64,000 nt of DNA from Herpetosiphon aurantiacus DSM 785 (lineage in GTDB: Bacteria > Chloroflexota > Chloroflexia > Chloroflexales > Herpetosiphonaceae): the NCBI GenBank assembly GCA_000018565.1, contig CP000875.1:6277199-6341198 (forward strand), given 5' to 3'. The position numbers and the translations under genes were made by a program. Under the pieces are notes generated by a model that saw only the letters and a program-made list of their open reading frames with translations, searched no databases and was not told where the DNA came from. Of the stretch, positions 1 to 64,000 are shown piece by piece; positions within the stretch are counted from its first letter, which is position 1; each line of letters starts with the position of its first letter.

Positions 1-1
1 T

Positions 2-337
2 GCTGATGCGGTGATTGATAACGTGAAGCAAGCCTTTGCAACGAGCAGCGAACCCAATCCCAATGTGCAGATTTTGCATCGTGGCACGGCCCTAAATACG
101 CCAGCCGAGGAGCCAAACTTACAACGCATTGTTGATGCACAACAATCCAGCCTTGGTCGCCAAGCCCAACTCTTCCGCGAGCATTTTGGCTCCGATGCCC
201 GCTTCTACAGCGATGCCGGAATTCCAGCGGTCTGTTGGGGGCCAGAAGGTGCAGGCTTGCATACCGACGACGAGTGGGTCAGCATCGATGGCTTGGTCGA
301 TTATTATCAGGCGGTCAAAACCTTGTTGGGTATGTAG
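2..337 (+). CDS. M20-family metallopeptidase, C-terminal fragment
   Basis: The frame is open from base 2, so this is the last 111 residues of a gene that begins before the window. The tail carries GIPAVCWGPEGAGLHTDDEW followed by an amphipathic helix. This matches the C-terminal end of the M20 zinc peptidase/deacylase family (ArgE, DapE, CPG2 type), in which the late His of an H-x-x-(D/N)-E segment contributes to the metal site. The catalytic N-terminal half is outside the window, so substrate (acyl-amino acid, dipeptide, carboxypeptidase substrate) cannot be decided. It ends with TAG, just before a hairpin repeat that could act as its 3' end. Family call is fairly safe; specificity is unknown. 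Confidence 0.75.
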   Translation, partial: ADAVIDNVKQAFATSSEPNPNVQILHRGTALNTPAEEPNLQRIVDAQQSSLGRQAQLFREHFGSDARFYSDAGIPAVCWGPEGAGLHTDDEWVSIDGLVDYYQAVKTLLGM

Positions 338-358
338 GTGATCCACGAAGGCCGAGGG

Positions 359-425
359 ATCAGGGATCAGGGGTTAGGAATCAGCTTGGCAATGCGAGGC
401 TGAATCCTGATCCCTGATCCCTGAT
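359..425. repeat. Imperfect inverted repeat built from GGGATCAGG-type units
   Basis: Arms 359-385 and 399-425 match in 24 of 27 positions around a 13-base loop. Each arm contains two tandem copies of the ATCAGGG motif. Similar GATCAGG/CCCTGATCC text recurs near 19740-19772 and 25890-25955, so this looks like one member of a dispersed intergenic family. It follows the peptidase stop codon by 21 bases and could fold in RNA, but it has no T-run, so a terminator role is not shown. Confidence 0.7.
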
Positions 426-516
426 AAACTCTGTGCCGCTGTGTTAACGTTCATTAAACAAATTGGCTATAGCACGGGAGCACTGTAGCCAATCAAGGAA
501 GCTGTTGCAATATTGT

Positions 517-1263
517 TTAGCGGCGGACTGGGCCTTGAGCCAAACGACCAAGCAGACCACCTTGATTTGGGCGACTAATATCGCTCGTTGGCGTTGCTGC
601 TGGTTGGGTTGGCAGTGGAGCCGTCGTCAACTCAGGTTGTTTGGCTGGGGTTAGGGTTGGCGTTAAGCTAGCCAAGGGCATTGAGGCAGTTGTTGGCTCC
701 AACACCTTGGTTTCTAAGCTTTTAGCAGGATCAACCCCCATAATTGCCACTACGCCAGCTTTGATCAAGCGAACAATTGCCCGTGAAACATCAATTGGCT
801 CGATGATCAAACGTTCAGCTATCTGGCGAATGCTGCTTTCACCATTGATTGTCCGTGCTACTGCCACCGCCATCGAATCGAGTGGTTGGCTGGGCGTTGC
901 GCCATTGCGAATATAGGGAATCGCATTATCGCTAGGGATAAAAATACGCAATTCACTCCATGAACGAGCGCGATCCTCAGCCTCGTCACACAAACTCATT
1001 GCATCCGAGAGCATGGTTTCTTGGGTTAGCTCACGTAAATCGCGCACCGCGAATTCAGCATTGGGTTCTTCAAATAGCAGCCAAACTGCCTCTGGCCCAA
1101 CTTTATCGTTATATTCAGCGTGGCGCACCAACCCATCGCGGGTCAGGATCAAGCCACGTCCATGTTTGCCGACAATTTCAAGCTCGCCACACATTGAGCT
1201 TTGTTGCATGAGTTCGAGTAATTCGCGTAAAGGAAAGCTGTTGAATGTGCCTGTTAGTTCCAT
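517..1263 (-). CDS. DUF4388-domain protein
   Basis: A 248-residue soluble protein. Residues 1-100 (starts MELTGTFNSFPLRELLELM) look like the DUF4388 / PatA-N-like domain, a fold common in Myxococcota, Deinococcota and Chloroflexota and often attached to gliding, polarity or signalling proteins. Residues about 115-180 look like a winged-helix-type segment ending SRAIVRLIKAGVV. The last 65 residues are a Pro/Thr/Ala-rich tail. GGGAGG lies just upstream of the ATG. The gene is monocistronic on the minus strand, with its own spacer on both sides. A role in small-GTPase or motility signalling is only a family-based guess. Confidence 0.7.
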   Translation of the reverse strand: MELTGTFNSFPLRELLELMQQSSMCGELEIVGKHGRGLILTRDGLVRHAEYNDKVGPEAVWLLFEEPNAEFAVRDLRELTQETMLSDAMSLCDEAEDRARSWSELRIFIPSDNAIPYIRNGATPSQPLDSMAVAVARTINGESSIRQIAERLIIEPIDVSRAIVRLIKAGVVAIMGVDPAKSLETKVLEPTTASMPLASLTPTLTPAKQPELTTAPLPTQPAATPTSDISRPNQGGLLGRLAQGPVRR

Positions 1264-1313
1264 GGCAACCTCCCGAATCTGTTTGCCATAGTAACATAAC
1301 TAGCTTATACATA

Positions 1314-1319
1314 TGTCAA
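1314..1319 (-). promoter_or_regulatory. Possible -35 box upstream of the DUF4388 gene
   Basis: On the minus strand a perfect TTGACA lies about 50 bases before the ATG at 1263. A TATGTT follows at a 15-base spacing, so the -10 is suboptimal. This is a candidate only. Confidence 0.35.
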
Positions 1320-1365
1320 TCTGTAGTCCCCTTCTTGGTTAGTACTGAGATTTACTCCTGCGGTT

Positions 1366-1399
1366 AAAACAATCACGAGGCAGTAGTACTGCCCCGTGA
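1366..1399 (-). terminator. Terminator after the giant surface-protein gene
   Basis: On the minus strand, 25 bases after the stop of the 3414-residue gene, a stem pairs 1373-1385 with 1387-1399 (13-bp arms with a mismatch). It is followed by TTGTTTTAACC. It would end the seven-gene unit that begins at 16144. Confidence 0.6.
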
Positions 1400-1423
1400 C
1401 TTCCGTTAAGCGTTCATTTGGGT

Positions 1424-4400
1424 TTAGCGTGGTAATGGTCGTTCTGGCACGCCAGTCAAATCTTCTGGGGTGCTTGGGCGTTGCTCATCAAAGACCAAGG
1501 TGGTGTTGGCAGGCACAATGTATGGCCCGCGAATATTGTTGTAGGTTCCACCATTGATTTCGTGAGTTTCCAGAATCGCGCCATAGTTGGTCAAGCCAAA
1601 CGAATCGGCTTGGGCGTAGATCCGACTGCCAGCACTGAGTTGGCCTGGTGGCACGAAGCTCAAATCTGAGCGATAGTATTGGCCACCGCTGATTAATGTC
1701 AAGGTTGCATTCGGCGCTAGCACCGGTGCATTGGTTGGAACTGCCCATGCCATCCCGAAGAGACTAATACTATTCCATGGTTGGTTGACTGCGGTTGGCG
1801 CTTGGAATGGATTGATATAGGCATCAACCCAATAGCCGCCCGACAGTGGCTCCGAACCTGTGTTGCGAATTGTGACGCGGACTGTGCCATTCAGTACTTG
1901 AATGCTATCAACCACTACGTCAACCGAAGCTGGTTTGGTCGCCATTGGGATGAAGACCAAGGCTCGATCGTCGTTGATGATTGTGATTGTGCTGGTGATT
2001 GGTGTGCCGAAGGCTGTCCCAGCTGGGTTGGTCAAACTCAACAAGATGGTTTCGTTCAGTTCATAGGTGCTATCATCAATGATTGGCACAATCACTTGAA
2101 CGCTGGTTTGACCTTGTGGGATGGTCAGCGTTTGGGTGACTGGGGTGTAATCGCTGAGCGTTGCCGTACCATTGCTGGTGGCAAAGGTTACCTGAACTGC
2201 GCTATTTGGATTTGGCGCGTTTAGTTGAACGGTTACGGTTGCGCTGCCCGTTGCTTCGACCACCTCGTAATTGTTGAGGCTGAAGCTGATGCGTGGCACA
2301 ACCAAGGCCACAATCGCGCTAGCACTATTGTTGGCCAACAGTTGGTCAATATCATCGCTGACACTGACATTGTTGATTAAGGTTGTATCGCTTGCCAAGC
2401 TTGGGCTGATAATCCCCGAAATTTGAATCGAACCGCTTGCGCCCGCTGGAAGATCGTTGACCGTCCAAACGTAACTTGGGTTGGCTCCCGTATCGGTGAT
2501 CGTCAGGCCTTGGCTGCTCACATTCACATTGGTCAGCAATGGCGAGACAATATCGGTCAAGACGATGTTGCTGGTTTGCAGGTTGCCAGTGTTGGTCAAA
2601 TGGATGGTAAAGGTGACTGGCGTACCTGGCGTTGCAACACTTGGTGTAACTTGCTTGCTGATTGCCAAATCGACGCTGGTTAGCGTGACGGTTACATCAT
2701 CGCTAGCGTTGTAGCTGCGTTCTAAGTTGACCGTGCCACTGGCCGAAGTCCAGGTGAGATCAACCTCGTTGACCAAGCTTGCGCCAATTGCCAAAGCTGG
2801 TGGCGAAGCAACACGGGCTTGGTAGCCTAATACTGTGGTTGAGCCAGTTGCGAAGCTAGCGAAGGTTGCTTCGATCGTTGAGCCATTGATTACAAAGCTG
2901 GTTGGAGCTGGACCTGAGATAACGCTCAGTGAACCAGCAACCGCACTCAAACCAGTTGGTAAACTATCTGCAACCAGCAGATCATAGGCAATCGAATTGC
3001 TTTGGGCGGTGTGTTCAATCGTCAAGGTGTAATCGAGCACTTGACCAAAGTCAGGTGTGCTGTCATCAACTGCCTTCACGATGGTCAAGGTTGGTTCAGC
3101 GACATCGACGGTGGCAGTATTGACCGTATCGGTCAAGCTTGGGTCGGCGCTACCATTGACGCTATTCAGCAGTTTTGCGCCACGTACCACGCTACTGCTG
3201 CCATCGACGGTTGCTTGGTAGGTAATCGTAAAGCTATCACTATCGATCGTATCAGCATCGTTGACATTGCCTGGGTTGACCACGCTGCTGGCAGCAATTG
3301 TCAAAGTTTGGCCACTGAGGTTAGCGGTCAAGCCATTGACAGTCATTCCGTTGGCGTTAGCTACACTGGCCGAACCAGCGACATAGGTCAAACCAACTGG
3401 CAGGCTATCAACAAAGCTTAAGTTATTGGTTGTACCTTCGAGTACGGTTGCGGTTAAGACGTAGGTCACAACTTCGCCGAAGGTCACTTGGTTGCCAACT
3501 GTGCTTGCAATGCTGGTGTTCGCCACGGCTTTTTCAAGCGCGAAGCTGGTTGCTACGCTGTAATCCAACACATTGCTGTCAGCAGTGAAGCTTGGTAATT
3601 GCGAACCGCTAACATTCTTCCAGGTGATTGATCCTTCGCTGCTTGCCGTTGCACCTTGGTTGATGCTATTGGGCAGCGTGTACTCCACAATCACGGTCAG
3701 TCGTTGGTCGTTGTTGCCATTGGTATTGATCAAGAGATTAATGTTGCCAGTGTTGATCAAATCACCGTTGGCATCGAAGCCCAAATTACCACTAAAGTTG
3801 GTGCTGGTTGCACCATCGCTGACAATCGCCGAGATCAAGGTTGGCGTACCAAAGCTTGCTGGCAAGTCAACATTCAAATCAACATCATAGGCCGAGGCCA
3901 AGCTGTTGGTGGTATGGCTAATCACCAGTTGTTGGCGGATTCTATCGGCGGCATCTACGCCACCATCAGCCGTAAGTTTGCTCAAATTGATGTTGAGGTC
4001 AGGCTCAACCACGGTTACCGTGACCGAGTTATCGTTATCGCTCAGGTTGGGGCTAGCCGTTGCATCAACATTGTTGGTCAAGGCTGTACCCGAAGGCACG
4101 TTTTGGCCGATGGTTGCACGATAGACCAAACTAAAGTTATCGGTATCGAGGCCATCGCCTGGGTAGCTACCAGGATTGGTCGCTGGATCGACGCGGAAGA
4201 TCACCGTTTGGCCTACGCTGGTCACCGTAAAGTTATTCAGCGTGATTCCGCCATTGCTCAAGATTGCTCCTGAGCCAACTTCATAGCTCATGCCAACTGG
4301 CAAGGTATCGGTTAGCACGATATTGCTGGTGCTGCCTTCAATCACCTCAACTTCGAGGGTATAGGTGACGGTCTGGCCAGCTGAAACCGTGCTCGCTGCT

Positions 4401-7400
4401 GGCACAATTGCTTTGGTTACTGTAAAGAACGAAGCAATCGACGCATCAATGCTATCGGTCTTGCTATAGCGTGGCAAGCTTACATCGGCTGCGTTGCGCC
4501 AAGTTACGCCGCTTTGCATGCCAGCCAAGCTAGCCGGAGCAGCAGTGTTGTTAACTTCAGCACTAATCGTCAAGACAATTTGCGAGCCAATTGGCATGCT
4601 TGCTGGGGTATTGGTTTGCAGGTTGTTGCCAACAATTGTAAAGCTACCACCAGTTGCCCCGCCAGTTTGTTGGGCGCTCACAATGTTCAAGTTGCTGAGG
4701 TTGCTGGTAAAGCTGCTAGTAATTGCAACCGTGTTCGCATCCTGTGCATTGGCTCCAGCAGGATTGTTGACCGTTACGACAAAGGTGATTGGATCGCCTG
4801 CTTCGAGTTGAGCATCGCTGGTTTCAGCAACACTTAGCGTCAAGTCGGGTTCGCGCACAGTCACGCTAACCGAATTGTCGTTGTCGCTTAGGCTTGGATC
4901 GGCGGTTGCATCAACGTCGTTGGTCAAGGTTGTGCCAAGGCTTACGTCGTTATCAACCATGGCTCGGTAGCGAATCACAAAGCTATCGCTATCGGTTGCT
5001 GCGGCGTTATTGACATTGCCTGGGTTGACCACGCTGCTGGCCGCAATCGTTAATGTTTGGCCGCTTACGTTAGCGCTAAAGCCATTGATCGTCATGCCAT
5101 TGGCATCGAGCACCTGGGCTGAACCAGCAACATAGCTCATACCAACAGGCAAGGTATCGACCCAGCGAGGGTTGGTCGTTGTGCCTTCCAGTACCGTCGT
5201 AGTTAAGGTGTATTCAACCACTTGGCCTGGCGAAACCGTACTAACTGCTGGCGAAATCGCCTTCGTCACGCTCCAAACACTTGGAGCAGTAATGGTTGGG
5301 GCGGAACCCGTTGCCGTATAGACTGGGCGGCTAACTCCGCTAGCGTTCGACCAAGTTGTGGTTGCTGAATTGTCAATTGTCGAGTCTGGCGTAATCAGAT
5401 CGCGCACTGTGCCTTGAACAATCACTGTCAGTACCTGATCGTTCGAGCCATTGGTATCGATCAAAAGATTGAGATTGCCAGTTACTCGGAGCACACCACC
5501 GCTGAGTGAGAAATTACCAGAAACATTGGTGCTGGTTGCACCATCGCTGACAATCGCTGAAACCAGCGTCAGGTTTTGGAGTTGTAATGGCAAGGTGTCA
5601 GTCAGCAAGACCGAGGTTGCATTATTGTTGCTGCTTGGCACGTGAGCTACGCGAATTTGGTAGCGTACCGTGTCTCCAGCGTCAACGCCACCTGTCGCGG
5701 TAGTGATGGTCTTGACCACGCTCAAGGTTGGCTCAACCACGGTCACCGACACTTGATTATTGTTATCGACCAAGCTTGGGCTAGCGCTTGAATCAAGGTC
5801 GTTGGTCAAAACCGTGCCACCAGCGACATTACCGACGACTGTTTGATAGGTCATCAAGAAGGTGTCGATATCAACGTTGCCAGCATTGTTGGTATTGCCG
5901 GGGTTGACGATACTGGTTGCGCTAATCGTCAGGGTTTGGCCGCTGAGCGCGACGCTGAAATCGTTGATCGTCACGCCGTTGGCATTCGAGATTTGCGCCG
6001 AACCTGGCACATAGCTCATACCAGTTGGAATCGTATCAACCCAGACTGGATTGAGGGTTGTACCTTCAATCACGGTCGTGCTAACGGTGTAGGTTACGAC
6101 TTGACCGATGCTGACTTGGGTGATTGGCGGAACAATAAACTTACCAACTGTCCATGTGCTCGCCACATTGATCGTGGGAGTCGTGGCACTATCGTTATAG
6201 TTGGCATTGAAGACACCGCCCGGGTTACGCCATGTAAGGTCGGCAGTATTGTTGATCGTGCTGAGTGGCGTAGTTGAGTCTGCCACTAAGCCACGAACCA
6301 TCAAGGTCAACACTTGGTCGTTAGCTCCATTAGTGTTGAGATCCAATCCAAGGTTGCCAGTGGTGCGTAATTGGCCACCAACAATTGTGAAGTTGCCAGC
6401 AACATTGGTGGTAGTTGCCCCATCACTGATCGTTGCCGAGAGAATGCTGGTAGCAGTCAATTGGCTGGGCAAGGTATCGGTAATCATCACACTGGTGGCG
6501 TTGGCTCCGCTACCTGCGGTTGGCTGCACCTTGATGAAATAGCGTACTTCATCACCAGCGTCGATCCCAGTTGTAACTGAATTGATCGTCTTGCTGATGT
6601 TGAGTTCTGGCTCAACCACCGTTACCGTAACTTGATTGTTGGTATCGCTCAAGCCTGGGTCGGCACTCGCATCAACATCGTTGGTAAGCAATGTACCGCT
6701 GGTGGCGTTGCCTGCTACGGTTGCCTGATAGGTAATCGTAAAGCTATCGGTATCAGCAACCGCTGCATTATCCACGTTGCCTGGATTGACCACGCTGCTA
6801 GTGCTGATGGTGAGTACTTGGCCGCTGATATTGGCGGCAAAGCCATTGACCGTCATGCCGTTGGCATTTTCAATCACTGCCGAAGCTGGTACATAGGTCA
6901 TGCCAACAGGCAAGGTATCAACCCACTGAATATTATCGGTTGTACCTTCGATCAGGGTTGTGCTCAAACGGTAGGTGACAGTTGCTCCAGCCCCAACTTC
7001 AGGGCCAGGTGCAACTACCGTTTTGGTGACGCTAAAGTTGTTGGCAACGGTAATTGTTGGCGCAAGAGCGGTCGCCGTGTAGCTGGCCCGTTGGACACCA
7101 GCACTATTACGCCAGGTCACGGTTGCAGCGTTTGCAATCGAGCCACCTGGATTAATCTGGTTGCGTACTTGGCCAGCTACAACGATCGTTAGGCGTTGAT
7201 CGTTGGTGCCATTGGTGTTGAGCAACAAGTCTGGCGGCGTAAGCGTGACCAAATCGCCGCTGCCGTTGATGCTAAAGCTACTGGCAACATCGGTATTGGT
7301 TGCACCATCGCTAATTGTGGCACTTTCAATCACCATATTTATAATGCCAGCGGGCATATCATCGCTAATATTAAGGTCAAAGGCATTGCTGTCACTAGTA

Positions 7401-10400
7401 GCTTGTGGCGAGACTTCAATGCGGTAGCGCACGGTATCGCCTGCATCAACTCCAACCGCGCTGGTCGTGAGTGCCTTATCAATCGCCAAGAGTGGTTCAA
7501 CCACGGTAATGCTGGCGGAGTTATTGTTGTCGCTCAAACCTGGATTAGCAGTTGCATCAACGTCATTGGTTAGCACCGTGCCAGTAACATTGCCAGCAAC
7601 ATCATTGACCGTAGCCTGATAGGTAATCGTGAAGCTATCAGTATCAGCAGCAGCAGCATTATCAACGTTACCCGGGTTGGTTACACTGCTAGCACCGATA
7701 GTCAGTACTTGACCGCTTAATGAGACGTTCAGGCTAGGGATAGTCATGCCATTGGCGGTTTCAACGGTTGCTGAACCTGGTACATAGCTCATACCAGCGG
7801 GCAAGGTATCAACCCATTGCAGATTATTGGTCGTGCCTTCGATCACGGTTGTACTTAAGCGATAGGTAACAGTTGCGCCGACGGCAACGTTTGTGCCTGG
7901 TGCTGCAACCGTCTTGGTAACACTAAAGCTGGCCGGAATCGTGATGCTTGGCGCAAGATCGGTGGCAGTGTAGCTGGCGCGTTGCAGGTTTTCGCTATTG
8001 CGCCATACCACAGTGGCAGCATTGGCAATTGTGCCACCTGGGTTGACGGTGTTGCGAACCGTGCCGCGCATTACAATCACCAAAACTTGATCGCTCGGCC
8101 CGTTGGTATTCAGCGCTAAGTCTACTGGGGTAAGCGTGACCAAATCGCCGCTGCCATTGATGCTGAAGTTACTGGCAACATCGGTATTGGTTGCGCCATC
8201 GCTAATCGTCGCGCTTTCAATCACCGTACCTTGCAAGGCAGCCGGCATATCATCGGTGATATTGAGACCAAAGGCGTTGGCATTGCTTGCTGCTTGAGGG
8301 AAGACTTCAATTCGATAGCGCACGGTATCCGCAGCATCAACCCCGGCAGTGCTGGTCGTGATGCTCTTATCAATCGACAAGAGTGGCTCACGCACCGTAA
8401 CACTCACCGAGTTGTTGTTATCGGCTGCAACGCCATCAGCAGTTGCATCAACATCATTGGCTAATACCGTCCCAGCAACGTTGCCAGGCACATCGTTAAC
8501 CCGAGCCTGATAGGTAATTGTAAAGCTATCAGTATCCATAATGTTTGGAGCATCGGAGTTGCCGGGGTTGACGACACTTGCTGTACTAAAGGTCACTACC
8601 TGACCGACAGGTGAGACAGTTACGGTCGCTATGGTCATCCCATTGGCATTGAGTGAGGATGAACCAGTTACATAACTCATCCCAGCAGGTAAGGTATCGA
8701 CCAGCTGAATATTGCTGGTTGTACCTTCTAAGACTGTGACGGTTAATTGATAGGTAACAAGGCTGCCAATCGTAGGTGTGCTACCTGCAATCACCGATTT
8801 GGTCACGGTAAACGGCGCTGGAACCGTAATATTCGGTGCAGTGCTCGAATCGTTATAATTTGAGCGCTGGAGCGACGTTGCATTACGCCAGGTAATATTG
8901 GCAGTATTGGCAATCGTTGCGCCAGGGGCAACTGTATTATTGACAACGCCGCGTACAACAATTGTCAAGGATTGATCATTTGGACCATTGGTATTGATAT
9001 TAAGATTAGTGGCTGTTGTGGTTGAAAGTTGACCAGAGCCATTGATTGTGAAATTACTGGTCACGTCGGTATTGGTTGCACCGTCGCTGATTGTTGCTGA
9101 TTCAACCACTGGTGAGCCAAGCACCGCAGGTAAATTATCAACTACACTCACATCATAAGCTTGGGCGGTGCTGGCAGCGGTATGGCTGACCCGAATCTGG
9201 TAGCGCACCGTATCGCCAGCATCAACAGCGGTTGATACGCCAACGATGGTTTTGCTTACATCCAAAAATGGTTCAACAATCGTCAGGTTATGAGTGTTGC
9301 CATTATCAACTTGGCCGGGGCTAGCCGAAGCATTGACACTATTGGTCAAAACCACGCCGCTGACATTGGCTGGCACATCAAGCACTTTTACTTGATAGGA
9401 TAAACGGAATACATCGCTATCAGCGGTTGCGCCGTTATCAACATTGCCTGGATTGACGACACTGCTTGCATTGATCGTTAAGGTTTGGCCACTGACATTG
9501 GCAATTAAGCCATTGATCGTCATTCCATTGCTATTACTAACGTTAATTGAGCCTGGCACATAACTGGTGTTCGCAGGCAGGGTATCGACAAATTGTAAGC
9601 TATTGGTCGTTCCTTCAATCACGCCAACGTCAAGATGATAGGTAACATCTTGGTTAATCAACGCCTCAGTTTCAAGGCTCGATTTGCTGACGGTAAAGGC
9701 GCGGGCCATCGTGGCGTTCACATTCGCGCTACTATCAGTCAAGCCTGTAACACTGCCAAGTAAGCTGGTATTGCTCCACGTTGCATTGGCAGTATTGCCG
9801 AAAATTGCGCCAGCAACGCTTGTATTGGCAACTTTGGTGTTCAGCACCAAGGTTAATTTTTCGCTGTTGTTGCCATTGGAGCGGTAGCGTAAGCCAAATG
9901 GGGTTGAGGTTGCCAGATCGCCGCTACCAACCGAGAGGTTGCCAGCAACATTGGTGCTGTTTGCCCCATCACTAACAAGCGCACTGACAATCGTGGGGCT
10001 ATTCAGTTGGGCTGGTAAATCATCGGTCAGGTTGAGATTAAAAGCATCGGCCAAACTCAACGAAACCGTATCAGCGCCTTCAACAATCGTGGCATGTTCA
10101 ACTTCGATTTGATAGGTTAGCGTGTCGAAGGCATCGAGGTTGGTAATATTGCTGGTGATGGTTTTGCGTACATTCAGAATTGGCGTAATCAATTGGCCAA
10201 AAATTTCTGATTCGCCAGTAGTTTGACCATCACGATTGTCAGCCCCACCCCAAACAACTAAGGTATGGTTGAGGGTCTGGCCAGCGTAGGCAATTCCAAT
10301 AAAGCCATTGGCAAAGAAATTATCGTTACCATTTGGCCCCATATCGCTGACTTGCACATCATTGGGGGCGATGCGTGCACCCGTTGCAGCATTGATTTTT

Positions 10401-11668
10401 TGGGTGAAGATTTCGCGCTCGGTATTGCCAGCTGCGCTGGGAGCCATCCACGCGATGATAAACTGGTTATCCCGCGAGTTATAAGTAATAACTGGGTCAG
10501 TTGAAACCCCGGTGTTGGTTGATGAGAGGGTCAACAGTCCACCAGTTACCGCTCCTGCCCCGCTGACGATCTGTCCATAAACGTTATAGACCGAGTTGGC
10601 CACGTTATCGCCCGACCAAAGCACTAAATAGAGATTGTTGGTTGGATTGTAGCCAACATTCACATCAAACGAATCTTGATTGGCATTATTGGCGATCAAG
10701 AAATCGTCTGCACCAACTTCGGCGAGGGCGGCAGTTAAGCGTTGGCCATAGACATCAAAATCGCCGTCGGTGCCGCTATCGTCGGAGCGCCAAACAACTA
10801 AATATTCGTTGGCAGCACTATTCCAAACGATATTGGGGTCTTCTGGGCGAATAGTTGCACTCCCAGTTGTGCCAACATCGGAGACTTTAACATCGCCGCC
10901 AACCTCAATCAGGTTACCGCCGCTAAAGCCAAGCAACTGGACATAGACTTCAAACTCACCATCGATGCGACCGCCAGCCAGATCATCGCCGTACCAAACC
11001 ACCGCATATTGATTGTTGGTGGCGTTATGGGTAACGGATGGTTCAAAGGCATCGGCGGTATTCACGCCATCAGTACCCATTTGGCTGACCCGCAACGGCG
11101 TACCAATCAAGCTGCCGTTGGCGGCAACCCGCTGAGCATAGACTTCAAGCTCATTGGTAAGACCGACGGCAACTTGGCTATCGCCTTCAAAAATGACTAA
11201 ATATTCGTTGTTGACGCTATTCCAAACGACTTGCGGTTTGCCATAAGCATCATTCGCATCAACGTCATCGGCAATTAAAAAGTCATTCGTGCCAATTTCG
11301 AGGCCGGTCACTGCATCGATCAATTGACCATGCAAGTTTAATGAGCCAGTGGCGGTTTCTAAGCCTTCCCACACCAAAAGATATTGGCTATCGGTGACGT
11401 TATAGGCAACCACAGGGTTCACAGCAATGCTACCATCAGCATTGCCAACCCCGCCCATATCGCTCAACAACACATCGTTGGAGCCGAGAAGTGGCGCAGC
11501 CATGGGGCGTTCAGCCGACGTTTGGGCTTGCTGCACAGGCTTTGGAGCGGCAAAGGCTCCACTTCCTTGCAGCACAAACAGCACTCCAACGAGGAGTGCC
11601 GCTACCACAGCAGAAAGTCGAGATTGTTTCAACACAGCGGGATACCTTTCTGTTTGGGTTACCTTCAT
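1424..11668 (-). CDS. Giant secreted repeat protein (propeller + DUF11-like repeats + Calx-beta)
   Basis: A 3414-residue secreted protein, probably a surface fibre or adhesin. The N-terminus is basic, then hydrophobic (VVAALLVGVLFVLQGSGAFA), then AAP: a Sec signal peptide. Residues ~65-495 hold seven spaced copies of a (V/I)xxNxxxNxYLVVWxG motif, suggesting a seven-bladed beta-propeller. From ~498 to ~2990, eight units of ~295 residues each contain two related domains (xLxVxKTI.. and F(S/T)VTK..) with DTLPxGMSYVPGS and VVNPGNVDN signatures, like DUF11/isopeptide-type fimbrial repeats. One more DUF11 domain (~3000), a Calx-beta-like domain (~3125-3232) and a 180-residue tail follow. No LPXTG or transmembrane anchor is visible. 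The start was chosen at ATG 11668 because its A is shared with the upstream gene's TGA (TGATG); an in-frame GTG at 11677 lacks an SD. Ligand and anchoring are unknown. Confidence 0.85.
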   Translation of the reverse strand: MKVTQTERYPAVLKQSRLSAVVAALLVGVLFVLQGSGAFAAPKPVQQAQTSAERPMAAPLLGSNDVLLSDMGGVGNADGSIAVNPVVAYNVTDSQYLLVWEGLETATGSLNLHGQLIDAVTGLEIGTNDFLIADDVDANDAYGKPQVVWNSVNNEYLVIFEGDSQVAVGLTNELEVYAQRVAANGSLIGTPLRVSQMGTDGVNTADAFEPSVTHNATNNQYAVVWYGDDLAGGRIDGEFEVYVQLLGFSGGNLIEVGGDVKVSDVGTTGSATIRPEDPNIVWNSAANEYLVVWRSDDSGTDGDFDVYGQRLTAALAEVGADDFLIANNANQDSFDVNVGYNPTNNLYLVLWSGDNVANSVYNVYGQIVSGAGAVTGGLLTLSSTNTGVSTDPVITYNSRDNQFIIAWMAPSAAGNTEREIFTQKINAATGARIAPNDVQVSDMGPNGNDNFFANGFIGIAYAGQTLNHTLVVWGGADNRDGQTTGESEIFGQLITPILNVRKTITSNITNLDAFDTLTYQIEVEHATIVEGADTVSLSLADAFNLNLTDDLPAQLNSPTIVSALVSDGANSTNVAGNLSVGSGDLATSTPFGLRYRSNGNNSEKLTLVLNTKVANTSVAGAIFGNTANATWSNTSLLGSVTGLTDSSANVNATMARAFTVSKSSLETEALINQDVTYHLDVGVIEGTTNSLQFVDTLPANTSYVPGSINVSNSNGMTINGLIANVSGQTLTINASSVVNPGNVDNGATADSDVFRLSYQVKVLDVPANVSGVVLTNSVNASASPGQVDNGNTHNLTIVEPFLDVSKTIVGVSTAVDAGDTVRYQIRVSHTAASTAQAYDVSVVDNLPAVLGSPVVESATISDGATNTDVTSNFTINGSGQLSTTTATNLNINTNGPNDQSLTIVVRGVVNNTVAPGATIANTANITWRNATSLQRSNYNDSSTAPNITVPAPFTVTKSVIAGSTPTIGSLVTYQLTVTVLEGTTSNIQLVDTLPAGMSYVTGSSSLNANGMTIATVTVSPVGQVVTFSTASVVNPGNSDAPNIMDTDSFTITYQARVNDVPGNVAGTVLANDVDATADGVAADNNNSVSVTVREPLLSIDKSITTSTAGVDAADTVRYRIEVFPQAASNANAFGLNITDDMPAALQGTVIESATISDGATNTDVASNFSINGSGDLVTLTPVDLALNTNGPSDQVLVIVMRGTVRNTVNPGGTIANAATVVWRNSENLQRASYTATDLAPSITIPASFSVTKTVAAPGTNVAVGATVTYRLSTTVIEGTTNNLQWVDTLPAGMSYVPGSATVETANGMTIPSLNVSLSGQVLTIGASSVTNPGNVDNAAAADTDSFTITYQATVNDVAGNVTGTVLTNDVDATANPGLSDNNNSASITVVEPLLAIDKALTTSAVGVDAGDTVRYRIEVSPQATSDSNAFDLNISDDMPAGIINMVIESATISDGATNTDVASSFSINGSGDLVTLTPPDLLLNTNGTNDQRLTIVVAGQVRNQINPGGSIANAATVTWRNSAGVQRASYTATALAPTITVANNFSVTKTVVAPGPEVGAGATVTYRLSTTLIEGTTDNIQWVDTLPVGMTYVPASAVIENANGMTVNGFAANISGQVLTISTSSVVNPGNVDNAAVADTDSFTITYQATVAGNATSGTLLTNDVDASADPGLSDTNNQVTVTVVEPELNISKTINSVTTGIDAGDEVRYFIKVQPTAGSGANATSVMITDTLPSQLTATSILSATISDGATTTNVAGNFTIVGGQLRTTGNLGLDLNTNGANDQVLTLMVRGLVADSTTPLSTINNTADLTWRNPGGVFNANYNDSATTPTINVASTWTVGKFIVPPITQVSIGQVVTYTVSTTVIEGTTLNPVWVDTIPTGMSYVPGSAQISNANGVTINDFSVALSGQTLTISATSIVNPGNTNNAGNVDIDTFLMTYQTVVGNVAGGTVLTNDLDSSASPSLVDNNNQVSVTVVEPTLSVVKTITTATGGVDAGDTVRYQIRVAHVPSSNNNATSVLLTDTLPLQLQNLTLVSAIVSDGATSTNVSGNFSLSGGVLRVTGNLNLLIDTNGSNDQVLTVIVQGTVRDLITPDSTIDNSATTTWSNASGVSRPVYTATGSAPTITAPSVWSVTKAISPAVSTVSPGQVVEYTLTTTVLEGTTTNPRWVDTLPVGMSYVAGSAQVLDANGMTINGFSANVSGQTLTIAASSVVNPGNVNNAAATDSDSFVIRYRAMVDNDVSLGTTLTNDVDATADPSLSDNDNSVSVTVREPDLTLSVAETSDAQLEAGDPITFVVTVNNPAGANAQDANTVAITSSFTSNLSNLNIVSAQQTGGATGGSFTIVGNNLQTNTPASMPIGSQIVLTISAEVNNTAAPASLAGMQSGVTWRNAADVSLPRYSKTDSIDASIASFFTVTKAIVPAASTVSAGQTVTYTLEVEVIEGSTSNIVLTDTLPVGMSYEVGSGAILSNGGITLNNFTVTSVGQTVIFRVDPATNPGSYPGDGLDTDNFSLVYRATIGQNVPSGTALTNNVDATASPNLSDNDNSVTVTVVEPDLNINLSKLTADGGVDAADRIRQQLVISHTTNSLASAYDVDLNVDLPASFGTPTLISAIVSDGATSTNFSGNLGFDANGDLINTGNINLLINTNGNNDQRLTVIVEYTLPNSINQGATASSEGSITWKNVSGSQLPSFTADSNVLDYSVATSFALEKAVANTSIASTVGNQVTFGEVVTYVLTATVLEGTTNNLSFVDSLPVGLTYVAGSASVANANGMTVNGLTANLSGQTLTIAASSVVNPGNVNDADTIDSDSFTITYQATVDGSSSVVRGAKLLNSVNGSADPSLTDTVNTATVDVAEPTLTIVKAVDDSTPDFGQVLDYTLTIEHTAQSNSIAYDLLVADSLPTGLSAVAGSLSVISGPAPTSFVINGSTIEATFASFATGSTTVLGYQARVASPPALAIGASLVNEVDLTWTSASGTVNLERSYNASDDVTVTLTSVDLAISKQVTPSVATPGTPVTFTIHLTNTGNLQTSNIVLTDIVSPLLTNVNVSSQGLTITDTGANPSYVWTVNDLPAGASGSIQISGIISPSLASDTTLINNVSVSDDIDQLLANNSASAIVALVVPRISFSLNNYEVVEATGSATVTVQLNAPNPNSAVQVTFATSNGTATLSDYTPVTQTLTIPQGQTSVQVIVPIIDDSTYELNETILLSLTNPAGTAFGTPITSTITIINDDRALVFIPMATKPASVDVVVDSIQVLNGTVRVTIRNTGSEPLSGGYWVDAYINPFQAPTAVNQPWNSISLFGMAWAVPTNAPVLAPNATLTLISGGQYYRSDLSFVPPGQLSAGSRIYAQADSFGLTNYGAILETHEINGGTYNNIRGPYIVPANTTLVFDEQRPSTPEDLTGVPERPLPR

Positions 11669-12795
11669 CAGACACACAAATATGAGTTGAGCCAGCCACT
11701 GCGCGGCGCTTGTTCAATGGTGCGAAGCAGTGGATTAAGATCAAGCGTCGCAAGCTCAAGCGCGATAACTTGGTTGCTGGTTTGATCGGTTGGATGAGCT
11801 TGAATAAGGTACAACTGTGGCACACTGGTTTGTTGGCTTGAATAACGTTCGATTGAGCCGCGTGGGGTCATCCAGGCTACGTTGCTCAGCGCATGCAACA
11901 ATCCTTGATCATCGGAATTGGGCGACTTAAGCAGTGCCTGAGCCAGGCAAGCTCCAGCCTCTAGGCCTAAAAGCTGCGCCAATGCTTCAAATGGGTTTGT
12001 TGCTGCATTCGCTGACGAAAGGAGATCTGGATGCCATGGCAAACAGGTCGTTAGGGCTAGCTTTGAGCGTAGCTCAGGCTCGATTTCAAACCAAACCATC
12101 GGACTAACGACTAACGATCGTTTGCCAAGCAATGGACTATCTGCCCACGCCGCTAAAAATTGTTTTGCCTCAGGGCCGCATGCCGTATAAAAGAGCAGAT
12201 CGCTAGGGGTTTCTGCCAAATAATGCCAGAGTGGCGTAAAATTGCCGCGATCAGGCGCAACATGGCTCAGGTAGTGACCAACTGTCTCGCCGCCAGCCTG
12301 GTTAAACCCCTCTAAAAGGGCATAATGCAGATCATAACCACTATCGTAGTGGCTCAACGCATGCACGGTGCTGCGGCTCAGCTGTTCCGCCGCCCACCGT
12401 CCAAGCGCATAATGGGCCTGCCATAACCCCAAACTGTGTTGAACAATCCACGGATGCTGTTCGCTCGTGCGTGGAATATTTTCACCAAGGTTGACGACCA
12501 GCGTTGGGCGTGGCATGCGCTCTAAAAATGGCGTAATGTATTCAATTAGGCCACTTTGCAGCCACAATACTAAAATATCAATATGGCGATTGCCAAGCAA
12601 TTGTTGAATTTTTTGCTCAAGCAGAATCACCCCAGCGCCAACTTCTTCAACAACCACATGAACATCCTTGATCATGCCATCGTGAATGCTGGGAGCCAGA
12701 GCGCTACGCAAGCCTTGCTCAAATTGCTCGGCAATCGCTGATCGATCGACTGCGAAAGGGACGAGCATACCAATACCCAAACGCTGATTGTTCAT
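11668..12795 (-). CDS. Type-1 periplasmic-binding-fold protein without signal peptide
   Basis: A 375-residue protein beginning MNNQRLGIGMLVPFAVD, which reads as the first beta-strand of a type-1 substrate-binding (LivJ/ANF-receptor-like) fold. Later segments (HIDILVLWL, HALSHYDSGYDLHYALLEGF, LLFYTACG) fit alternating strand/helix lobes. The signal peptide normal for this family is missing, so the mature fold starts at residue 1 and the protein should be cytosolic or exported by an unusual route. No permease or ATPase gene is nearby. Its TGA overlaps the giant gene's ATG by one base, so the two are likely translationally coupled. GAGG and AAAGGA sit upstream of the ATG. The fold call is moderately sure; the ligand is unknown. 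Confidence 0.65.
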   Translation of the reverse strand: MNNQRLGIGMLVPFAVDRSAIAEQFEQGLRSALAPSIHDGMIKDVHVVVEEVGAGVILLEQKIQQLLGNRHIDILVLWLQSGLIEYITPFLERMPRPTLVVNLGENIPRTSEQHPWIVQHSLGLWQAHYALGRWAAEQLSRSTVHALSHYDSGYDLHYALLEGFNQAGGETVGHYLSHVAPDRGNFTPLWHYLAETPSDLLFYTACGPEAKQFLAAWADSPLLGKRSLVVSPMVWFEIEPELRSKLALTTCLPWHPDLLSSANAATNPFEALAQLLGLEAGACLAQALLKSPNSDDQGLLHALSNVAWMTPRGSIERYSSQQTSVPQLYLIQAHPTDQTSNQVIALELATLDLNPLLRTIEQAPRSGWLNSYLCV

Positions 12796-12815
12796 TCCTT
12801 TAAATCCTCAACCTA

Positions 12816-13313
12816 TTAAGTCTGCGATGGGAAGATGCCTTGTAAGGCAATACAAAAGTTAATTGTCAAAAACGGAGCCATATTCAGGTGGGCTTGGCTG
12901 CCCCCAACATTACTAACCGCCAGTGGGTTCATCGTACCATTTGGGCCTGTGGTGGTATAGCCATTCACCCCACTCGAACGGGCAGGCGGATAGCCACTAG
13001 CGCTATTGGCTGGTTGGTTTGAGGCGGCTAAGCTATGATTATGGGTTGGTAATTCTGTAATACTCAAGGTATGTGCTTGCTCACCCGCCCGTTCGCCTAA
13101 AGTATGCCCACCACCCATATGGATCGGAATGCGCCCACGTAAATCGGGCAAAGCAAAATTTGTTTGACCATTGCCACCATAAGTTGTACCTAAAAGCGAA
13201 AATAAGGCCTGATTTTGGTTAATGGGCAACAATTGACCATTACACAAAGCCCAACCCTTGGGGGCAAATACGAACGAAAACAGGCGAATTTCGGCTAAAA
13301 ATGGTTCTGCCAT
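12816..13313 (-). CDS. Phage-tail-collar-domain protein, copy 1
   Basis: A 165-residue protein of the tail-collar / MdpB (microcystin-dependent protein) family. Residues 5-60 carry AEIRLFSFVFAPKGWALCNG, LLPINQNQALFSLLGTTYGG and NFALPDLRGRIPIH. The middle has LPTHNHSL and the end is NMAPFLTINFCIALQGIFP. In phages this domain lies in the tail-fibre collar, and the paired PxHxH and GW..C.G motifs are typical. There is no signal peptide. It is the third of three tandem paralogues (45-54 bases apart), all with good SDs (here AGAGGATG). No sheath, baseplate, tape-measure or lysis genes are near, so this is a chromosomal, non-prophage set. Role unknown; probably a trimeric fibre tip or cap. Confidence 0.85.
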   Translation of the reverse strand: MAEPFLAEIRLFSFVFAPKGWALCNGQLLPINQNQALFSLLGTTYGGNGQTNFALPDLRGRIPIHMGGGHTLGERAGEQAHTLSITELPTHNHSLAASNQPANSASGYPPARSSGVNGYTTTGPNGTMNPLAVSNVGGSQAHLNMAPFLTINFCIALQGIFPSQT

Positions 13314-13357
13314 ATTAATGTCATCCTCTTAAATAGCTTAATGCCGATCGTTCGAAC

Positions 13358-13873
13358 TTAGGTGCGGGGTGGGAAGACCCCTTGTAGGGCAATAATAAAA
13401 TTCAGGGTTAGATAGGGCTGCATATTATTATGCGGTTGATCTCCACCAGTTAATGAAAGTTCTTGCGGCGATAGCGTTGTATCGGGAGCATTGCGAAAGG
13501 CATCGGTTGATTCGCTGCCACCAAAGAGATTATTCGTTGGATCAGCATTATTGCCATCGATCCCAACATAATTAAAGATATGGTTGTGGCTGGGGATTTC
13601 GCTTTGTAATAAGGTGACAGTTTCAGAACCACCAGTTTCTCCCAGATCGCGTAAACTCAAGCCTGGCCCTTGTCCTTGATGCATTGGGGAACGCCCTTGG
13701 AAATCGGGCAGGGCAAAGTTGCTTTTGCCATTACCACCATAGGTTGTGCCTAACAATGAAAATAATGCAGTATTTTGCGAAATTGGCAATAATTGACCAT
13801 CACAAAAAGCCCAGCCACGGGGAGCAAAGTTGAAGCCAACAATCCGAATCTCAGCAACAAATGGGTCTGCCAT
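13358..13873 (-). CDS. Phage-tail-collar-domain protein, copy 2
   Basis: A 171-residue paralogue of its two neighbours. It opens MADPFVAEIRIVGFNFAPRG, has LLPISQNTALFSLLGTTYGG and NFALPDFQGRSPMHQGQG, then SEIPSHNHIFNYVG, and ends MQPYLTLNFIIALQGVFPPRT. Compared with copy 1 it carries a longer variable central loop (GIDGNNADPTNNLFGGSEST), the region expected to be exposed in the collar fold. The ATG is preceded by GAGGTG. It lies 44 bases from copy 1 and 54 from copy 3 and is clearly part of the same mRNA. The divergence of the middle region against conserved ends suggests three non-redundant subunits rather than a recent duplication. Confidence 0.85.
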   Translation of the reverse strand: MADPFVAEIRIVGFNFAPRGWAFCDGQLLPISQNTALFSLLGTTYGGNGKSNFALPDFQGRSPMHQGQGPGLSLRDLGETGGSETVTLLQSEIPSHNHIFNYVGIDGNNADPTNNLFGGSESTDAFRNAPDTTLSPQELSLTGGDQPHNNMQPYLTLNFIIALQGVFPPRT

Positions 13874-13927
13874 ACAAGCACCTCAACAACTACATATACT
13901 TAACGATTCAAGGTCGGCTTTTTTCGC

Positions 13928-14440
13928 CTAAGTTGGGGATGGGAAGATGCCGTACAAAGAAATAATGAAATCAACAACTAAATATGGTTGCATATTCTCA
14001 TGTGGCTGTGAACCACCAATTAGGCTAATGGTGTTGTTGGCAAATGGTGAAAGATCACCTGCCGATGCACCTGCTACGTACAGATTAGTCGCACCAGCTT
14101 TGGCCCAAAACCCATTTTGGGGGATATTGGTTGTACCATTGTTAGCGCTGACCAACGCTGGGTGGCTATGGGCAGGCATTTGCTGAACAGTCAGGGTGAT
14201 TGTTTCAGCCCCGCCGGTTTCGGCCAAAATAAACCCATTGCCTTGGTGCAAAGGGAACCGCCCGCGTAAATCGGGCAAGGCAAAGGTTTCTTGCCCATCG
14301 CCGCCATAGGTTGTGCCAATTAATTGAAAGAGCGTTTCATACTCTGAGATCGGTAATAACTGCCCCTCGCAAAACATCCAGCCAGCTGGGGGGAAATTAC
14401 CGCCAAACATCCGAATTTCACCGACATACGGTTGTGCCAT
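13928..14440 (-). CDS. Phage-tail-collar-domain protein, copy 3
   Basis: A 170-residue paralogue, first of the triplet in transcription order. It starts MAQPYVGEIRMFGGNFPPAG, keeps LLPISEYETLFQLIGTTYGG and FALPDLRGRFPLHQGNG, has QQMPAHSHPALVS, and ends MQPYLVVDFIISLYGIFPSPT. The start at 14440 was chosen because GGAGGATCGCTC sits directly upstream and because homology to the paralogues begins there; a longer frame to 14530 would run into the acetyltransferase gene. It lies 17 bases after that gene's stop. All three proteins end in FP-x-x-T, a family-level signature for this set. Confidence 0.85.
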   Translation of the reverse strand: MAQPYVGEIRMFGGNFPPAGWMFCEGQLLPISEYETLFQLIGTTYGGDGQETFALPDLRGRFPLHQGNGFILAETGGAETITLTVQQMPAHSHPALVSANNGTTNIPQNGFWAKAGATNLYVAGASAGDLSPFANNTISLIGGSQPHENMQPYLVVDFIISLYGIFPSPT

Positions 14441-14457
14441 GAGCGATCCTCCAAAAA

Positions 14458-14940
14458 CTAAGGCCGCCATTCCATTTCGGTGTACATACTCAAGCCACCG
14501 ACAGCTTGAAATCCCAAGCGCTCGTACCACGTACTGACGCGAGGATTTTCTTTATAGACATATAAACGAATCCGGCGTTGGCTGGCTTTGGCCTCAGCGA
14601 TAAACTGGGTCATGAGTTGCCGACCAATGCCGCGCCCACGAAATTGCGGCAGAATCGTTATATCTAAAACGCGCATCAGGGTTGAACTTTGAAATGTGTA
14701 CCAGTTGCCAACGGGTTTGGCTTTGTGCAGCACAATTTGGTAGCTGCCATCGGGGTAGTGTTGCATGTAGTGGGTATGTTGGGCATGGTATTGCATGTTG
14801 ATGAAATCGGTCTTGCGGGTTTCATCCCAATCAACCCGTGCCAATTCGGCTGCCCGGGTTGAAGCATACAAATTAATCAGCAGCGACTCATCGTTGGGAG
14901 TCGCTGCCCGCAGACTCAGTGGGGCTGCTAATCCAATCAT
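14458..14940 (-). CDS. GNAT-family N-acetyltransferase
   Basis: A 160-residue protein with GNAT signatures: an N-terminal LRAATPNDESLLINLYASTR, motif A around residue 108 (ITILPQFRGRGIGRQLMTQF, with the acetyl-CoA pyrophosphate-binding R-G-R-G-I-G-R), and motif B NPRVSTWYERLGFQAVGG. GNAT enzymes transfer acetyl (or longer acyl) groups from CoA to an amine. AAGGAG lies 7 bases before the ATG. It sits between the Tat-exported binding protein and the collar triplet with short spacers, so it is cotranscribed. It may acylate one of the neighbouring structural proteins or a small ligand, but this is inference from position only. Confidence 0.85.
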   Translation of the reverse strand: MIGLAAPLSLRAATPNDESLLINLYASTRAAELARVDWDETRKTDFINMQYHAQHTHYMQHYPDGSYQIVLHKAKPVGNWYTFQSSTLMRVLDITILPQFRGRGIGRQLMTQFIAEAKASQRRIRLYVYKENPRVSTWYERLGFQAVGGLSMYTEMEWRP

Positions 14941-14998
14941 CGGTGATCTCCTTCAGCACACCAAACCCTAGAGAATCAAGCAAACCGAGTCTTTGTGT

Positions 14999-16144
14999 TT
15001 ATTCAAAATATGGTTGAATTACGCCGCTCCGCGTTGCATCAAGCCGCTGTTGAACGCTGGATTGATCAAGCGCTGCCAAGCTAATTGGCGCTGCTTGGCG
15101 TTGTTGGCTAACCAAAAAGTGCAAATAGGTTGGAGCATGGCTTGTGCGATAGGCATTGATAGTGGTTGCCCCCCGCAATCCATCGTAGCGAATCGTTTTT
15201 TGCCCAGCCCGAGCACTGGCAATCAACAAAGCGGTATCGTAGCCAAGCGCATGATGGCGGGTTGGTTCAGCCCCATAGACTTTGCTAAATGCCTGGTGGA
15301 AGCTTGGATTATTCGCCGTGCTCCAACCACCAGCATAGGCCAAATCCAGTCCTTGTTTGCGCAGCCGTTGAGCTAATTTGGCATCGAGCGTAGCATTGGG
15401 CGTAATCCACAAGGCTTTGCTGCTAGTGGTGTAGCTATGCCACCATTGCTGCGATTCGGCGGCATTGAGCGCTAGGTACACAACATCGGGATTGAGGCTA
15501 GCAACTTTGGCGGCCAGATCGGCTGAATCGAAGCTAAAATCGCCAATTAACTCAGCGCCTGCTGCCAACAACCCTTGGGCAAAACCCCACGTACAATCGT
15601 AGCCACTGAGCGCATTTGAACGAATGATGATGGCGCGTTTGCCCCGTTGTTGGCTCGCCCAAACTGCGCTTTGCCAAGCAGCATCGGCCAGGCCAAAACT
15701 ATTAATCAACAGATTGGGGCTGGGGTTGGCAACCGCGAAATGTTCGCCCAAGGTGGCGGCAATGATCGTCTGATTGGGCAAGCAGTCGCTTAAGGTTTGG
15801 ATGCCTAAGGCTGTGCCAAGGCTTAGCCAAATATCTGCCGTTGCAGCCTTGGCGGTGAATAGGTGGTTGAGGCTTTGGGGCATTTGAAGATTAAATCGAA
15901 AGGGAACTGCTGCTTGCTCGCTGGCAAACTGCAAACCTGCCAAAAACGCTAGCGTTGCACGATGGCTGTGCAATTCTGTGGGCAGGATAACTCCAACCTG
16001 CATTACCTCTGGCTCTCGTAGCCGAATAGGGCTTCCCTCGTTGGCAGCGGCTAGCTCGGGCATGCTGGCAAGCAACCCGGACATAGCGCCCAACTTGAGA
16101 AACTGCCGCCGATTGATGGCTTGATTGTGATCTTGATCGGGCAT
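14999..16144 (-). CDS. Tat-exported type-1 substrate-binding protein
   Basis: A 381-residue exported protein. Residues 11-17 are NRRQFLK followed by a hydrophobic stretch and AAA, a classic twin-arginine signal, implying export of a pre-folded protein. The mature part begins MQVGVILPTELHSHRATLAF and continues with typical LivJ/ABC substrate-binding (type-1) features: DIWLSLGTALGIQTLSD, an SGYD ligand-pocket-like motif, NPDVVYLALNAAESQQWW and HALGYDTALLIASARAGQ. The start at 16144 is chosen by GAGG 8 bases upstream and by the Tat motif; a longer frame to 16207 lacks these. No transporter partners are adjacent. It heads the seven-gene minus-strand unit and is a distant fold-mate of the signal-less protein at 11668-12795. 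Confidence 0.8.
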   Translation of the reverse strand: MPDQDHNQAINRRQFLKLGAMSGLLASMPELAAANEGSPIRLREPEVMQVGVILPTELHSHRATLAFLAGLQFASEQAAVPFRFNLQMPQSLNHLFTAKAATADIWLSLGTALGIQTLSDCLPNQTIIAATLGEHFAVANPSPNLLINSFGLADAAWQSAVWASQQRGKRAIIIRSNALSGYDCTWGFAQGLLAAGAELIGDFSFDSADLAAKVASLNPDVVYLALNAAESQQWWHSYTTSSKALWITPNATLDAKLAQRLRKQGLDLAYAGGWSTANNPSFHQAFSKVYGAEPTRHHALGYDTALLIASARAGQKTIRYDGLRGATTINAYRTSHAPTYLHFLVSQQRQAAPISLAALDQSSVQQRLDATRSGVIQPYFE

Positions 16145-16283
16145 GGTGGCATCCTCAAATGTATTAAATGTGGGTGTGGATCGGGCAATGCGCCAAAAGC
16201 ATACCATAGCCCTGGAATAACCCTTGTAGGAAAAAGGTCATAGTAGCATATAGTACCTAGGCTGATAGATAAAAGATTAAAAA

Positions 16284-16306
16284 ACCACCGCATGGGGTGC
16301 GGTGGT
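16284..16306 (-). terminator. Second hairpin terminator between frr and the collar operon
   Basis: Perfect 9-bp arms 16284-16292 (ACCACCGCA) and 16298-16306 with a five-base loop. On the minus strand the stem is followed by TTTTTTAATC, giving an intrinsic terminator. It blocks read-through from the rpsB operon and sits about 140 bases upstream of the Tat-binding-protein start. Confidence 0.75.
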
Positions 16307-16382
16307 GAAATGAGCCTTGCAAGAATCAAAACTTACACTTGGCTCATGGGGGATTTTTGGGCTTGTGCAGTCGGTTGAGTTG

Positions 16383-16423
16383 AATTAAGCGTTGGCCTAC
16401 TGGTGGTAGGCCAACGCTTAATT
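16383..16423 (-). terminator. frr terminator: long perfect hairpin
   Basis: Perfect 18-bp arms 16383-16400 and 16406-16423 around a five-base loop, starting 18 bases after the frr stop. The T-tract is weak, but the stem is very stable. With the hairpin at 16284 it forms a tandem stop that insulates the collar operon from ribosomal transcription. Confidence 0.7.
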
Positions 16424-16441
16424 TACCAACAGCCACAAGTC

Positions 16442-17002
16442 CTAGACTTCCATGACCTCGGCTTCTTTGGTTGTGCCGATCGTTTCAACTTCCTTTTGGA
16501 AGCGGTCGGTCAATTTTTGCAACTCTTCCTGGCCACGACGCTCGTCATCTTCCGAGATGGCCTTATCTTGTTGCAATTTGCGAATGGCATCTTGGGCTTC
16601 GCGGCGCACATTGCGAATCGCCACTTTGCCATCTTCAACTTTGGCCTTGACCTGCTTGACCAACTCCTTACGACGTTCTTGGGTCAATTGGGGAATCGCC
16701 AAGCGAATGACGCGGCCATCGTTGCTCGGGTTGATTCCCAACTCGGAATTTTGGATGGCCTTTTCAATCGCCTTGATTGCCCCTTGATCGTAGGGTTGAA
16801 TCGTGATCATACGTGATTCAGGGGTAGCGATGTTGGCCAACTGGTTGAGCGGCATTTCAGAGCCATAATATTCAACCTTCAAATCTTCGACCAAGGCGGG
16901 AGAGGCGCGGCCAGTGCGCACAGCACCAAGGGTATGGCGCAACGAATCGATGCTCTTTTTCATTTTGCTTTCGGCATCGCGTAAAACATCTTTAACCGTC
17001 AT
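16442..17002 (-). CDS. frr: Ribosome recycling factor
   Basis: A 186-residue RRF, the usual length. It releases post-termination 70S complexes from mRNA together with EF-G. Visible family features are the [22 protein letters not shown] first helix (with the conserved R-T-G-R-A), then [14 protein letters not shown], and the C-terminal long helix with [10 protein letters not shown]-like text ([15 protein letters not shown]). The start at 17002 follows GGAG (AAGGAGTTTTAGT); the in-frame ATG six codons earlier has no SD. It is the last gene of rpsB-tsf-pyrH-frr, 28 bases after pyrH, and is followed by two hairpin terminators. Confidence 0.97.
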
Positions 17003-17030
17003 ACTAAAACTCCTTGTCATTTGGCTAATG

Positions 17031-17777
17031 CTACCCAGCGGTAGCGGGGGCTTCAGTGTTGGCTTTGCTAATCAAGGTACCAACCTGCTCACCTAGCACA
17101 ATTCGTTCCAAATTGCCTGGGGTATCGAGGCTAAATACAATGATTGGAAGATTATTATCCATGCAAAAGGTCAGCGCCGTACTGTCCATAATCGTTAAGC
17201 CACGGGTTAGGGCATCAAGATAGGTGATATGGTCAAATTTGGTTGCTTTGGGGTCGGTGCGTGGGTCAGCGCTATACACCCCATCAACGCGGTTTTTGGC
17301 CATCAGAATAACATCGGCATCGAGTTCGGCAGCGCGTAAAGCTGCGCCCGAATCGGTGGTGAAATAAGGATTACCAGTGCCAGCGGCCAAAATAACCACT
17401 CGGCCTTTTTCCATATGGCGCACCGCTCGCCGTCGAATGTACGATTCTGCCACCTCATCCATTTTAATCGCGGTCATGGCACGGGTTTGCATGCCGTTAC
17501 GCTCAAGCGCATCTTGCAAGGCTAAGGCATTGATAATTGTTGCCAGCATGCCCATATAATGTGCTTGGGGTGGTTCCATGCCAGCTTTGATTGCTGGGCC
17601 ACCACGCCAGATATTGCCGCCGCCAAGCACAATTGCCACTTGCACCCCATGCGCCAACAATGGCTTAATCTCGGCTGACATATAGTTTAACACGTCAGGC
17701 GAAATATTGGTTTTACCATCGCCAGCCAATGCTTCGCCACTGAGCTTGAGCAAAACCCGTTTGTAGCGTGGTTGCAT
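17031..17777 (-). CDS. pyrH: UMP kinase
   Basis: A 248-residue bacterial UMP kinase of the amino-acid-kinase fold, making UDP from UMP and ATP in pyrimidine nucleotide synthesis. Seen: [14 protein letters not shown] (phosphate-binding Lys/Gly loop), [13 protein letters not shown] (second glycine loop), [21 protein letters not shown] (UMP-binding), and [18 protein letters not shown] (ATP side). The ATG at 17777 is preceded by GGAGGG; the frame's earlier ATG at 17792 overlaps that SD and is rejected. It follows tsf by 156 bases that include a strong terminator-like hairpin, so pyrH-frr may depend partly on read-through or on an unseen promoter. Confidence 0.97.
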
Positions 17778-17844
17778 ACCAGAACCCTCCAAGTGAAAGT
17801 CAAAAGATCAAAAGCAAGGAAGAAACAAACACCTGCGTGATTTC

Positions 17845-17893
17845 AGAAAAAAACCGTCGCCTGCGGATTGAGAACAATCCACAAACGACGGTT
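17845..17893 (-). terminator. Terminator after tsf
   Basis: Nested stem: 17852-17859 (AACCGTCG) pairs with 17886-17893, and inner GGATT/AATCC also pair. On the minus strand the stem runs straight into seven Ts. It lies 41 bases after the tsf stop and upstream of pyrH. Confidence 0.8.
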
Positions 17894-17933
17894 GAAGAGC
17901 GAATAGATTGGGTTGCGCCAATCGTCGCACTGT

Positions 17934-18530
17934 TTAGTTGCTGCCAACTTCAAAGCGGCTAAAGCGGCGCACAACGATGTTTTCGCCCAATTTAGCAATC
18001 GCTTCTTGGACCAAATCTTTGATCTTGACGCTAGGATCTTTGACGAATTCTTGTTCGAGCAAGACGATTTCGCCATAGAATTTCTCGATGCGACCTTCAA
18101 CAATTTTTTCGACGATATTGGCTGGCTTGCCACTATCGACATTTTGTTGGCGCAAGATTTCGCGTTCGCGTTCGACTTCGGCTGCTGGCACTTCTTCGCG
18201 ATTGACATATGATGGGTTGGTTGCAGCAACGTGCAAGGCCAAATCATAGGCCAATTTCTTGAAATCGTCGGTTTTGGCCACGAAGTCGGTTTCGCAGTTT
18301 ACTTCCACAATCGCAACAACTTTATTGCCTGGGTGGACATAAACTTCGATCCGGCCATCGCTGGCATCGCGTGATGATTTCTTGGCGGCGGCAGCCAAGC
18401 CTTTTTCGCGCAAAATCTTGATTGCAGCGTCAACATCGCCACTGGTATCCGTCAGCGCCTTCTTGCAGTCGAGGATGCCAGCGCCGGTGCGTTCGCGGAG
18501 TTCCTTGACTTGATCCATCGAGATACTCAC
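17934..18530 (-). CDS. tsf: Elongation factor Ts (short form)
   Basis: A 198-residue EF-Ts that exchanges GDP for GTP on EF-Tu. The N-terminal UBA-like part reads VKELRERTGAGILDCKKAL, and the core has VEVNCETDFVAKTDDFKKL with the conserved T-D-F-V that contacts EF-Tu. The length is close to the compact, one-core-subdomain EF-Ts of Thermus and about 85 residues shorter than the Escherichia coli protein, so the second core subdomain and coiled coil are reduced. The start is GTG at 18530, eight bases after GGAG; the ATG four codons later is too far from the SD. It lies 110 bases after rpsB, with an intrinsic terminator in the gap. Confidence 0.96.
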   Translation of the reverse strand: MSISMDQVKELRERTGAGILDCKKALTDTSGDVDAAIKILREKGLAAAAKKSSRDASDGRIEVYVHPGNKVVAIVEVNCETDFVAKTDDFKKLAYDLALHVAATNPSYVNREEVPAAEVEREREILRQQNVDSGKPANIVEKIVEGRIEKFYGEIVLLEQEFVKDPSVKIKDLVQEAIAKLGENIVVRRFSRFEVGSN

Positions 18531-18549
18531 AGGGTATTCTCCTTGTTGT

Positions 18550-18578
18550 AAAAACGGACGAGCATTGTTGCTCGTCCG
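18550..18578 (-). terminator. Intergenic terminator/attenuator between rpsB and tsf
   Basis: Perfect 10-bp arms 18555-18564 (CGGACGAGCA) and 18569-18578 with a TTGT loop. On the minus strand the stem is followed at once by TTTTTAC. It sits in the rpsB-tsf spacer, 20 bases before the tsf GTG, and should lower tsf, pyrH and frr expression relative to rpsB. Confidence 0.75.
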
Positions 18579-18640
18579 GGGTCTGGGTGTCTATCGATAC
18601 TAGGACGGCATTCGCGAGCGCAGGCCGGAATGACCTCGGC

Positions 18641-19408
18641 CTAGAATGCGTCTTCTTCGTACTTGGTTTGTTCTGCCAAAGCACGTTCTTCGATATGTTG
18701 TGATTGACGGCGGTTTTGGCCTTCCAAGGCTGCGTCGGCAATTTTGCCAGCCATTAAGCGGATAGCGCGAATCGCGTCGTCGTTTGATGGAATTGGGTAA
18801 TCGATTGGATCGGGATCGCAGTTGGTATCAACCATCGCCACCACTGGAATGCCCAGCTTCTTAGCTTCGCTAATTGCCAAGGTTTCTTTGTGTGGGTCGA
18901 TCACGAACATAGCTGCTGGCAAGCGTTCCATCGTTTTGATCCCGCCGAATACGCGGTTCAATTTAACGATTTCGTCTTCCAACTTCAATGCTTCAGCCTT
19001 GGTAACCAAGTTGAATTCACCACGGTCGCGGCGAGCTTCCAAATCGTGCAAGAATTGCAAGCGGCGCTTGATGGTTGAGAAGTTGGTCAACAAACCACCC
19101 ATCCAGCGTTGGGTCACATACAATTGATTTGAGCGGGTGGCTTCATCGCGCACAGCTTCTTGAGCTTGCTTTTTGGTGCCTACGAAGAGCACCTTGCCGC
19201 CGCCAGCAACTGCATCGGCTACAAAGCGATAGGCGCTTTGCAAGCTGGTGACAGTTTGTTGCAAATCGATAATGTGAATCCCATTGCGATCCGTGAAAAT
19301 AAACGGACGCATTTTGGGGTTCCAGCGCTTGGTCTGGTGGCCGAAGTGAACACCTGCTTCAAGCAGGGCCTTCAGCGACACTACACGGTTGGTAGTTGTG
19401 TCGGTCAA
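18641..19408 (-). CDS. rpsB: 30S ribosomal protein uS2
   Basis: A 255-residue uS2, normal length. Diagnostic segments are [63 protein letters not shown] and [25 protein letters not shown]. The start is placed at TTG 19408 (protein begins [11 protein letters not shown], initiated as Met): AAGGAG lies seven bases upstream, while the open frame extends 21 codons further with no SD and non-homologous sequence. It heads the minus-strand operon rpsB-tsf-pyrH-frr and has a promoter at 19556-19584, giving a leader of about 140 nt. Confidence 0.97.
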
Positions 19409-19555
19409 GGGATGACTCCTTACAAAATAATGTTTTCCTCCGCCGCCGCAGTTATTCCAGCACTGAACCAATCACCCAAAGGATCGGCAGGAGCGGTGCC
19501 ATGCAGACGACGTGCGTCACTAGCGACCAGCCCAAGGGCTGGCACACCGTCGATT

Positions 19556-19584
19556 AGTATAGCATGACTAGGAGTAAAAATCAA
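19556..19584 (-). promoter_or_regulatory. rpsB promoter
   Basis: Minus strand: -35 TTGATT (19579-19584), 17-base spacer, -10 TATACT (19556-19561) with an extended TGC just before it. Transcription would begin near 19549, leaving about 140 nt of leader before rpsB. That leader contains GC-rich self-complementary segments around 19500-19548 that could serve S2 autoregulation, as known for rpsB in other bacteria. Confidence 0.75.
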
Positions 19585-19590
19585 AAGGAT

Positions 19591-19632
19591 GAACCTAGAA
19601 CATAGAGCATCGAACCTAGAACATAAAGCATG
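19591..19632. repeat. Two tandem 21-bp repeats
   Basis: Copies 19591-19611 and 19612-19632 share 19 of 21 bases (GAACCTAGAACATA[GA]AGCAT[CG]). They lie between the divergent rpsB and rpsF promoters. Further on, 19690-19772 holds degenerate CTTCGTG and CCCTGA/GATCCCT text related to the repeats at 359-425 and 25890-25992. No gene is seen in 19585-19777. Confidence 0.7.
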
Positions 19633-19777
19633 CTGCTGATTGATTTACCAAGCTCAGGCGATAGACTGAAGGCTACGGGCTAGCGGAACAAGTATTGGCA
19701 TTTCTAATCTTCGTGCGCTTCGCGTTCTTCGTGGTTAAAATTAGCCCCTGACCCCTAACAACTGATCCCTCAAACGA

Positions 19778-19806
19778 TTGCCGAGAGTTTACTTTTATGC
19801 TATACT
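19778..19806 (+). promoter_or_regulatory. rpsF-ssb-rpsR promoter
   Basis: -35 TTGCCG (19778-19783), 17-base spacer, -10 TATACT (19801-19806) preceded by TGC. Transcription should start near 19813, leaving a ~220-nt leader before the rpsF GTG at 20035. The last part of the leader can form a hairpin pairing 19992-19999 (CATGAAAC) with 20013-20020 (GTTTCATG), ending directly before the SD. S6:S18 feedback on rpsF leaders is known in other bacteria; its use here is inferred. Confidence 0.75.
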
Positions 19807-20034
19807 GCGGCGGCCTTTCTGCTCCGTAGCCTTGTGGCCACCAAACCCACGGCAAAACGGGGCAAACCCGAAGGAAGGAGTCTTCTGAGTGGTTCGATTT
19901 GAACCCTCCTCGCGCCATATTTGGTGCTGGTTGCCAACGCAACCCCTTGACTCCATGCATATAACTCAATTGGATATTGGCGGCCCCGTGCCATGAAACG
20001 GTGGCAATTAATGTTTCATGTAGGTGAAAACATC

Positions 20035-20340
20035 GTGCGTGCATACGAAATGATGACCGTCCTGCGCCCTGATTTGGGTGGCGAGGAAGAACTCAACACG
20101 ACCATCGAGACCATCCAAGGCTATATCAAAGCTCAAGGCGGCGAAGTAGCTAGCACCGAACAAGGCGCTCCTTGGGGCCGCCGCAAATTGGCCTATCCTA
20201 TCGACGACTACACTGAAGGTTTCTACTTCTTGACCCACTTCACGTTGAACGCTGATCGTGTGACTGAAGTCGAACGCCACTTGAAGTTGGCTCCACAAAT
20301 CCTGCGCTATTTGTTGATCCGCGACGAAACCAAGCGCTAA
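20035..20340 (+). CDS. rpsF: 30S ribosomal protein bS6
   Basis: A 101-residue bS6, the usual size. The start is GTG at 20035 (protein VRAYEMMTVLRPDLGGEEE), eight bases after AGGTG, and matches the family's M-R-x-Y-E-x-M-x-(I/V)-L-R-P-D opening. The open frame to 19993 adds 14 non-homologous codons within the leader hairpin. The core has WGRRKLAYPIDDYTEGFYFL, the bS6 segment that packs on bS18 in the 30S platform. It is the first gene of rpsF-ssb-rpsR with 19- and 45-base spacers, the order seen in many bacteria. Confidence 0.97.
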   Translation: MRAYEMMTVLRPDLGGEEELNTTIETIQGYIKAQGGEVASTEQGAPWGRRKLAYPIDDYTEGFYFLTHFTLNADRVTEVERHLKLAPQILRYLLIRDETKR

Positions 20341-20359
20341 AACCAACGGGGAGGAAACC

Positions 20360-20860
20360 GTGGCGAAAGATTTAAATAAAGTGATGATTATTGGTCGCTT
20401 GGGCAAAGATCCTGAAATGCGTTTTACGCCACAAGGAACACCCGTGACCAACTTCACTGTCGCCGCTGGTCGTCAGTGGAAAGACCCCAATGGCGAGACC
20501 CGCGATGAAACCGAATGGTTTTCGGTCGTGGTCTGGAACAAATTGGCCGAGATCTGTAATCAGTATCTGACCAAAGGCAGCCGCGTCTATATCGAGGGTC
20601 GGCTGCAAACCCGCTCGTGGGACGACGATAGCGGCCAGAAGCGCTTTCGTACCGAAGTGGTCGCCAGCGATATGATCATTCTTGATCGTACCGATCAACA
20701 GCAAGGCCAAGGCCAGTCGCGCAGCGGCGGCTACCAAGCTGGAGGCAATCAACGCCCACCCCGCGATAATTCCGCCAATGATTATAATCGTGGTGGCAGC
20801 TACGGTGGTGGCGCTGGCTACAACGAGCCTGATATCGGCGATGACGATATCCCATTCTAA
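20360..20860 (+). CDS. ssb: Single-stranded DNA-binding protein
   Basis: A 166-residue SSB. It starts with GTG at 20360 after GGGGAGG. Residues 1-110 form the OB fold (LNKVMIIGRLGKDPEMRFTPQGTPVTNFTVA, then TEWFSVVVWNKLAEICNQYLTKGSRVYIEGRL). A Gly/Gln/Asn-rich linker follows, and the protein ends EPDIGDDDIPF, the acidic tip that recruits replication and repair proteins (RecO, PriA, ExoI type partners). It sits between rpsF and rpsR, the classic placement. Confidence 0.97.
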   Translation: MAKDLNKVMIIGRLGKDPEMRFTPQGTPVTNFTVAAGRQWKDPNGETRDETEWFSVVVWNKLAEICNQYLTKGSRVYIEGRLQTRSWDDDSGQKRFRTEVVASDMIILDRTDQQQGQGQSRSGGYQAGGNQRPPRDNSANDYNRGGSYGGGAGYNEPDIGDDDIPF

Positions 20861-20905
20861 ACACTGTTGAATTAGAATTACTAGAACATACAAGGAGCCG
20901 TTCGC

Positions 20906-21166
20906 ATGTCAGATCAACGCCGTAAGTCGGCAGGTCGCCGCAAATACACACCCCGTCGCAAAGTGTGTGTCTTCACGGCTGAAGGGATTGTGCCAGATTA
21001 TAAAGATATCAAGCGCTTGCAACGGATGGTCTCGGATCGGGGCAAGATTTTGCCCCGCCGTCGCACTGGCACATGTGCTAAATATCAACGTAAATTGAAT
21101 GTTGCAATCAAACGCGCTCGTCACTTGGCGCTGTTGCCATTCGTTTCTGAAAATACCCGCGGTTAG
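20906..21166 (+). CDS. rpsR: 30S ribosomal protein bS18
   Basis: An 86-residue bS18. Signature segments are [42 protein letters not shown] and LALLPFVSE. Two Cys remain (positions 21 and 57), fewer than in zinc-binding C+ paralogues. AAGGAG lies eight bases before the ATG. Last gene of rpsF-ssb-rpsR, followed by a strong hairpin terminator. It pairs with bS6 on the 30S platform. Confidence 0.97.
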
Positions 21167-21188
21167 TTCTGCGTTGTTGGTTTAATGA

Positions 21189-21237
21189 AGCACAGGCACA
21201 GTCGCGAACTTCGCGCTGTGCCTGCTTTACTTTAGTT
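21189..21237 (+). terminator. Terminator after rpsR
   Basis: GC-rich stem: AGGCACAG-TCGCGA on the left pairs with TCGCG-CTGTGCCT on the right (about 21194-21223), followed by GCTTTACTTTAGTTT. Confidence 0.8.
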
Positions 21238-21262
21238 TCCCCCAATGGAGTAGGCAAGGATT

Positions 21263-22654
21263 ATGGCAAAACATACTGATAATGTGCAGCACTCAAAGCC
21301 CCTGAACAAACGGCAACGTGCTCGCTGGGATCAAGAACGCAAGCAAAGCACCCGTGTCTTGCTGATCGCTGCTGCTGCGGTTGGCTTGGCGGTGCTACTG
21401 ATTGGGATTGGGTTGGTCATTCAGAAGGTGATTGTTCCCAATAAAACGATTGCGAATATTGCAGGGGTTGAAGTTACCAACGCTGAATATCAGCAATATC
21501 GTCAAATTATGCAAGCCCAACAAGCAATTAATTTGGCTCAACAAATTCAGCAATATGCCCAATATCAATTGCAAGGTACTGAGCAATTTGCGACCGATGT
21601 CACCAATTATATTGCTGGCTTGAAAGATCAGAATGCTCCGCTTGATTATGCGGTGCTCAATCAGTTGATCAGCGATAAGATTCTTGAAAATAATGCTGCT
21701 GCTGAAGGCATTACGGTCAGTGATGAAGAATTGCAGCAAAGTTTGGCAACCAAGTTTGCTCCTGCCAACGAAGTGATGAATCCAGTTGCCCCAGTAACCT
21801 CAACGACTGGTTTGACTGATACCGCTTCGTTGACTCCAACCCCAACATCAACTCCAACCCTCAGCGAAGCCAGTAATCGGGTTGATTCAGCGGTTACAAC
21901 CTATTTTGGTACGTTGCGCGAATTTATCGAGGAAACTTCGACCTATGGCTTGGCTACCTTGCCATTTGATCGCGAAGCCTTCAAAGCGTTTGTTTTGCAC
22001 CAAGAACGTTTGCAATTGATGCGCCAAAAGCTTGGCGAAAAGTTGGTCACTGAGGATCAAGCCATTAAGGAAGTTTATGCCGATGCACAGCAAATTTTCG
22101 TCACGGCGAATATTACCGATCCTGCCGACCCTATGACTGTTACCAAGTGGCTGCAAGCTAAAACCAAAATTGATGATATTGCTGCTCAGTTGACCGATAC
22201 TGCCAGCTTTACCGACGTGCAGATCTTAAATACCAACGATAATGCAACCGATAATCCAACCACTGGCATGCAACCACTATCTCAATATGCTGCCTTTGGA
22301 ATTACCGAGCCAATTTCAACCCAAGAAGTTGGGGTGATTGGTAAGCCTTATCAATCGACCCAAGGCTGGCATATTATCTTGGTAAATCAGCGTGAGTGGC
22401 GACCAAGCCAAAGCGATTTGACTACCAAGCGCGATGAGGCGGTCAACAAGTGGATCGAGGACAAACGAGCTGTCTCGAATGTTCAGCGCTTCCCTGAACC
22501 AACCGCTACCACCGTTCCACCAACGATCGAGCCAATTCCAACCACCATTCCGCAGCCAACCACCGATCCGGCGGCGGTTACTGCAACCCCAACTGGTGAG
22601 GCTGCGCCAACCAGCGAAACTGCACCAACTGAAGCAGTAACGCCAACACCATAA
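21263..22654 (+). CDS. SurA/PrsA-like membrane-anchored peptidyl-prolyl isomerase
   Basis: A 463-residue protein with a basic N-terminus, one transmembrane helix (~residues 32-53, VLLIAAAAVGLAVLLIGIGLV), then an extracytoplasmic part. Residues ~65-260 resemble the SurA-N chaperone region (ANIAGVEVTNAEYQQYRQIM; helix-rich, Gln-rich). Residues ~290-395 look like a degenerate parvulin domain ending VIGKPYQSTQGWHIILVNQRE, the usual end of a PpiC rotamase. The last 60 residues are a Pro/Thr tail typical of Chloroflexota secreted proteins. Family role: folding of exported proteins. Catalytic activity of the isomerase domain is uncertain because the domain is diverged. Confidence 0.8.
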   Translation: MAKHTDNVQHSKPLNKRQRARWDQERKQSTRVLLIAAAAVGLAVLLIGIGLVIQKVIVPNKTIANIAGVEVTNAEYQQYRQIMQAQQAINLAQQIQQYAQYQLQGTEQFATDVTNYIAGLKDQNAPLDYAVLNQLISDKILENNAAAEGITVSDEELQQSLATKFAPANEVMNPVAPVTSTTGLTDTASLTPTPTSTPTLSEASNRVDSAVTTYFGTLREFIEETSTYGLATLPFDREAFKAFVLHQERLQLMRQKLGEKLVTEDQAIKEVYADAQQIFVTANITDPADPMTVTKWLQAKTKIDDIAAQLTDTASFTDVQILNTNDNATDNPTTGMQPLSQYAAFGITEPISTQEVGVIGKPYQSTQGWHIILVNQREWRPSQSDLTTKRDEAVNKWIEDKRAVSNVQRFPEPTATTVPPTIEPIPTTIPQPTTDPAAVTATPTGEAAPTSETAPTEAVTPTP

Positions 22655-22673
22655 GCAAAAACAGGTAGAATAG

Positions 22674-22703
22674 TGGCGGGTCAATGGCGACCCGCCATTT
22701 GTT
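22674..22703 (+). terminator. Terminator after the foldase gene
   Basis: TGGCGGGTC (22674-22682) pairs perfectly with GACCCGCCA (22689-22697), followed by TTTGTTGTTT, 20 bases after the stop codon. Confidence 0.75.
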
Positions 22704-22723
22704 GTTTAATCTGAGGAGTTGCC

Positions 22724-23638
22724 ATGAATCGATGGTGGGCCAAACGAACCTTGCGACTATGGGTTGCCCTAGCAATCACCCTGCTGATGATTGGCGCAAC
22801 GATCTGGGCAACCATGCAATTGCTGGCTGATATCTCTGGTACTGCAAGTGCCTGGCGCATCGATTTAACCACCTTTGCTTGGTTTGCAACCGCAGTTTCG
22901 GGCTTTTTGATTAGTTTGATTATGCTCTATCGGGTTGGTAGTGCTTTAACCTTGCACTATCGAGTTGATCGCAATGCCTTGACAATTCACTGGTTGGGCA
23001 ATACTGCGGTTGTGCCAATGAACTTGATCACAGCGGTTGAGCCAAGTGTTGATGTCAAGCAAAAGCCTGGTTTGCTGACGCGCTTTGGCTATATCAGCGG
23101 GGTTGGTCAGGCTGCCGATGAGCAGATTTTGAATTTCTTTAGTACCCAGCCTGCCGAGCAATCACTGCTTTTGCGCACTACTGGCGGCAGTTATGTGATT
23201 ACTCCAGCCCAACGTGATAGCTTCATCCAAGAGGTCGAGAGCCGCCTCAATTTGGGGGTTGTCCAAGTTCAAAGCGAAGGTGTGGTGCGCTCCACCCGGA
23301 TTGCCTATGATTTTTGGTTGAATAATGCCGTGCGTTGGGCATTAGTAGTTGGCCTCTTGCTCAATTTTGCAGTTTGGGGCTTAATTGCTTGGCGCTATAA
23401 CCAATTGCCGCTCGAAGTGCCAATTCGCATCGATGCGACTGGTGCGGTTAGTGGAGTCGAAGCCCGCGAACAATTATTAGCGTTGCCTTTGGTCGGCTTG
23501 TTGGCTTGGCTGATCAACGCTGGATTTGGCGCGTTGGTTTATCGCACGTCGCGAGCTGGGGCATTTGCACTCTTAATTGGTAGCTCAGTGATCCAGCTAT
23601 TTTTGGCGGTGGCAGTTTGGGTGGTGGTGCGCGGCTAG
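22724..23638 (+). CDS. Membrane protein with PH-like domain
   Basis: A 304-residue membrane protein. Two transmembrane helices (~12-33 and ~45-68) come first, then a soluble region (~72-180) starting LTLHYRVDRNALTIHWLGNT that reads like a bacterial PH-type (bPH) domain. Three more membrane segments follow, and a loop LPLEVPIRIDATGAVSGVEA resembles the DUF1648-type motif. The ATG is preceded by GAGG. It stands alone between a terminator and a converging uvrB. Function not known; PH-like membrane proteins of this kind are often linked to envelope stress, but nothing here proves it. Confidence 0.65.
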   Translation: MNRWWAKRTLRLWVALAITLLMIGATIWATMQLLADISGTASAWRIDLTTFAWFATAVSGFLISLIMLYRVGSALTLHYRVDRNALTIHWLGNTAVVPMNLITAVEPSVDVKQKPGLLTRFGYISGVGQAADEQILNFFSTQPAEQSLLLRTTGGSYVITPAQRDSFIQEVESRLNLGVVQVQSEGVVRSTRIAYDFWLNNAVRWALVVGLLLNFAVWGLIAWRYNQLPLEVPIRIDATGAVSGVEAREQLLALPLVGLLAWLINAGFGALVYRTSRAGAFALLIGSSVIQLFLAVAVWVVVRG

Positions 23639-23659
23639 CTGTGCTCAACCAGCCGCGCA
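23628..23659. terminator. Hairpin between the PH-like gene and uvrB
   Basis: TGCGCGGCT (23628-23636) pairs with AGCCGCGCA (23651-23659). The left arm overlaps the end of the plus-strand gene and the right arm ends six bases from the uvrB stop. It has no long T-run on either side, so it is a shared but modest terminator for two converging genes. Confidence 0.55.
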
Positions 23660-23665
23660 TTGCGA

Positions 23666-25762
23666 TTAAAGTTTGCCGCGTGAACGGCCTTTGACTTTGC
23701 GTTTACCAGTATCTTCAACCACCATAGCTGCTTTGGCTCGTGGTTTGCGATTGACGCTCTCAAGCAAGGCCGTGTTGTCGATCAAGGCTAGGGTTTGGCG
23801 CATTTCGGTCAGTTGGTCACGCAGCAAGGCCGCTTTTTCAAACTCTAGGTCTTTGGCGGCTTGTTTCATCTGTTTTTCAAGCGCGTTGATCACTTTGAAG
23901 AGTTCTTCTTTGGTCATGCTGTCGGGGTTGGCGGCGGTTTGGTAGGCTGCTGGTTTTTCAGCAACTTTTTTCATACCTTCGGTCAAATCGCGTACTGCTT
24001 TGACGATCCCTTTGGGTTCAATGCCATGTTGTTGATTATAACGCTCTTGAATTTGGCGACGGCGACGGGTTTCGCTGATCGCATAATCCATGGCTGGGGT
24101 AATCGTATCGGCATACATCAGCACCGTACCATCGATGTGGCGGGCAGCCCGCCCAATAATTTGCACCAACGACGATTCGGAGCGTAAGAAGCCCGCTTTA
24201 TCAGCATCAAGAATTGCCACCAACGATACTTCAGGCAAGTCTAAGCCTTCGCGCAAGAGGTTGATCCCCACCAGCACATCAAAAACCCCTAAACGTAAAT
24301 CACGCAGAATGTCGATGCGCTCAATCGTATCAACATCGGAGTGGAGATATTGAGTGCGCACGCCCATTTCTTTGAGATAATCGGTCAGATCTTCGGCCAT
24401 GCGCTTGGTGAGGGTTGTGACCAATACCCGCGAGCCAGTATCAACCCGCCGTTTGATTTCACCAAGTAAATCATCGATTTGGCCACGGGTGCGTCGCACT
24501 TCAACCATAGGGTCGAGCAAGCCAGTTGGCCGAATAATTTGCTCAACTACCTGTTCATGATGTTGATATTCGTAGACCCCAGGCGTAGCTGAAACATAAA
24601 TTGCTTGATGCACATGCTTGGAAAATTCGTCAAACATCAAGGGTCGGTTATCGAGCGCCGAGGGCAAACGGAAGCCAAAATCGACCAAGGTTTGCTTGCG
24701 CGAACGGTCGCCATTGAACATCCCACGAATTTGCGGCACTGAAATATGCGATTCGTCGATCACCAAAAGAAAATCATCAGGAAAGTAATCGAGCAATGTC
24801 CACGGTGTTTGGCCTTCGCTACGCCGATCCATATGCCGACTATAATTTTCAATTCCTGAGCAGTAGCCCAATTCTTCCATAATTTCGAGATCGTAGAGTG
24901 TGCGCTGTTTGAGCCGCGCTGCTTCAAGCACTTTGCCTTCGCCTTCGAGATGGGCTAATTGCTGTTCAAGCTCAAGCCGAATATCGCCAATTGCTGCCTG
25001 CATTTTGTCGGCGTTGGGAATAAAGTGCTTGGCCGGAAAGACTTCGATGTGATCTTTTTGGGTCAAAATCTCACCTGTCAAGGGATCAACCTCGACCATG
25101 CGCTCAATTTCATCGCCCCACATCTCGATCCGAAAGGCGCTTTCGGCATTAGCTGGAAAGATTTCGAGTGTATCGCCACGCACACGGAAGGTGCCACGGT
25201 GAAAATCAAGATCGTTGCGCTCAAATTGTAGATCGATCAGCGTTCGCAGCACTTTATCGCGGTTGCGAATCTCACCAGTTTTAAGCTTGAGTGCCACTTG
25301 ACCGTAATCCGTGGGCGAGCCAAGCCCGTAGATCGCCGAGACCGAGGCCACGATAATGACATCGCTGCGGGTAAACAGCGCTTGGGTTGCTTCGTGGCGC
25401 AAACGATCAATTTCTTCATTGATTTGCGCTTCTTTTTCAATATACAAATCCTTTGATGGCACGTAGGCTTCGGGGGTATAGGCATCGTAGTAGGAAACGA
25501 AATAGCCTACGGCATTCTCAGGAAAAAATTCTTTAAACTCAGCATACAACTGTGCGGCGAGGGTTTTATTATGTGCCATCACCAAGGTAGGCCGTTGAAC
25601 TTGCTCAATAACCCGCGCAATTGTATGAGTTTTGCCAGTCCCTGTTGCCCCCAATAAGGTTTGGTGGACAAGCCCGCTGTTTAATCCATTGACTAATTGG
25701 GCAATCGCCTGTGGTTGATCGCCACGCGGTTCGTAGGGTGCATGGACTTTTAATGGTGGCAT
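23666..25762 (-). CDS. uvrB: Excinuclease ABC subunit B
   Basis: A 698-residue UvrB, the damage-verifying helicase-like subunit of nucleotide excision repair. It has Walker A GATGTGKT (residues 38-45) and the beta-hairpin region [19 protein letters not shown]. Later come DEAD-like [10 protein letters not shown], the motif-VI segment QIIGRAARH, and a C-terminal UVR motif ([23 protein letters not shown]) that binds UvrC. A 25-residue Lys/Arg-rich tail follows. TAGGAGG precedes the ATG. Single-gene unit; a -10-like TATAAT and a partial LexA-box-like sequence lie upstream (see findings). Confidence 0.97.
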
Positions 25763-25889
25763 ACGACCTCCTAAATCACGTCATTAATTATACTGTGCTT
25801 ATGCTTATTTATGGTCGTTCTTGCGACTGATTATCGAACAATTGTGTTATTATAGCGATTTTTTAGGATTGATCGAGGATTATTTTAGG

Positions 25890-25992
25890 GGTTGGGGTCA
25901 GGGGCTAAGGATCAGTATCCAGTCCTTCGTGTCCTTCGTGGTTCCCTGATCCCTCTCCTTGGTGTCCTTCGTGTCCTTCGTGTCCTTCGTGG
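25890..25992. repeat. 9-bp tandem repeats (TCCTTCGTG) with GATCAGG-type flank
   Basis: Two copies of TCCTTCGTG lie in 25923-25941 and four (one with a mismatch) in 25956-25992, separated by CCCTGATCCCT. The 5' flank (GGGGTCAGGGGCTAAGGATCAG) is related to the hairpin at 359-425. In the plus frame the repeat reads VLRVLRG and falsely lengthens the following gene. Degenerate copies occur at 19690-19735. Confidence 0.75.
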
Positions 25993-26053
25993 ATCGAAAC
26001 CCAACCCAGCAAAATCGTGGATAATAGGCCTAAATCTGGTTGGGGAGGCACAT

Positions 26054-27448
26054 GTGGCACGGATTTGGCGTTGGCTTGGGGCTAGCTTAATCATCATTAT
26101 TGGGTTGATATGGCTTATTCGGCAGCCACCAAGTTTGGCGCGGCAAGCGGCTCAAGCTCGTTTAGCTGGCAACTGGCATCAAGCAACTCGCTTATATCAA
26201 CAATTAAACCAAACCCAGCCAAGTGTGCCCAATCAATTAGCCTTGACTGAGTTGTATTTGACTCGCGGCGAGTGGCAAGCAGCTGATTATCAATTAATCG
26301 AGGTGTTTCGCCAACCTCTGAATGTTGAACAACACCAACAAGCTTGGCAATTCTATGGCTGGGCTGGCTTGCAACGTGGCGATCAAGCTGCGGTTCAAGC
26401 AACAATTCGTACTTTAGAATCTGATCCATGGAGCCACTTGCTACAAGCCGAATTGGCGTTCCGCGTGGGCGATTTGATTAGTGCGACCAATCAATTAAAT
26501 CAAGTTCAAGCCTTGCCCCAGCCTTGGCAGAATTGGGCTTGGCTGCGGAGCGCTGAGCTGGCATTGCCCACTGATCCGAGCCTTGCACAACAGGTTTTAG
26601 CCCAAATTCAACCGCAAACCAGCGGCCCGCGCTTGGCCAATCCATGGCAGTTGCAACAACGAATTCGGCGGATGCAGCAACTTGTGCCACAAGATCCAAC
26701 TCAACGTATGCTTGGCGTGGCCAGTTTATGGAGTGAACAGGGTTTGTGGCAAGCCGCCGATCTACTGCTTAGCCAAATTCCTGCCAGCGATCAAATGGCG
26801 AGTTTTGCCGCTAACCAACGCGCCTTGTTGTATTGGAGTGCTGGTGATAATGTCACGGCGTTGGCGTTGATCGCCACGGCTCAAGAGCAATGGCCAAATG
26901 TTGCGACCCTGCCACGCACCCAAGCCAAAATTGCCGCTAGCAGTCAACAGCTCGATTTGGCCCTGGCTGCATTGCAACAAGCAGTTAATTTGGAGCCAGC
27001 CAGTAGCGAAAATTATTTAGTTGCGGCAACGATTAGCCTAAGCCAAGGCGATTTTAATGGCACTACCGCCGCCTACAATCAAGCGATTGCGACTGGGCCG
27101 TTGAGTGGCAGTTTGGCTTTAGAGGCTGCCAATTTTTATATCAATACGCCGTTGCGCCGCTGTAGCAGTGGCTTGGAGTATGCTCGTCAAGCGCTGAATA
27201 CACCAGTTGACGCGTTGGCACGGCGGGTTGTAGCCAATACTGCGTTGCAATGCTCGTTGGCGGCTGAAGCTGAACACATGATCTCGCCGCTCTATCAAAC
27301 CAGCCCTGATGATCCGCAATTGGCCTATTTATATGCTGTTGCTCGTTGGCAACAAGCCAAGCCCGATGGCCAAATGTTGCTCAAACAAGCTGCCAATCAG
27401 GCAATTCAAACCCCATGGCTTCAGCAAATTGAACAGTATTTGAACTGA
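26054..27448 (+). CDS. Membrane-anchored TPR-repeat protein
   Basis: A 464-residue protein. The start is GTG at 26054, five bases after GGGGAGG; the open frame reaches back to 25892, but those 54 codons are just translated repeat DNA. Residues 8-25 form one membrane helix (LGASLIIIIGLIWLI), so the rest is probably outside. The remaining sequence is helical tandem repeats rich in Gln, Ala, Leu and Trp (for example NWHQATRLYQQLNQTQPSVPNQLALTELY cut into helix pairs), fitting TPR units of about 34 residues. TPR proteins act as scaffolds; no partner is visible. It is followed 45 bases on by the deaD promoter. Confidence 0.75.
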   Translation: MARIWRWLGASLIIIIGLIWLIRQPPSLARQAAQARLAGNWHQATRLYQQLNQTQPSVPNQLALTELYLTRGEWQAADYQLIEVFRQPLNVEQHQQAWQFYGWAGLQRGDQAAVQATIRTLESDPWSHLLQAELAFRVGDLISATNQLNQVQALPQPWQNWAWLRSAELALPTDPSLAQQVLAQIQPQTSGPRLANPWQLQQRIRRMQQLVPQDPTQRMLGVASLWSEQGLWQAADLLLSQIPASDQMASFAANQRALLYWSAGDNVTALALIATAQEQWPNVATLPRTQAKIAASSQQLDLALAALQQAVNLEPASSENYLVAATISLSQGDFNGTTAAYNQAIATGPLSGSLALEAANFYINTPLRRCSSGLEYARQALNTPVDALARRVVANTALQCSLAAEAEHMISPLYQTSPDDPQLAYLYAVARWQQAKPDGQMLLKQAANQAIQTPWLQQIEQYLN

Positions 27449-27490
27449 GCCAGCGCAATCAAAAATTAAGAAGATGCACCTATCTGCGTT

Positions 27491-27519
27491 TTGGCATAAT
27501 CAAAAAATCATGCTATAAT
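27491..27519 (+). promoter_or_regulatory. Strong promoter of the deaD leader
   Basis: -35 TTGGCA (27491-27496), 17-base spacer, -10 TATAAT (27514-27519) preceded by TGC. Nearly consensus. Transcription should start near 27526, about 20 nt before a hairpin with a T-run and 166 nt before the helicase ATG. Confidence 0.85.
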
Positions 27520-27544
27520 CGGATCTAACGCTAAGCAGAGAACG

Positions 27545-27576
27545 AAAACGCGGGCGGTGTAGCCCCCGCGTTTTTT
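27545..27576 (+). terminator. Leader terminator/attenuator upstream of deaD
   Basis: AAAACGCGGG (27545-27554) pairs with CCCGCGTTTT (27565-27574), and six Ts follow directly (27571-27576). It lies between the strong promoter at 27491-27519 and deaD. The remaining leader can form CCGCA/TGCGG (27623-27635) and GGTAACAG/CTGTTAACC (27639-27662). It could end a short RNA of about 50 nt, control read-through into deaD, or both; it also ends the upstream TPR transcript. Confidence 0.8.
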
Positions 27577-27691
27577 GTGTCGTGCGCGTCGCTTGCTTGC
27601 CATTCGGGGGGTTAGGGCGACTCCGCACGCTGCGGGACGGTAACAGCAACGGGCTGTTAACCCTACATTCACCGAAAGGATACTCGTTTTA

Positions 27692-29446
27692 ATGACTACG
27701 TTTACGGAACTTGGGCTAGGCGAAGCGACGTTGCGGGCAATTACTGAACTTGGCTATGAAGAACCAACTCCAATCCAAGCCCAAAGTATTGGTTTGATGC
27801 TTAGTGGCAATGATATTATTGCCCAAGCTCAAACAGGTACCGGCAAAACCGCTGCTTTTTCGTTGCCAACGATCGAACGGATTGATCCCAAAGCCATGGG
27901 TGTGCAAGCCTTGATCTTGACCCCAACGCGCGAATTAGCCGTCCAAGTCTCGGATGCTATTTCAGCGTATGGCAAATATTTGAATATTCGCGCCTTGCCA
28001 GTCTATGGTGGTCAACCAATTGATCGCCAACTTCGCGCTTTGAAGCGTGGGGTCAATATTGTCATCGGCACACCTGGCCGTTTGATGGACCACATGGAAC
28101 GTGGCACGCTTGATCTTTCGACCGTGCGCACTGTGGTGCTCGACGAAGCCGACGAAATGCTCAACATGGGCTTTGTTGATGATATTGAATATATTTTGGA
28201 ACGCGCTCCCAAAGATCGCCAAACCGCTTTATATTCAGCCACCATGCCCGATGAAATTGCGCGTTTGGCTCGCAAATACTTGCGCTCACCCCAAATGGTG
28301 ACGATCGAACGCGAACAATTGACTGTACCGCAAATTCGCCAAGTCTATTATGAAATTGGCGCACGCGATAAATTTGAAGTGCTCACGCGGATTCTTGACC
28401 TTGAAATGCCAACCTCGGCGATTATTTTCTGCCGAACCAAGGCCATGGTCGATGAGCTTGGTGAAAAATTGTTGGCTCGTGGTTATGGCGCTGAATTGCT
28501 GCACGGCGATTTAAGCCAAGCTATGCGCGACCGCGTGATGAAGCGCTTCCGCGAAGAACAAGTGGAAATTTTGGTCGCAACCGACGTTGCTGCCCGTGGT
28601 TTGGATATTGAACATGTCAGCCACGTGATCAACTATGATATTCCGCTTGATCCAGAAGCCTATGTTCACCGGATTGGCCGAACTGGCCGAGCTGGCCGTT
28701 CAGGTGTTGCTGTAACCTTGGTAACGCCACGCGAACGCCGCCAACTGCGCACGATCGAACGTATGACTGGTGCTCCAATTCAACGCTTACGCTTGCCAAC
28801 GATTGCCGATGTGGTTGCCCGCCGCCGCGAAGCATTCAAAGATAACTTGCGTGAATTGATCGAGCAACACAACGAACAGGGTGGTTTGGAGCAATATTTG
28901 GTCTTGGCTGAAGAATTGGCCGAACAATATTCACCAACCGATTTGGCCGCTGCTGCCTTCAAGATGATGCTTGGTGAGCCAGATTTGACCGCCGAAGATC
29001 CTTTAGAAATGGTTGAAGACGAAGCCACCTTCGATGCTCGCCGTGGTGATCGCCGCGATAGCCGCGATAATGGTCGCCGTGGCGATCGCCGCGACAATGG
29101 TCGCGCTGGTGAGCGACCTGGTGAGCGCGGTGGCGATCGGGCTGCCCGTGGGCCTCGTAGCGGTGGCGATCGCAACAACGGTGGCCGCTCGTTCCGCGAA
29201 GAAGGCATGACCCGCTTGTTTGTAGACATTGGCCGCGAACAGGGTGTGCGCCCAGCTGATATTGTTGGCGCAATTGCCAACGAATCAGGCTTGCCAGGCC
29301 GTGCAATCGGCGCAATCGACATTTTCGATAACTTCACCTTTGTTGATGTGCCAGATGAGGCTGCGAACCGCGTGTTGGCTGCCCTTGGTCGGACCCAAAT
29401 TCGCGGTGTGAAAATCACCCCAACCTTGGCCCGCCCACGTCGCTAA
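27692..29446 (+). CDS. deaD: DEAD-box RNA helicase with DbpA-type RNA-binding domain
   Basis: A 584-residue ATP-dependent RNA helicase of the CsdA/DeaD group (ribosome assembly, cold adaptation, mRNA turnover). It has Q motif YEEPTPIQAQ, Walker A AQTGTGKT (46-53), DEAD in VLDEADEMLNMG, SAT (YSATMP), and HRIGRTGRAGRSG (motif VI). After ~430 there is an Arg/Gly/Asp-rich linker (RRGDRRDSRDNGRRGDRRD), then a C-terminal DbpA-like RNA-binding domain from ~505 (MTRLFVDIGREQGVRPADIV). AAAGGA is 11 bases from the ATG. Expression is probably set by the leader terminator upstream. A clean terminator follows. Confidence 0.93.
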   Translation: MTTFTELGLGEATLRAITELGYEEPTPIQAQSIGLMLSGNDIIAQAQTGTGKTAAFSLPTIERIDPKAMGVQALILTPTRELAVQVSDAISAYGKYLNIRALPVYGGQPIDRQLRALKRGVNIVIGTPGRLMDHMERGTLDLSTVRTVVLDEADEMLNMGFVDDIEYILERAPKDRQTALYSATMPDEIARLARKYLRSPQMVTIEREQLTVPQIRQVYYEIGARDKFEVLTRILDLEMPTSAIIFCRTKAMVDELGEKLLARGYGAELLHGDLSQAMRDRVMKRFREEQVEILVATDVAARGLDIEHVSHVINYDIPLDPEAYVHRIGRTGRAGRSGVAVTLVTPRERRQLRTIERMTGAPIQRLRLPTIADVVARRREAFKDNLRELIEQHNEQGGLEQYLVLAEELAEQYSPTDLAAAAFKMMLGEPDLTAEDPLEMVEDEATFDARRGDRRDSRDNGRRGDRRDNGRAGERPGERGGDRAARGPRSGGDRNNGGRSFREEGMTRLFVDIGREQGVRPADIVGAIANESGLPGRAIGAIDIFDNFTFVDVPDEAANRVLAALGRTQIRGVKITPTLARPRR

Positions 29447-29469
29447 ACTCATTTATTCGTCCAGTGCTT

Positions 29470-29502
29470 CGGCTCCTTGGTTGCTGCCAAGGAGCCGTTT
29501 TT
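29470..29502 (+). terminator. Terminator after deaD
   Basis: Perfect 11-bp arms CGGCTCCTTGG (29470-29480) and CCAAGGAGCCG (29487-29497), loop TTGCTG, then TTTTT. Confidence 0.9.
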
Positions 29503-29544
29503 GATTAACGTATAATTGCGCCAATCATCTTAGTGAGGTTGGCG

Positions 29545-30435
29545 ATGCAACTCGATTTGCTTGAACGTTTGCAGCAATGGCATAACCCAGTGCTTGATCG
29601 GCTGTTTTTGTGGATTACCAATATTGGCGGCGAGGATTTTTACCTGCTGCTTGGGCCGTTGATTTTTTGGTGTGTTGGAATCAACTTAGGCGTGCGATTG
29701 CTGGTGATGTTACTTGGCTCGTTCTATACCAATGCTTGGCTGAAAGATTGGTTTGATACTGCTCGACCTGCGGCGGAATATCCTGAGCGTTTTGTGTTGA
29801 GCGAAGGCGCTAAAGCCACTGCGCTCGAAGATGATGGCTCGTGGAGTCCTTCGTTTCCCAGCGGTCATGCCCAACATACCTTGGTTTTTTGGGCGTTTGT
29901 TGGCTTGTGGCTGCGCCAGCGCTGGGCTTGGGCTATTGCTGGCATTATGATTTTGCTCGTCAGCTTTTCGCGACTCTATTTGGGTGTGCATTGGCCGATT
30001 GATCTGCTTGGTGGTTGGTTTTTTGGCAGTTTAATTGTGGTCGCCAGCATCTATCTCACGCCAATTATCAGCAATTTGCCAAGCAAACAGCAAGAACGCT
30101 TAGCCTTAGCAGTGGCCGCGATCAGCTTAATTGGCTTATTGGTCGATCCTGGTGCTGATCGAGTTAAGATGCTGGGCTTTTTAGCTGGTTCGTTGGGCAC
30201 GTTGGGTTTGCAACAACGCTACGCGCAATTTCAAGTGCAAACAGTGTGGTGGCGGCAATTAATCAAAATCGTGCTGGGCATTAGCATTGTATTTGTGTTG
30301 CGGGCGCTGCTCAAAAGTATTTTGCCCGAAACGCTGATTGCTGATGGTATCCGTTATTTGATCATTGGCGTGTGGACGACCTTTGGTGCACCATTGCTAT
30401 TTCGTTTGACGATTGCTAAACCTGCGGCAAATTGA
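29545..30435 (+). CDS. PAP2-superfamily membrane phosphatase
   Basis: A 296-residue integral membrane phosphatase. The three PAP2 motifs are in order: KDWFDTARP (K-x6-R-P form), PSFPSGHA, and SRLYLGVHWPID, whose His and Asp complete the active site. The catalytic loops face one side of the membrane; six or more hydrophobic helices are visible, including three extra ones after the catalytic part. Likely substrates are lipid phosphates (phosphatidic acid, undecaprenyl pyrophosphate), but the extended C-terminus does not point to one. The start at 29545 follows GTGAGG; the earlier in-frame GTG is the SD itself. Its last 20 bases overlap the converging histidine-kinase gene. Confidence 0.85.
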   Translation: MQLDLLERLQQWHNPVLDRLFLWITNIGGEDFYLLLGPLIFWCVGINLGVRLLVMLLGSFYTNAWLKDWFDTARPAAEYPERFVLSEGAKATALEDDGSWSPSFPSGHAQHTLVFWAFVGLWLRQRWAWAIAGIMILLVSFSRLYLGVHWPIDLLGGWFFGSLIVVASIYLTPIISNLPSKQQERLALAVAAISLIGLLVDPGADRVKMLGFLAGSLGTLGLQQRYAQFQVQTVWWRQLIKIVLGISIVFVLRALLKSILPETLIADGIRYLIIGVWTTFGAPLLFRLTIAKPAAN

Positions 30436-31711
30436 GCCTAATTTGTGCACCGCCTTCTGGCCGATTGCTAAACTGGGCAGTGCCACCATGCAAGAGTGCC
30501 ACATGGCGAATCAAGGGCATACCTAAGCCGCTGCCACCCATTTTGGTCGTCCAGCCCAAGGCTTGGTTCAACGATTGAGCCTGATTTAAATGATCAAGCA
30601 AATCGGCAGGAAAGCCCTTGCCCGTGTCGTAGATCTCAATCTGCGTCGATTGAGGCGTTTGTTCAACCTGAATGAAGATTTGGCCTTCGCCAGGGTGGCG
30701 TAACAGCGCCTCGATCGCGTTTTGCAAAATCGTATGAATCGCCAAGCGCAAAAAAAGTGCATCGCCAACCACAATACAATCAGCCGGGCAATCGATCTGA
30801 ATCGTCGAATTAAGGCCATGGCGCTGCATTTCGGTTTGGCATTCAGCTTGTTCAGTTTGCAGCAGTGGCAATAATTGGATGGGAATGCGTTGTTGAGGCA
30901 GCAATTGGCCTTCGCGGGTCAGCACCAGCAATTCGGTGGTGAGTTGGCGAATTGAATCGGCGGTGGTTTGCAATACACGCACCAACTCCTGCGGATGAAT
31001 CGCATCGTGGTCGATCACTGATTGTTTGGCAAGATGTTGATTGAGCATTGGCAACAGCACATCAAGGCTATTACTGTAGGAGCGCAATTCGTGCTGGAAG
31101 AAGCGCATAAATTGGCGGACTTGCTGCTCTTTGCTCAGTTGAGCTTCAGTTTTGATCCGTGCTTTGGCAAATTGCACCGCCTGCGACGTGACCCCCCAGA
31201 GCATCAAAAACTCTAAAATGTTGAATGCGATGATAGCTGGCGTAAAAACGCGCCAACCACCAGCATGAATCGAAGCAACAATCGTGACTGAGAGCGGGTA
31301 AAAGGCAATTGGCCACCACCGCCGACTAGCCAACATTGCCATCAAAATTGGCAACATCGTCAAGACAACCACCGCCGCATCCGAGGGAATCGTCGCCAGC
31401 ACATAAAAACAGGCGATCGTGAGCACAGCAACCACAATCCAGCGTGGCCAAAGTGCATTAGGTTGGCGGAACATCCACCATGCTAAGCCGCCCAAACACA
31501 ATGTAACCCCAAAATCGAGCAAAATAACGGCGGTTGGCACATCACCATAATCTAAATTGACTGCGCCCATAATCCCAATTAATGCCGTAAACAAGGCCAA
31601 AATCGCCGTGAGCGTTGCAAATGGATCAGCGCCATGGACAATATCCTGCCACCATTGCTTGATCCAGCGCCAAGCACGCACTTTCCATGGGACGATTGGT
31701 TGCTCTGGCAT
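30416..31711 (-). CDS. Membrane sensor histidine kinase
   Basis: A 431-residue histidine kinase (453 if translation begins at GTG 31777; neither start has a good SD, and the ATG is preferred). Six hydrophobic helices occupy about residues 30-175. An H-box follows, with H ~207 in FFQHELRSYSNSL. The ATPase domain has the N-box (ILQNAIEAL, N ~331), G1 (YDTGKGFP) and G2 (GGSGLGMPL). The membrane part has no large external domain, so it may sense membrane state or an internal cue. No response regulator is adjacent, so it is an orphan. It overlaps the PAP2 gene tail to tail by 20 bases; whether they share regulation is unknown. Confidence 0.88.
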   Translation of the reverse strand: MPEQPIVPWKVRAWRWIKQWWQDIVHGADPFATLTAILALFTALIGIMGAVNLDYGDVPTAVILLDFGVTLCLGGLAWWMFRQPNALWPRWIVVAVLTIACFYVLATIPSDAAVVVLTMLPILMAMLASRRWWPIAFYPLSVTIVASIHAGGWRVFTPAIIAFNILEFLMLWGVTSQAVQFAKARIKTEAQLSKEQQVRQFMRFFQHELRSYSNSLDVLLPMLNQHLAKQSVIDHDAIHPQELVRVLQTTADSIRQLTTELLVLTREGQLLPQQRIPIQLLPLLQTEQAECQTEMQRHGLNSTIQIDCPADCIVVGDALFLRLAIHTILQNAIEALLRHPGEGQIFIQVEQTPQSTQIEIYDTGKGFPADLLDHLNQAQSLNQALGWTTKMGGSGLGMPLIRHVALLHGGTAQFSNRPEGGAQIRLNLPQV

Positions 31712-32090
31712 AGGCTTGCTTTCTTGAAATGGGCTTGAGTGGTTGCTAAGGGTTTGGTCAACGTGGCTTTCTAACACTTTTTAAGGGTTCATTTAGCCTA
31801 ATTCGATCTAGTTCTCGTTGCAAGTCAGGTAAAGCTGGTTGGATATAGGCCATGCCTAGCACTTAGTCCTATCCACAATAAGCCCTTAAGAACTGTTGTG
31901 ATATATAAATAGATCATGATTTAATAGCACTATTCCCACCAACTGTTATCAATTGTTACCGTCATTTTGTTCACCAATTGTCTGCTGGCTTATTAAAATG
32001 ATTGAAATAAGGAGCCTACTCTATCCCAAGTTTACGAGAGAATAATTCGCGTGTGCCGCCATGTTCTGCAAATCATCCTAGCATTACCAT
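31712..32090. other. Intergenic region between the histidine kinase and the sigma-like gene
   Basis: About 380 bases, AT-rich, between divergently transcribed genes. No gene, repeat or strong hairpin was recognised. AT-rich patches near 31900-31930 could hold the kinase promoter, but no convincing pair of boxes on the minus strand was found. Confidence 0.5.
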
Positions 32091-32119
32091 TTGTTATGCA
32101 GTGCAGCCGATTGTATTAA
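32091..32119 (+). promoter_or_regulatory. Promoter of the sigma-like gene
   Basis: -35 TTGTTA (32091-32096), 17-base spacer, -10 TATTAA (32114-32119). Transcription would start near 32126, 22 bases before the chosen ATG. Confidence 0.6.
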
Positions 32120-32147
32120 TTGAATTATGTTTAGAATGAGGCAGCAT

Positions 32148-32987
32148 ATGACTAAGCCCGACGACTTAACTGATATAGTAGCTGATTTGAATCAACAACA
32201 GTGCTGGAATTTAGATGGGGCGGGATGCCAGCTTCTTTGCCAGCGCAGTTGTGAAATCTTGCAACGCAACCCAATCCCCAACCCTGCCAAATTTGCTGAT
32301 GTGGTGGTTAATGTCTATCATGATTATGCCACGGTCGCCGCCGCCTGCGATCCACAACATCCTAGTCATGAACTGATTTGGGTCTCGATTATGGATGAGA
32401 TTTTGAGCTGGTATCGTTGCAAGCGCTTTTCGCTGGGCAATGGTTCGCAATTGTGTGAGCATTCACCAGATTTAGTGGCCTACGAAAATGTCAAACGTTC
32501 GCTGCCCCAATTTCGCTTTGAAGCCCGCTTGCGCAGCTATATTCACACGATCGCTGATCGGGCGATTATTCATTGGTGGCGAGCCAAGGATGCCAAAAAA
32601 CATGGTGGCAGTGGCGGACGCAGAATCCACGAAAGTAGCAATGTTTATACGCCCAAGCCCCAAGATCAAACCTATTACCTGAGCCAAAGCCATGGGCGTG
32701 ATCATCAACGTGAATTAGGCGACACGATTGCTTCGCCTGATCTTTCACCCGATGAGCATGTTGAGCGCTGTGAACTTCAACGGCACATGGCAGCTGAAGT
32801 TCACGCGATGGTCGATGATCCGCTGTATCCAATTGCCCAGCAATATTGGTATGCCTTGTTGTGCGAGGATAACAACATTACAGCTTTGGCGAAACAGCTC
32901 GGCTTGCAGGCCAATGATCTCTACAATTTGCGCGATCGGCTACGGCGGCGTTGTAAACCATTTTTGGTGCAATGGTTTTTGGTCTAA
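32148..32987 (+). CDS. Divergent sigma-70-family-like protein
   Basis: A 279-residue protein read as a diverged sigma factor. Residues ~120-160 (FRFEARLRSYIHTIADRAIIHWWRAKDAKKH) resemble region 2.2-2.4, with aromatic/basic residues for -10 melting. The last 50 residues (ITALAKQLGLQANDLYNLRDRLRRRC) resemble a region-4 helix-turn-helix. The N-terminal ~110 residues are Cys-containing (QQQCWNLDGAGCQLLCQRSC) and not typical of ECF factors; four Cys lie in about 20 residues. The ATG at 32148 is six bases after GAGG; an earlier ATG at 32127 lacks an SD. No anti-sigma factor is adjacent. It could instead be a sigma-like DNA-binding regulator. Confidence 0.6.
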   Translation: MTKPDDLTDIVADLNQQQCWNLDGAGCQLLCQRSCEILQRNPIPNPAKFADVVVNVYHDYATVAAACDPQHPSHELIWVSIMDEILSWYRCKRFSLGNGSQLCEHSPDLVAYENVKRSLPQFRFEARLRSYIHTIADRAIIHWWRAKDAKKHGGSGGRRIHESSNVYTPKPQDQTYYLSQSHGRDHQRELGDTIASPDLSPDEHVERCELQRHMAAEVHAMVDDPLYPIAQQYWYALLCEDNNITALAKQLGLQANDLYNLRDRLRRRCKPFLVQWFLV

Positions 32988-33424
32988 GTTTCGACCAACT
33001 GGGTTTTTAAACCAACCAGATTGCCTGCACTATCCTTGCCCACAATATAGGCATCGATGTTAATCTCGCCCACACGATAGACTTGGATATCGGTTAATTC
33101 GGCCTTGAGCACTTCGACCAACTGCTGAAATTGGCTAACCGTGGCTTTTTCAGCCTCGCCATGCCACTCTTGCACAGTTGTAGCATTGCCCAAGAATTGC
33201 TCAAGGCTAATGGTTTGGATGGGCTGGCCATTGGCGAGGGCTTCGGGGCTGAATGGAGTGGCAGCATCCCAAGCAAACGGCGTGAAGGGGGCATCGGTTT
33301 CGCTCATCATCAGCAAGCCATTGGCGGCGGCTGTAATTTTTTCTACGCTTGTTTCGGCCACAGAAACTCCTTGTTTACGTCGAATTGGGCTAATCCGCCC
33401 GCGACGTGGACGACGAAAGGGCAT
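32984..33424 (-). CDS. Nuclease A inhibitor (NuiA-like) family protein
   Basis: A 146-residue protein. Residues ~30-146 match the NuiA family of cyanobacterial nuclease-A inhibitors along their length: ANGLLMMSETDAPFTPFAW, LEQFLGNATTVQEW, AVV-like ATVSQFQQLVEVLKAELTDI, QVYRVGEINIDAYIVGK, and the terminal LKTQLVET. NuiA binds and blocks a secreted sugar-nonspecific DNA/RNA endonuclease. The start at 33424 is set by GGAG six bases upstream; two upstream in-frame candidates lack support. A ~25-residue Arg-rich N-terminal extension (MPFRRPRRGRISPIRRKQG) is unusual for the family. No cognate nuclease lies in the window. The stop codon overlaps that of the sigma-like gene. Confidence 0.8.
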   Translation of the reverse strand: MPFRRPRRGRISPIRRKQGVSVAETSVEKITAAANGLLMMSETDAPFTPFAWDAATPFSPEALANGQPIQTISLEQFLGNATTVQEWHGEAEKATVSQFQQLVEVLKAELTDIQVYRVGEINIDAYIVGKDSAGNLVGLKTQLVET

Positions 33425-33483
33425 ATACTGCTCCATCGACAATTGGCTGAATGGGGCTAGTATAGGGCATTTTTCGCACCAAC

Positions 33484-33514
33484 AAAAGCCCCCATCAAGC
33501 TACTGATGAGGGCT
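33484..33514 (-). terminator. clpB terminator
   Basis: AGCCCCCATCA (33487-33497) pairs with TGATGAGGGCT (33504-33514). On the minus strand it is followed by TTTTGTTGG. It begins 15 bases after the clpB stop. Confidence 0.75.
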
Positions 33515-33528
33515 GCGATTGCTAGCAC

Positions 33529-36108
33529 TTAGTCGAAACTGAGTTTGCCATTTTTAACATCAACATTGACGGTTGTGCCACCTGGGAATTTACCTTTGAG
33601 CACTTCCAAGGCCAATGGATTGAGCAACTCGCTCTGGATGGCGCGTTTGAGTGGCCGTGCGCCGAACACTGGGTCATAGCCAACTTGAGCTAAGTGCTGA
33701 CGGGCCGCTTCATTCAACACCAATTTAAGTTTGCGTTCGCTCAAGCGTTTGCTCAGCCGATCAACCTGAATATCGACGATATGTTTGATTTCAGCTTGAG
33801 TCAAGGGCTTGAAGATAATCACATCATCGATCCGGTTGAGGAATTCAGGCCGTAGCTCGTCGTGCAATTCTTCCAACACGGCTTCGCGCATCGCTTCTTC
33901 ATCATCAACCAAACTTTGAATCCGATTACTGCCGATGTTCGAGGTCATAATCACCACGGTATTGGTGAAATCGACCAACCGACCTTGGCCATCGGTCAGG
34001 CGACCATCATCGAGCAATTGCAATAGCGTGTTGAACACATCGGGATGGGCTTTTTCAATTTCGTCGAACAGCACCACGCTATAGGGGCGACGGCGCACAG
34101 CCTCGGTTAATTGGCCGCCTTCTTCGTAGCCAACATAACCTGGAGGTGCACCAATCAGCCGTGCCACGGCATGACGCTCCATATATTCCGACATATCGAT
34201 CCGCACCATTGCTGCTTCGTCATCGAACAAAAATTCAGCCAAAGCCCGTGCCAACTCGGTTTTACCAACCCCAGTTGGCCCAAGGAATAAGAACGAACCT
34301 AGTGGTCGATTGGGATCTTGCAAGCCGGCCCGTGAACGTCGCACTGCATCGGAAACGGCTTTGACCGCTTCGTGTTGGCCGATCACGCGGGCATGCAAGC
34401 GTTCTTCCATCTTGACCAGTTTCTGCAATTCGCCTTCCAACAGCTTGGAAACCGGAATACCCGTCCATTTGGCGACAACTTGAGCAATATCTTCTTCGGA
34501 GACTTCTTCGTTGAGCAACATACCATGTTCTTGCATATCGCGAACTTTGGCTTCGGCCTCGCCGAGTTGTTGCTCTAAGCTGTTGAGCGTGCCATATTGC
34601 AACTCGGCAGCACGGTTATAATCGTATTGGCGTTGAGCTTGCTCGATTTGCACCTTGGTTTGATCGATTTTTTCCTTGAGTTGAGCGATAGCATTGATTG
34701 CGCCGCGCTCACTGGAAAGTTTGGTATCGAGCACTGCCTGTTGTTCGCGCAAGTTGGCCAAATCACGTTCGAGCCGCTCCAAGCGCTCCTTGGAGGCAGG
34801 ATCTTTTTCGCGTTTCAAGGCTTCGCGTTCAATTTCCCATTGCATGCGTTTGCGCTTGATCTCATCGAGTTCAACCGGATCGCTGGTGATTTCCATGCGT
34901 AGTTTGGCAGCAGCTTCGTCGATTAAGTCAATTGCTTTGTCGGGCAAGAAGCGATCAGCGATATAGCGATTGGATAAGGTTGCGGCGGCGACAATCGCTG
35001 CATCAGTAATTCGCACGTTGTGATGGGTTTCGTAGCGTTCTTTCAAGCCGCGCAAAATCGAGATGGTATCTTCAACACTTGGCTCGCCGACCAAAACAGG
35101 TTGGAAACGGCGTTCCAATGCTGGATCTTTCTCAATATATTTGCGATATTCATCAAGCGTGGTTGCCCCGATTGTGTGCAGTTCGCCGCGAGCCAATGCG
35201 GGCTTGAGCATATTCGAGGCATCCATCGAGCCTTCGGCAGCACCAGCGCCAACCACGGTATGTAACTCATCGATAAACAAAATTACCCGACCATCAGCCG
35301 AGGTTACTTCGCTGAGCACAGCTTTGAGCCGTTCTTCAAACTCGCCGCGAAATTTTGCGCCTGCCACCAGCGCTCCCAAATCGAGCGCGATCAAACGTTT
35401 GTTACGCAGTGCTTCGGGCACATCGCCGCGCACAATCCGCGCCGCCAAGCCCTCGACTATCGCAGTTTTACCAACGCCTGGCTCACCAATTAAGACTGGA
35501 TTATTTTTGGTACGGCGTGAAAGGACCTGAATCGTGCGGCGAATTTCTTCATCGCGGCCAATGACTGGATCAAGCTTGCCGCGTTGGGCCAACGTCGTTA
35601 AATCGCGGCCATACTTTTCGAGCGCTTGATATTTACCCTCGGGATTTTGGTCGGTGACCCGTTGATTGCCACGGATGGCAGTTAAGGTTTTGAGAATCGC
35701 ATCTTTGGTAATGCCAAACGAGGTCAGCAAGCGTTGCGATGGGCCTTTGGCGCGTTCGCTTGCGAGGCCAAGCAAGAGATGTTCGGTGGAAACATACTCA
35801 TCGCCCATGCCTTTGGCTTCATTTTCGGCGGTTTGAGATACTTGATCTAAGCGTTGTCCAATGCCAGGCTGCATTTGAGTGCCACTCACTCGGGGCAAAC
35901 GGCGAATTTCATCATTAACCGCAGCAACTAAGGCCTGCGGATCGCGATCCATTTTGGTGATAATTTGCGGAACCACGCCATCAGCTTGTTCGAGCAAGGC
36001 CACAAGAACGTGTTCTGGTGTGATTTCGCTTTGGCCGTTGCGAGAAGCGATGCTTTGGGCATCAAAAATAGCTGCGCGTGATTTTTCGGTGTAAATATTC
36101 AAATTCAT
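33529..36108 (-). CDS. clpB: ATP-dependent disaggregase ClpB
   Basis: An 859-residue ClpB, full length. It has the N-domain ([13 protein letters not shown]), first AAA+ domain with Walker A GEPGVGKT (208-215), and the ~400-525 coiled-coil middle domain that separates ClpB from ClpA/ClpC ([19 protein letters not shown]). Second AAA+ domain has [11 protein letters not shown] at about residue 610 and arginine-finger text [10 protein letters not shown]. With DnaK it pulls aggregated proteins apart. GGGAGG lies 10 bases before the ATG. No CIRCE element (TTAGCACTC inverted repeat) was found in the 244 bases upstream, so heat control, if any, is by another route. Confidence 0.97.
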
Positions 36109-36300
36109 CTGTGCGAAACCTCCCTATTCAGTTGTCGTTGCAGTTAGCATAGCAGAGCCTTGTTAAAAACATAGTAGGCCAATGTTAGAAGATTGTCTGA
36201 ACATAATGATTTCAGCGAAATATCATCGGTGTTTGCTAATTTAGGCGCTATGCTAAAGCGGCATTGATCGGCTTGACAAGTAGCGTAGAGCATAGGAGCC

Positions 36301-36357
36301 ATGGCAATTGGGATGATGCCCGTTTTCAGCCAGCATATGCTACAATTGAGCCTATGA
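36301..36357 (+). CDS. Possible 18-codon leader ORF coupled to tsaE
   Basis: ATG at 36301 opens an 18-residue frame (MAIGMMPVFSQHMLQLSL) whose TGA at 36355-36357 overlaps the tsaE ATG at 36354 (ATGA). AGGAG lies only two bases before the ATG, too close for a good SD. tsaE itself has no clear SD, so coupling through this ORF would explain its translation. Speculative. Confidence 0.3.
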   Translation: MAIGMMPVFSQHMLQLSL

Positions 36358-36869
36358 AAGCACGTATTCCTGCCATTTTAGAGCCTGATAGCATCGATGT
36401 GGTTAGCCATGGGCCAGCCCACACGGTGCGAATTGGTCAGCAGATCGGTGCAGCCTTAACCGCTGGCGATTTAGTGCTGTTGTTTGGGACGTTTGGCGTG
36501 GGCAAAACCCACCTCACCAAGGGCATTGCCAGCGCATTTGGTATCCCTGAAGCAGACGTTACCAGCCCAACTTTTGTTTTAGTCAATAACTATACTGCCG
36601 ATAAAACCCATGGTCGCACCCGCATTCACCATATCGATTTGTATCGACTTGAGGGTAATGCCAAGGATTTCGATTCGATTGGTTTGGAAGAATTGTGGGA
36701 CGATAGCGCAATTTGTGTGATCGAATGGGCTGAACGGGTCTCCGACTCGTTGCCCAGTGAATATCTGGAAATTCGGATCGATCACTTAGCCGAAACTAAA
36801 CGGATGATGCGACTCAAGCCGCATGGCGAGCGCTATAAGCAATTGATCCAGCGCTTACGTGGTAAATAA
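36354..36869 (+). CDS. tsaE: tRNA t6A biosynthesis ATPase TsaE
   Basis: A 171-residue TsaE, the ATPase that works with TsaB-TsaD to put threonylcarbamoyl on A37 of ANN-decoding tRNAs. P-loop GTFGVGKT (45-52), then TSPTFVLVNNY and IHHIDLYRLEG, the Y/D motifs of the family, and VIEWAERV. The start at 36354 matches where homology begins; the open frame back to 36264 is unlikely to be translated. It lies 37 bases before tsaB, so the two partners are cotranscribed; tsaD and tsaC are not in the window. Confidence 0.92.
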   Translation: MKARIPAILEPDSIDVVSHGPAHTVRIGQQIGAALTAGDLVLLFGTFGVGKTHLTKGIASAFGIPEADVTSPTFVLVNNYTADKTHGRTRIHHIDLYRLEGNAKDFDSIGLEELWDDSAICVIEWAERVSDSLPSEYLEIRIDHLAETKRMMRLKPHGERYKQLIQRLRGK

Positions 36870-36906
36870 TTGGGCCTTCTGCCTGTGTTGTTAGATTGAG
36901 ATTGTT

Positions 36907-37578
36907 ATGTTACTTGCCTTTGATACTGCCACCGACACCGCTGGGGTTGCCGTGTACGATGCCACTGGATTACGTGCTGAAGCCAATTGGTTTGCTGGGC
37001 GCGGCCATTCCAGCCAATTATTGCCAATGGCCCAGCAATTACTCAGCAACCTTGATCTGACCCCAGCTGAATTAACTGGGGTTGCCGTTTCGGTTGGGCC
37101 TGGCTCGTGGAGCGGCATTCGGGTTGGCATGAGCAGTGCCAAAGGCCTAGCCTTGGCCCACGATTTGCCGTTGCTTGGTATTAGCAGCCTTGAAACCTTG
37201 GCCTATCCCCATCAGCGGATTGGGCGCAGCGTGATTGCCGTGATCAAACTTGGGCGCGATCGGTATGCCATGGCTGAATATCGCTTACGCCGAGCTTGGA
37301 CGCGAATCGGAGTTGAACGCAATGTTTCGCGCGAAGAATTGTTGGCGGCAATTCCTGAATTGGCGTTAGTTTGCGGCGATGTTGACCCTCGTTTAGCGTT
37401 GTCAATTAACGAAGCACGAGGGGCTGGGGTTGTGATTCCATCGCCAGCGGTTGGTTTGCGCCGCGCTGGTTTCTTAGCCGAGATTGCTTGGAATCGGCTG
37501 CAAGCGGGCGAACGCGACGATTTGACTAGCTTAGAGCCTTCATATTTGGGTGCAGCGGTCAAGGAGCCAGCCAAGTGA
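36907..37578 (+). CDS. tsaB: tRNA t6A biosynthesis protein TsaB
   Basis: A 223-residue TsaB (YeaZ family), the non-catalytic dimer partner of TsaD in t6A synthesis. It opens LLAFDTATDTAGVAVYD (ASKHA-type first phosphate loop), has the dimer-interface segment GHSSQLLPMAQQLLSN, and GVAVSVGPGSWSGIRVGMSSAKGLA, diagnostic of the family. C-terminal SLEPSYLG is the usual ending (LEPLYLR type). Its stop overlaps the start of the next gene (GTGA). Confidence 0.93.
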   Translation: MLLAFDTATDTAGVAVYDATGLRAEANWFAGRGHSSQLLPMAQQLLSNLDLTPAELTGVAVSVGPGSWSGIRVGMSSAKGLALAHDLPLLGISSLETLAYPHQRIGRSVIAVIKLGRDRYAMAEYRLRRAWTRIGVERNVSREELLAAIPELALVCGDVDPRLALSINEARGAGVVIPSPAVGLRRAGFLAEIAWNRLQAGERDDLTSLEPSYLGAAVKEPAK

Positions 37579-38102
37579 AAGCGATTCGGCGGGTTTTGAT
37601 CTTTGGCTCTATGGGGTCGGGCAAAAGCACACTGACCAAGCGACTTGGGGCAGTTTTGAAGTTGCCAGTCATCCATCTCGATAGCCATTTTTGGCGACCA
37701 AATTGGGTCGAGCCAGATCGCGAGACATGGCGAGCGCAACAACGCGAATTGGTGCAAGCGTCAGAATGGATTATGGATGGCAATTATTCAGCAACGCTCG
37801 ATGAACGTTGGCCTTATGCCGATACTATTATTTTTGTTGATCAGCCACGCTTATTGTGTTTATGGCGGGTGGTCAAACGCCGAATCATGTATCACGGACG
37901 TTCACGGCCTGATTTAGCGCCAGATTGCCCCGAAAAGCTCGATCGAGTAGCTTTTGAATTTGTCTGGACGTACCCAAAGGCTCGGCGACCAAAAGTGTTG
38001 AAACGCCTAGCTGAGGCTAAAACGACTAAACTGGTTTTTCATCTACGCGGCGATGCGGCGATTGAACAATTCTTGGTTGATCTATCGCAGATTGCTGCTT
38101 AG
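37575..38102 (+). CDS. P-loop kinase, FlaR/topology-modulation-like
   Basis: A 175-residue P-loop protein: IFGSMGSGKST at residues 9-19, then LPVIHLDSHFWRPNW, a segment typical of the group annotated as DNA topology modulation protein FlaR or adenylate-kinase-like. WIMDGNYSATLDERW and a basic lid-like region (VVKRRIMYHGRSRPDL) follow. These proteins are small nucleotide or metabolite kinases of unknown substrate; the FlaR name is historical. GTG start overlaps the tsaB stop, with AAGGAG four bases upstream, so it is coupled to tsaB. Confidence 0.8.
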   Translation: MKAIRRVLIFGSMGSGKSTLTKRLGAVLKLPVIHLDSHFWRPNWVEPDRETWRAQQRELVQASEWIMDGNYSATLDERWPYADTIIFVDQPRLLCLWRVVKRRIMYHGRSRPDLAPDCPEKLDRVAFEFVWTYPKARRPKVLKRLAEAKTTKLVFHLRGDAAIEQFLVDLSQIAA

Positions 38103-38129
38103 TCAACTCCTGCGCACGGAGGAATATCG

Positions 38130-38858
38130 ATGAGTGCATTATCACGCTTTGAACAATTTATGGAAGGGATGGTTGAGGGCAATGTGGCACGTTTGTTCCG
38201 CAGCCCGATTCAGCCAGCCGAAATTGGCAAGCGCCTTGAGCGGGCCATGGAAAGCCAGCAAACCATTAGCATGGATCGGATTTTGGTGCCGAATGCCTAT
38301 AAAGCGCACTTGCACCCTGATGATTATAAAGCCTTTGAGCCAGTTAAAACCAATTTGCAGCACGAGATGGCCCGCTATTTGGCTGAGCTAGCCCGTGAAC
38401 GTGGTTTTACCATGATCAACCATCCAAATGTTGAGTTGGTGGCTGATCCGGCGGTTAAGCAACGCTCAATTATGATCGATGGCCAAATCAGCGAAGCGCC
38501 AGCGCACTTGGGCGGCAATACCCAAATGATCGGGCCAAATGGTGCGGCGATGACTGGCCAGCCAGCTACCCCAAAAGCCAACTTAATCTTGTATACTGAC
38601 CAAGGCGAACACCGGATTCCAGTTAAAAAATCGGTGACCAATTTGGGTCGTGGCCTGAATAACGACTTGATTTTAGAAGATAGTCGGGTTTCGCGCGAGC
38701 ATGCCCAACTGCGCTATCGGGCGCGACGTTTTTGGGTCAGCGATGTGCGTTCGACCAACGGAACCTTTGTCAATGGTGATCCGGTGCAAGAACGGGAACT
38801 GCGCAACGGCGATATTGTGTCGCTCGGCGGCTTGGAATTGCGTTTTGAGGAGGCCTAA
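38130..38858 (+). CDS. FhaA-like protein (DUF3662 + FHA)
   Basis: A 242-residue cytosolic protein. Residues 1-110 match DUF3662, starting ALSRFEQFMEGMVEGNVARLF and including QPAEIGKRLERAM. Residues ~165-240 form a forkhead-associated (phosphothreonine-binding) domain: VTNLGRGLNNDLILEDSRVSREHAQL and DVRSTNGTFVNG carry the key R, S-R-x-H and N. In actinobacteria FhaA reads phosphorylation by PknB-type kinases and controls cell-wall synthesis. GGAGG precedes the ATG. It is followed without a gap by the FhaB-like gene. No PknB, PP2C or RodA gene is adjacent, unlike in actinobacteria. Confidence 0.87.
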   Translation: MSALSRFEQFMEGMVEGNVARLFRSPIQPAEIGKRLERAMESQQTISMDRILVPNAYKAHLHPDDYKAFEPVKTNLQHEMARYLAELARERGFTMINHPNVELVADPAVKQRSIMIDGQISEAPAHLGGNTQMIGPNGAAMTGQPATPKANLILYTDQGEHRIPVKKSVTNLGRGLNNDLILEDSRVSREHAQLRYRARRFWVSDVRSTNGTFVNGDPVQERELRNGDIVSLGGLELRFEEA

Positions 38859-39335
38859 ATGGGTCAGAGCATCACCAGTGCTACGCTCGATTTTGTAATC
38901 TTGCTCTTACGAATTAGCGTGATCTTTTTCTTGTACTTCTTTTTGTACCAGGTAGTACGGGTTATTCGGCGCGAATTGCAGGTAGTTGGCACAGGAACTG
39001 GTGGTGCGGGCGTGCTGGCGGGAGCGGCGCAAAATTTATATGGCAAACTGATTGTCATGTCGAGTGGCGATACTGGTTTGCAGCGTGGCTATGCCTTTGA
39101 GCTTGGCGCGGTCAATATGATTGGGCGGCGGCCTGATAGCGATGTGGCCCTGAACGACTCATTTTTATCCTCGGAGCATGCCCTGTTGGAGTGGCGTGGT
39201 GATAGCTGGTGGCTTGAAGATCAGCGCTCAACCAACGGCACCTTTATTAATGATATTGAAGTAGCTGATCCAACGCCAATTGTCTATGGCGACATCATTC
39301 GGATTGGGCGGATCGAGCTCAAACTTTCACGTTAA
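38859..39335 (+). CDS. FhaB-like membrane-anchored FHA protein
   Basis: A 158-residue protein with one N-terminal transmembrane helix (~10-32, FVILLLRISVIFFLYFFLYQVV) and a C-terminal FHA domain. Key residues are in IGRRPDSDVALNDSFLSSEHALLEW and DQRSTNGTFINDIEVADPTP. The ATG follows the FhaA-like stop codon directly (TAAATG), with GAGG inside the end of that gene, so translation is coupled. Together they form a membrane plus cytosolic phosphothreonine-reading pair. The likely writer is a PknB-type kinase, possibly the one at 53117-55042, which is inference. Confidence 0.87.
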   Translation: MGQSITSATLDFVILLLRISVIFFLYFFLYQVVRVIRRELQVVGTGTGGAGVLAGAAQNLYGKLIVMSSGDTGLQRGYAFELGAVNMIGRRPDSDVALNDSFLSSEHALLEWRGDSWWLEDQRSTNGTFINDIEVADPTPIVYGDIIRIGRIELKLSR

Positions 39336-39342
39336 CTCTGAT

Positions 39343-39383
39343 CAGCAGCATTGACAATAGCTTGATGCTGCTGCCCCTTTTTT
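39343..39383 (+). terminator. Terminator after the FhaB-like gene
   Basis: CAGCAGCAT (39343-39351) pairs with ATGCTGCTG (39365-39373), followed by CCCC and six Ts. Confidence 0.8.
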
Positions 39384-39507
39384 AGCCCCTAAAACCCGCA
39401 GTTACAGCGTTTGCAACCAACCCAGATGAGAACTTGACATAATTTTCGATTTTCGAAATAGCTGATTATAAAGGGCTAAAAACCACCTCTTGAGGGTTAA
39501 AAGTTAT

Positions 39508-39536
39508 TTGTCAGTTTAATCTGCCTGTGATATACT
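39508..39536 (+). promoter_or_regulatory. Promoter of the nuo operon
   Basis: -35 TTGTCA (39508-39513), 17-base spacer, -10 TATACT (39531-39536) with an upstream TGN extension. Start near 39543, leaving a ~100-nt leader to nuoA. A second TTGACA at 39434-39439 has no matching -10 and is ignored. The rest of 39384-39507 holds nothing else recognised. Confidence 0.8.
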
Positions 39537-39641
39537 TCGCAATGGCTGCACGGTGTTAGTGCAATTATGTACAGCGAGTACTGGGGCTTACCCGTCTCGC
39601 TCTTTGTGTGTTTGTAACAGGCATCACTAGGAGACCGACCT

Positions 39642-39998
39642 ATGCTTACAAACTATGCGTTTATCGGGATCTTCGCGCTTGCCGCGATCACCTTTCCGCT
39701 CTTGCCGCTGGTGCTGTCGGCCTTTTTACGGCCCAACCGACCCACACCAGTCAAGCTTTCGACCTACGAGTGTGGTTTGGAGGCGATTGGCGATATCTGG
39801 GTCCAATTCAAAGTTCAATACTACTTGTATGCTTTGGCCTTTGTGATTTTCGATATCGAAACGGTCTTTTTGTATCCATGGGCAGTGGCCTATGGGCAAC
39901 TGGGCTTGTTTGCCCTCTTTGAAATGGTGGTCTTTTTAGCAATTCTGACCATCGGTTTGGTGTATGCCTGGAAAAAAGGCGCACTTGAGTGGATCTAA
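39642..39998 (+). CDS. nuoA: NADH-quinone oxidoreductase subunit A
   Basis: A 118-residue three-helix membrane subunit of complex I (ND3 homologue). The conserved loop [24 protein letters not shown] contains the C-G-x-E segment that senses active/deactive transition, followed by [23 protein letters not shown] precedes the ATG. It is the first gene of the operon, about 90 bases from nuoB. Confidence 0.96.
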
Positions 39999-40086
39999 AC
40001 GACGAATAGGGGAGTGACGGCGCGGAGGCGGCGCGGCTGCGCTGGGCCTTGGCCTAATTCAATTCACCATTTTGCCCGGAGGGCGT

Positions 40087-40839
40087 ATGTCTGATCTACA
40101 AACGCAAATGGATCTTGAGCAGCAGGGGGTGCTGTTTACGACCATCAATAAGCTGTACAACTGGGGTCGCCGCTCTTCGGTGTGGCCGATGCAGTTCGGG
40201 TTAGCTTGCTGCGCGATTGAGATGATTGCCGCAGCTGCTTCGCGTTATGATATTTCGCGCTTTGGCTCGGAACTCTTTCGCGCCTCGCCCCGCCAAGCTG
40301 ACGTGATGATCGTTGCTGGGACTGTGACCAAGAAAATGGTTCCACAGGTTGTTCGTTTGTTTAACCAAATGCCTGAGCCACGCTATGTGATTTCGATGGG
40401 AGCTTGTGCAACCTCTGGTGGCCCCTTCCGCGATGGTTACAATGTGGTGCGCGGCGTTGATTTATATGTTCCGGTTGATGTGTATATTCCGGGTTGCCCA
40501 CCTCGCCCTGAAGCTTTGTTGCACGCCTTGATGACCTTGCAAGCGCAAATCGATGTGCAATCATTACAACAAGTGCGTTGGTATGGCGATGATGAAGGCG
40601 TGGTCAACGAGTTTCCAGTGCCAATTTTTGGTGCTGAAGGCTTGGAAGTGCCTGGAATCCCTGGGACTGCCGACCCCGTGGGTGGCACGCCCAAAATGCC
40701 GCCATTTGTTAGCCCAGCCTTGGGTGGCAAAGGCGAACGCGATGCATCAATTAAAGCCTTGGAAGGCAATCAGCCCAAGCCAATGTTGCGGGCTGGCACG
40801 GTAACGATCGAGGAGGTAGCCCATGGCATTGCTGGCTAG
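40087..40839 (+). CDS. nuoB: NADH-quinone oxidoreductase subunit B
   Basis: A 250-residue subunit carrying the terminal N2 [4Fe-4S] cluster next to quinone. Ligands are visible: tandem Cys in [10 protein letters not shown] (41, 42), Cys in [10 protein letters not shown] (~107) and in [10 protein letters not shown] (~137). Start chosen at ATG 40087, five bases after GGAGG. The C-terminal ~75 residues after the core are a Pro/Gly-rich extension not needed for the fold. The last 17 bases overlap nuoC. Confidence 0.96.
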
Positions 40840-41359
40840 AGGCGAACTGCGCTCGATCCTGCAAACCGAAATGCCCAACGCCCTAGATACCCGTTGGGAT
40901 ACCCAAGCAACCGACCAACCCGAAGCTCATGGCGAAGGCCAAACCATATTGCTCGATTTCGATGCAGTGGTTAAGGCTGAGGCACTTGTCGAAGTTGCCC
41001 ACTTCATCCGTGATAAATTTGGCTACACTTTGCTTTCTAACATCACAGCGGTCGATTACCTCAAACAAGGGTTAATCGAAGTTGTCTATCAATTTTATAA
41101 CGCTGCTGAGGGTGGCCCCGACCTACGGGTGCGGGTGCGGATTGGTCGTAGCCCAGAAGAGTGTATTGTTCCATCGCTAACTCCCACCTGGCCTGGTGCC
41201 GATTTGCAAGAACGCGAAGCCTACGATATGTATGGTGTGGTGTTCCCTGGCCATCCAAATCTGGCACGGATCTATATGTGGGATGAGTTTAAGGGCTTTC
41301 CAATGCGGAAAGACTTCCCCAAGACGGGCGATAAATATACCCACGTCACGGGAGAATAG
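40823..41359 (+). CDS. nuoC: NADH-quinone oxidoreductase subunit C
   Basis: A 178-residue peripheral-arm subunit (30-kDa homologue), separate from NuoD here rather than fused. The diagnostic C-terminal run is [42 protein letters not shown] lies six bases before its ATG, within nuoB. It has no cofactor and links B and D in the quinone module. Confidence 0.95.
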
Positions 41360-41362
41360 TCA

Positions 41363-42475
41363 ATGCTAAAGACTGAAGAACTGCAAATTAATATTGGTCC
41401 TCAGCACCCTTCGACTCACGGTGTGTTTCGGATGTTGGTGACTGTCGATGGCGAAACCTTGGTTGACCTTAAACCAGTGTTTGGCTATTTGCATCGTAAT
41501 CACGAGCAGCTTGGTGAAGTCAATACCTATTTGCAAAATATGCCCTTCACCGACCGTCTCGATTACTTTAATTCGATGGTCAACAATCATGCCTATGCCC
41601 GGGCTGTCGAGACGCTTGCCGGCGTTGAAGTGCCTGAACGTGCCCAATACATTCGCGTCATTATGGATGAGCTTTCGCGAATTTTGAACCACGCTACCGC
41701 AATGGGCTTTATGCTCGGCGACATGGGTGCGTGGCAAACGGCATTGCTCTGGGGTATGCGCGAACGGGAAAAAATTCTCGACATGTTTGAGTATGTGTCG
41801 GGCGCTCGCATGATGTGTAACTACTGCCGCTTTGGCGGGGTGGTGCGCGATATCGACGATTGGTTCATCACCGAATTGAAGAAGTTGATGCAGGGTTTAC
41901 CGCACTACTTCGACGATTTTGAAGGCTTGTTGCTCAACAGTGAAATTCTTTTGGCGCGTGCCCGTAATATTGGCGTGTTGCCCAAAGAGTTGGCGCTGGC
42001 CTATAGCGTGACTGGTCCAGTCTTGCGTGGTTCAGGCGTTGCCTATGATATTCGCAAAGCCGAACCCTATGCCGTTTACGATCGCTTCAAATTTAAAGTA
42101 CCAGTTGGCACAGTTGGCGATGTGTACGACCGCTTCTTGGTACGGATCGCCGAAATGCGCGAATCGTACAAAATTTTGGAGCAAGCGATCGAACAATTGC
42201 CCGATGCAACTGGTGGCTTTATCAACCCCAAAGTCAAGCAACAAAGCCTCAAAGCTCCTGCTGGCGAAGCCTATGCGCGGGTTGAATCGCCCAAAGGCGA
42301 ACTTGGTTTCTACCTTGTGAGCGATGGCTCAGGTAGCGCGTATCGCTATAAAGTGCGTGCTCCATCGTTCATCAACCTTTCATCGCTGGCTGATATGTGC
42401 AAAGGCTACTCGATTGCCGACGTTGTGGTTATCTTGGGTAGTATCGATATCGTGATGGGCGAGGTAGACCGATGA
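41363..42475 (+). CDS. nuoD: NADH-quinone oxidoreductase subunit D
   Basis: A 370-residue 49-kDa homologue lining the quinone site with NuoB. It begins [18 protein letters not shown], the conserved quinone-loop His region. A helix with [18 protein letters not shown] and [22 protein letters not shown] is typical, and it ends DIVMGEVDR. The HR motif reads [11 protein letters not shown], where most bacteria have YLHRG-x-E, a small variation. It overlaps nuoI by four bases (ATGA). Confidence 0.96.
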
Positions 42476-43464
42476 CGTTGAGCCACTTAGCAACTGAAGA
42501 CGTGTTCGTTGTTGAACGCAATGACGCGGATTTTCGGGCTGGTCAGGGGATGACCAAGGGCTTGGGAATTGTGTTTCGCAAATTCCGCAAGGCTTTGTTT
42601 GGCAAACCCAACAGCGACCGCGCCGATACCGAAGGCCAATTCAATGTGCAATATCCCGAAGAGCGGCTGGTGCTGCCTGAGGCTTATCGCAATATGCCAA
42701 TTTTGCTCTACGATGATGCAACTGGCCATGAATTGTGTACTTCATGTTTCCAATGTGAGCGGATCTGCCCGCCGCAGGTGATTCACATTACCCAAGCGAA
42801 AGATCCCGCAACTGGTAAGCCAGTTCCAGCCGCTGCCAACTTTGTGTTGGAATACGACACCTGTATGTCGTGTGGCTACTGTGCCGAAGTTTGTCCATTT
42901 GATGCAATCAAAATGGACCATGATTTTGAATTATCAACGGGCAACCACCCAGAGCTTGATGTGAACTACGACCGTTTGTTGCGCCCAATCTCGTATTACG
43001 AAGCGATTGCGCCAACCATGTGGTCGGATGTCAAAGAACAAGCCATGAAGAAGTTGCAAAACAATATCAAACGCCGCCCAGGCGCGATTGGTCGCGACCA
43101 TGGCCAAAAGGTCAAGGGTGGTGCTGCGGTTGCCGTCGCTGCAACTCCAGTAGCTGGCGCTGCGCCAGCCGCTGCTGCTAAGCCACGCGGCCCTGTGGCA
43201 GCAATTGGCAAAAACATGCCAGAAGAAAAAGTTGCCAAGCTGATTTCAATTCGTGCTGCCAACGCTGCTAAGCGTGGTGGTGGCGATGCTGGTGCTGCAC
43301 CAGTCGCTGAAGCTGCGCCAATTGTGGAAACAGTTGTCGATACGCCAGCAGCCAGCGCCGCACCAAGTGGCCCAGTTGCGGCAATTGGTCAGAACATGTC
43401 GGAAGACAAACGTGCCAAGCTTGAGGCAATTCGCGCTGCGAAACGTGCCCAACGAGGAGAATAA
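42472..43464 (+). CDS. nuoI: NADH-quinone oxidoreductase subunit I with repeated C-terminal extension
   Basis: A 330-residue NuoI, about twice the usual length. The core has two [4Fe-4S] ferredoxin motifs (N6a, N6b): [11 protein letters not shown] (Cys 89, 92, 95, 99) and [16 protein letters not shown] (Cys 131, 134, 137, 141). After residue ~215 comes an Ala-rich tail holding two copies of a ~30-residue motif, GPVAAIGxNMxExKxAKLxxIRAA, at residues 240-268 and 300-329. The tail is basic at both copies and may bind a partner or replace a missing supernumerary subunit; no known domain was recognised. Confidence 0.93.
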
Positions 43465-43467
43465 TCG

Positions 43468-44709
43468 ATGGCTGATGCACTAACACAACTAGGCTTTGCA
43501 TCATGGCTGAGTGTTCTGATTGCCAGCATCATTAAAGTAACCCTCATTCTCGTGGGCGGTTCGGTTGGCATGATGTTCCTGACGTGGTATGAACGCCGCG
43601 CTATTTCGTATATGCAAGACCGCCGCGGCCCCAACCGCGTTGGTCCTCAAGGGTTGTTGCAACCAATTTCCGAAGCGATCAAAACGATGACCAAGGAAGA
43701 TGCAACGCCCCGTGAAGCAGATAGAATTGTGCACTTTTTGGCTCCAGTGGTGATGCTGGGGGCAACCGTGCTTTCGTTTGCGGTCATTCCGTGGGGGCGC
43801 ATGTTCCCCGTCGATTTGAACGCCGCCGTGTTGTTTGTGATCGCGACTGGCGGTTTGCACAGCATTGGCATGATGATGGCTGGTTGGGGTTCCAACAATA
43901 AATTTGCCTTGCTGGGGGGGATGCGCGGGGTTGCGCAATTGATCAGCTATGAAATTCCCCAAGTTATGGCGATTATTCCCGTGGTGTTGATGACAGGCTC
44001 GATGTCGCTGCAAAAGATTGTCGAAGCACAAAATGACTTTGGCGGCTTGGGCTGGTTTGTCTTCTCACCAGTGGGCTTGTTGGGCTTTGCCTTGTTCTTC
44101 ACAGCCAGTTTGGCCGAAGGCGAGCGCACACCCTTTGATATTCCCGAAGCCGACTCAGAAATTATCGCAGGCTATATGACCGAATATAGCGGCATGAAGT
44201 TTGCGGTTTTCTATCTCTCAAACTACATGAGCAACCTAGCCGTCTGTTTTATCACCGCGACCCTCTACCTTGGTGGTGGCAACGGGCCTGGGGTTGATGC
44301 GCTGGGTGGCTTTGCTGGTGGTTTGCTTTCACTGATTTACTTCCTGCTCAAGTCCTTCGCGCTGTTCTTTATCATGGTCTTGATCCGTGCAACAGTACCA
44401 CGTTTGCGGGTTGACCAACTGATGGGCTTTGCTTGGAAGTTCTTGCTGCCCTTGGTATTGGTCAACATTCTCAGCGCCTCGTTCTGGGTAGCGCTGCTGC
44501 GCTGGGATCAACAATGGCCGCAATTGACCGAGTGGTTTGGTGCACCAAGCACTGCTGATGCCACCAATTGGGGGCGTTTGGCAATTGCCGTAGTGCTGAC
44601 CCTCTTGATCAATGCAGGGGCTGTCGCGCTGATTATGCGCCTGACCAACCGCAACGTCCAGAAACACTTATACACAACCGACGAAGAACTTGCTCTTGGA
44701 TTATCGTAA
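43468..44709 (+). CDS. nuoH: NADH-quinone oxidoreductase subunit H
   Basis: A 413-residue membrane subunit (ND1 homologue) that forms most of the quinone tunnel and the first proton path. Signatures: YERRAISYMQDRRGPNRVGPQG and the loop AEGERTPFDIPEADSEIIAGY with its essential acidic residues. It is somewhat longer than the E. coli protein because of C-terminal helices. It starts three bases after nuoI stops. Confidence 0.96.
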   Translation: MADALTQLGFASWLSVLIASIIKVTLILVGGSVGMMFLTWYERRAISYMQDRRGPNRVGPQGLLQPISEAIKTMTKEDATPREADRIVHFLAPVVMLGATVLSFAVIPWGRMFPVDLNAAVLFVIATGGLHSIGMMMAGWGSNNKFALLGGMRGVAQLISYEIPQVMAIIPVVLMTGSMSLQKIVEAQNDFGGLGWFVFSPVGLLGFALFFTASLAEGERTPFDIPEADSEIIAGYMTEYSGMKFAVFYLSNYMSNLAVCFITATLYLGGGNGPGVDALGGFAGGLLSLIYFLLKSFALFFIMVLIRATVPRLRVDQLMGFAWKFLLPLVLVNILSASFWVALLRWDQQWPQLTEWFGAPSTADATNWGRLAIAVVLTLLINAGAVALIMRLTNRNVQKHLYTTDEELALGLS

Positions 44710-44768
44710 AAGCGCAAGCGTGAAGGATGGGGCGATTGCTCCATCCTTCATACGGAAGGACTAGCTTG

Positions 44769-45431
44769 ATGAACCCGATTGCGATAGGTGTTTTTATTGT
44801 CATCGCGCTGCTGACGCTCGGTTCGGGCATTATGGTCGTGACAGTCAGAAACATCATCCACTCAGCATTATGGCTGATTGCCTCGTTTATCGGGGTGGCA
44901 GCGCTCTATTTGCTGATGGAAGCTGAATTTTTAGCAGTTGTCCAGATTTTGGTCTATGCGGGGGCTGTTTCAATCCTCGTTTTGTTTGCTATCATGCTCA
45001 CACGCCAAGTTACTGGTGAAGGTGTGCGCGTGGTATTTGAGCGCTGGTGGGTAGCCCTGTTGATTGCCTTGGGGCTATTCGGAGTGATTGTGCCAACACT
45101 CTGGCAGCATGGCTCAACTTGGGAAGAAGCTTCGAAACTGGCTCAAGTTGGCCCAGCTCCGGTTGAAGGAACTGCCGCCGCTGGCTTGCAAGTTGCAACC
45201 GCTACCGAGATTGGGCGCTCGTTTATGGGCGAATACCTCTTGCCTTTTGAAGTTATTTCAATTTTGTTGTTGATGGCTTTGATTGGGGCGATTGTAATTG
45301 CCTATGAAGAACGAACCCGCCGTCGCCGTGTGCTGACCTTGGCTGAAGAGCTTGCGTTGAAAAAACGTGGGATTGTCGAGCCTCGTGATGCTGAAGGCGC
45401 AGTTGTTGCGCTAGATTCCGAACAGGCATAA
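44769..45431 (+). CDS. nuoJ: NADH-quinone oxidoreductase subunit J
   Basis: A 220-residue ND6 homologue with five hydrophobic helices: [44 protein letters not shown] split over helices 1-3, then [20 protein letters not shown] containing the pi-bulge helix conserved in the family. ATG at 44769 follows GGAAGGA; the frame's earlier ATG at 44727 lies in the spacer after nuoH. The Arg-rich C-terminus ([21 protein letters not shown]) is cytosolic. Couples quinone reduction to the antiporter chain. Confidence 0.94.
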
Positions 45432-45441
45432 GGAGAAAACG

Positions 45442-45759
45442 ATGGTTGGTTCTGTCCCATTAGTGTGGGTGCTTACCCTCGCTGCCGGATTGTTCTGCAT
45501 CGGCCTGTTTGGGGCGCTCTCACGGCGCAACATCGTGGGGATGCTGATGGGGATTGAGTTGATGTTGAATTCAGTCAACATTAACTTAGTCGCTTTCTGG
45601 CGCTACCTACAACCAACGGGCACAGCGGGCTTGGTCTTTGCAATTTTTACCATCGCAGTTGCCGCTGCTGAAGTGGCGGTTGGTTTGGCAATGGTGATTG
45701 CAATCTATCGTGCTCGCTTGACGATTAACGCTGACGAAATAGATACACTTAAAGGATAG
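45442..45759 (+). CDS. nuoK: NADH-quinone oxidoreductase subunit K
   Basis: A 105-residue three-helix subunit (ND4L/MrpC homologue). Helix 2 reads [22 protein letters not shown] with the conserved Glu for proton transfer, and helix 3 has [25 protein letters not shown] with the second conserved Glu. Ten bases separate it from nuoJ, with AGGAG before the ATG. An 80-base spacer to nuoL follows. Confidence 0.96.
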
Positions 45760-45839
45760 TGACGTTTTGCCAAGGCCGGCGAGAGTGCCCAGCACTTTGA
45801 CCACCCTTTGTAATTCGTCTCGAAGTAGGGGACTGATCA

Positions 45840-48050
45840 ATGCCGTTTTTTGATCTTGCGTGGTTGATTCCGCTGCTGCCATTGGCAGCATTTGTGTTGA
45901 TCACCCTCGTGCCACCGATTGGGCGCTCGCGCAAAGCGTCGTATACCACGGCGTTAGTCTTGCTTGGCCTGGCTACGGTGATTGCCTGGGGTGTTTTAGC
46001 ACAATCGATCAGCGAAGGATTCCCTAATGCACCATTGGTTGCCGCAGCTAGCCAAGAATCGGCCAGCGAGGCTACCGCTGAAGGTGGCCATGCGGAAACC
46101 GCAATTCCAACATTTGGGAATTTCTATGCTAAATCGTTTGCATGGGCACCAGATGGTTCAGGGTTTTTTAAATTTGGCTATCGCTTAGATGGTGCTACGG
46201 TGCTGATGTTGGCGATGGTCACGCTGGCTGCATGGTGTATTCACCTCTTCTCAGTGGGCTATATGGCTCACGATGAATTCCCCACAGGCCACCAACGCCA
46301 ATCGCGCTTCTTCTCCTATATTGCGTTATTTACCGCTTCGATGTTGGGAATGACGCTGGCAGATAATTTATTGCTGTTCTTTATCTGCTGGGAGTTGATG
46401 GGTCTGTGTTCGTTCTTGTTGATTGGTTTTTGGTTCTTCAAGCCCTCGGCTCGCGAAGCTGCCAAAAAAGCCTTTATCACCACCCGGATTGGTGATGTGG
46501 GCATGATGTTGGGGATGATGTACATCTACAACAAGGCTGGCTCGTTGACCTTCGGCCATGAACCAGGCCAAATTTACAACGGCGAATTTTTGGAAAGCAT
46601 CAAAACTGCTACGAGCTTGATTCCTGGAATTAGCGCTGCTTCTTTGATGGCAGGCTTAGTATTTCTTGGCACGGTTGGCAAATCGGCGCAGTTTCCGCTG
46701 CACGTTTGGTTGCCCGATGCGATGGAAGGCCCAACGCCTGTTTCAGCGTTGATTCACGCTGCGACCATGGTTGCGGCTGGGGTGTTCTTGGTCATTCGCA
46801 CTTTCCCAATCTTTGCGGTCAGCGAAGTTTTGCCAGTAGTCGCCTTTATTGGCGCATTCACGGCCTTGTTCGCAGCCCTGATTGCGGTGGCGCAATATGA
46901 CATCAAGCGCATTCTGGCCTTCTCGACCTTATCGCAGCTTGGTTTCATGGTGGCAGCACTAGGGATTGGCGCTTGGGTTGCAGCGCTGTTCCACTTGCTG
47001 ACCCACGCGTTCTTTAAAGCACTCTTGTTCCTTGGTTCTGGCTCGGTGATCCACGGGATGGAAGCAACCGTTGGCCATGATCCTGATAAAGCCCAAGATA
47101 TCCGCAACATGGGTACCTTGCGCAAATTCATGCCAATCACCTTCTTGACCTATATGGCTGGTTTCTTCGCCTTGATTGGGATTCCACCGTTTGCTGGGTT
47201 CTGGTCGAAGGACGAAATTATCCTTGATGCCTTCCTGCATCACCATTATGTGGTGTATGGTGTGCTGACCGCCGCCGCTTTCTTGACGGCGTTCTATATG
47301 ACCCGCCAAATTGTGGTGGTGTTCTTTGGCAAGTTCCGTGGCTACGAACCACGGAAGCTGGCTCACGCTGCGGCTCATGGTCACGATGATCACGGTCATG
47401 GCGACCACGACGACCATCACCATCATCACGAAGCCCATGATCCCCACGAATCGCCGCGCTCGATGACGATTCCGTTGATCATTTTGAGCTTGTTTGCGGT
47501 GTTTGCTGGGTTTGTCAACGCTGGCTTCTTGGGCATTCACTGGTTTGCTGACTATGTGAACCCAGGCGGACTTATTCCTAAACCTGACTTCATGGTGGCG
47601 GGGATTGCCACGGCGGTAGCTTTGGTTGGTGCTGGTTTAGGCTATTTGACCTATCGCAACGCCTTCAAAAATGCCAATGATCGTGACCCCTTGGCCGGAG
47701 CTTTGGGGCCAATCTGGACGCTGTTGGAAAATCGCTTCTACATCGACCAGATTTACGACAAGACCTTTATTGCCCTGACCTATGGCGCAGGCCAAGTAAT
47801 GAACTGGATCGACCGCCATGTGGTTGATCGGGTGGTCAACTTGACAGGCTTGCTGACCTTGTTTATTGGCCGCATCAACTTCATCATCGACGACTTCTCG
47901 TTGAATACCGTCACCGACGATATTGGCGAAGGCACGATTATGGTGGGCGATGGGGTGCGTCAATCGGCCACGGGCAAGATTCAAGACTACGGTGCCTACA
48001 TCTTTGGTGGCGTGGTGCTGTTGGCCTTGATTTATATGTATGCCTTCTAG
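45840..48050 (+). CDS. nuoL: NADH-quinone oxidoreductase subunit L, long form
   Basis: A 736-residue distal antiporter-like subunit (ND5/MrpA homologue), over 100 residues longer than the E. coli protein. Core: LLFFICWELMGLCSFLLIGFW (conserved Glu), VGKSAQFPLHVWLPDAMEGPTPVSALIHAATMVAAGVF (conserved Lys and His), LLTHAFFKALLFLGSGSVIHG. A His-rich stretch lies at ~512-531 (alternating H and D/E, 13 or more His). The C-terminus ends in the lateral-helix region: YIDQIYD, then DRVVNLTG, an extra ~25 residues, and KIQDYGAYIFGG. The longer lateral-helix region would fit the extra NuoM-like subunit in this operon (inference). Confidence 0.95.
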   Translation: MPFFDLAWLIPLLPLAAFVLITLVPPIGRSRKASYTTALVLLGLATVIAWGVLAQSISEGFPNAPLVAAASQESASEATAEGGHAETAIPTFGNFYAKSFAWAPDGSGFFKFGYRLDGATVLMLAMVTLAAWCIHLFSVGYMAHDEFPTGHQRQSRFFSYIALFTASMLGMTLADNLLLFFICWELMGLCSFLLIGFWFFKPSAREAAKKAFITTRIGDVGMMLGMMYIYNKAGSLTFGHEPGQIYNGEFLESIKTATSLIPGISAASLMAGLVFLGTVGKSAQFPLHVWLPDAMEGPTPVSALIHAATMVAAGVFLVIRTFPIFAVSEVLPVVAFIGAFTALFAALIAVAQYDIKRILAFSTLSQLGFMVAALGIGAWVAALFHLLTHAFFKALLFLGSGSVIHGMEATVGHDPDKAQDIRNMGTLRKFMPITFLTYMAGFFALIGIPPFAGFWSKDEIILDAFLHHHYVVYGVLTAAAFLTAFYMTRQIVVVFFGKFRGYEPRKLAHAAAHGHDDHGHGDHDDHHHHHEAHDPHESPRSMTIPLIILSLFAVFAGFVNAGFLGIHWFADYVNPGGLIPKPDFMVAGIATAVALVGAGLGYLTYRNAFKNANDRDPLAGALGPIWTLLENRFYIDQIYDKTFIALTYGAGQVMNWIDRHVVDRVVNLTGLLTLFIGRINFIIDDFSLNTVTDDIGEGTIMVGDGVRQSATGKIQDYGAYIFGGVVLLALIYMYAF

Positions 48051-48062
48051 GAGCGTGAGCGA

Positions 48063-49760
48063 ATGCTGAACGAATTTATCAAATTCAGTGATTGGAGCAT
48101 CACCACGCTAATTGCCCTTTCGCCATTGGTGGGGATGTTGCTGGCCTTGGTATTCCCCAAGCCAGCCGAAAACAGCCGCACGATTGCTTGGGGGGTGTTT
48201 GCGTGGAGCTTGGTGCCACTCGGACTCACGCTCTTCTTGTGGCTTAGCGGTGGGTTTAATCCAGCCCTCGCTTCTGTCGCTGGCGATCAAGCCATGATCC
48301 AGCAAGTGGATCGGGTGCGCTGGGTTCCATTTTTCAACGCTGACTATTTTGTTGGCCTTGATGGCCTGAACTTCCCGCTGGTGTTTTTGACCACAGCGTT
48401 AACGCCAGTCTGTATCTTGGCAGCCTTCCGCATCAAACATCGCCAAAACGTCTATTTGGCCTTGATGTTGTTGTTGGAATCGGCGATGTTGGGCTATTTC
48501 GTATCGCTCAACTTCTTGCTGTTGTTCCTGTTCTGGGAATTCAGCTTGGTGCCAATGTTCTTTATTATCAACAACTGGGGTGGTGAAAACCGCCGCTACG
48601 CTGCCTTCAAGTTCTTCGTGTATACGATGGCTGGCTCGGTGGCGATGTTGTTGATTTTCGAATTTATCTATTTGGCGACTGGTACCTTCGATTTGGTGGT
48701 GCTCTCACGCTTGGGTCAGGGCTTGCCCGTTGATCCAGCCTTGCTTGCGCCAAAATTGGGTGCAGGCTACACCAGCGGCGCAACCTTGCAATCAATGTTG
48801 TTCAGCGCCGTCGAAGATATTGGCTTGACCAGCATTTTGGGTACAAGCAATGGCACCCCAGCAGCAATTGTCTTCTGGAGTATCTTTGTGGCCTTTGCGG
48901 TGAAATTGGCAGTTTGGCCGTTGCACACCTGGCAGCCCGACACTTACGAAAATGCCCCAACCAGTGGCTCGATGATTGTCTCAGCCGTGATGTCGAAGAT
49001 GGGTGCGTATGGCATGATCCGCATTATGATTATGCTCTTCCCCCAACAAACCAAATTCTTCGCACCAGCGTTAGCAATCTTGGCCTTGGCAAGCATTTTG
49101 TTTGGTGCCTACGCTGGTTTGGCCCAAATCAACCTTAAGCGTTTGATCGCCTATGCTTCGATTAACCACATGGGCTATGTTTTGCTTGGCTTGGCGGCAG
49201 TAGCTTCGGCAGCGCCCGAAAGCCTTGGCGACTTAGCCGTGAATATCCGCGCCTCAGCAATGAATGGGGTGCAAGCACAGATGGTTGCCCACGGTTTCAG
49301 CACCGCCGCATTGTTCTTCCTCGCGGGTGAACTCTACGAACGGACTGGCACGTACCAGCTTGATCAATTTGGCGGCTTGCGTAAAGTTATGCCAATTTTT
49401 GCTGGGATTATGGGCGTGGCGATGTTTGCCAACCTTGGGTTACCTGGTTTGGCTGGCTTCGTCGGCGAATTCTTTATTTTCCGTGGCGCGTGGGGCACGC
49501 AGCCAGTGATCACCACAATTGCTGTGTTGGGCTTGATTGTGACTGCCTTGGTGCTGATCCGAATGTATCAAAAGATCTTCTACGGGCCAGTTAACCACAA
49601 GCTGACCAACCTGCCAGACATCAAAGTTGGTGATTGGGCCTTCAACGTAACCCTACCGTTGATTATTGTACTGTTGGTGTTTGGGATTTTCCCCAAGCCA
49701 CTGATGGATTTATCAAACTACGCAGCCACGGTGATGGCTCAGGTGTTTACAAACCTGTAA
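48063..49760 (+). CDS. nuoM: NADH-quinone oxidoreductase subunit M, first copy
   Basis: A 565-residue antiporter-like subunit. Core motifs: LLLFLFWEFSLVPMFFIINNWGG (conserved Glu), AVKLAVWPLHTWQPDTYENAPTSGS (conserved Lys/His), RLIAYASINHMGYVLLGL and AHGFSTAALFFLAGELYERTGT. Contains an inserted loop around residues 225-265 (between the aligned fifth and sixth helices) that the second copy lacks, so the two are clearly different genes. AGGAG precedes the ATG. It is 12 bases after nuoL and 18 before the second nuoM. Confidence 0.94.
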   Translation: MLNEFIKFSDWSITTLIALSPLVGMLLALVFPKPAENSRTIAWGVFAWSLVPLGLTLFLWLSGGFNPALASVAGDQAMIQQVDRVRWVPFFNADYFVGLDGLNFPLVFLTTALTPVCILAAFRIKHRQNVYLALMLLLESAMLGYFVSLNFLLLFLFWEFSLVPMFFIINNWGGENRRYAAFKFFVYTMAGSVAMLLIFEFIYLATGTFDLVVLSRLGQGLPVDPALLAPKLGAGYTSGATLQSMLFSAVEDIGLTSILGTSNGTPAAIVFWSIFVAFAVKLAVWPLHTWQPDTYENAPTSGSMIVSAVMSKMGAYGMIRIMIMLFPQQTKFFAPALAILALASILFGAYAGLAQINLKRLIAYASINHMGYVLLGLAAVASAAPESLGDLAVNIRASAMNGVQAQMVAHGFSTAALFFLAGELYERTGTYQLDQFGGLRKVMPIFAGIMGVAMFANLGLPGLAGFVGEFFIFRGAWGTQPVITTIAVLGLIVTALVLIRMYQKIFYGPVNHKLTNLPDIKVGDWAFNVTLPLIIVLLVFGIFPKPLMDLSNYAATVMAQVFTNL

Positions 49761-49778
49761 CGTGGACGGAGTTAAACG

Positions 49779-51293
49779 ATGCATTTGATCGAAAGTTTGC
49801 CAGCGGGCATTCCGTACCTGAGCCTTATCTGGTTGATTCCCTTACTTGGGGCTTTGGTGATTATGTTTTTGCCCAAAGAGCAAAAACAAGCCATGCGGAT
49901 TATCTCGGCAGTGGTTGCGACAATCTCGTTTGGCATCGCCTTGCTGGTCTTTTTTGCCTATGATCCCAACGCAACGGGCTATATGGGCACCAAGATGCAG
50001 TTTGTCGAAAAGCTAGATTGGGTTCCGCAGCTCGGCATGTCGTATTTGGTCGGCGCTGATGGGATCAGCTTGCCCTTGATTGTTTTGAATGGTTTGGTGA
50101 TTTTCACTGGCACATTCATCTCATGGAATATCGAAGATCGGGTCAAGGAATATTTCGTCCTGCTGCTCTTGTTGGTGGTCGGCGTGTACGGCGTGTTTAT
50201 GGCGCTCGACTTGTTCCTGATGTTCGTGTTCTATGAATTGGCTGTGTTGCCAATGTACCTGCTGATCGGGATTTGGGGTTCGACGCGCAAAGAATATGGC
50301 GCGATGAAACTTACCATTTACTTGATGGTTGGTTCGGCAGCCTTGATGATTGGGATGGTGGCGATTTACGTTGTGGGCGGTACCTTTAATATGGTCGAGC
50401 TTTCACAACGGGTATTCAGCCTCGAATTCCAAAAAATCTTCTTCTTGCCAGTGTTTGTTGGGTTTGCCGTGTTGGCGGGGATGTTCCCCTTCCATACTTG
50501 GTCGCCAACTGGTCACGTGGCTGCTCCGACAGCGGTTTCGATGCTCCACGCTGGGGTGTTGATGAAGCTGGGAGCTTATGGTGCATTACGGGCAGCGTTG
50601 TGGTTGATGCCAAACGGCGCACAATTCTGGTTGCCAGGCATTGCCGTCATGACCTTGATGAACGTCGTGTACGGGGCATCGATTGCGATGGTTCAGAAAG
50701 ACTTCAAGTATGTGATCGGCTACTCATCAGTGAGCCACATGGGCTTGGTGATGTTGGCGCTGGCCTCGATGAACGAAACCGCGCTCAACGGCGCAGTGAT
50801 GCAAATGTTTGCCCACGGCGTAATGACCGCCTTGTTCTTTGCGGTGGTTGGTCGGATGGTCTATGAACGGACGCACACCCGCCAATTGCCTGAACTCGGT
50901 GGCTTGATGAAAGTTATGCCATTTGCCTTTGTCGTCTTCATCATCGCGAGTCTCTCGTCGATGGGGATGCCAGGCACGGCAGGCTTTATGGCCGAGTTCA
51001 CGATCTTCACTGGCGTGATGAACCAATATCCCTTGGTGGCGGCAGTCGCAGCTTTGTCGATTCCAATTACTGCGGCCTATGTTTTGCGGGTTGGCTATAT
51101 GGCGTTTATGGGCGAGGTCAAAGACCCGCACTACCATGATTTGCCACCGCTGACTTGGCAAGAAAAATTCTCAGGCACAGTCTTGGCGATTGTGGTGATT
51201 GGGGTTGGTTTATTCCCCAGCATCATCATGGACTACATTGCGACCGGTGTCCAGCCCATTGCCCAGCGCATGATTGATCTAGCAGGACGTTAG
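49779..51293 (+). CDS. nuoM: NADH-quinone oxidoreductase subunit M, second copy
   Basis: A 504-residue antiporter-like subunit of standard NuoM length. Motifs: LFLMFVFYELAVLPMYLLIGIWG (conserved Glu), AVLAGMFPFHTWSPTGHVAAPTAVS (the channel His, with the surrounding loop diverged), VQKDFKYVIGYSSVSHMGLVMLAL and FAHGVMTALFFAVVGRMVYERTHT. Sequence differs throughout from the first copy. The usual loop Lys (K-x-P-H-x-W) reads M-F-P-F-H-T-W, so the Lys in this loop is replaced. Two M-type subunits in one operon imply a longer membrane arm. Confidence 0.93.
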   Translation: MHLIESLPAGIPYLSLIWLIPLLGALVIMFLPKEQKQAMRIISAVVATISFGIALLVFFAYDPNATGYMGTKMQFVEKLDWVPQLGMSYLVGADGISLPLIVLNGLVIFTGTFISWNIEDRVKEYFVLLLLLVVGVYGVFMALDLFLMFVFYELAVLPMYLLIGIWGSTRKEYGAMKLTIYLMVGSAALMIGMVAIYVVGGTFNMVELSQRVFSLEFQKIFFLPVFVGFAVLAGMFPFHTWSPTGHVAAPTAVSMLHAGVLMKLGAYGALRAALWLMPNGAQFWLPGIAVMTLMNVVYGASIAMVQKDFKYVIGYSSVSHMGLVMLALASMNETALNGAVMQMFAHGVMTALFFAVVGRMVYERTHTRQLPELGGLMKVMPFAFVVFIIASLSSMGMPGTAGFMAEFTIFTGVMNQYPLVAAVAALSIPITAAYVLRVGYMAFMGEVKDPHYHDLPPLTWQEKFSGTVLAIVVIGVGLFPSIIMDYIATGVQPIAQRMIDLAGR

Positions 51294-51304
51294 GGAGGAA
51301 TGAC

Positions 51305-52924
51305 GTGAATTTTCAAATAGCTGATTTTACGCGGCTCATCCCTGAGTTTTTGCTACTGGCGATTGCGGCCATGGTGCTGCTTGGCGATGTCCTGACGCGT
51401 TGGTCGAAGGGCAAGGAAGCATTAAACGATCGTACCGAAGAAGCCATCAGCATGACCTTGATGGGCTTGGGTTTGGCATTTGTGATGGTGTTGATCCAAG
51501 GTGGTTTCTTCAGCTGGATGCAGTTTGGCGATTGGAAGTTCTACGACTTCAGTATTTTCCAAAATCTGCGCAGCAGCGGCCTTGATGGCAGTATTCTGGG
51601 CGGGGCATTTGTGGTTGATCCACTGACCCACATTGGGCGCTTGGTGTTTATCGGCGCAGCCTTTGTGACGGTGATTTTGACTAGCAAAGCCAAGCCTTCG
51701 AATAATCCAGCCGAATTCTATGCCCTGATCTTATTTGCTACCCTTGGCATGATTTTCATGACCGCTGGCGGCGAATTGATTATGATTTACTTGGGCATTG
51801 AATTGACCAGTATTCCGCTGTATGTGTTGGCTGGCTACTTCCGCCGCAACCCGGTCAGCACCGAAGCTGGGGCCAAATACTACATTTTCGGGGCACTTTC
51901 ATCGGCAATCTTGCTGTTTGGTATGAGCTTGCTCTTGGGCTTGACTTTGATGAATGGTCAGACCATGACCACAACTCCAACCAGCTTGCGCTCAGTGGCA
52001 ACGGCGGTTGAGTTGGCTTTTGCTAACCCCGAAGGCCCAAGCCAAGGTGTTGCAATCTTAGCGCTGTTGTTCATCCTCGCGGGGATGGCCTACAAAGTTG
52101 CGATTGTGCCGTTCCACGCTTGGTCGCCAGACGTGTACCAAGGTGCGCCAACCTCGATGACGGCCTTTATCTCGACCGCCTCAAAAACCGCTGGCTTCTT
52201 CTTGCTGTATCGGGTGTTGGTGACCGGCTTCGGCGCACCCAGCATTCTTGGTACGGCAGCAATTGGCACCAGCACCAGTTTTGGTGGCTGGACAAGCCTG
52301 ATCGCGATTTTGGCAGCCTTGACCATGCTGGTTGGCAACTTGGCGGCTTTGCCCCAAACCAATGCCAAGCGCATGTTGGCCTATTCATCAATCGCCCAAG
52401 CAGGCTTCTTGATGTTAGGCTTGGTTGGCACCCAACGCGATAGCGGCATCTCGCTCTTGATGTATTTGATTGCCTATACCGTCACCAACTTGAGCGCCTT
52501 CGGTATCTTGGCTTTGGTCGAAGATGCAGTGGGTGGGACCGACTTTAGCAACTTGAATGGCTTGGGCCGTCGTGCGCCTGGCTTGGCGTTGCTCTTAACG
52601 GTTGCAATCTTGTCGTTGGCGGGGATTCCACCACTCTCAGGCTTCTTTGTGAAGTTCTATGTCTTTATTGCTGCTTGGCAAGAAGGCGCAAAGTGGCTGG
52701 TGATCTTCGCAGTCAGCAATACCGTAATCAGCTTGTATTACTACCTGCGCTTCCTCAAGGCTGTCTATTTTGCGCCTGCGGAAACCGACGAACCAATCAA
52801 GGTTGGCTTTGGGCCTGGCATCGTAATGACCGCCATCACCCTGTTGATCTTTGGTTTGGGGATTGTACCAACCTGGTTGTACGGGGTGCTTGAACAAGCT
52901 ACCATTCGGATTGCGGCTCAATAA
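51305..52924 (+). CDS. nuoN: NADH-quinone oxidoreductase subunit N
   Basis: A 539-residue antiporter-like subunit (ND2 homologue). It starts with GTG at 51305, after GGAGG. Motifs: ELIMIYLGIELTSIPLYVLAGYFRRN, MAYKVAIVPFHAWSPDVYQGAPTSMTAFISTASKTAGF (conserved Lys residues), NAKRMLAYSSIAQAGFLMLGL. Last gene of the operon, ending 18 bases before a hairpin terminator. With the others it makes A-B-C-D-I-H-J-K-L-M-M-N; E, F and G are absent from the window. Confidence 0.95.
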   Translation: MNFQIADFTRLIPEFLLLAIAAMVLLGDVLTRWSKGKEALNDRTEEAISMTLMGLGLAFVMVLIQGGFFSWMQFGDWKFYDFSIFQNLRSSGLDGSILGGAFVVDPLTHIGRLVFIGAAFVTVILTSKAKPSNNPAEFYALILFATLGMIFMTAGGELIMIYLGIELTSIPLYVLAGYFRRNPVSTEAGAKYYIFGALSSAILLFGMSLLLGLTLMNGQTMTTTPTSLRSVATAVELAFANPEGPSQGVAILALLFILAGMAYKVAIVPFHAWSPDVYQGAPTSMTAFISTASKTAGFFLLYRVLVTGFGAPSILGTAAIGTSTSFGGWTSLIAILAALTMLVGNLAALPQTNAKRMLAYSSIAQAGFLMLGLVGTQRDSGISLLMYLIAYTVTNLSAFGILALVEDAVGGTDFSNLNGLGRRAPGLALLLTVAILSLAGIPPLSGFFVKFYVFIAAWQEGAKWLVIFAVSNTVISLYYYLRFLKAVYFAPAETDEPIKVGFGPGIVMTAITLLIFGLGIVPTWLYGVLEQATIRIAAQ

Positions 52925-52942
52925 CAGGAGCGATCCAATGGG

Positions 52943-52986
52943 TCAAATGCCTGCTCGCTGAGTGCGTAGCGGGCATTTGCTTTTTA
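52943..52986 (+). terminator. nuo operon terminator
   Basis: CAAATGCCTGCTCGC (about 52944-52958) pairs with GCGTAGCGGGCATTTG (about 52964-52979), followed by CTTTTT. An SD-like AGGAG and a seven-codon ATG...TGA frame (52938-52961) run into the hairpin. Confidence 0.85.
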
Positions 52987-53116
52987 ACGGAAACACAACC
53001 GTGCATCCAAACGTCAATTATGAAGGAACGTTTAAGCAACATTCATCGTTTGTACATACAATCTTGCTATGGTGTGCTAAGATGGATCGGCGTGGTGCAT
53101 GCAACAAGAGGCGATC

Positions 53117-55042
53117 ATGACAGATTTAACCAACACAACCTTAGGCAAATATACGCTGGGCCAACCCTTGGGGGCTGGTGGTATGGGCGCTGTGTATCGC
53201 TCGATCCATCCACAACTTGGGCGTTCTGTGGCAATTAAAATCATTTTAGGCAATGCTACTAAAGATGCTCGCCAGCGCTTTTTGCGCGAGGCCCAGGTGG
53301 CAGTGCAGCTATCGCACTCCAATATTGTGCGGGTATTTGATGTTGATGAAGATAAAGGCATGCCCTTTATTGTGATGGAAATGATCGAAGGTCCAAGCCT
53401 CAGCGATGAGTTGCGCCAAGGCCGCATGCCTTTGGAAAAAGTGCTGAAAATTACGGCCGAATTGGCCGATGCCTTGGAATATGCCCATAGTCAAGGGATT
53501 TTGCACCGCGATATCAAACCAGCCAATGTCTTGATTCGCCCCAATGGCAGTGCTGTATTGGTCGATTTGGGTTTGGCGCGTTTGGCCGATAGCGAATCGA
53601 AAGAACATCAATTAACCCAAAGCGGCATGATTATTGGCACGCTTTCGTATATGGCTCCTGAGCAAATTCAAGCGCAACCGCTTGATGCCCGCACCGATAT
53701 TTACGCTTTAGGCGTGCTGCTGTTTCAAATGATAACTGGACGCTTGCCATTTGAGGGCGATACGGCCCAAATTATGTTTGGCCATGTTTATACGCAGCCG
53801 CCAGCCCCCAGCACCACTGGAGCCTTGTTGCCGCCAGCGCTTGATGGCTTAATTATGGCGATGATGGCTAAAGCGCCGCAAAATCGCCCGCAAAGCATGG
53901 GCGAGATTGCCCGTGTACTGCGCTCGATTATGAATAATGCGGCAACTCCAGTTGGCTATGAAAATTATTCAGGGCCAACGGTTGTGCGTCCACAGCAGCC
54001 TATGCCTGCTAATTATGCTGCTTTCCCAAGCCAGCAAAGTTATGGTGCAGCCCAGCCGAGCCAGCCGCAATATGGCGGCCATCCTAGCCAGCCCCAATAT
54101 GGCGGAATGCCAAACACTGGCAATTTAGGGCCAACCCAACCGCAGTATGGCTCAATGCCCCAACCGAATCCAGTGCTGATTGGTCAGCCACCACGGCGCG
54201 GCATTTCGCCATGGTTTTGGTTAGCCCTACTCTCGATCGTGATCATTGGTGGCTTGGGCGTTTATACAATCAATGCTGCTTTTGATGAAAAACTACCGCC
54301 CAAAGATCCCGATATTTTTGTGCAAATTCCTGATCTGGCAACTCAACGCCCACGCCCAACAATCGGTAGCGCTGCCACCGCAGTTGCTAATAGAAAAACT
54401 CCAACACCAGAGGTTGTGGCGGCTGAACCACCTGCGAAAACTCCGCAGGCCGCCGATCCGAATGCTGAAGCTGAATTTACGCTTTCAAATATTGGTTCAC
54501 GCAAGGCTGGCACAACCTTATTGATGTATGGCATGGTGACCAATAACACCGATACGCCCAAAAGTGCGATCAAAATTGAAGCAACATTTTTGGTGGATGG
54601 GAAAGAAGTTGATTTTGAGACTGGCTATGGGGTAATCGCAGTGGTCAATCCAGGCGAGCGTGCCCCATGGATTTTGGTGCTCAGCGAAGCACCCGAATAT
54701 CAAACGATTGAATATGAAGTATTTGGTTTAAATAATGCTTTGGGCAGTGCTTTTGAATACCCTGATTTGAAAATTGATGAATTAGAGATTAGCCCTGATG
54801 GGATTTTCTACGAGGTGACTGGCAAGATTACCAACACAGGCGGAAAACGCACGCGAACAATTCTTATCTATCTAGTAACCTACAACGAAAAAGATGAAAT
54901 TATTGGGGTCGATACAATCACGCCGGGCAATAGTACGCTTTCGCCCGATGCTACCGCCCGCTTTGAAGGCAGCGTATTGTTTAGCCCCAGCCAATATAAA
55001 ATTGCCCGGTATGAGACGTTTGTTCGAGGAACGACTGAATGA
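53117..55042 (+). CDS. Membrane Ser/Thr protein kinase, PknB type
   Basis: A 641-residue Hanks-type kinase. Gly-loop LGAGGMGAVY, ATP Lys in VAIKII (~41), HRDIKPAN (130-137), metal Asp in VDLGLAR (D150; DLG in place of DFG), and APE (~180-182). A Pro/Gln/Gly linker follows (SQPQYGG repeats, ~300-345), then one transmembrane helix (~363-388, SPWFWLALLSIVIIGGLGVY), and an extracellular part with two FxLYD-like beta domains (LSNIGSRKAGTTLLMYGMVTNN; YEVTGKITNTGG). No PASTA domains. GAGG precedes ATG 53117. Its stop overlaps the next start (ATGA). Target not known; the FhaA/FhaB-like pair is a plausible reader. Confidence 0.9.
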   Translation: MTDLTNTTLGKYTLGQPLGAGGMGAVYRSIHPQLGRSVAIKIILGNATKDARQRFLREAQVAVQLSHSNIVRVFDVDEDKGMPFIVMEMIEGPSLSDELRQGRMPLEKVLKITAELADALEYAHSQGILHRDIKPANVLIRPNGSAVLVDLGLARLADSESKEHQLTQSGMIIGTLSYMAPEQIQAQPLDARTDIYALGVLLFQMITGRLPFEGDTAQIMFGHVYTQPPAPSTTGALLPPALDGLIMAMMAKAPQNRPQSMGEIARVLRSIMNNAATPVGYENYSGPTVVRPQQPMPANYAAFPSQQSYGAAQPSQPQYGGHPSQPQYGGMPNTGNLGPTQPQYGSMPQPNPVLIGQPPRRGISPWFWLALLSIVIIGGLGVYTINAAFDEKLPPKDPDIFVQIPDLATQRPRPTIGSAATAVANRKTPTPEVVAAEPPAKTPQAADPNAEAEFTLSNIGSRKAGTTLLMYGMVTNNTDTPKSAIKIEATFLVDGKEVDFETGYGVIAVVNPGERAPWILVLSEAPEYQTIEYEVFGLNNALGSAFEYPDLKIDELEISPDGIFYEVTGKITNTGGKRTRTILIYLVTYNEKDEIIGVDTITPGNSTLSPDATARFEGSVLFSPSQYKIARYETFVRGTTE

Positions 55043-55509
55043 AACGATTATGGCTTGGATTGCTGTTGTTGGTTTTAGCAAGCTGTGGTGGAGCAACCCC
55101 AACCAGCGTACCAGCTACCGCCACAACTGCGCCAACTGCAACCAGTGCAGCCAACCCTGAAGTGCTGCTGACCTTCGCCCAAACTGGTGGAATTGCTGGA
55201 ATTAACGAGACCCTGACGATTTGGAGTGATGGCAAACTAGAATTAGCCAGTGTGAGCGCTGCAAGTACCTTGCGGGTTGGCGCTGCCACACCCGAACAAT
55301 TGACCGCACTCCAAACAATTTTGAATGATCCAGCCTTTGCGAGCCTTGCCCCAAGCTACGGCGATTTGGGTAGTTGCTGCGATATGTTTAGCTATACCCT
55401 GACTACGGGCAACAAATCGATCGCGACGATTGATGGTGCAGCGTATCCCGAAATTTTAGCGAAATTGTTTGAGCAATTGCAAACCCTCAAACAATCAATT
55501 CCTCAATAA
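55039..55509 (+). CDS. Small secreted lipoprotein
   Basis: A 156-residue lipoprotein. The signal peptide ends in a lipobox LASC (Cys 16), followed by a Thr/Pro/Ala-rich spacer and a ~110-residue domain beginning LLTFAQTGGIAGINETLTIW that reads as mainly beta. Two adjacent Cys occur (GSCCDMF). No known family was recognised. It overlaps the kinase by four bases and is coupled to it, so it may be part of the same sensing system at the cell surface. Confidence 0.8.
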   Translation: MKRLWLGLLLLVLASCGGATPTSVPATATTAPTATSAANPEVLLTFAQTGGIAGINETLTIWSDGKLELASVSAASTLRVGAATPEQLTALQTILNDPAFASLAPSYGDLGSCCDMFSYTLTTGNKSIATIDGAAYPEILAKLFEQLQTLKQSIPQ

Positions 55510-55520
55510 TCAATAAGCTT

Positions 55521-55560
55521 AAAAACCGCCTTGATCATCAGCCGATTAAGGCGGTTTTTC
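55521..55560. terminator. Bidirectional terminator
   Basis: AAAAACCGCCTT (55521-55532) pairs with AAGGCGGTTTTT (55547-55558). A-run upstream and T-run downstream make it work on both strands, for the lipoprotein and the converging glycosidase-like gene. Confidence 0.9.
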
Positions 55561-55563
55561 GTG

Positions 55564-57978
55564 CTACCAATTGACCATAATCGAACCAGTGGCCTTGTTT
55601 AGCCGCAGTTCAAGGTAGCGACTTTGGCCGATTGTGCGTTCATGGCCGAATGATGGTAACCCATTGATCGTTAAATTAACGTGTTGTGGAGCATCGTTGG
55701 GTAGCAATAATTGCAATGTGACTTGTTCAGCGCTGCCGGTAAAATCAAGCTGAAAACCACGAGCTTGGCGTTGCCAGCGATAGCTCATATAGCCTTGCGA
55801 AGCAGCATAGCGGGTGGTGACCTGGGCTTGTTGCACATCTGGCTCAACAATCCAACGTGGGCTGAGCACTGCATGCTGATACAACGCACTTTGATCGGTC
55901 ACCCCGGCTGCGCCTTCGATTAGCGCTGCCAGCATTGCCGTGCTGCCCCAGCCGTCGGTGGCGAGGGTGTCGGGGCCAGAGATACCAGGGTTGCCGACCG
56001 GGTAATACCACAAATAGCTGCCGCCTTGGGCTTCAATCATTTGGGCATAGCGGCGCAGAATATCAAAGCCATAGGCTGGCTGGCCCCAACGAAATGCGCC
56101 ACGAGCTAATTCGCCGCCAACTAGCGGCATCCGCCCACCATTAACATATTCGCCAGGCACGTTGCCCCAGCCTGGCAATGTGCCAAAACTCTCGGCAGGA
56201 AATGGCGGGTCGATGCTGAACCATTCTGAGGAAAGACTGCTAGAATCAGCCACCCGCCGCTGATAATATTCGTCGATGATTGCCAAGGCCTTGCTGGCTT
56301 CCATGCCATAGCGATTGAGCGCATACGAGTTGGAGAGCGACAGTTGGCGAGCCTCATCGAGTTCAGGAATATCGAAAGGCTGCTCTAAAACATTGTGGGT
56401 GTAGAATTTGCCGTTCCACGCAACCTGATTCAGCTGCTTGGTTAGTTGTTGCGAACGAACCAGCCATTGAGTAGCTTGCTCAAAATTTGCTTGAGTTAGT
56501 TCAAGTTTGCTCAGCAAATACAAGCCATGAGCCATGCCCGTATTATCGCCGTGCATAATTCCAAAGCGGGTTTTTTCGTCGATCCAATGGCGTGGCGAGG
56601 TTTTGCCATCAGGGGCAATCGTCGGCCCACCATATTCAAAATCCCATGTGTCAATCGTATAGGGGCGGCGAATTAGACGCAGGGTGGGATTCCAGCGCTG
56701 TGGATCGCTCAGGCTATAGTTGATGCCGCGTAGCATGGCAGGTTTTTGCTCAAGCATCCAACTAGTATCGCCAGTGGCTTGCCAGGCTTGATGCACGCCC
56801 TGCACAAATAAATATTCTAAATCAGCCTCGACAGCGGTACGGCCTTGGACTGGTGCGCCGCCAAGCATTGCAAAATAGTCGTCGAAGGCTCCATTGGGCT
56901 TTTGCTCACGCCGAAAATAATCTAGCGTGCTGGTCATATCTTGCTCAAAATAGCGATAGCCCAAGCCTTGATGAACATGATCACGCAGCCAAATCAGGTA
57001 GCTATCGGGCGAACGATAGCCGCGAATCGTGTAGCCTTGATATTGATAGATCGATAGGTCGTTGCGCAAAAAGCTACGCACTTTGTTGGGCAGCGTATCG
57101 TAGGCCGCAACTCCAGTTTGAAGGCTGGTGGTCGCCTCAAGTTGATAGATGCTGCTGTTGATCGCCGCCACCTTGCCATCGATCAATAAGACGGCGTAAT
57201 GCTGGCCTAACGCGCCTTGGGCTTGGAATGCGAGGGTTTGGCTTTGGCCTGTGAGGTTTAGGGTTTGGCTGGTTTCAAGTTGGCCAGCACTATCAAAGAT
57301 GCGTAGGTTGGCTGCGCCGTTATAGTTGCCAGCATCAATTTGAATTTCAAATTGGTCGAGTGGCTTGAGTGGTTGGCTTGGGCCAGTTAAATTGGCACGA
57401 ATTGGGCTGGCTTGGCGTGTGCCATTCAGCAGCCAATCGGCCTGCCACCGTCCAAGTGGGCTGAGCATAATTTGTTGGTTGGTGCTGATCAGCAATTGCT
57501 GCTCAAAATATTGCATAATTTGTTGCTGACCAGTTAATGGATTAGTCTCGCTGACCGTTTCAGTGATGGGGTTGCCCAAACGACTGGCCTCGCCATTGGC
57601 TTGCCAGTAGCGACGAAACGGCTCGCAGATTGAGCGTTCGGTTGTTTCAACCCGCAAACACTGGCTAGTTGGCAGATGTTGGCGTTGGTTTTGCCAGGTT
57701 CGGCGGCTGGCCTGAAATAGCTCTAGCCCAAGCTTGGCGGGCACAACTTGATTGTTGACCAAGTGCAAGCGTTGGTTTTCGAAATATTGTACCAACTGAC
57801 TATCGAACCACAGCGCTTCGCTTATTGGTTGACCAAAGATTGCTGCGCCGCCGTTCGCCTGCCAAAATTGTTGAAACTCGGCTTGCACTTGATACGTGGC
57901 CGCAACCGTGCTGGTATGGCTCGGCACGAAGCTTAATCCAATTAATAAACATCCTAACCAACAAAAAACTCGTCTCAT
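55564..57978 (-). CDS. Secreted six-hairpin-glycosidase-like protein
   Basis: An 804-residue secreted protein: signal peptide (FCWLGCLLIGLSFVPSHTSTVAA), then two copies of a W-Q-A-N-G-x-A..FG-x-P-I-x-E motif followed by QYFE (residues ~35-70 and ~120-165), a repeat common in Chloroflexota exoproteins. A ~110-residue beta-rich module (~190-290) follows, and then a large alpha-helical domain (~300-700) with text such as YLIWLRDHVHQGLGYRYFEQD, VEADLEYLFVQGVHQAW and YWYYPVGN-like segments, resembling (alpha/alpha)6 glycoside hydrolases. A beta-sandwich end follows. The catalytic pair was not assigned, so substrate (starch-like, rhamnoside or other) is open. Confidence 0.65.
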   Translation of the reverse strand: MRRVFCWLGCLLIGLSFVPSHTSTVAATYQVQAEFQQFWQANGGAAIFGQPISEALWFDSQLVQYFENQRLHLVNNQVVPAKLGLELFQASRRTWQNQRQHLPTSQCLRVETTERSICEPFRRYWQANGEASRLGNPITETVSETNPLTGQQQIMQYFEQQLLISTNQQIMLSPLGRWQADWLLNGTRQASPIRANLTGPSQPLKPLDQFEIQIDAGNYNGAANLRIFDSAGQLETSQTLNLTGQSQTLAFQAQGALGQHYAVLLIDGKVAAINSSIYQLEATTSLQTGVAAYDTLPNKVRSFLRNDLSIYQYQGYTIRGYRSPDSYLIWLRDHVHQGLGYRYFEQDMTSTLDYFRREQKPNGAFDDYFAMLGGAPVQGRTAVEADLEYLFVQGVHQAWQATGDTSWMLEQKPAMLRGINYSLSDPQRWNPTLRLIRRPYTIDTWDFEYGGPTIAPDGKTSPRHWIDEKTRFGIMHGDNTGMAHGLYLLSKLELTQANFEQATQWLVRSQQLTKQLNQVAWNGKFYTHNVLEQPFDIPELDEARQLSLSNSYALNRYGMEASKALAIIDEYYQRRVADSSSLSSEWFSIDPPFPAESFGTLPGWGNVPGEYVNGGRMPLVGGELARGAFRWGQPAYGFDILRRYAQMIEAQGGSYLWYYPVGNPGISGPDTLATDGWGSTAMLAALIEGAAGVTDQSALYQHAVLSPRWIVEPDVQQAQVTTRYAASQGYMSYRWQRQARGFQLDFTGSAEQVTLQLLLPNDAPQHVNLTINGLPSFGHERTIGQSRYLELRLNKATGSIMVNW

Positions 57979-58070
57979 CCATACCTTCCATGAATTTGCT
58001 GGCTACTGGCAACAACTACCAGTAGCCTGTACATTATGTGTACTGGCTTATTGAGTTAATACCTAGTTCC

Positions 58071-58378
58071 AACATGCCCTCATCCTTTAGCCTTATAAGG
58101 GTAGGTTTTAACCATCATTGCGGATTACCACCCTTCCGTCCCGCCTCAAGGCGGGAGACGCAGGGGGCTTTAATCCCTCTGCACCCCCTCAAGGACAATC
58201 AGAGGCAATTATGCATTCATTGATGAACCAACATTGCCGTGGTTCACAGCGAAAACCTATCCTTGAAAGTAACCCCTAGCCCCATTCCCGCCGATTAAAC
58301 AAGGGGGAACCACCGTAGCATGAAGGGTGTAACTCCCCTCGCCCGCCGCAGTGGGAGAGGGGCTGGGGTGAGGGCATG
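58071..58378. repeat. Nested palindromic (MITE-like) element, copy A
   Basis: Ends: CATGCCCTCATCC...AGCC at 58073-58090 and its imperfect inverse GGCTGGGGTGAGGGCATG at 58361-58378. Inside are a TCCCGCCT/GGCGGGA hairpin (58139-58155), and GCAGGGGG/CCCTCTGC (about 58162-58184). The right end (58334-58375) is almost the reverse complement of 62551-62593. It occupies nearly the whole 420-base spacer between the glycosidase-like and acylase genes. No ORF of note lies inside. Confidence 0.7.
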
Positions 58379-58398
58379 CGAAAACCTTCCTTTATGTC

Positions 58399-60864
58399 CT
58401 AGGGTTGTAATTGTAACATCTCCACCTCGCCAGCGCTGACTGCGGCGCGGCCATAGGTCATAGGAATGTATTCGACTTTTTGCCAGCGTTCGAGCAGATC
58501 ATCGTAGTGCGGCGATAGAAAATGGCCTGCTTGGCCAGGTGCATTGATCATGCGGCTATTGGCAAAATCGCCTAAATCAACAATATGCCGATAAATTGGC
58601 CCACGATCTTGATCAAATGGCTCGCCATCGGCAACATGGCCAACATTAACCGTGCTACCATCGCCAGCACTTTCAATTGCTTTGCTGAAAAAGCCCCGCA
58701 ACGGCCCAATCGCATCAAGCGGGTTATGCGGGAACAAGGCAAGGTGAATTGTGCCCCAACGCCATTGCTCCATCGGTTTATCTTGCATGCGGAAGCTTAA
58801 ATCTTTGAGTGCCACATCAAGCGCTTGGGTCACAATTGCATTGCAGTTTTCAGTGCTGCTAGTCGTGGTAACGTCGTCACACCAAGAGTTGTTGGGGTCT
58901 TGCAACATCGCTGGAATCGCCAAATCGATCAGTTGGCGGCGCTGACCATAGGTTTCAAGCAAACGTTCGCCCAATTCGTCGCCAACCATCGGCACGGTCA
59001 AATAATAGGTCCAAGCTTCGAAAATGCTGGCGGCTGGTTGATCGCCTGCGGTGCTGTAGTTCCAATTTTGCAGCATGGCGATGGCTTGGCGCTGTTGATC
59101 GCTGGTTGGTTGCACCAAATTTAGCAGAACTGGCAATAATTCCTCGGCATAGGTCGAATGCACATCGGCCTGAATCGCGGCCATATCGTCCATAGTTAAC
59201 GTTGGTTTGGCCTCAATCAACTTGGTAATGCGTTGGGCGCGAAATGGTGTGGCCCACTCGTGGCTGAGAAAATACGGGTAACTATCGGCCACAACTTTAT
59301 TATTCGCCGTCGCAATATAGCCTTGAGGCGGGTTATAGCTTTGGGGCAATTGCTCAAATGGAATAAAGCCCGTCCATTCGTAGTCGCCCGAAGCCCCATC
59401 AGCCGGCATTGTGCCATCACCATTGGCACGAATTGGAATATGGCCAGGTGCCATATAGCCAATATTGCCATCAACATCAGCAAAGACAAAATTCTGAACT
59501 GGCGCAACATAACTTTCTAAACCAGCCTGAAATTCTTGCCAATTTTGGGCTTTGTTAATCGCCAAATAGGCATTGATGGTGTTATCAGTTTGGTCGAGCG
59601 CTGTCCAGCGAAAGGCCAAGGCTTCACGTTGCGGCGCATCGGGGTCGTCGGCGTTATTGGCATTCAGCGCATCAGAAATCAATGGCCCATGGCGACTAAC
59701 CCGAATCGTCAGCGGCAGATTGCCTTTATCTTTGACCCGAATCGTATCGCTAATAATCGTCAGTGGTTCGTAACTGCCCTTGAACATGGCTTGAGTGCCA
59801 GTTGGGTCGAGGGTTTCGCGATACAAATCTTGAACGTCAGGGCCAGTATTGGTCACGCCCCACGCAATCCGTTGGTTGTGGCCAACAATCACCCCAGGCA
59901 ACCCGGGAATCGTCGCACCAACCGAGTGCAGATCGCCACCTTCGACCTCGGCCATATACCAAATTGAGGGCGTGCGAAAGCTCAAGTGCGGGTCGTCGGC
60001 CAATAAGGGTTTGCCTGTGGCTGATTTGCTCGGGCCGATCACCCAATTGTTCGAGCCAACACCAGCAATATTGCCACCACCGATGCCTAGGCCTTGCTCA
60101 ACTCGCCGACTTAATGCCAACAATTGCTCAGCTTGGCTACCACCGCTGGGATTTGGCACAATCAGCGGGCCATCGCTCGGATAGTGGGGCACAAGATCTT
60201 TGGTTTTTTCGCTGCCCAATTTGGCAACCAATTCCATGGTCAGCAATTCGGTCGAATAATTACCGCCCAAATCCCACGACATCATTTTGGCCCAGCCCAG
60301 CACATCAGCGCCGACCCATGGCTCCGGCTCGACCCCAACTAAAGTGAACTCAGGCGAAAGTTCGCCGCCGCTGTGCTCAGCCAGAAAAGCGTTGATACCA
60401 CTAACATAGGCATCAACAATCGTTTTAGCAGCCGGATCGAGCGCTACGTAAGCACTTTCAGCAGCGCGATAAACCCCAAGCGTGCGCAAAAAGCGGTCGG
60501 TTTCGACCGTGGTTTCGCCCAAAGCTTCGGAGAGCGTACCACGGGCGATGCGGCGTTGAAACTCCATTTGCCACAGCCGATCTTGAGCATGAACATAGCC
60601 CAAGGCCATCAGGGCATCGGTTTCGCTTTGGGCGTAGATATGCGGCACGCCATATTGATCGCGCAACACATCGACGGGAGCCGCGAGGCCAGCGAGGGTC
60701 AGGGTTCCTGCAGTGGTTGGCAACGAGCGGCGCAAATAGAGATAGCCGCCGCCGCTGGCCAACAGCAGCAAGAGCACAACAATTAACAAGAAGCGCAAAA
60801 ACAGAATAAACCAACGCTGAAGGGGTGGACGATCACGCAATGAGCGTTTGGCAGGTGTTGCCAC
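58399..60864 (-). CDS. Penicillin-acylase-family (S45) Ntn-hydrolase
   Basis: An 821-residue exported or membrane-anchored amidohydrolase. It has one hydrophobic segment at ~22-40 (FILFLRFLLIVVLLLLLASG), the alpha-chain signature VDVLRDQYGVPHIYAQSETDAL, and a GSNNW motif at ~270 where the Ser becomes the N-terminal nucleophile after self-cleavage. LLADDPHLSF and GHNQRIAWGVTNTGPD follow. Family substrates are beta-lactams, acyl-homoserine lactones and N-acyl compounds. Start chosen at GTG 60864, because AAAGGAG lies seven bases upstream; the ATG at 60888 lies upstream of that SD and has none. Quorum quenching is possible but cannot be read from sequence. Confidence 0.85.
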   Translation of the reverse strand: MATPAKRSLRDRPPLQRWFILFLRFLLIVVLLLLLASGGGYLYLRRSLPTTAGTLTLAGLAAPVDVLRDQYGVPHIYAQSETDALMALGYVHAQDRLWQMEFQRRIARGTLSEALGETTVETDRFLRTLGVYRAAESAYVALDPAAKTIVDAYVSGINAFLAEHSGGELSPEFTLVGVEPEPWVGADVLGWAKMMSWDLGGNYSTELLTMELVAKLGSEKTKDLVPHYPSDGPLIVPNPSGGSQAEQLLALSRRVEQGLGIGGGNIAGVGSNNWVIGPSKSATGKPLLADDPHLSFRTPSIWYMAEVEGGDLHSVGATIPGLPGVIVGHNQRIAWGVTNTGPDVQDLYRETLDPTGTQAMFKGSYEPLTIISDTIRVKDKGNLPLTIRVSRHGPLISDALNANNADDPDAPQREALAFRWTALDQTDNTINAYLAINKAQNWQEFQAGLESYVAPVQNFVFADVDGNIGYMAPGHIPIRANGDGTMPADGASGDYEWTGFIPFEQLPQSYNPPQGYIATANNKVVADSYPYFLSHEWATPFRAQRITKLIEAKPTLTMDDMAAIQADVHSTYAEELLPVLLNLVQPTSDQQRQAIAMLQNWNYSTAGDQPAASIFEAWTYYLTVPMVGDELGERLLETYGQRRQLIDLAIPAMLQDPNNSWCDDVTTTSSTENCNAIVTQALDVALKDLSFRMQDKPMEQWRWGTIHLALFPHNPLDAIGPLRGFFSKAIESAGDGSTVNVGHVADGEPFDQDRGPIYRHIVDLGDFANSRMINAPGQAGHFLSPHYDDLLERWQKVEYIPMTYGRAAVSAGEVEMLQLQP

Positions 60865-60990
60865 AGGCTGACTCCTTTGTCTAGGCATCTGAAACTTTTG
60901 CTAGGGTCATTACGTCTTACAGCCACGTCATTCGCCATAAGCGCGGCAATAGTATAAAATTAAAACGTTCTCGTGTGTTAGGAGCTACAA

Positions 60991-61287
60991 ATGTCGTATC
61001 AATCACGTCAACTTGTTCGACCAAATGAAGGCCGGGTTCTTGCTGGCGTTTGTGCTGGGATCGCCCGCTATTTCGGGATTGATCCGCTGATTGTGCGGAT
61101 TGCTCTGGTGTTTTTTGGCTTATTTGTCGGCTCAGGGATTTTAGCCTATTTGATTGGCTGGGCCTTGATTCCTGATTCTACGGGCAAGCGAGCAGGCACG
61201 CCGATTATTATCGCCTTGGTGATTTTTGGCGTACCATTTATCTGCTACTTGATCACGCTGCCATTCCAATTGCTCTTTGGCAATTAG
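60991..61287 (+). CDS. PspC-domain membrane protein
   Basis: A 98-residue protein. Residues 5-60 are a typical PspC domain: LVRPNEGRVLAGVCAGIARYFGIDPLIVRI and FLAYLIG-type hydrophobic helix (GILAYLIGWALIPD). A second hydrophobic helix ends the protein. PspC proteins take part in phage-shock or envelope-stress control and in toxin-like lipid effects. TTAGGAG precedes the ATG. It stands alone between a divergent acylase gene and the methyltransferase gene, with no pspA or pspB near. Confidence 0.88.
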   Translation: MSYQSRQLVRPNEGRVLAGVCAGIARYFGIDPLIVRIALVFFGLFVGSGILAYLIGWALIPDSTGKRAGTPIIIALVIFGVPFICYLITLPFQLLFGN

Positions 61288-61431
61288 CCTATAATCCGTT
61301 GATCAATGGCGCGGTGTTAATCCACTGCGCTATTTTAATTTAACAAGGCTTGAGCCAATTCGATCCTTAATTGTATTTCGGTTAAAATAGCATAACGCCA
61401 ACGATCTGTTGACAGCAATTAAGGATGAATT

Positions 61432-62436
61432 ATGCCAGTCGTGACTTTGACTGATCGAATAGAATGGGCAATTGTTGCTCGTGAAAGCTTGTTTGACGAA
61501 CGCCATCAGGCAGGCTTGCGCTTGTTCAATGGGTTTCTTGAGGGCGAGCCGCAACTTGTGATCGACCTGTATGCGACCACAGCGGTGGTGCATAACTATG
61601 CCGACCCGCCCCAAGCAGGCGAGGCCTTGGTTGAGCAAGTGCTGGCCTGGTTGCCAACTCGCTTGCCATGGCTCGAAGCAATTTTAGTCAAAACCCGCCA
61701 TAGCGATGATGAAACAGCTCAAAATGGGGTTTTGCGCTATGGCACAAGTTTGGCGACGCGCATCCGTGAGCATGGAGTTTGGTACGCGCTTGATCTGACT
61801 ATGAACCGCGATGCCAGCTTGTATTTGGATACCCGCAACTTGCGCCAGTGGATTTTGGCTAATTTGGCCGATAAAACGGTGCTCAACACCTTTGCCTATA
61901 CGGGAAGCTTAGGCGTGGCGGCGGTGGCGGCGGGAGCCAAACGGGTAGTACAAACCGACCGTAATCGGCGCTTTTTGAATGTGGCCAAAACCTCGCACAC
62001 CCTGAATGGCTTTCCAATTCATAAACCCGATTTTCAAACTGACGATTTTTGGCTGCACATGAATAAATTCAAACGCAAAGACGAGTTGTTCGATTGTGTG
62101 ATTGTTGACCCGCCGATGTTTGCTGCCACCGACCATGGGGTGGTCGATTTGACCCAAAACTACACTAAGGTGCTCAATCGAGTGCGGCCTTTGATGGAGC
62201 ACAACGGCACAATTATCGCAATCAACAATGCCCTATTCTTGAGCGGCGAAGAATATCTCGCCTTGCTTGAAAAAATTTGTGCCGATGGCTACGTTGAGGT
62301 TGAACAATATATTGATATCGCTGAAGATTTTACGGGCTACCCAACAACGCGGCTTAGCAAACCAATCACCAATCCCTCACCGTTTAATCATTCGACCAAA
62401 ATTGCCGTGCTCAAAACCCGCCGCCGTGGATTTTAA
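61432..62436 (+). CDS. Class I SAM-dependent RNA methyltransferase, RlmI-like
   Basis: A 334-residue methyltransferase resembling the RlmI/RlmK group (23S rRNA cytosine methylation). The central SAM site is VLNTFAYTGSLGVAAVAAGA followed by VVQTDRNRRFL. The catalytic-loop motif is VIVDPPMF (usual D-P-P-x-F). It ends KIAVLKTRR. The N-terminal 100 residues are shorter than the PUA plus EEHEE part of RlmI and poorly matched, so the exact RNA target is not certain. AAGGATG sits four bases before the ATG. Single gene. Confidence 0.8.
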   Translation: MPVVTLTDRIEWAIVARESLFDERHQAGLRLFNGFLEGEPQLVIDLYATTAVVHNYADPPQAGEALVEQVLAWLPTRLPWLEAILVKTRHSDDETAQNGVLRYGTSLATRIREHGVWYALDLTMNRDASLYLDTRNLRQWILANLADKTVLNTFAYTGSLGVAAVAAGAKRVVQTDRNRRFLNVAKTSHTLNGFPIHKPDFQTDDFWLHMNKFKRKDELFDCVIVDPPMFAATDHGVVDLTQNYTKVLNRVRPLMEHNGTIIAINNALFLSGEEYLALLEKICADGYVEVEQYIDIAEDFTGYPTTRLSKPITNPSPFNHSTKIAVLKTRRRGF

Positions 62437-62491
62437 GTAAAGTCAAAAGGCCGAAATCAAAAGGCAAAAGTAGCGCTAACAAATAATCAAG
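62437..62491. other. AT-rich spacer after the methyltransferase gene
   Basis: Short purine-rich runs (AAGTCAAAAGGCCGAAATCAA, repeated as AAAAGG) precede the palindromic element. No terminator stem was recognised. Nothing else is seen. Confidence 0.4.
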
Positions 62492-62792
62492 GGAAATTTA
62501 ACGCAAAGGCGCAGAGTGGGGTTTGGCTATAGGCTATATGTAATGGTTCATTCCCTCACCCCCGACCCCTCTCCCACGGCGGCGGGCGAGGGGCGTTTGT
62601 TTTGATGGTTCCCCCTCTCCTCGCTCTGCGGGAGAGGGGGGCTAAGGGGGTGAGGGAATGTCAATCGGCGGTACTCCCACCCAAATCATGGTTAACAACC
62701 TACCATGACAGCTATAGGCTATGAGATCGTTTGAAATTCCAAAAAATGTTCCTATAGCCCATAGTCATCATTACACCTCTGCGTTAAATTCC
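62492..62792. repeat. Nested palindromic (MITE-like) element, copy B
   Basis: Three nested arms: outer GGAAATTTAACGCA (62492-62505) against TGCGTTAAATTCC (62780-62792); middle GGCTATAGGCTAT (62525-62537) against CCTATAGCCCATAG (62751-62764), with another GCTATAGGCTATGAG at 62711-62725; inner TTCCCTCACCCCC (62551-62563) against GGGGGTGAGGGAA (62646-62658), enclosing CCCTCTCC/GGAGAGGGG stems. No ORF. Related to 58071-58378. Confidence 0.75.
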
Positions 62793-63062
62793 AACCGCCA
62801 AACCCCTAGCCCCTGAATCCTCGCTCTCATTTTAATAAAATTTTCCCTAGCAATTGATATAGCCTTAGAATATAATCGCTATGCACTTCCGTAGTACCCT
62901 AGTCATTTGTTACTGCTACTCTTCGTACTAACCTGCGGCATATATTAGTCATGGCAAACAAACTACGCTGAAGTTGCGCTGATCTGCTCCACCTTCATTT
63001 GGCCTCAAGAGTAATGACGCTCAGTGCAGGGTTGCTCTTTGAGAGTCTAGCAAGAGGTTTGT
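62793..63062. other. Spacer upstream of the beta-helix gene
   Basis: About 270 bases. It holds GATCAGG-family text (CCCCTAGCCCCTGAATCC, 62803-62820) and a TATAAT at 62871-62876 without a good -35. No ORF, hairpin or other gene was recognised. Confidence 0.45.
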
Positions 63063-64000
63063 ATGCTCCAATCCCCTGATCAAGGGCGAGCCTTGCGCAT
63101 GCAGGTTCGTCGTCGTGCATTGGTGCTTAATTTGGCACTATTGTTGGCATTATTTGTTGTTCCGCTTCAACCAACAGCCGCACGCATTGCAGCACCACAG
63201 CTTCCTGAAGCCAGTTCTGCGAGTGCTCCAAGCGCTGCTTGTACGGTTACCAACACCAACGATGCTGTTTCGCCGCCAGTTGACTCGTTGCGGGCAGCCT
63301 TGGCGAATGCAGCATGTTCGCCAATCCTATTCGACCCAAGTTTGGCGGGCCAAACAATCACGTTAACTGCTGGCGAATTGACCGTTGGACGCTTGGTGGT
63401 GATCGATGGAGCCGCCGCGCCTGGCCTGAAAATCGATGGCAACAACGCCTCACGGATTTTCAATGTTAATGTCACGTCAGCCAATCTCTTAATTTACAAC
63501 TTGACGTTGCAACGTGGTAAAGCGCCCAACTCGGGCATTACCAACGGCGGTGCGGTGCTTAACCAAGGTGGCACGGTTGTTATCAGCAACACTGCTGTAC
63601 TTTCGAGCACTGCTGGCACCAGTGGTAACGGCGGGGGCTTGCGCAACCAACGTACCAGCGGGATCGCCGGTGTGCTCAGGGTCTACAATAGTGTGATTCG
63701 CGGCAATACTGCGCCAAATAATGGCGGTGGATTTAGCACCAGCGGCAGTATCACCACTATCGTCAATAGCGCTGTGTTGAGCAATACCGTCACCAGCACT
63801 TCGGGTGGGGTGACAGGTAGTGGTGCATTGGGATTGGGCGCAGGCATTCACCACGTTAATATTCAAAATCCTGCGGCTAACCTAACCACGGCGATCACCA
63901 ATACCACGATTGCTTATAACCGTGGCAAGGCTGGGGCAGCAATCTACAACGATAATAATGGTATGATCGATGTTTACTACAGCACGATCGCCTACAACGC
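63063..64000 (+). CDS. Secreted beta-helix (polymorphic-repeat-like) protein, N-terminal part
   Basis: The frame runs from ATG 63063 off the window end; 312 codons are visible. A Sec signal peptide (basic MQVRRRALVLN, then LALLLALFVVPLQPTAA) is followed by an extracellular region. The text DAVSPPVDSLRAALANAAC marks the CSLREAI-like N-terminal cap often found before right-handed beta-helices. Repeating N..G..GGGL/NT(A/T)I segments (GGAVLNQGGTVVISNTAVL; NGGGFSTSG) are typical of parallel beta-helix coils. No enzyme motif is visible. The C-terminus and anchor are outside the window. Large secreted proteins of this type are usual in Herpetosiphon-like genomes. Confidence 0.8.
   Translation, partial: MLQSPDQGRALRMQVRRRALVLNLALLLALFVVPLQPTAARIAAPQLPEASSASAPSAACTVTNTNDAVSPPVDSLRAALANAACSPILFDPSLAGQTITLTAGELTVGRLVVIDGAAAPGLKIDGNNASRIFNVNVTSANLLIYNLTLQRGKAPNSGITNGGAVLNQGGTVVISNTAVLSSTAGTSGNGGGLRNQRTSGIAGVLRVYNSVIRGNTAPNNGGGFSTSGSITTIVNSAVLSNTVTSTSGGVTGSGALGLGAGIHHVNIQNPAANLTTAITNTTIAYNRGKAGAAIYNDNNGMIDVYYSTIAYN

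Follow-up and report, generated by a model that had tools for sequence, protein, structure and literature searches.

A predicted early terminator, conserved among relatives, ahead of a DEAD-box helicase gene of Herpetosiphon aurantiacus

Introduction

The level of a DEAD-box helicase must match RNA load and temperature, and to our knowledge it is unclear how most bacteria set it. Here, we consider one such gene from Herpetosiphon aurantiacus DSM 785 (genome G000 of our set). It lies within a 64,000-nt stretch of DNA (G000:C1:6277199-6341198), in the following called the window, within which all feature coordinates are counted. A sequence-only reading of the window had noticed a promoter, a stem with a run of Ts and two further hairpins ahead of the gene, and had proposed either transcription attenuation or a short independent RNA. 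Does this arrangement control the helicase gene and, if so, by what means? A conserved early terminator at a helicase gene would provide a testable case of factor-controlled attenuation that works without an RNA switch.

Results

Layout of the leader

The features of the locus are collected in Table 1. With regard to the encoded protein, the best NCBIfam models are CshA, DeaD (PRK11634) and DbpA, each scoring below its equivalog cut-off; judged from its sequence, the helicase is a member of the CshA/DeaD/DbpA class.

Table 1. Predicted features of the helicase locus (positions within the window)
Feature	Position	Strand	Basis
TPR-protein ORF, outside the element	25892..27448	+	ORF list, domain search
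Sigma-70-type promoter TTGGCA-17-TATAAT, extended -10 (TG 27511-27512)	27491..27519	+	11/12 match; rarity; kept in six genomes of the genus
Likely start and short 5' segment ahead of the stem	27526..27548	+	Start predicted at about 27526; antiterminator not found by folding
Predicted intrinsic terminator: stem 27549-27554 with 27565-27570, apical pairs, T6 27571-27576	27549..27576	+	Folds, scan, paired changes across genera
Predicted hairpin 2 of the read-through leader, outer helix CGTGCG/CGCACG	27581..27629	+	Fold; conservation
Predicted hairpin 3, GGTAACAGC/GCTGTTAACC	27639..27662	+	Fold; C/A difference in the loop within the genus
Shine-Dalgarno (SD) GAAAGGA	27674..27680	+	Read from the sequence
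DEAD-box RNA helicase, 584 aa, ATG start	27692..29446	+	DEAD, Helicase_C, DeaD dimerization and DbpA RNA-binding domains

The near-consensus promoter of the sequence-only reading was confirmed at 11/12 positions, with the TG of the extended -10 element one base 5' of the -10 box. Its stem with six Ts about 20 nt past the promoter was recovered as well: the predicted terminator begins 20-23 nt past the likely start, and both further hairpins are part of the minimum-energy fold ahead of the gene. That is, a predicted terminator sits between the gene's own promoter and its start codon.

The terminator hairpin (CGCGGGCGGTGTAGCCCCCGCG at 27549-27570, with an AAA/TTT extension from 27546) is detected by a custom scan and by folding. 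The default terminator scan of the window missed 27549-27576, probably due to a loop or an inner mismatch beyond its limits. The segment 27526-27580 folds with -20.9 kcal/mol (z -2.24), a value reached by 6/200 shuffles, and the energy of hairpins 2 and 3 is by itself unremarkable (z -1.72, 12/200 shuffles equally good). Overall, the folding energies of the leader are modest (z -2.03, -2.24 and -1.72).

The first 57 nt from 27520 adopt the terminator fold (-20.6 kcal/mol). Constrained folding of the nascent leader yielded no antiterminator, i.e., barring one or the other arm of the stem left -4.2 or -5.7 kcal/mol. Since folding finds no antiterminator, control, if there is any, would have to act through proteins or RNA polymerase. 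The stem gains stability in the cold: at 10 °C its energy is -34.8 kcal/mol, compared to -20.6 kcal/mol at 37 °C. Cold induction would therefore need a factor that melts it. By eye, there is no ATG between the likely start and the stem, and a TTG frame of 22 codons 3' of the stem spans the site of a 1-nt indel that separates genomes of the genus. The Rfam search of the 64-kb window gave no match to a known riboswitch or leader at the gathering score. Within the leader, the best hit was L20_leader with 24 bits (E 0.011) vs a gathering score of 58.7; we judged this and weak sRNA matches, all below the gathering score, to be chance.

Expected frequency of promoter-terminator pairs

The leader promoter is the top of 17 promoter-like sites in 20000-35000, and this number of sites is about the shuffled mean of 16. 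Across 120 other stretches of the genome, which amount to 4.8 Mb of strand, we counted 17 promoters of its class (at least 11/12 positions plus TG), compared to 3, 1 and 1 in three dinucleotide shuffles. For pairs of promoter and terminator, we counted 13 in 2.46 Mb vs 8, 1, 6, 6 and 5 in five shuffles, i.e., a genome-wide excess of only about 2.5 times the shuffled count. Such a pair is found 5' of 5/1492 ORFs of the source genome, a fraction slightly biased upward by six of the 120 stretches that had been chosen for pattern matches. These background ORFs were tested for stems with at least 5 G-C pairs over 320 nt and a further 60 nt of the ORF, whereas the helicase loci discussed below were tested for at least 4 G-C pairs within 400 nt. 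Given the modest folding energies and a pair excess of about 2.5 times chance, statistics from the single genome are only suggestive, and it is conservation, rather than the rarity of the pair alone, that makes the case. Searching the source genome for copies of the leader reported only its own place (13/19 first-look candidates scored), and a search of 60 genomes, its own included, gave one match each in 7 genomes.

Conservation within the genus

We compared the window's genome with five others of the genus; region borders move by one base in three of the six genomes due to the 1-nt indel. Variable columns are scarce from the start to the U-tract (3/58), from the U-tract to the SD (3/93) and in the final 20 nt before the ATG (2/20). 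The promoter varies in 5/30 columns, compared to 14/43 between the TPR stop and the promoter and 203/603 at the end of the TPR gene. In the helicase gene itself, 151/293 fourfold sites are variable, as are 27/1162 first and second positions. By eye, the differences within the leader fall mostly into loops (G/A in the terminator loop, an extra A in hairpin 2, C/A in hairpin 3), and the remaining ones adjoin the -10 box and the SD. Judged from these alignments, the terminator and the read-through leader alike are under strong constraint.

Conservation beyond the genus

A helicase match with E<=1e-100 is present in 48/60 genomes (own included), for which 38 upstream regions were read. A hairpin with a T-run downstream of a -10 box is found in the ten best-scoring of these 38 orthologues, 111 to 313 nt ahead of the compared start. 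Eight of the ten belong to family f1, namely G007, G008 and the six genomes of the genus; the remaining two, G016 and G048, belong to family f3. By reading, the other 28/38, including those from families f2 and f4, lack the arrangement, which is therefore lineage-specific. In G006 of the same family, no helicase match was obtained at the cut-off; this genome is 75% complete.

The split into 10/10 and 0/28 rests on manual reading. We give formal counts beside it, requiring a stem of at least 6 pairs, at least 4 of them G-C, with one mismatch and a promoter 8-50 nt before: 8/10 of the best-scoring orthologues and 1/28 of the others (L114) pass. The two failures among the ten are due to stem interruptions (L094) and a weak -35 box (L097). 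L114, where a better promoter adjoins the gene, was judged different despite passing; when at least 5 G-C pairs are demanded, it drops out (it has 4) and the eight remain. A terminator-like hairpin is found upstream in 4/28 of the other orthologues, i.e., in L114 and, without a promoter, in L108, L119 and L123.

Within the eight passing orthologues of the best ten, 41-51 nt separate the end of the -10 box from the end of the stem. The arms were entered by hand and no further than they pair. Counted from the T-run, all five lineages retain the first five stem pairs, with matched changes between lineages: C-G becomes T-A at pair 3, and G-C becomes A-T at pair 4. Between genera, the 5' segment shows little conservation, the layout is kept, and the folds after the terminator disagree with one another beyond the genus. 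The sequence-only reading had asked for conservation of the stem in related genomes, and this is what we observe, both in the layout and in the paired changes of the stem. With the layout retained in close relatives even where some of the letters differ, the leader is probably a genuine control element.

This holds independently of the gene upstream. In three of the four other genera (G007, G008 and G016) the longest upstream ORF lies on the opposite strand (short ORFs on both strands are also listed; for G048 the picture is ambiguous), such that among the ten best-scoring of the 38 orthologues read the arrangement is kept before the orthologous gene whatever precedes it.

Leaders of nusA genes

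The rimP-leader has been described as a short conserved GGGc...gCCC terminator with no visible antiterminator, for which NusA was named as the best candidate factor (Naville and Gautheret 2010, PMC2965389). NusA of B. subtilis autoregulates: according to a 2025 review (PMC12288461), it stimulates termination within its own 5' leader. A search for RF01770 gave nothing in the window at the gathering score and nothing in the helicase leader at E<=5; eight nusA loci are likewise unmatched at E<=1. Genome-wide, no hit exceeds the cut-off, the best one, located elsewhere, having 22.5 bits vs 47 (150/354 candidates scored).

We matched nusA in 57 genomes and read 30 upstream regions, of which 21 were aligned, leaving out nine near-duplicates. 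All 30 Chloroflexales loci read (L159, L253-L282) show a leader hairpin GTGGG...CCCAC with a T-rich tail; that of the source genome is at L159:12295-12446 (G000:C1 about 552295-552446). A -10 box is found 26-32 nt before the hairpin in 19/30 loci. The terminator script flags 11/30, and by this test the nusA hairpin is thus a weaker or shorter terminator. Nine pairs hold in 21/21 aligned sequences, six of which are invariant and one shows paired changes in 6. The hairpin looks like a counterpart of the rimP-leader placed directly before nusA.

By eye, the helicase leader of the genus resembles the nusA leader. A covariance model of the latter recovers nusA genome-wide (E 4.9e-14). Applied to 117 kb (window plus helicase loci), it places the helicase terminator first with 11.2 bits (E 0.97), next to chance matches on the other strand of 10.3 and 10.0 bits. 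The leaders of the other genera (L094, L095, L096, L097) are unmatched, and the helicase leader is not among the four genome-wide matches with E<=10 (150/682 candidates scored). Membership of the helicase leader in a nusA-leader family is thus not supported and, since the match is not significant, we claim neither shared ancestry nor a shared factor. It is plausible, by analogy, that the helicase leader works like the nusA leader.

Other leaders with early terminators

We also inspected the best 80 DEAD-box relatives from other taxa, picked by similarity. A promoter-to-terminator pair precedes 7 of these genes and any terminator-like hairpin 25, compared to means of 0.07 pairs and 1.5 hairpins in 40 shuffles. 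Among other ORFs in the same loci, which are uncurated as genes, pairs are found for 4/223 and hairpins for 38/223. The enrichment of pairs (7/80 vs 4/223) has a one-sided Fisher p-value of 0.009 with relatedness ignored. Five of the seven pair-bearing records are presumably Lachnospiraceae, going by record names, and the sample is thus not independent. Early terminators may recur at DEAD-box genes.

Individual loci of this set were read as well. Five Lachnospiraceae records and a Nitrospirae MAG (L022, L024, L026, L028, L031, L046) have promoters matching 10-12/12 positions, followed by terminator-like hairpins. The helicase genes of Metasolibacillus, Ureibacillus and Lysinibacillus records (L060, L062, L063) have a hairpin GCTCGGCAA(A/C)GACCGGGC in common; it lies 134-158 nt ahead of the start and carries a T-rich tail.

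Within family f1, pyrG (CTP synthase, named by eye) shows TATAAT directly followed by a hairpin and T-run in 8/9 genomes by eye and 7/9 by script (L149:1501-1564, i.e., G000:C1:2028503 onward, and L291-L298). The arrangement is reminiscent of the CTP-sensitive attenuator at pyrG in Firmicutes. In several genomes of other families, pyrG has a GGGGAAGG...CCTTCCCC hairpin instead. In layout, the nusA and pyrG leaders of the same family resemble the helicase leader. Two further loci of the source genome have TATAAT as well: ahead of a dnaE-like gene (L150, G000:C1:4842959) it is followed by a T-run, the hairpin being ambiguous, whereas ahead of a threonine-synthase-like gene (L151, G000:C1:5770765) a clear hairpin and a T-run follow it. 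Both genes were named by eye. The single cold-shock-domain match in the source genome shows no such leader by eye.

Discussion

Given its layout and conservation, we consider the element to be, with fair probability, a promoter-proximal, factor-controlled transcription attenuator of the helicase gene with a structured read-through leader. RNA polymerase would start near 27526 from the strong extended -10 promoter and reach the intrinsic terminator between about +24 and +51. Some of the complexes would stop there and leave a 50-nt RNA, while the remaining ones would read through the structured 115-nt 5' UTR into the helicase gene. The share that reads through would probably depend on the state of RNA polymerase or on a factor acting in trans (candidates being termination factors of the NusA/NusG type, an RNA chaperone and the helicase itself), and probably on neither a riboswitch nor a leader peptide. 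We infer the start site, termination and regulation from the DNA.

Could the hairpin serve the gene upstream instead, the promoter ahead of it being a chance match? The stop of the TPR ORF (27448) lies about 100 nt ahead of the hairpin, and on the + strand the default scan lists no terminator-like site in between. In the source genome, the hairpin may additionally stop read-through from the TPR gene. Nevertheless, the -10 box and terminator remain in G007, G008 and G016, where the longest upstream ORFs are divergent. The hairpin is thus not simply the 3' terminator of an upstream gene, and the promoter is conserved well beyond the sequence just upstream of it. We therefore regard service to the TPR gene only, which the sequence-only reading had named as an outcome that would overturn its proposal, as highly improbable. 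An independent gene for a small RNA of about 50 nt acting in trans, with the helicase mRNA arising by leaky read-through, is improbable to a lesser degree. It accounts for the complete promoter-terminator unit and for a 5' segment that is nearly invariant in the genus, but this segment is poorly conserved between genera, where the layout and the place ahead of the same gene are kept, and the 115 nt 3' of the terminator are equally conserved in the genus. Of the two suggestions initially made for this leader, the attenuator is thus the one it looks like; a 50-nt RNA may be a by-product, but as an independent RNA it fails to explain the 115 nt.

Two further explanations concern how the attenuator would work. 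The terminator might simply damp expression to a low fixed level without regulation. Folding finds no antiterminator, no known RNA family matches at the gathering score, and a strong stem with six Ts might hold expression low unregulated; on the other hand, across the genus the entire leader is more constrained than a fixed terminator would seem to require. We consider such constitutive damping rather unlikely. The helicase might also unwind or bind its own leader hairpins, as the sequence-only reading had suggested, which would result in cold induction or autoregulation; we hold this to be about equally unlikely. The protein belongs to the CshA/DeaD class and carries a DbpA RNA-binding domain, and terminator-bearing leaders are found at some DEAD-box genes of other taxa. 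Caulobacter crescentus rhlE has a structured 186-nt 5' UTR and a reporter that is expressed higher in the null strain (PMC5472812), and B. subtilis authors raise a possible action of CshA on the structured vmlR leader (PMC9226507). On the other hand, the greater stability of the stem in the cold would favour termination unless a factor melts it. Factor-controlled attenuation remains our preferred reading.

A broader idea would place helicase genes and the nusA operon under a shared factor-dependent attenuation, sensed by NusA or the helicase without an RNA antiterminator, that links helicase supply to termination capacity; this design would have arisen repeatedly at DEAD-box genes in distant groups, e.g., Lachnospiraceae and Nitrospirae. 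We think this unlikely on the present data.

In the literature searched, mostly at the level of abstracts and outside subscription journals, we found no description of attenuation at DEAD-box genes, and the word 'helicase' is absent from the main text of PMC2965389. By analogy, the nearest precedent for the control of the helicase leader would be the leader of the rimP/nusA type. Both are short, show no visible antiterminator and precede a gene of RNA metabolism, and, by eye, both stems have a G-rich 5' arm and a C-rich 3' arm, with GGGc...gCCC in the window. In contrast, the helicase leader precedes a DEAD-box helicase gene instead of rimP-nusA-infB, and the sequence of its stem varies between genera. 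Among helicases, Caulobacter rhlE is the nearest precedent found; it shares with our locus a long structured leader before a DEAD-box helicase gene and possible self-regulation (PMC5472812). The text consulted there discusses mRNA stability and translation, with no mention of a premature terminator in rhlE. With regard to mechanism, the intrinsic terminators of E. coli metY-rpsO are melted by CspA-type chaperones without an RNA antiterminator. This relief of a terminator by an RNA-melting protein is what we propose as possible for the helicase leader, metY-rpsO being a mechanistic analogue only. Thus, as predicted from its sequence, the helicase leader would add a member to a known kind of element, i.e., the attenuators that act by an intrinsic terminator in the 5' leader.
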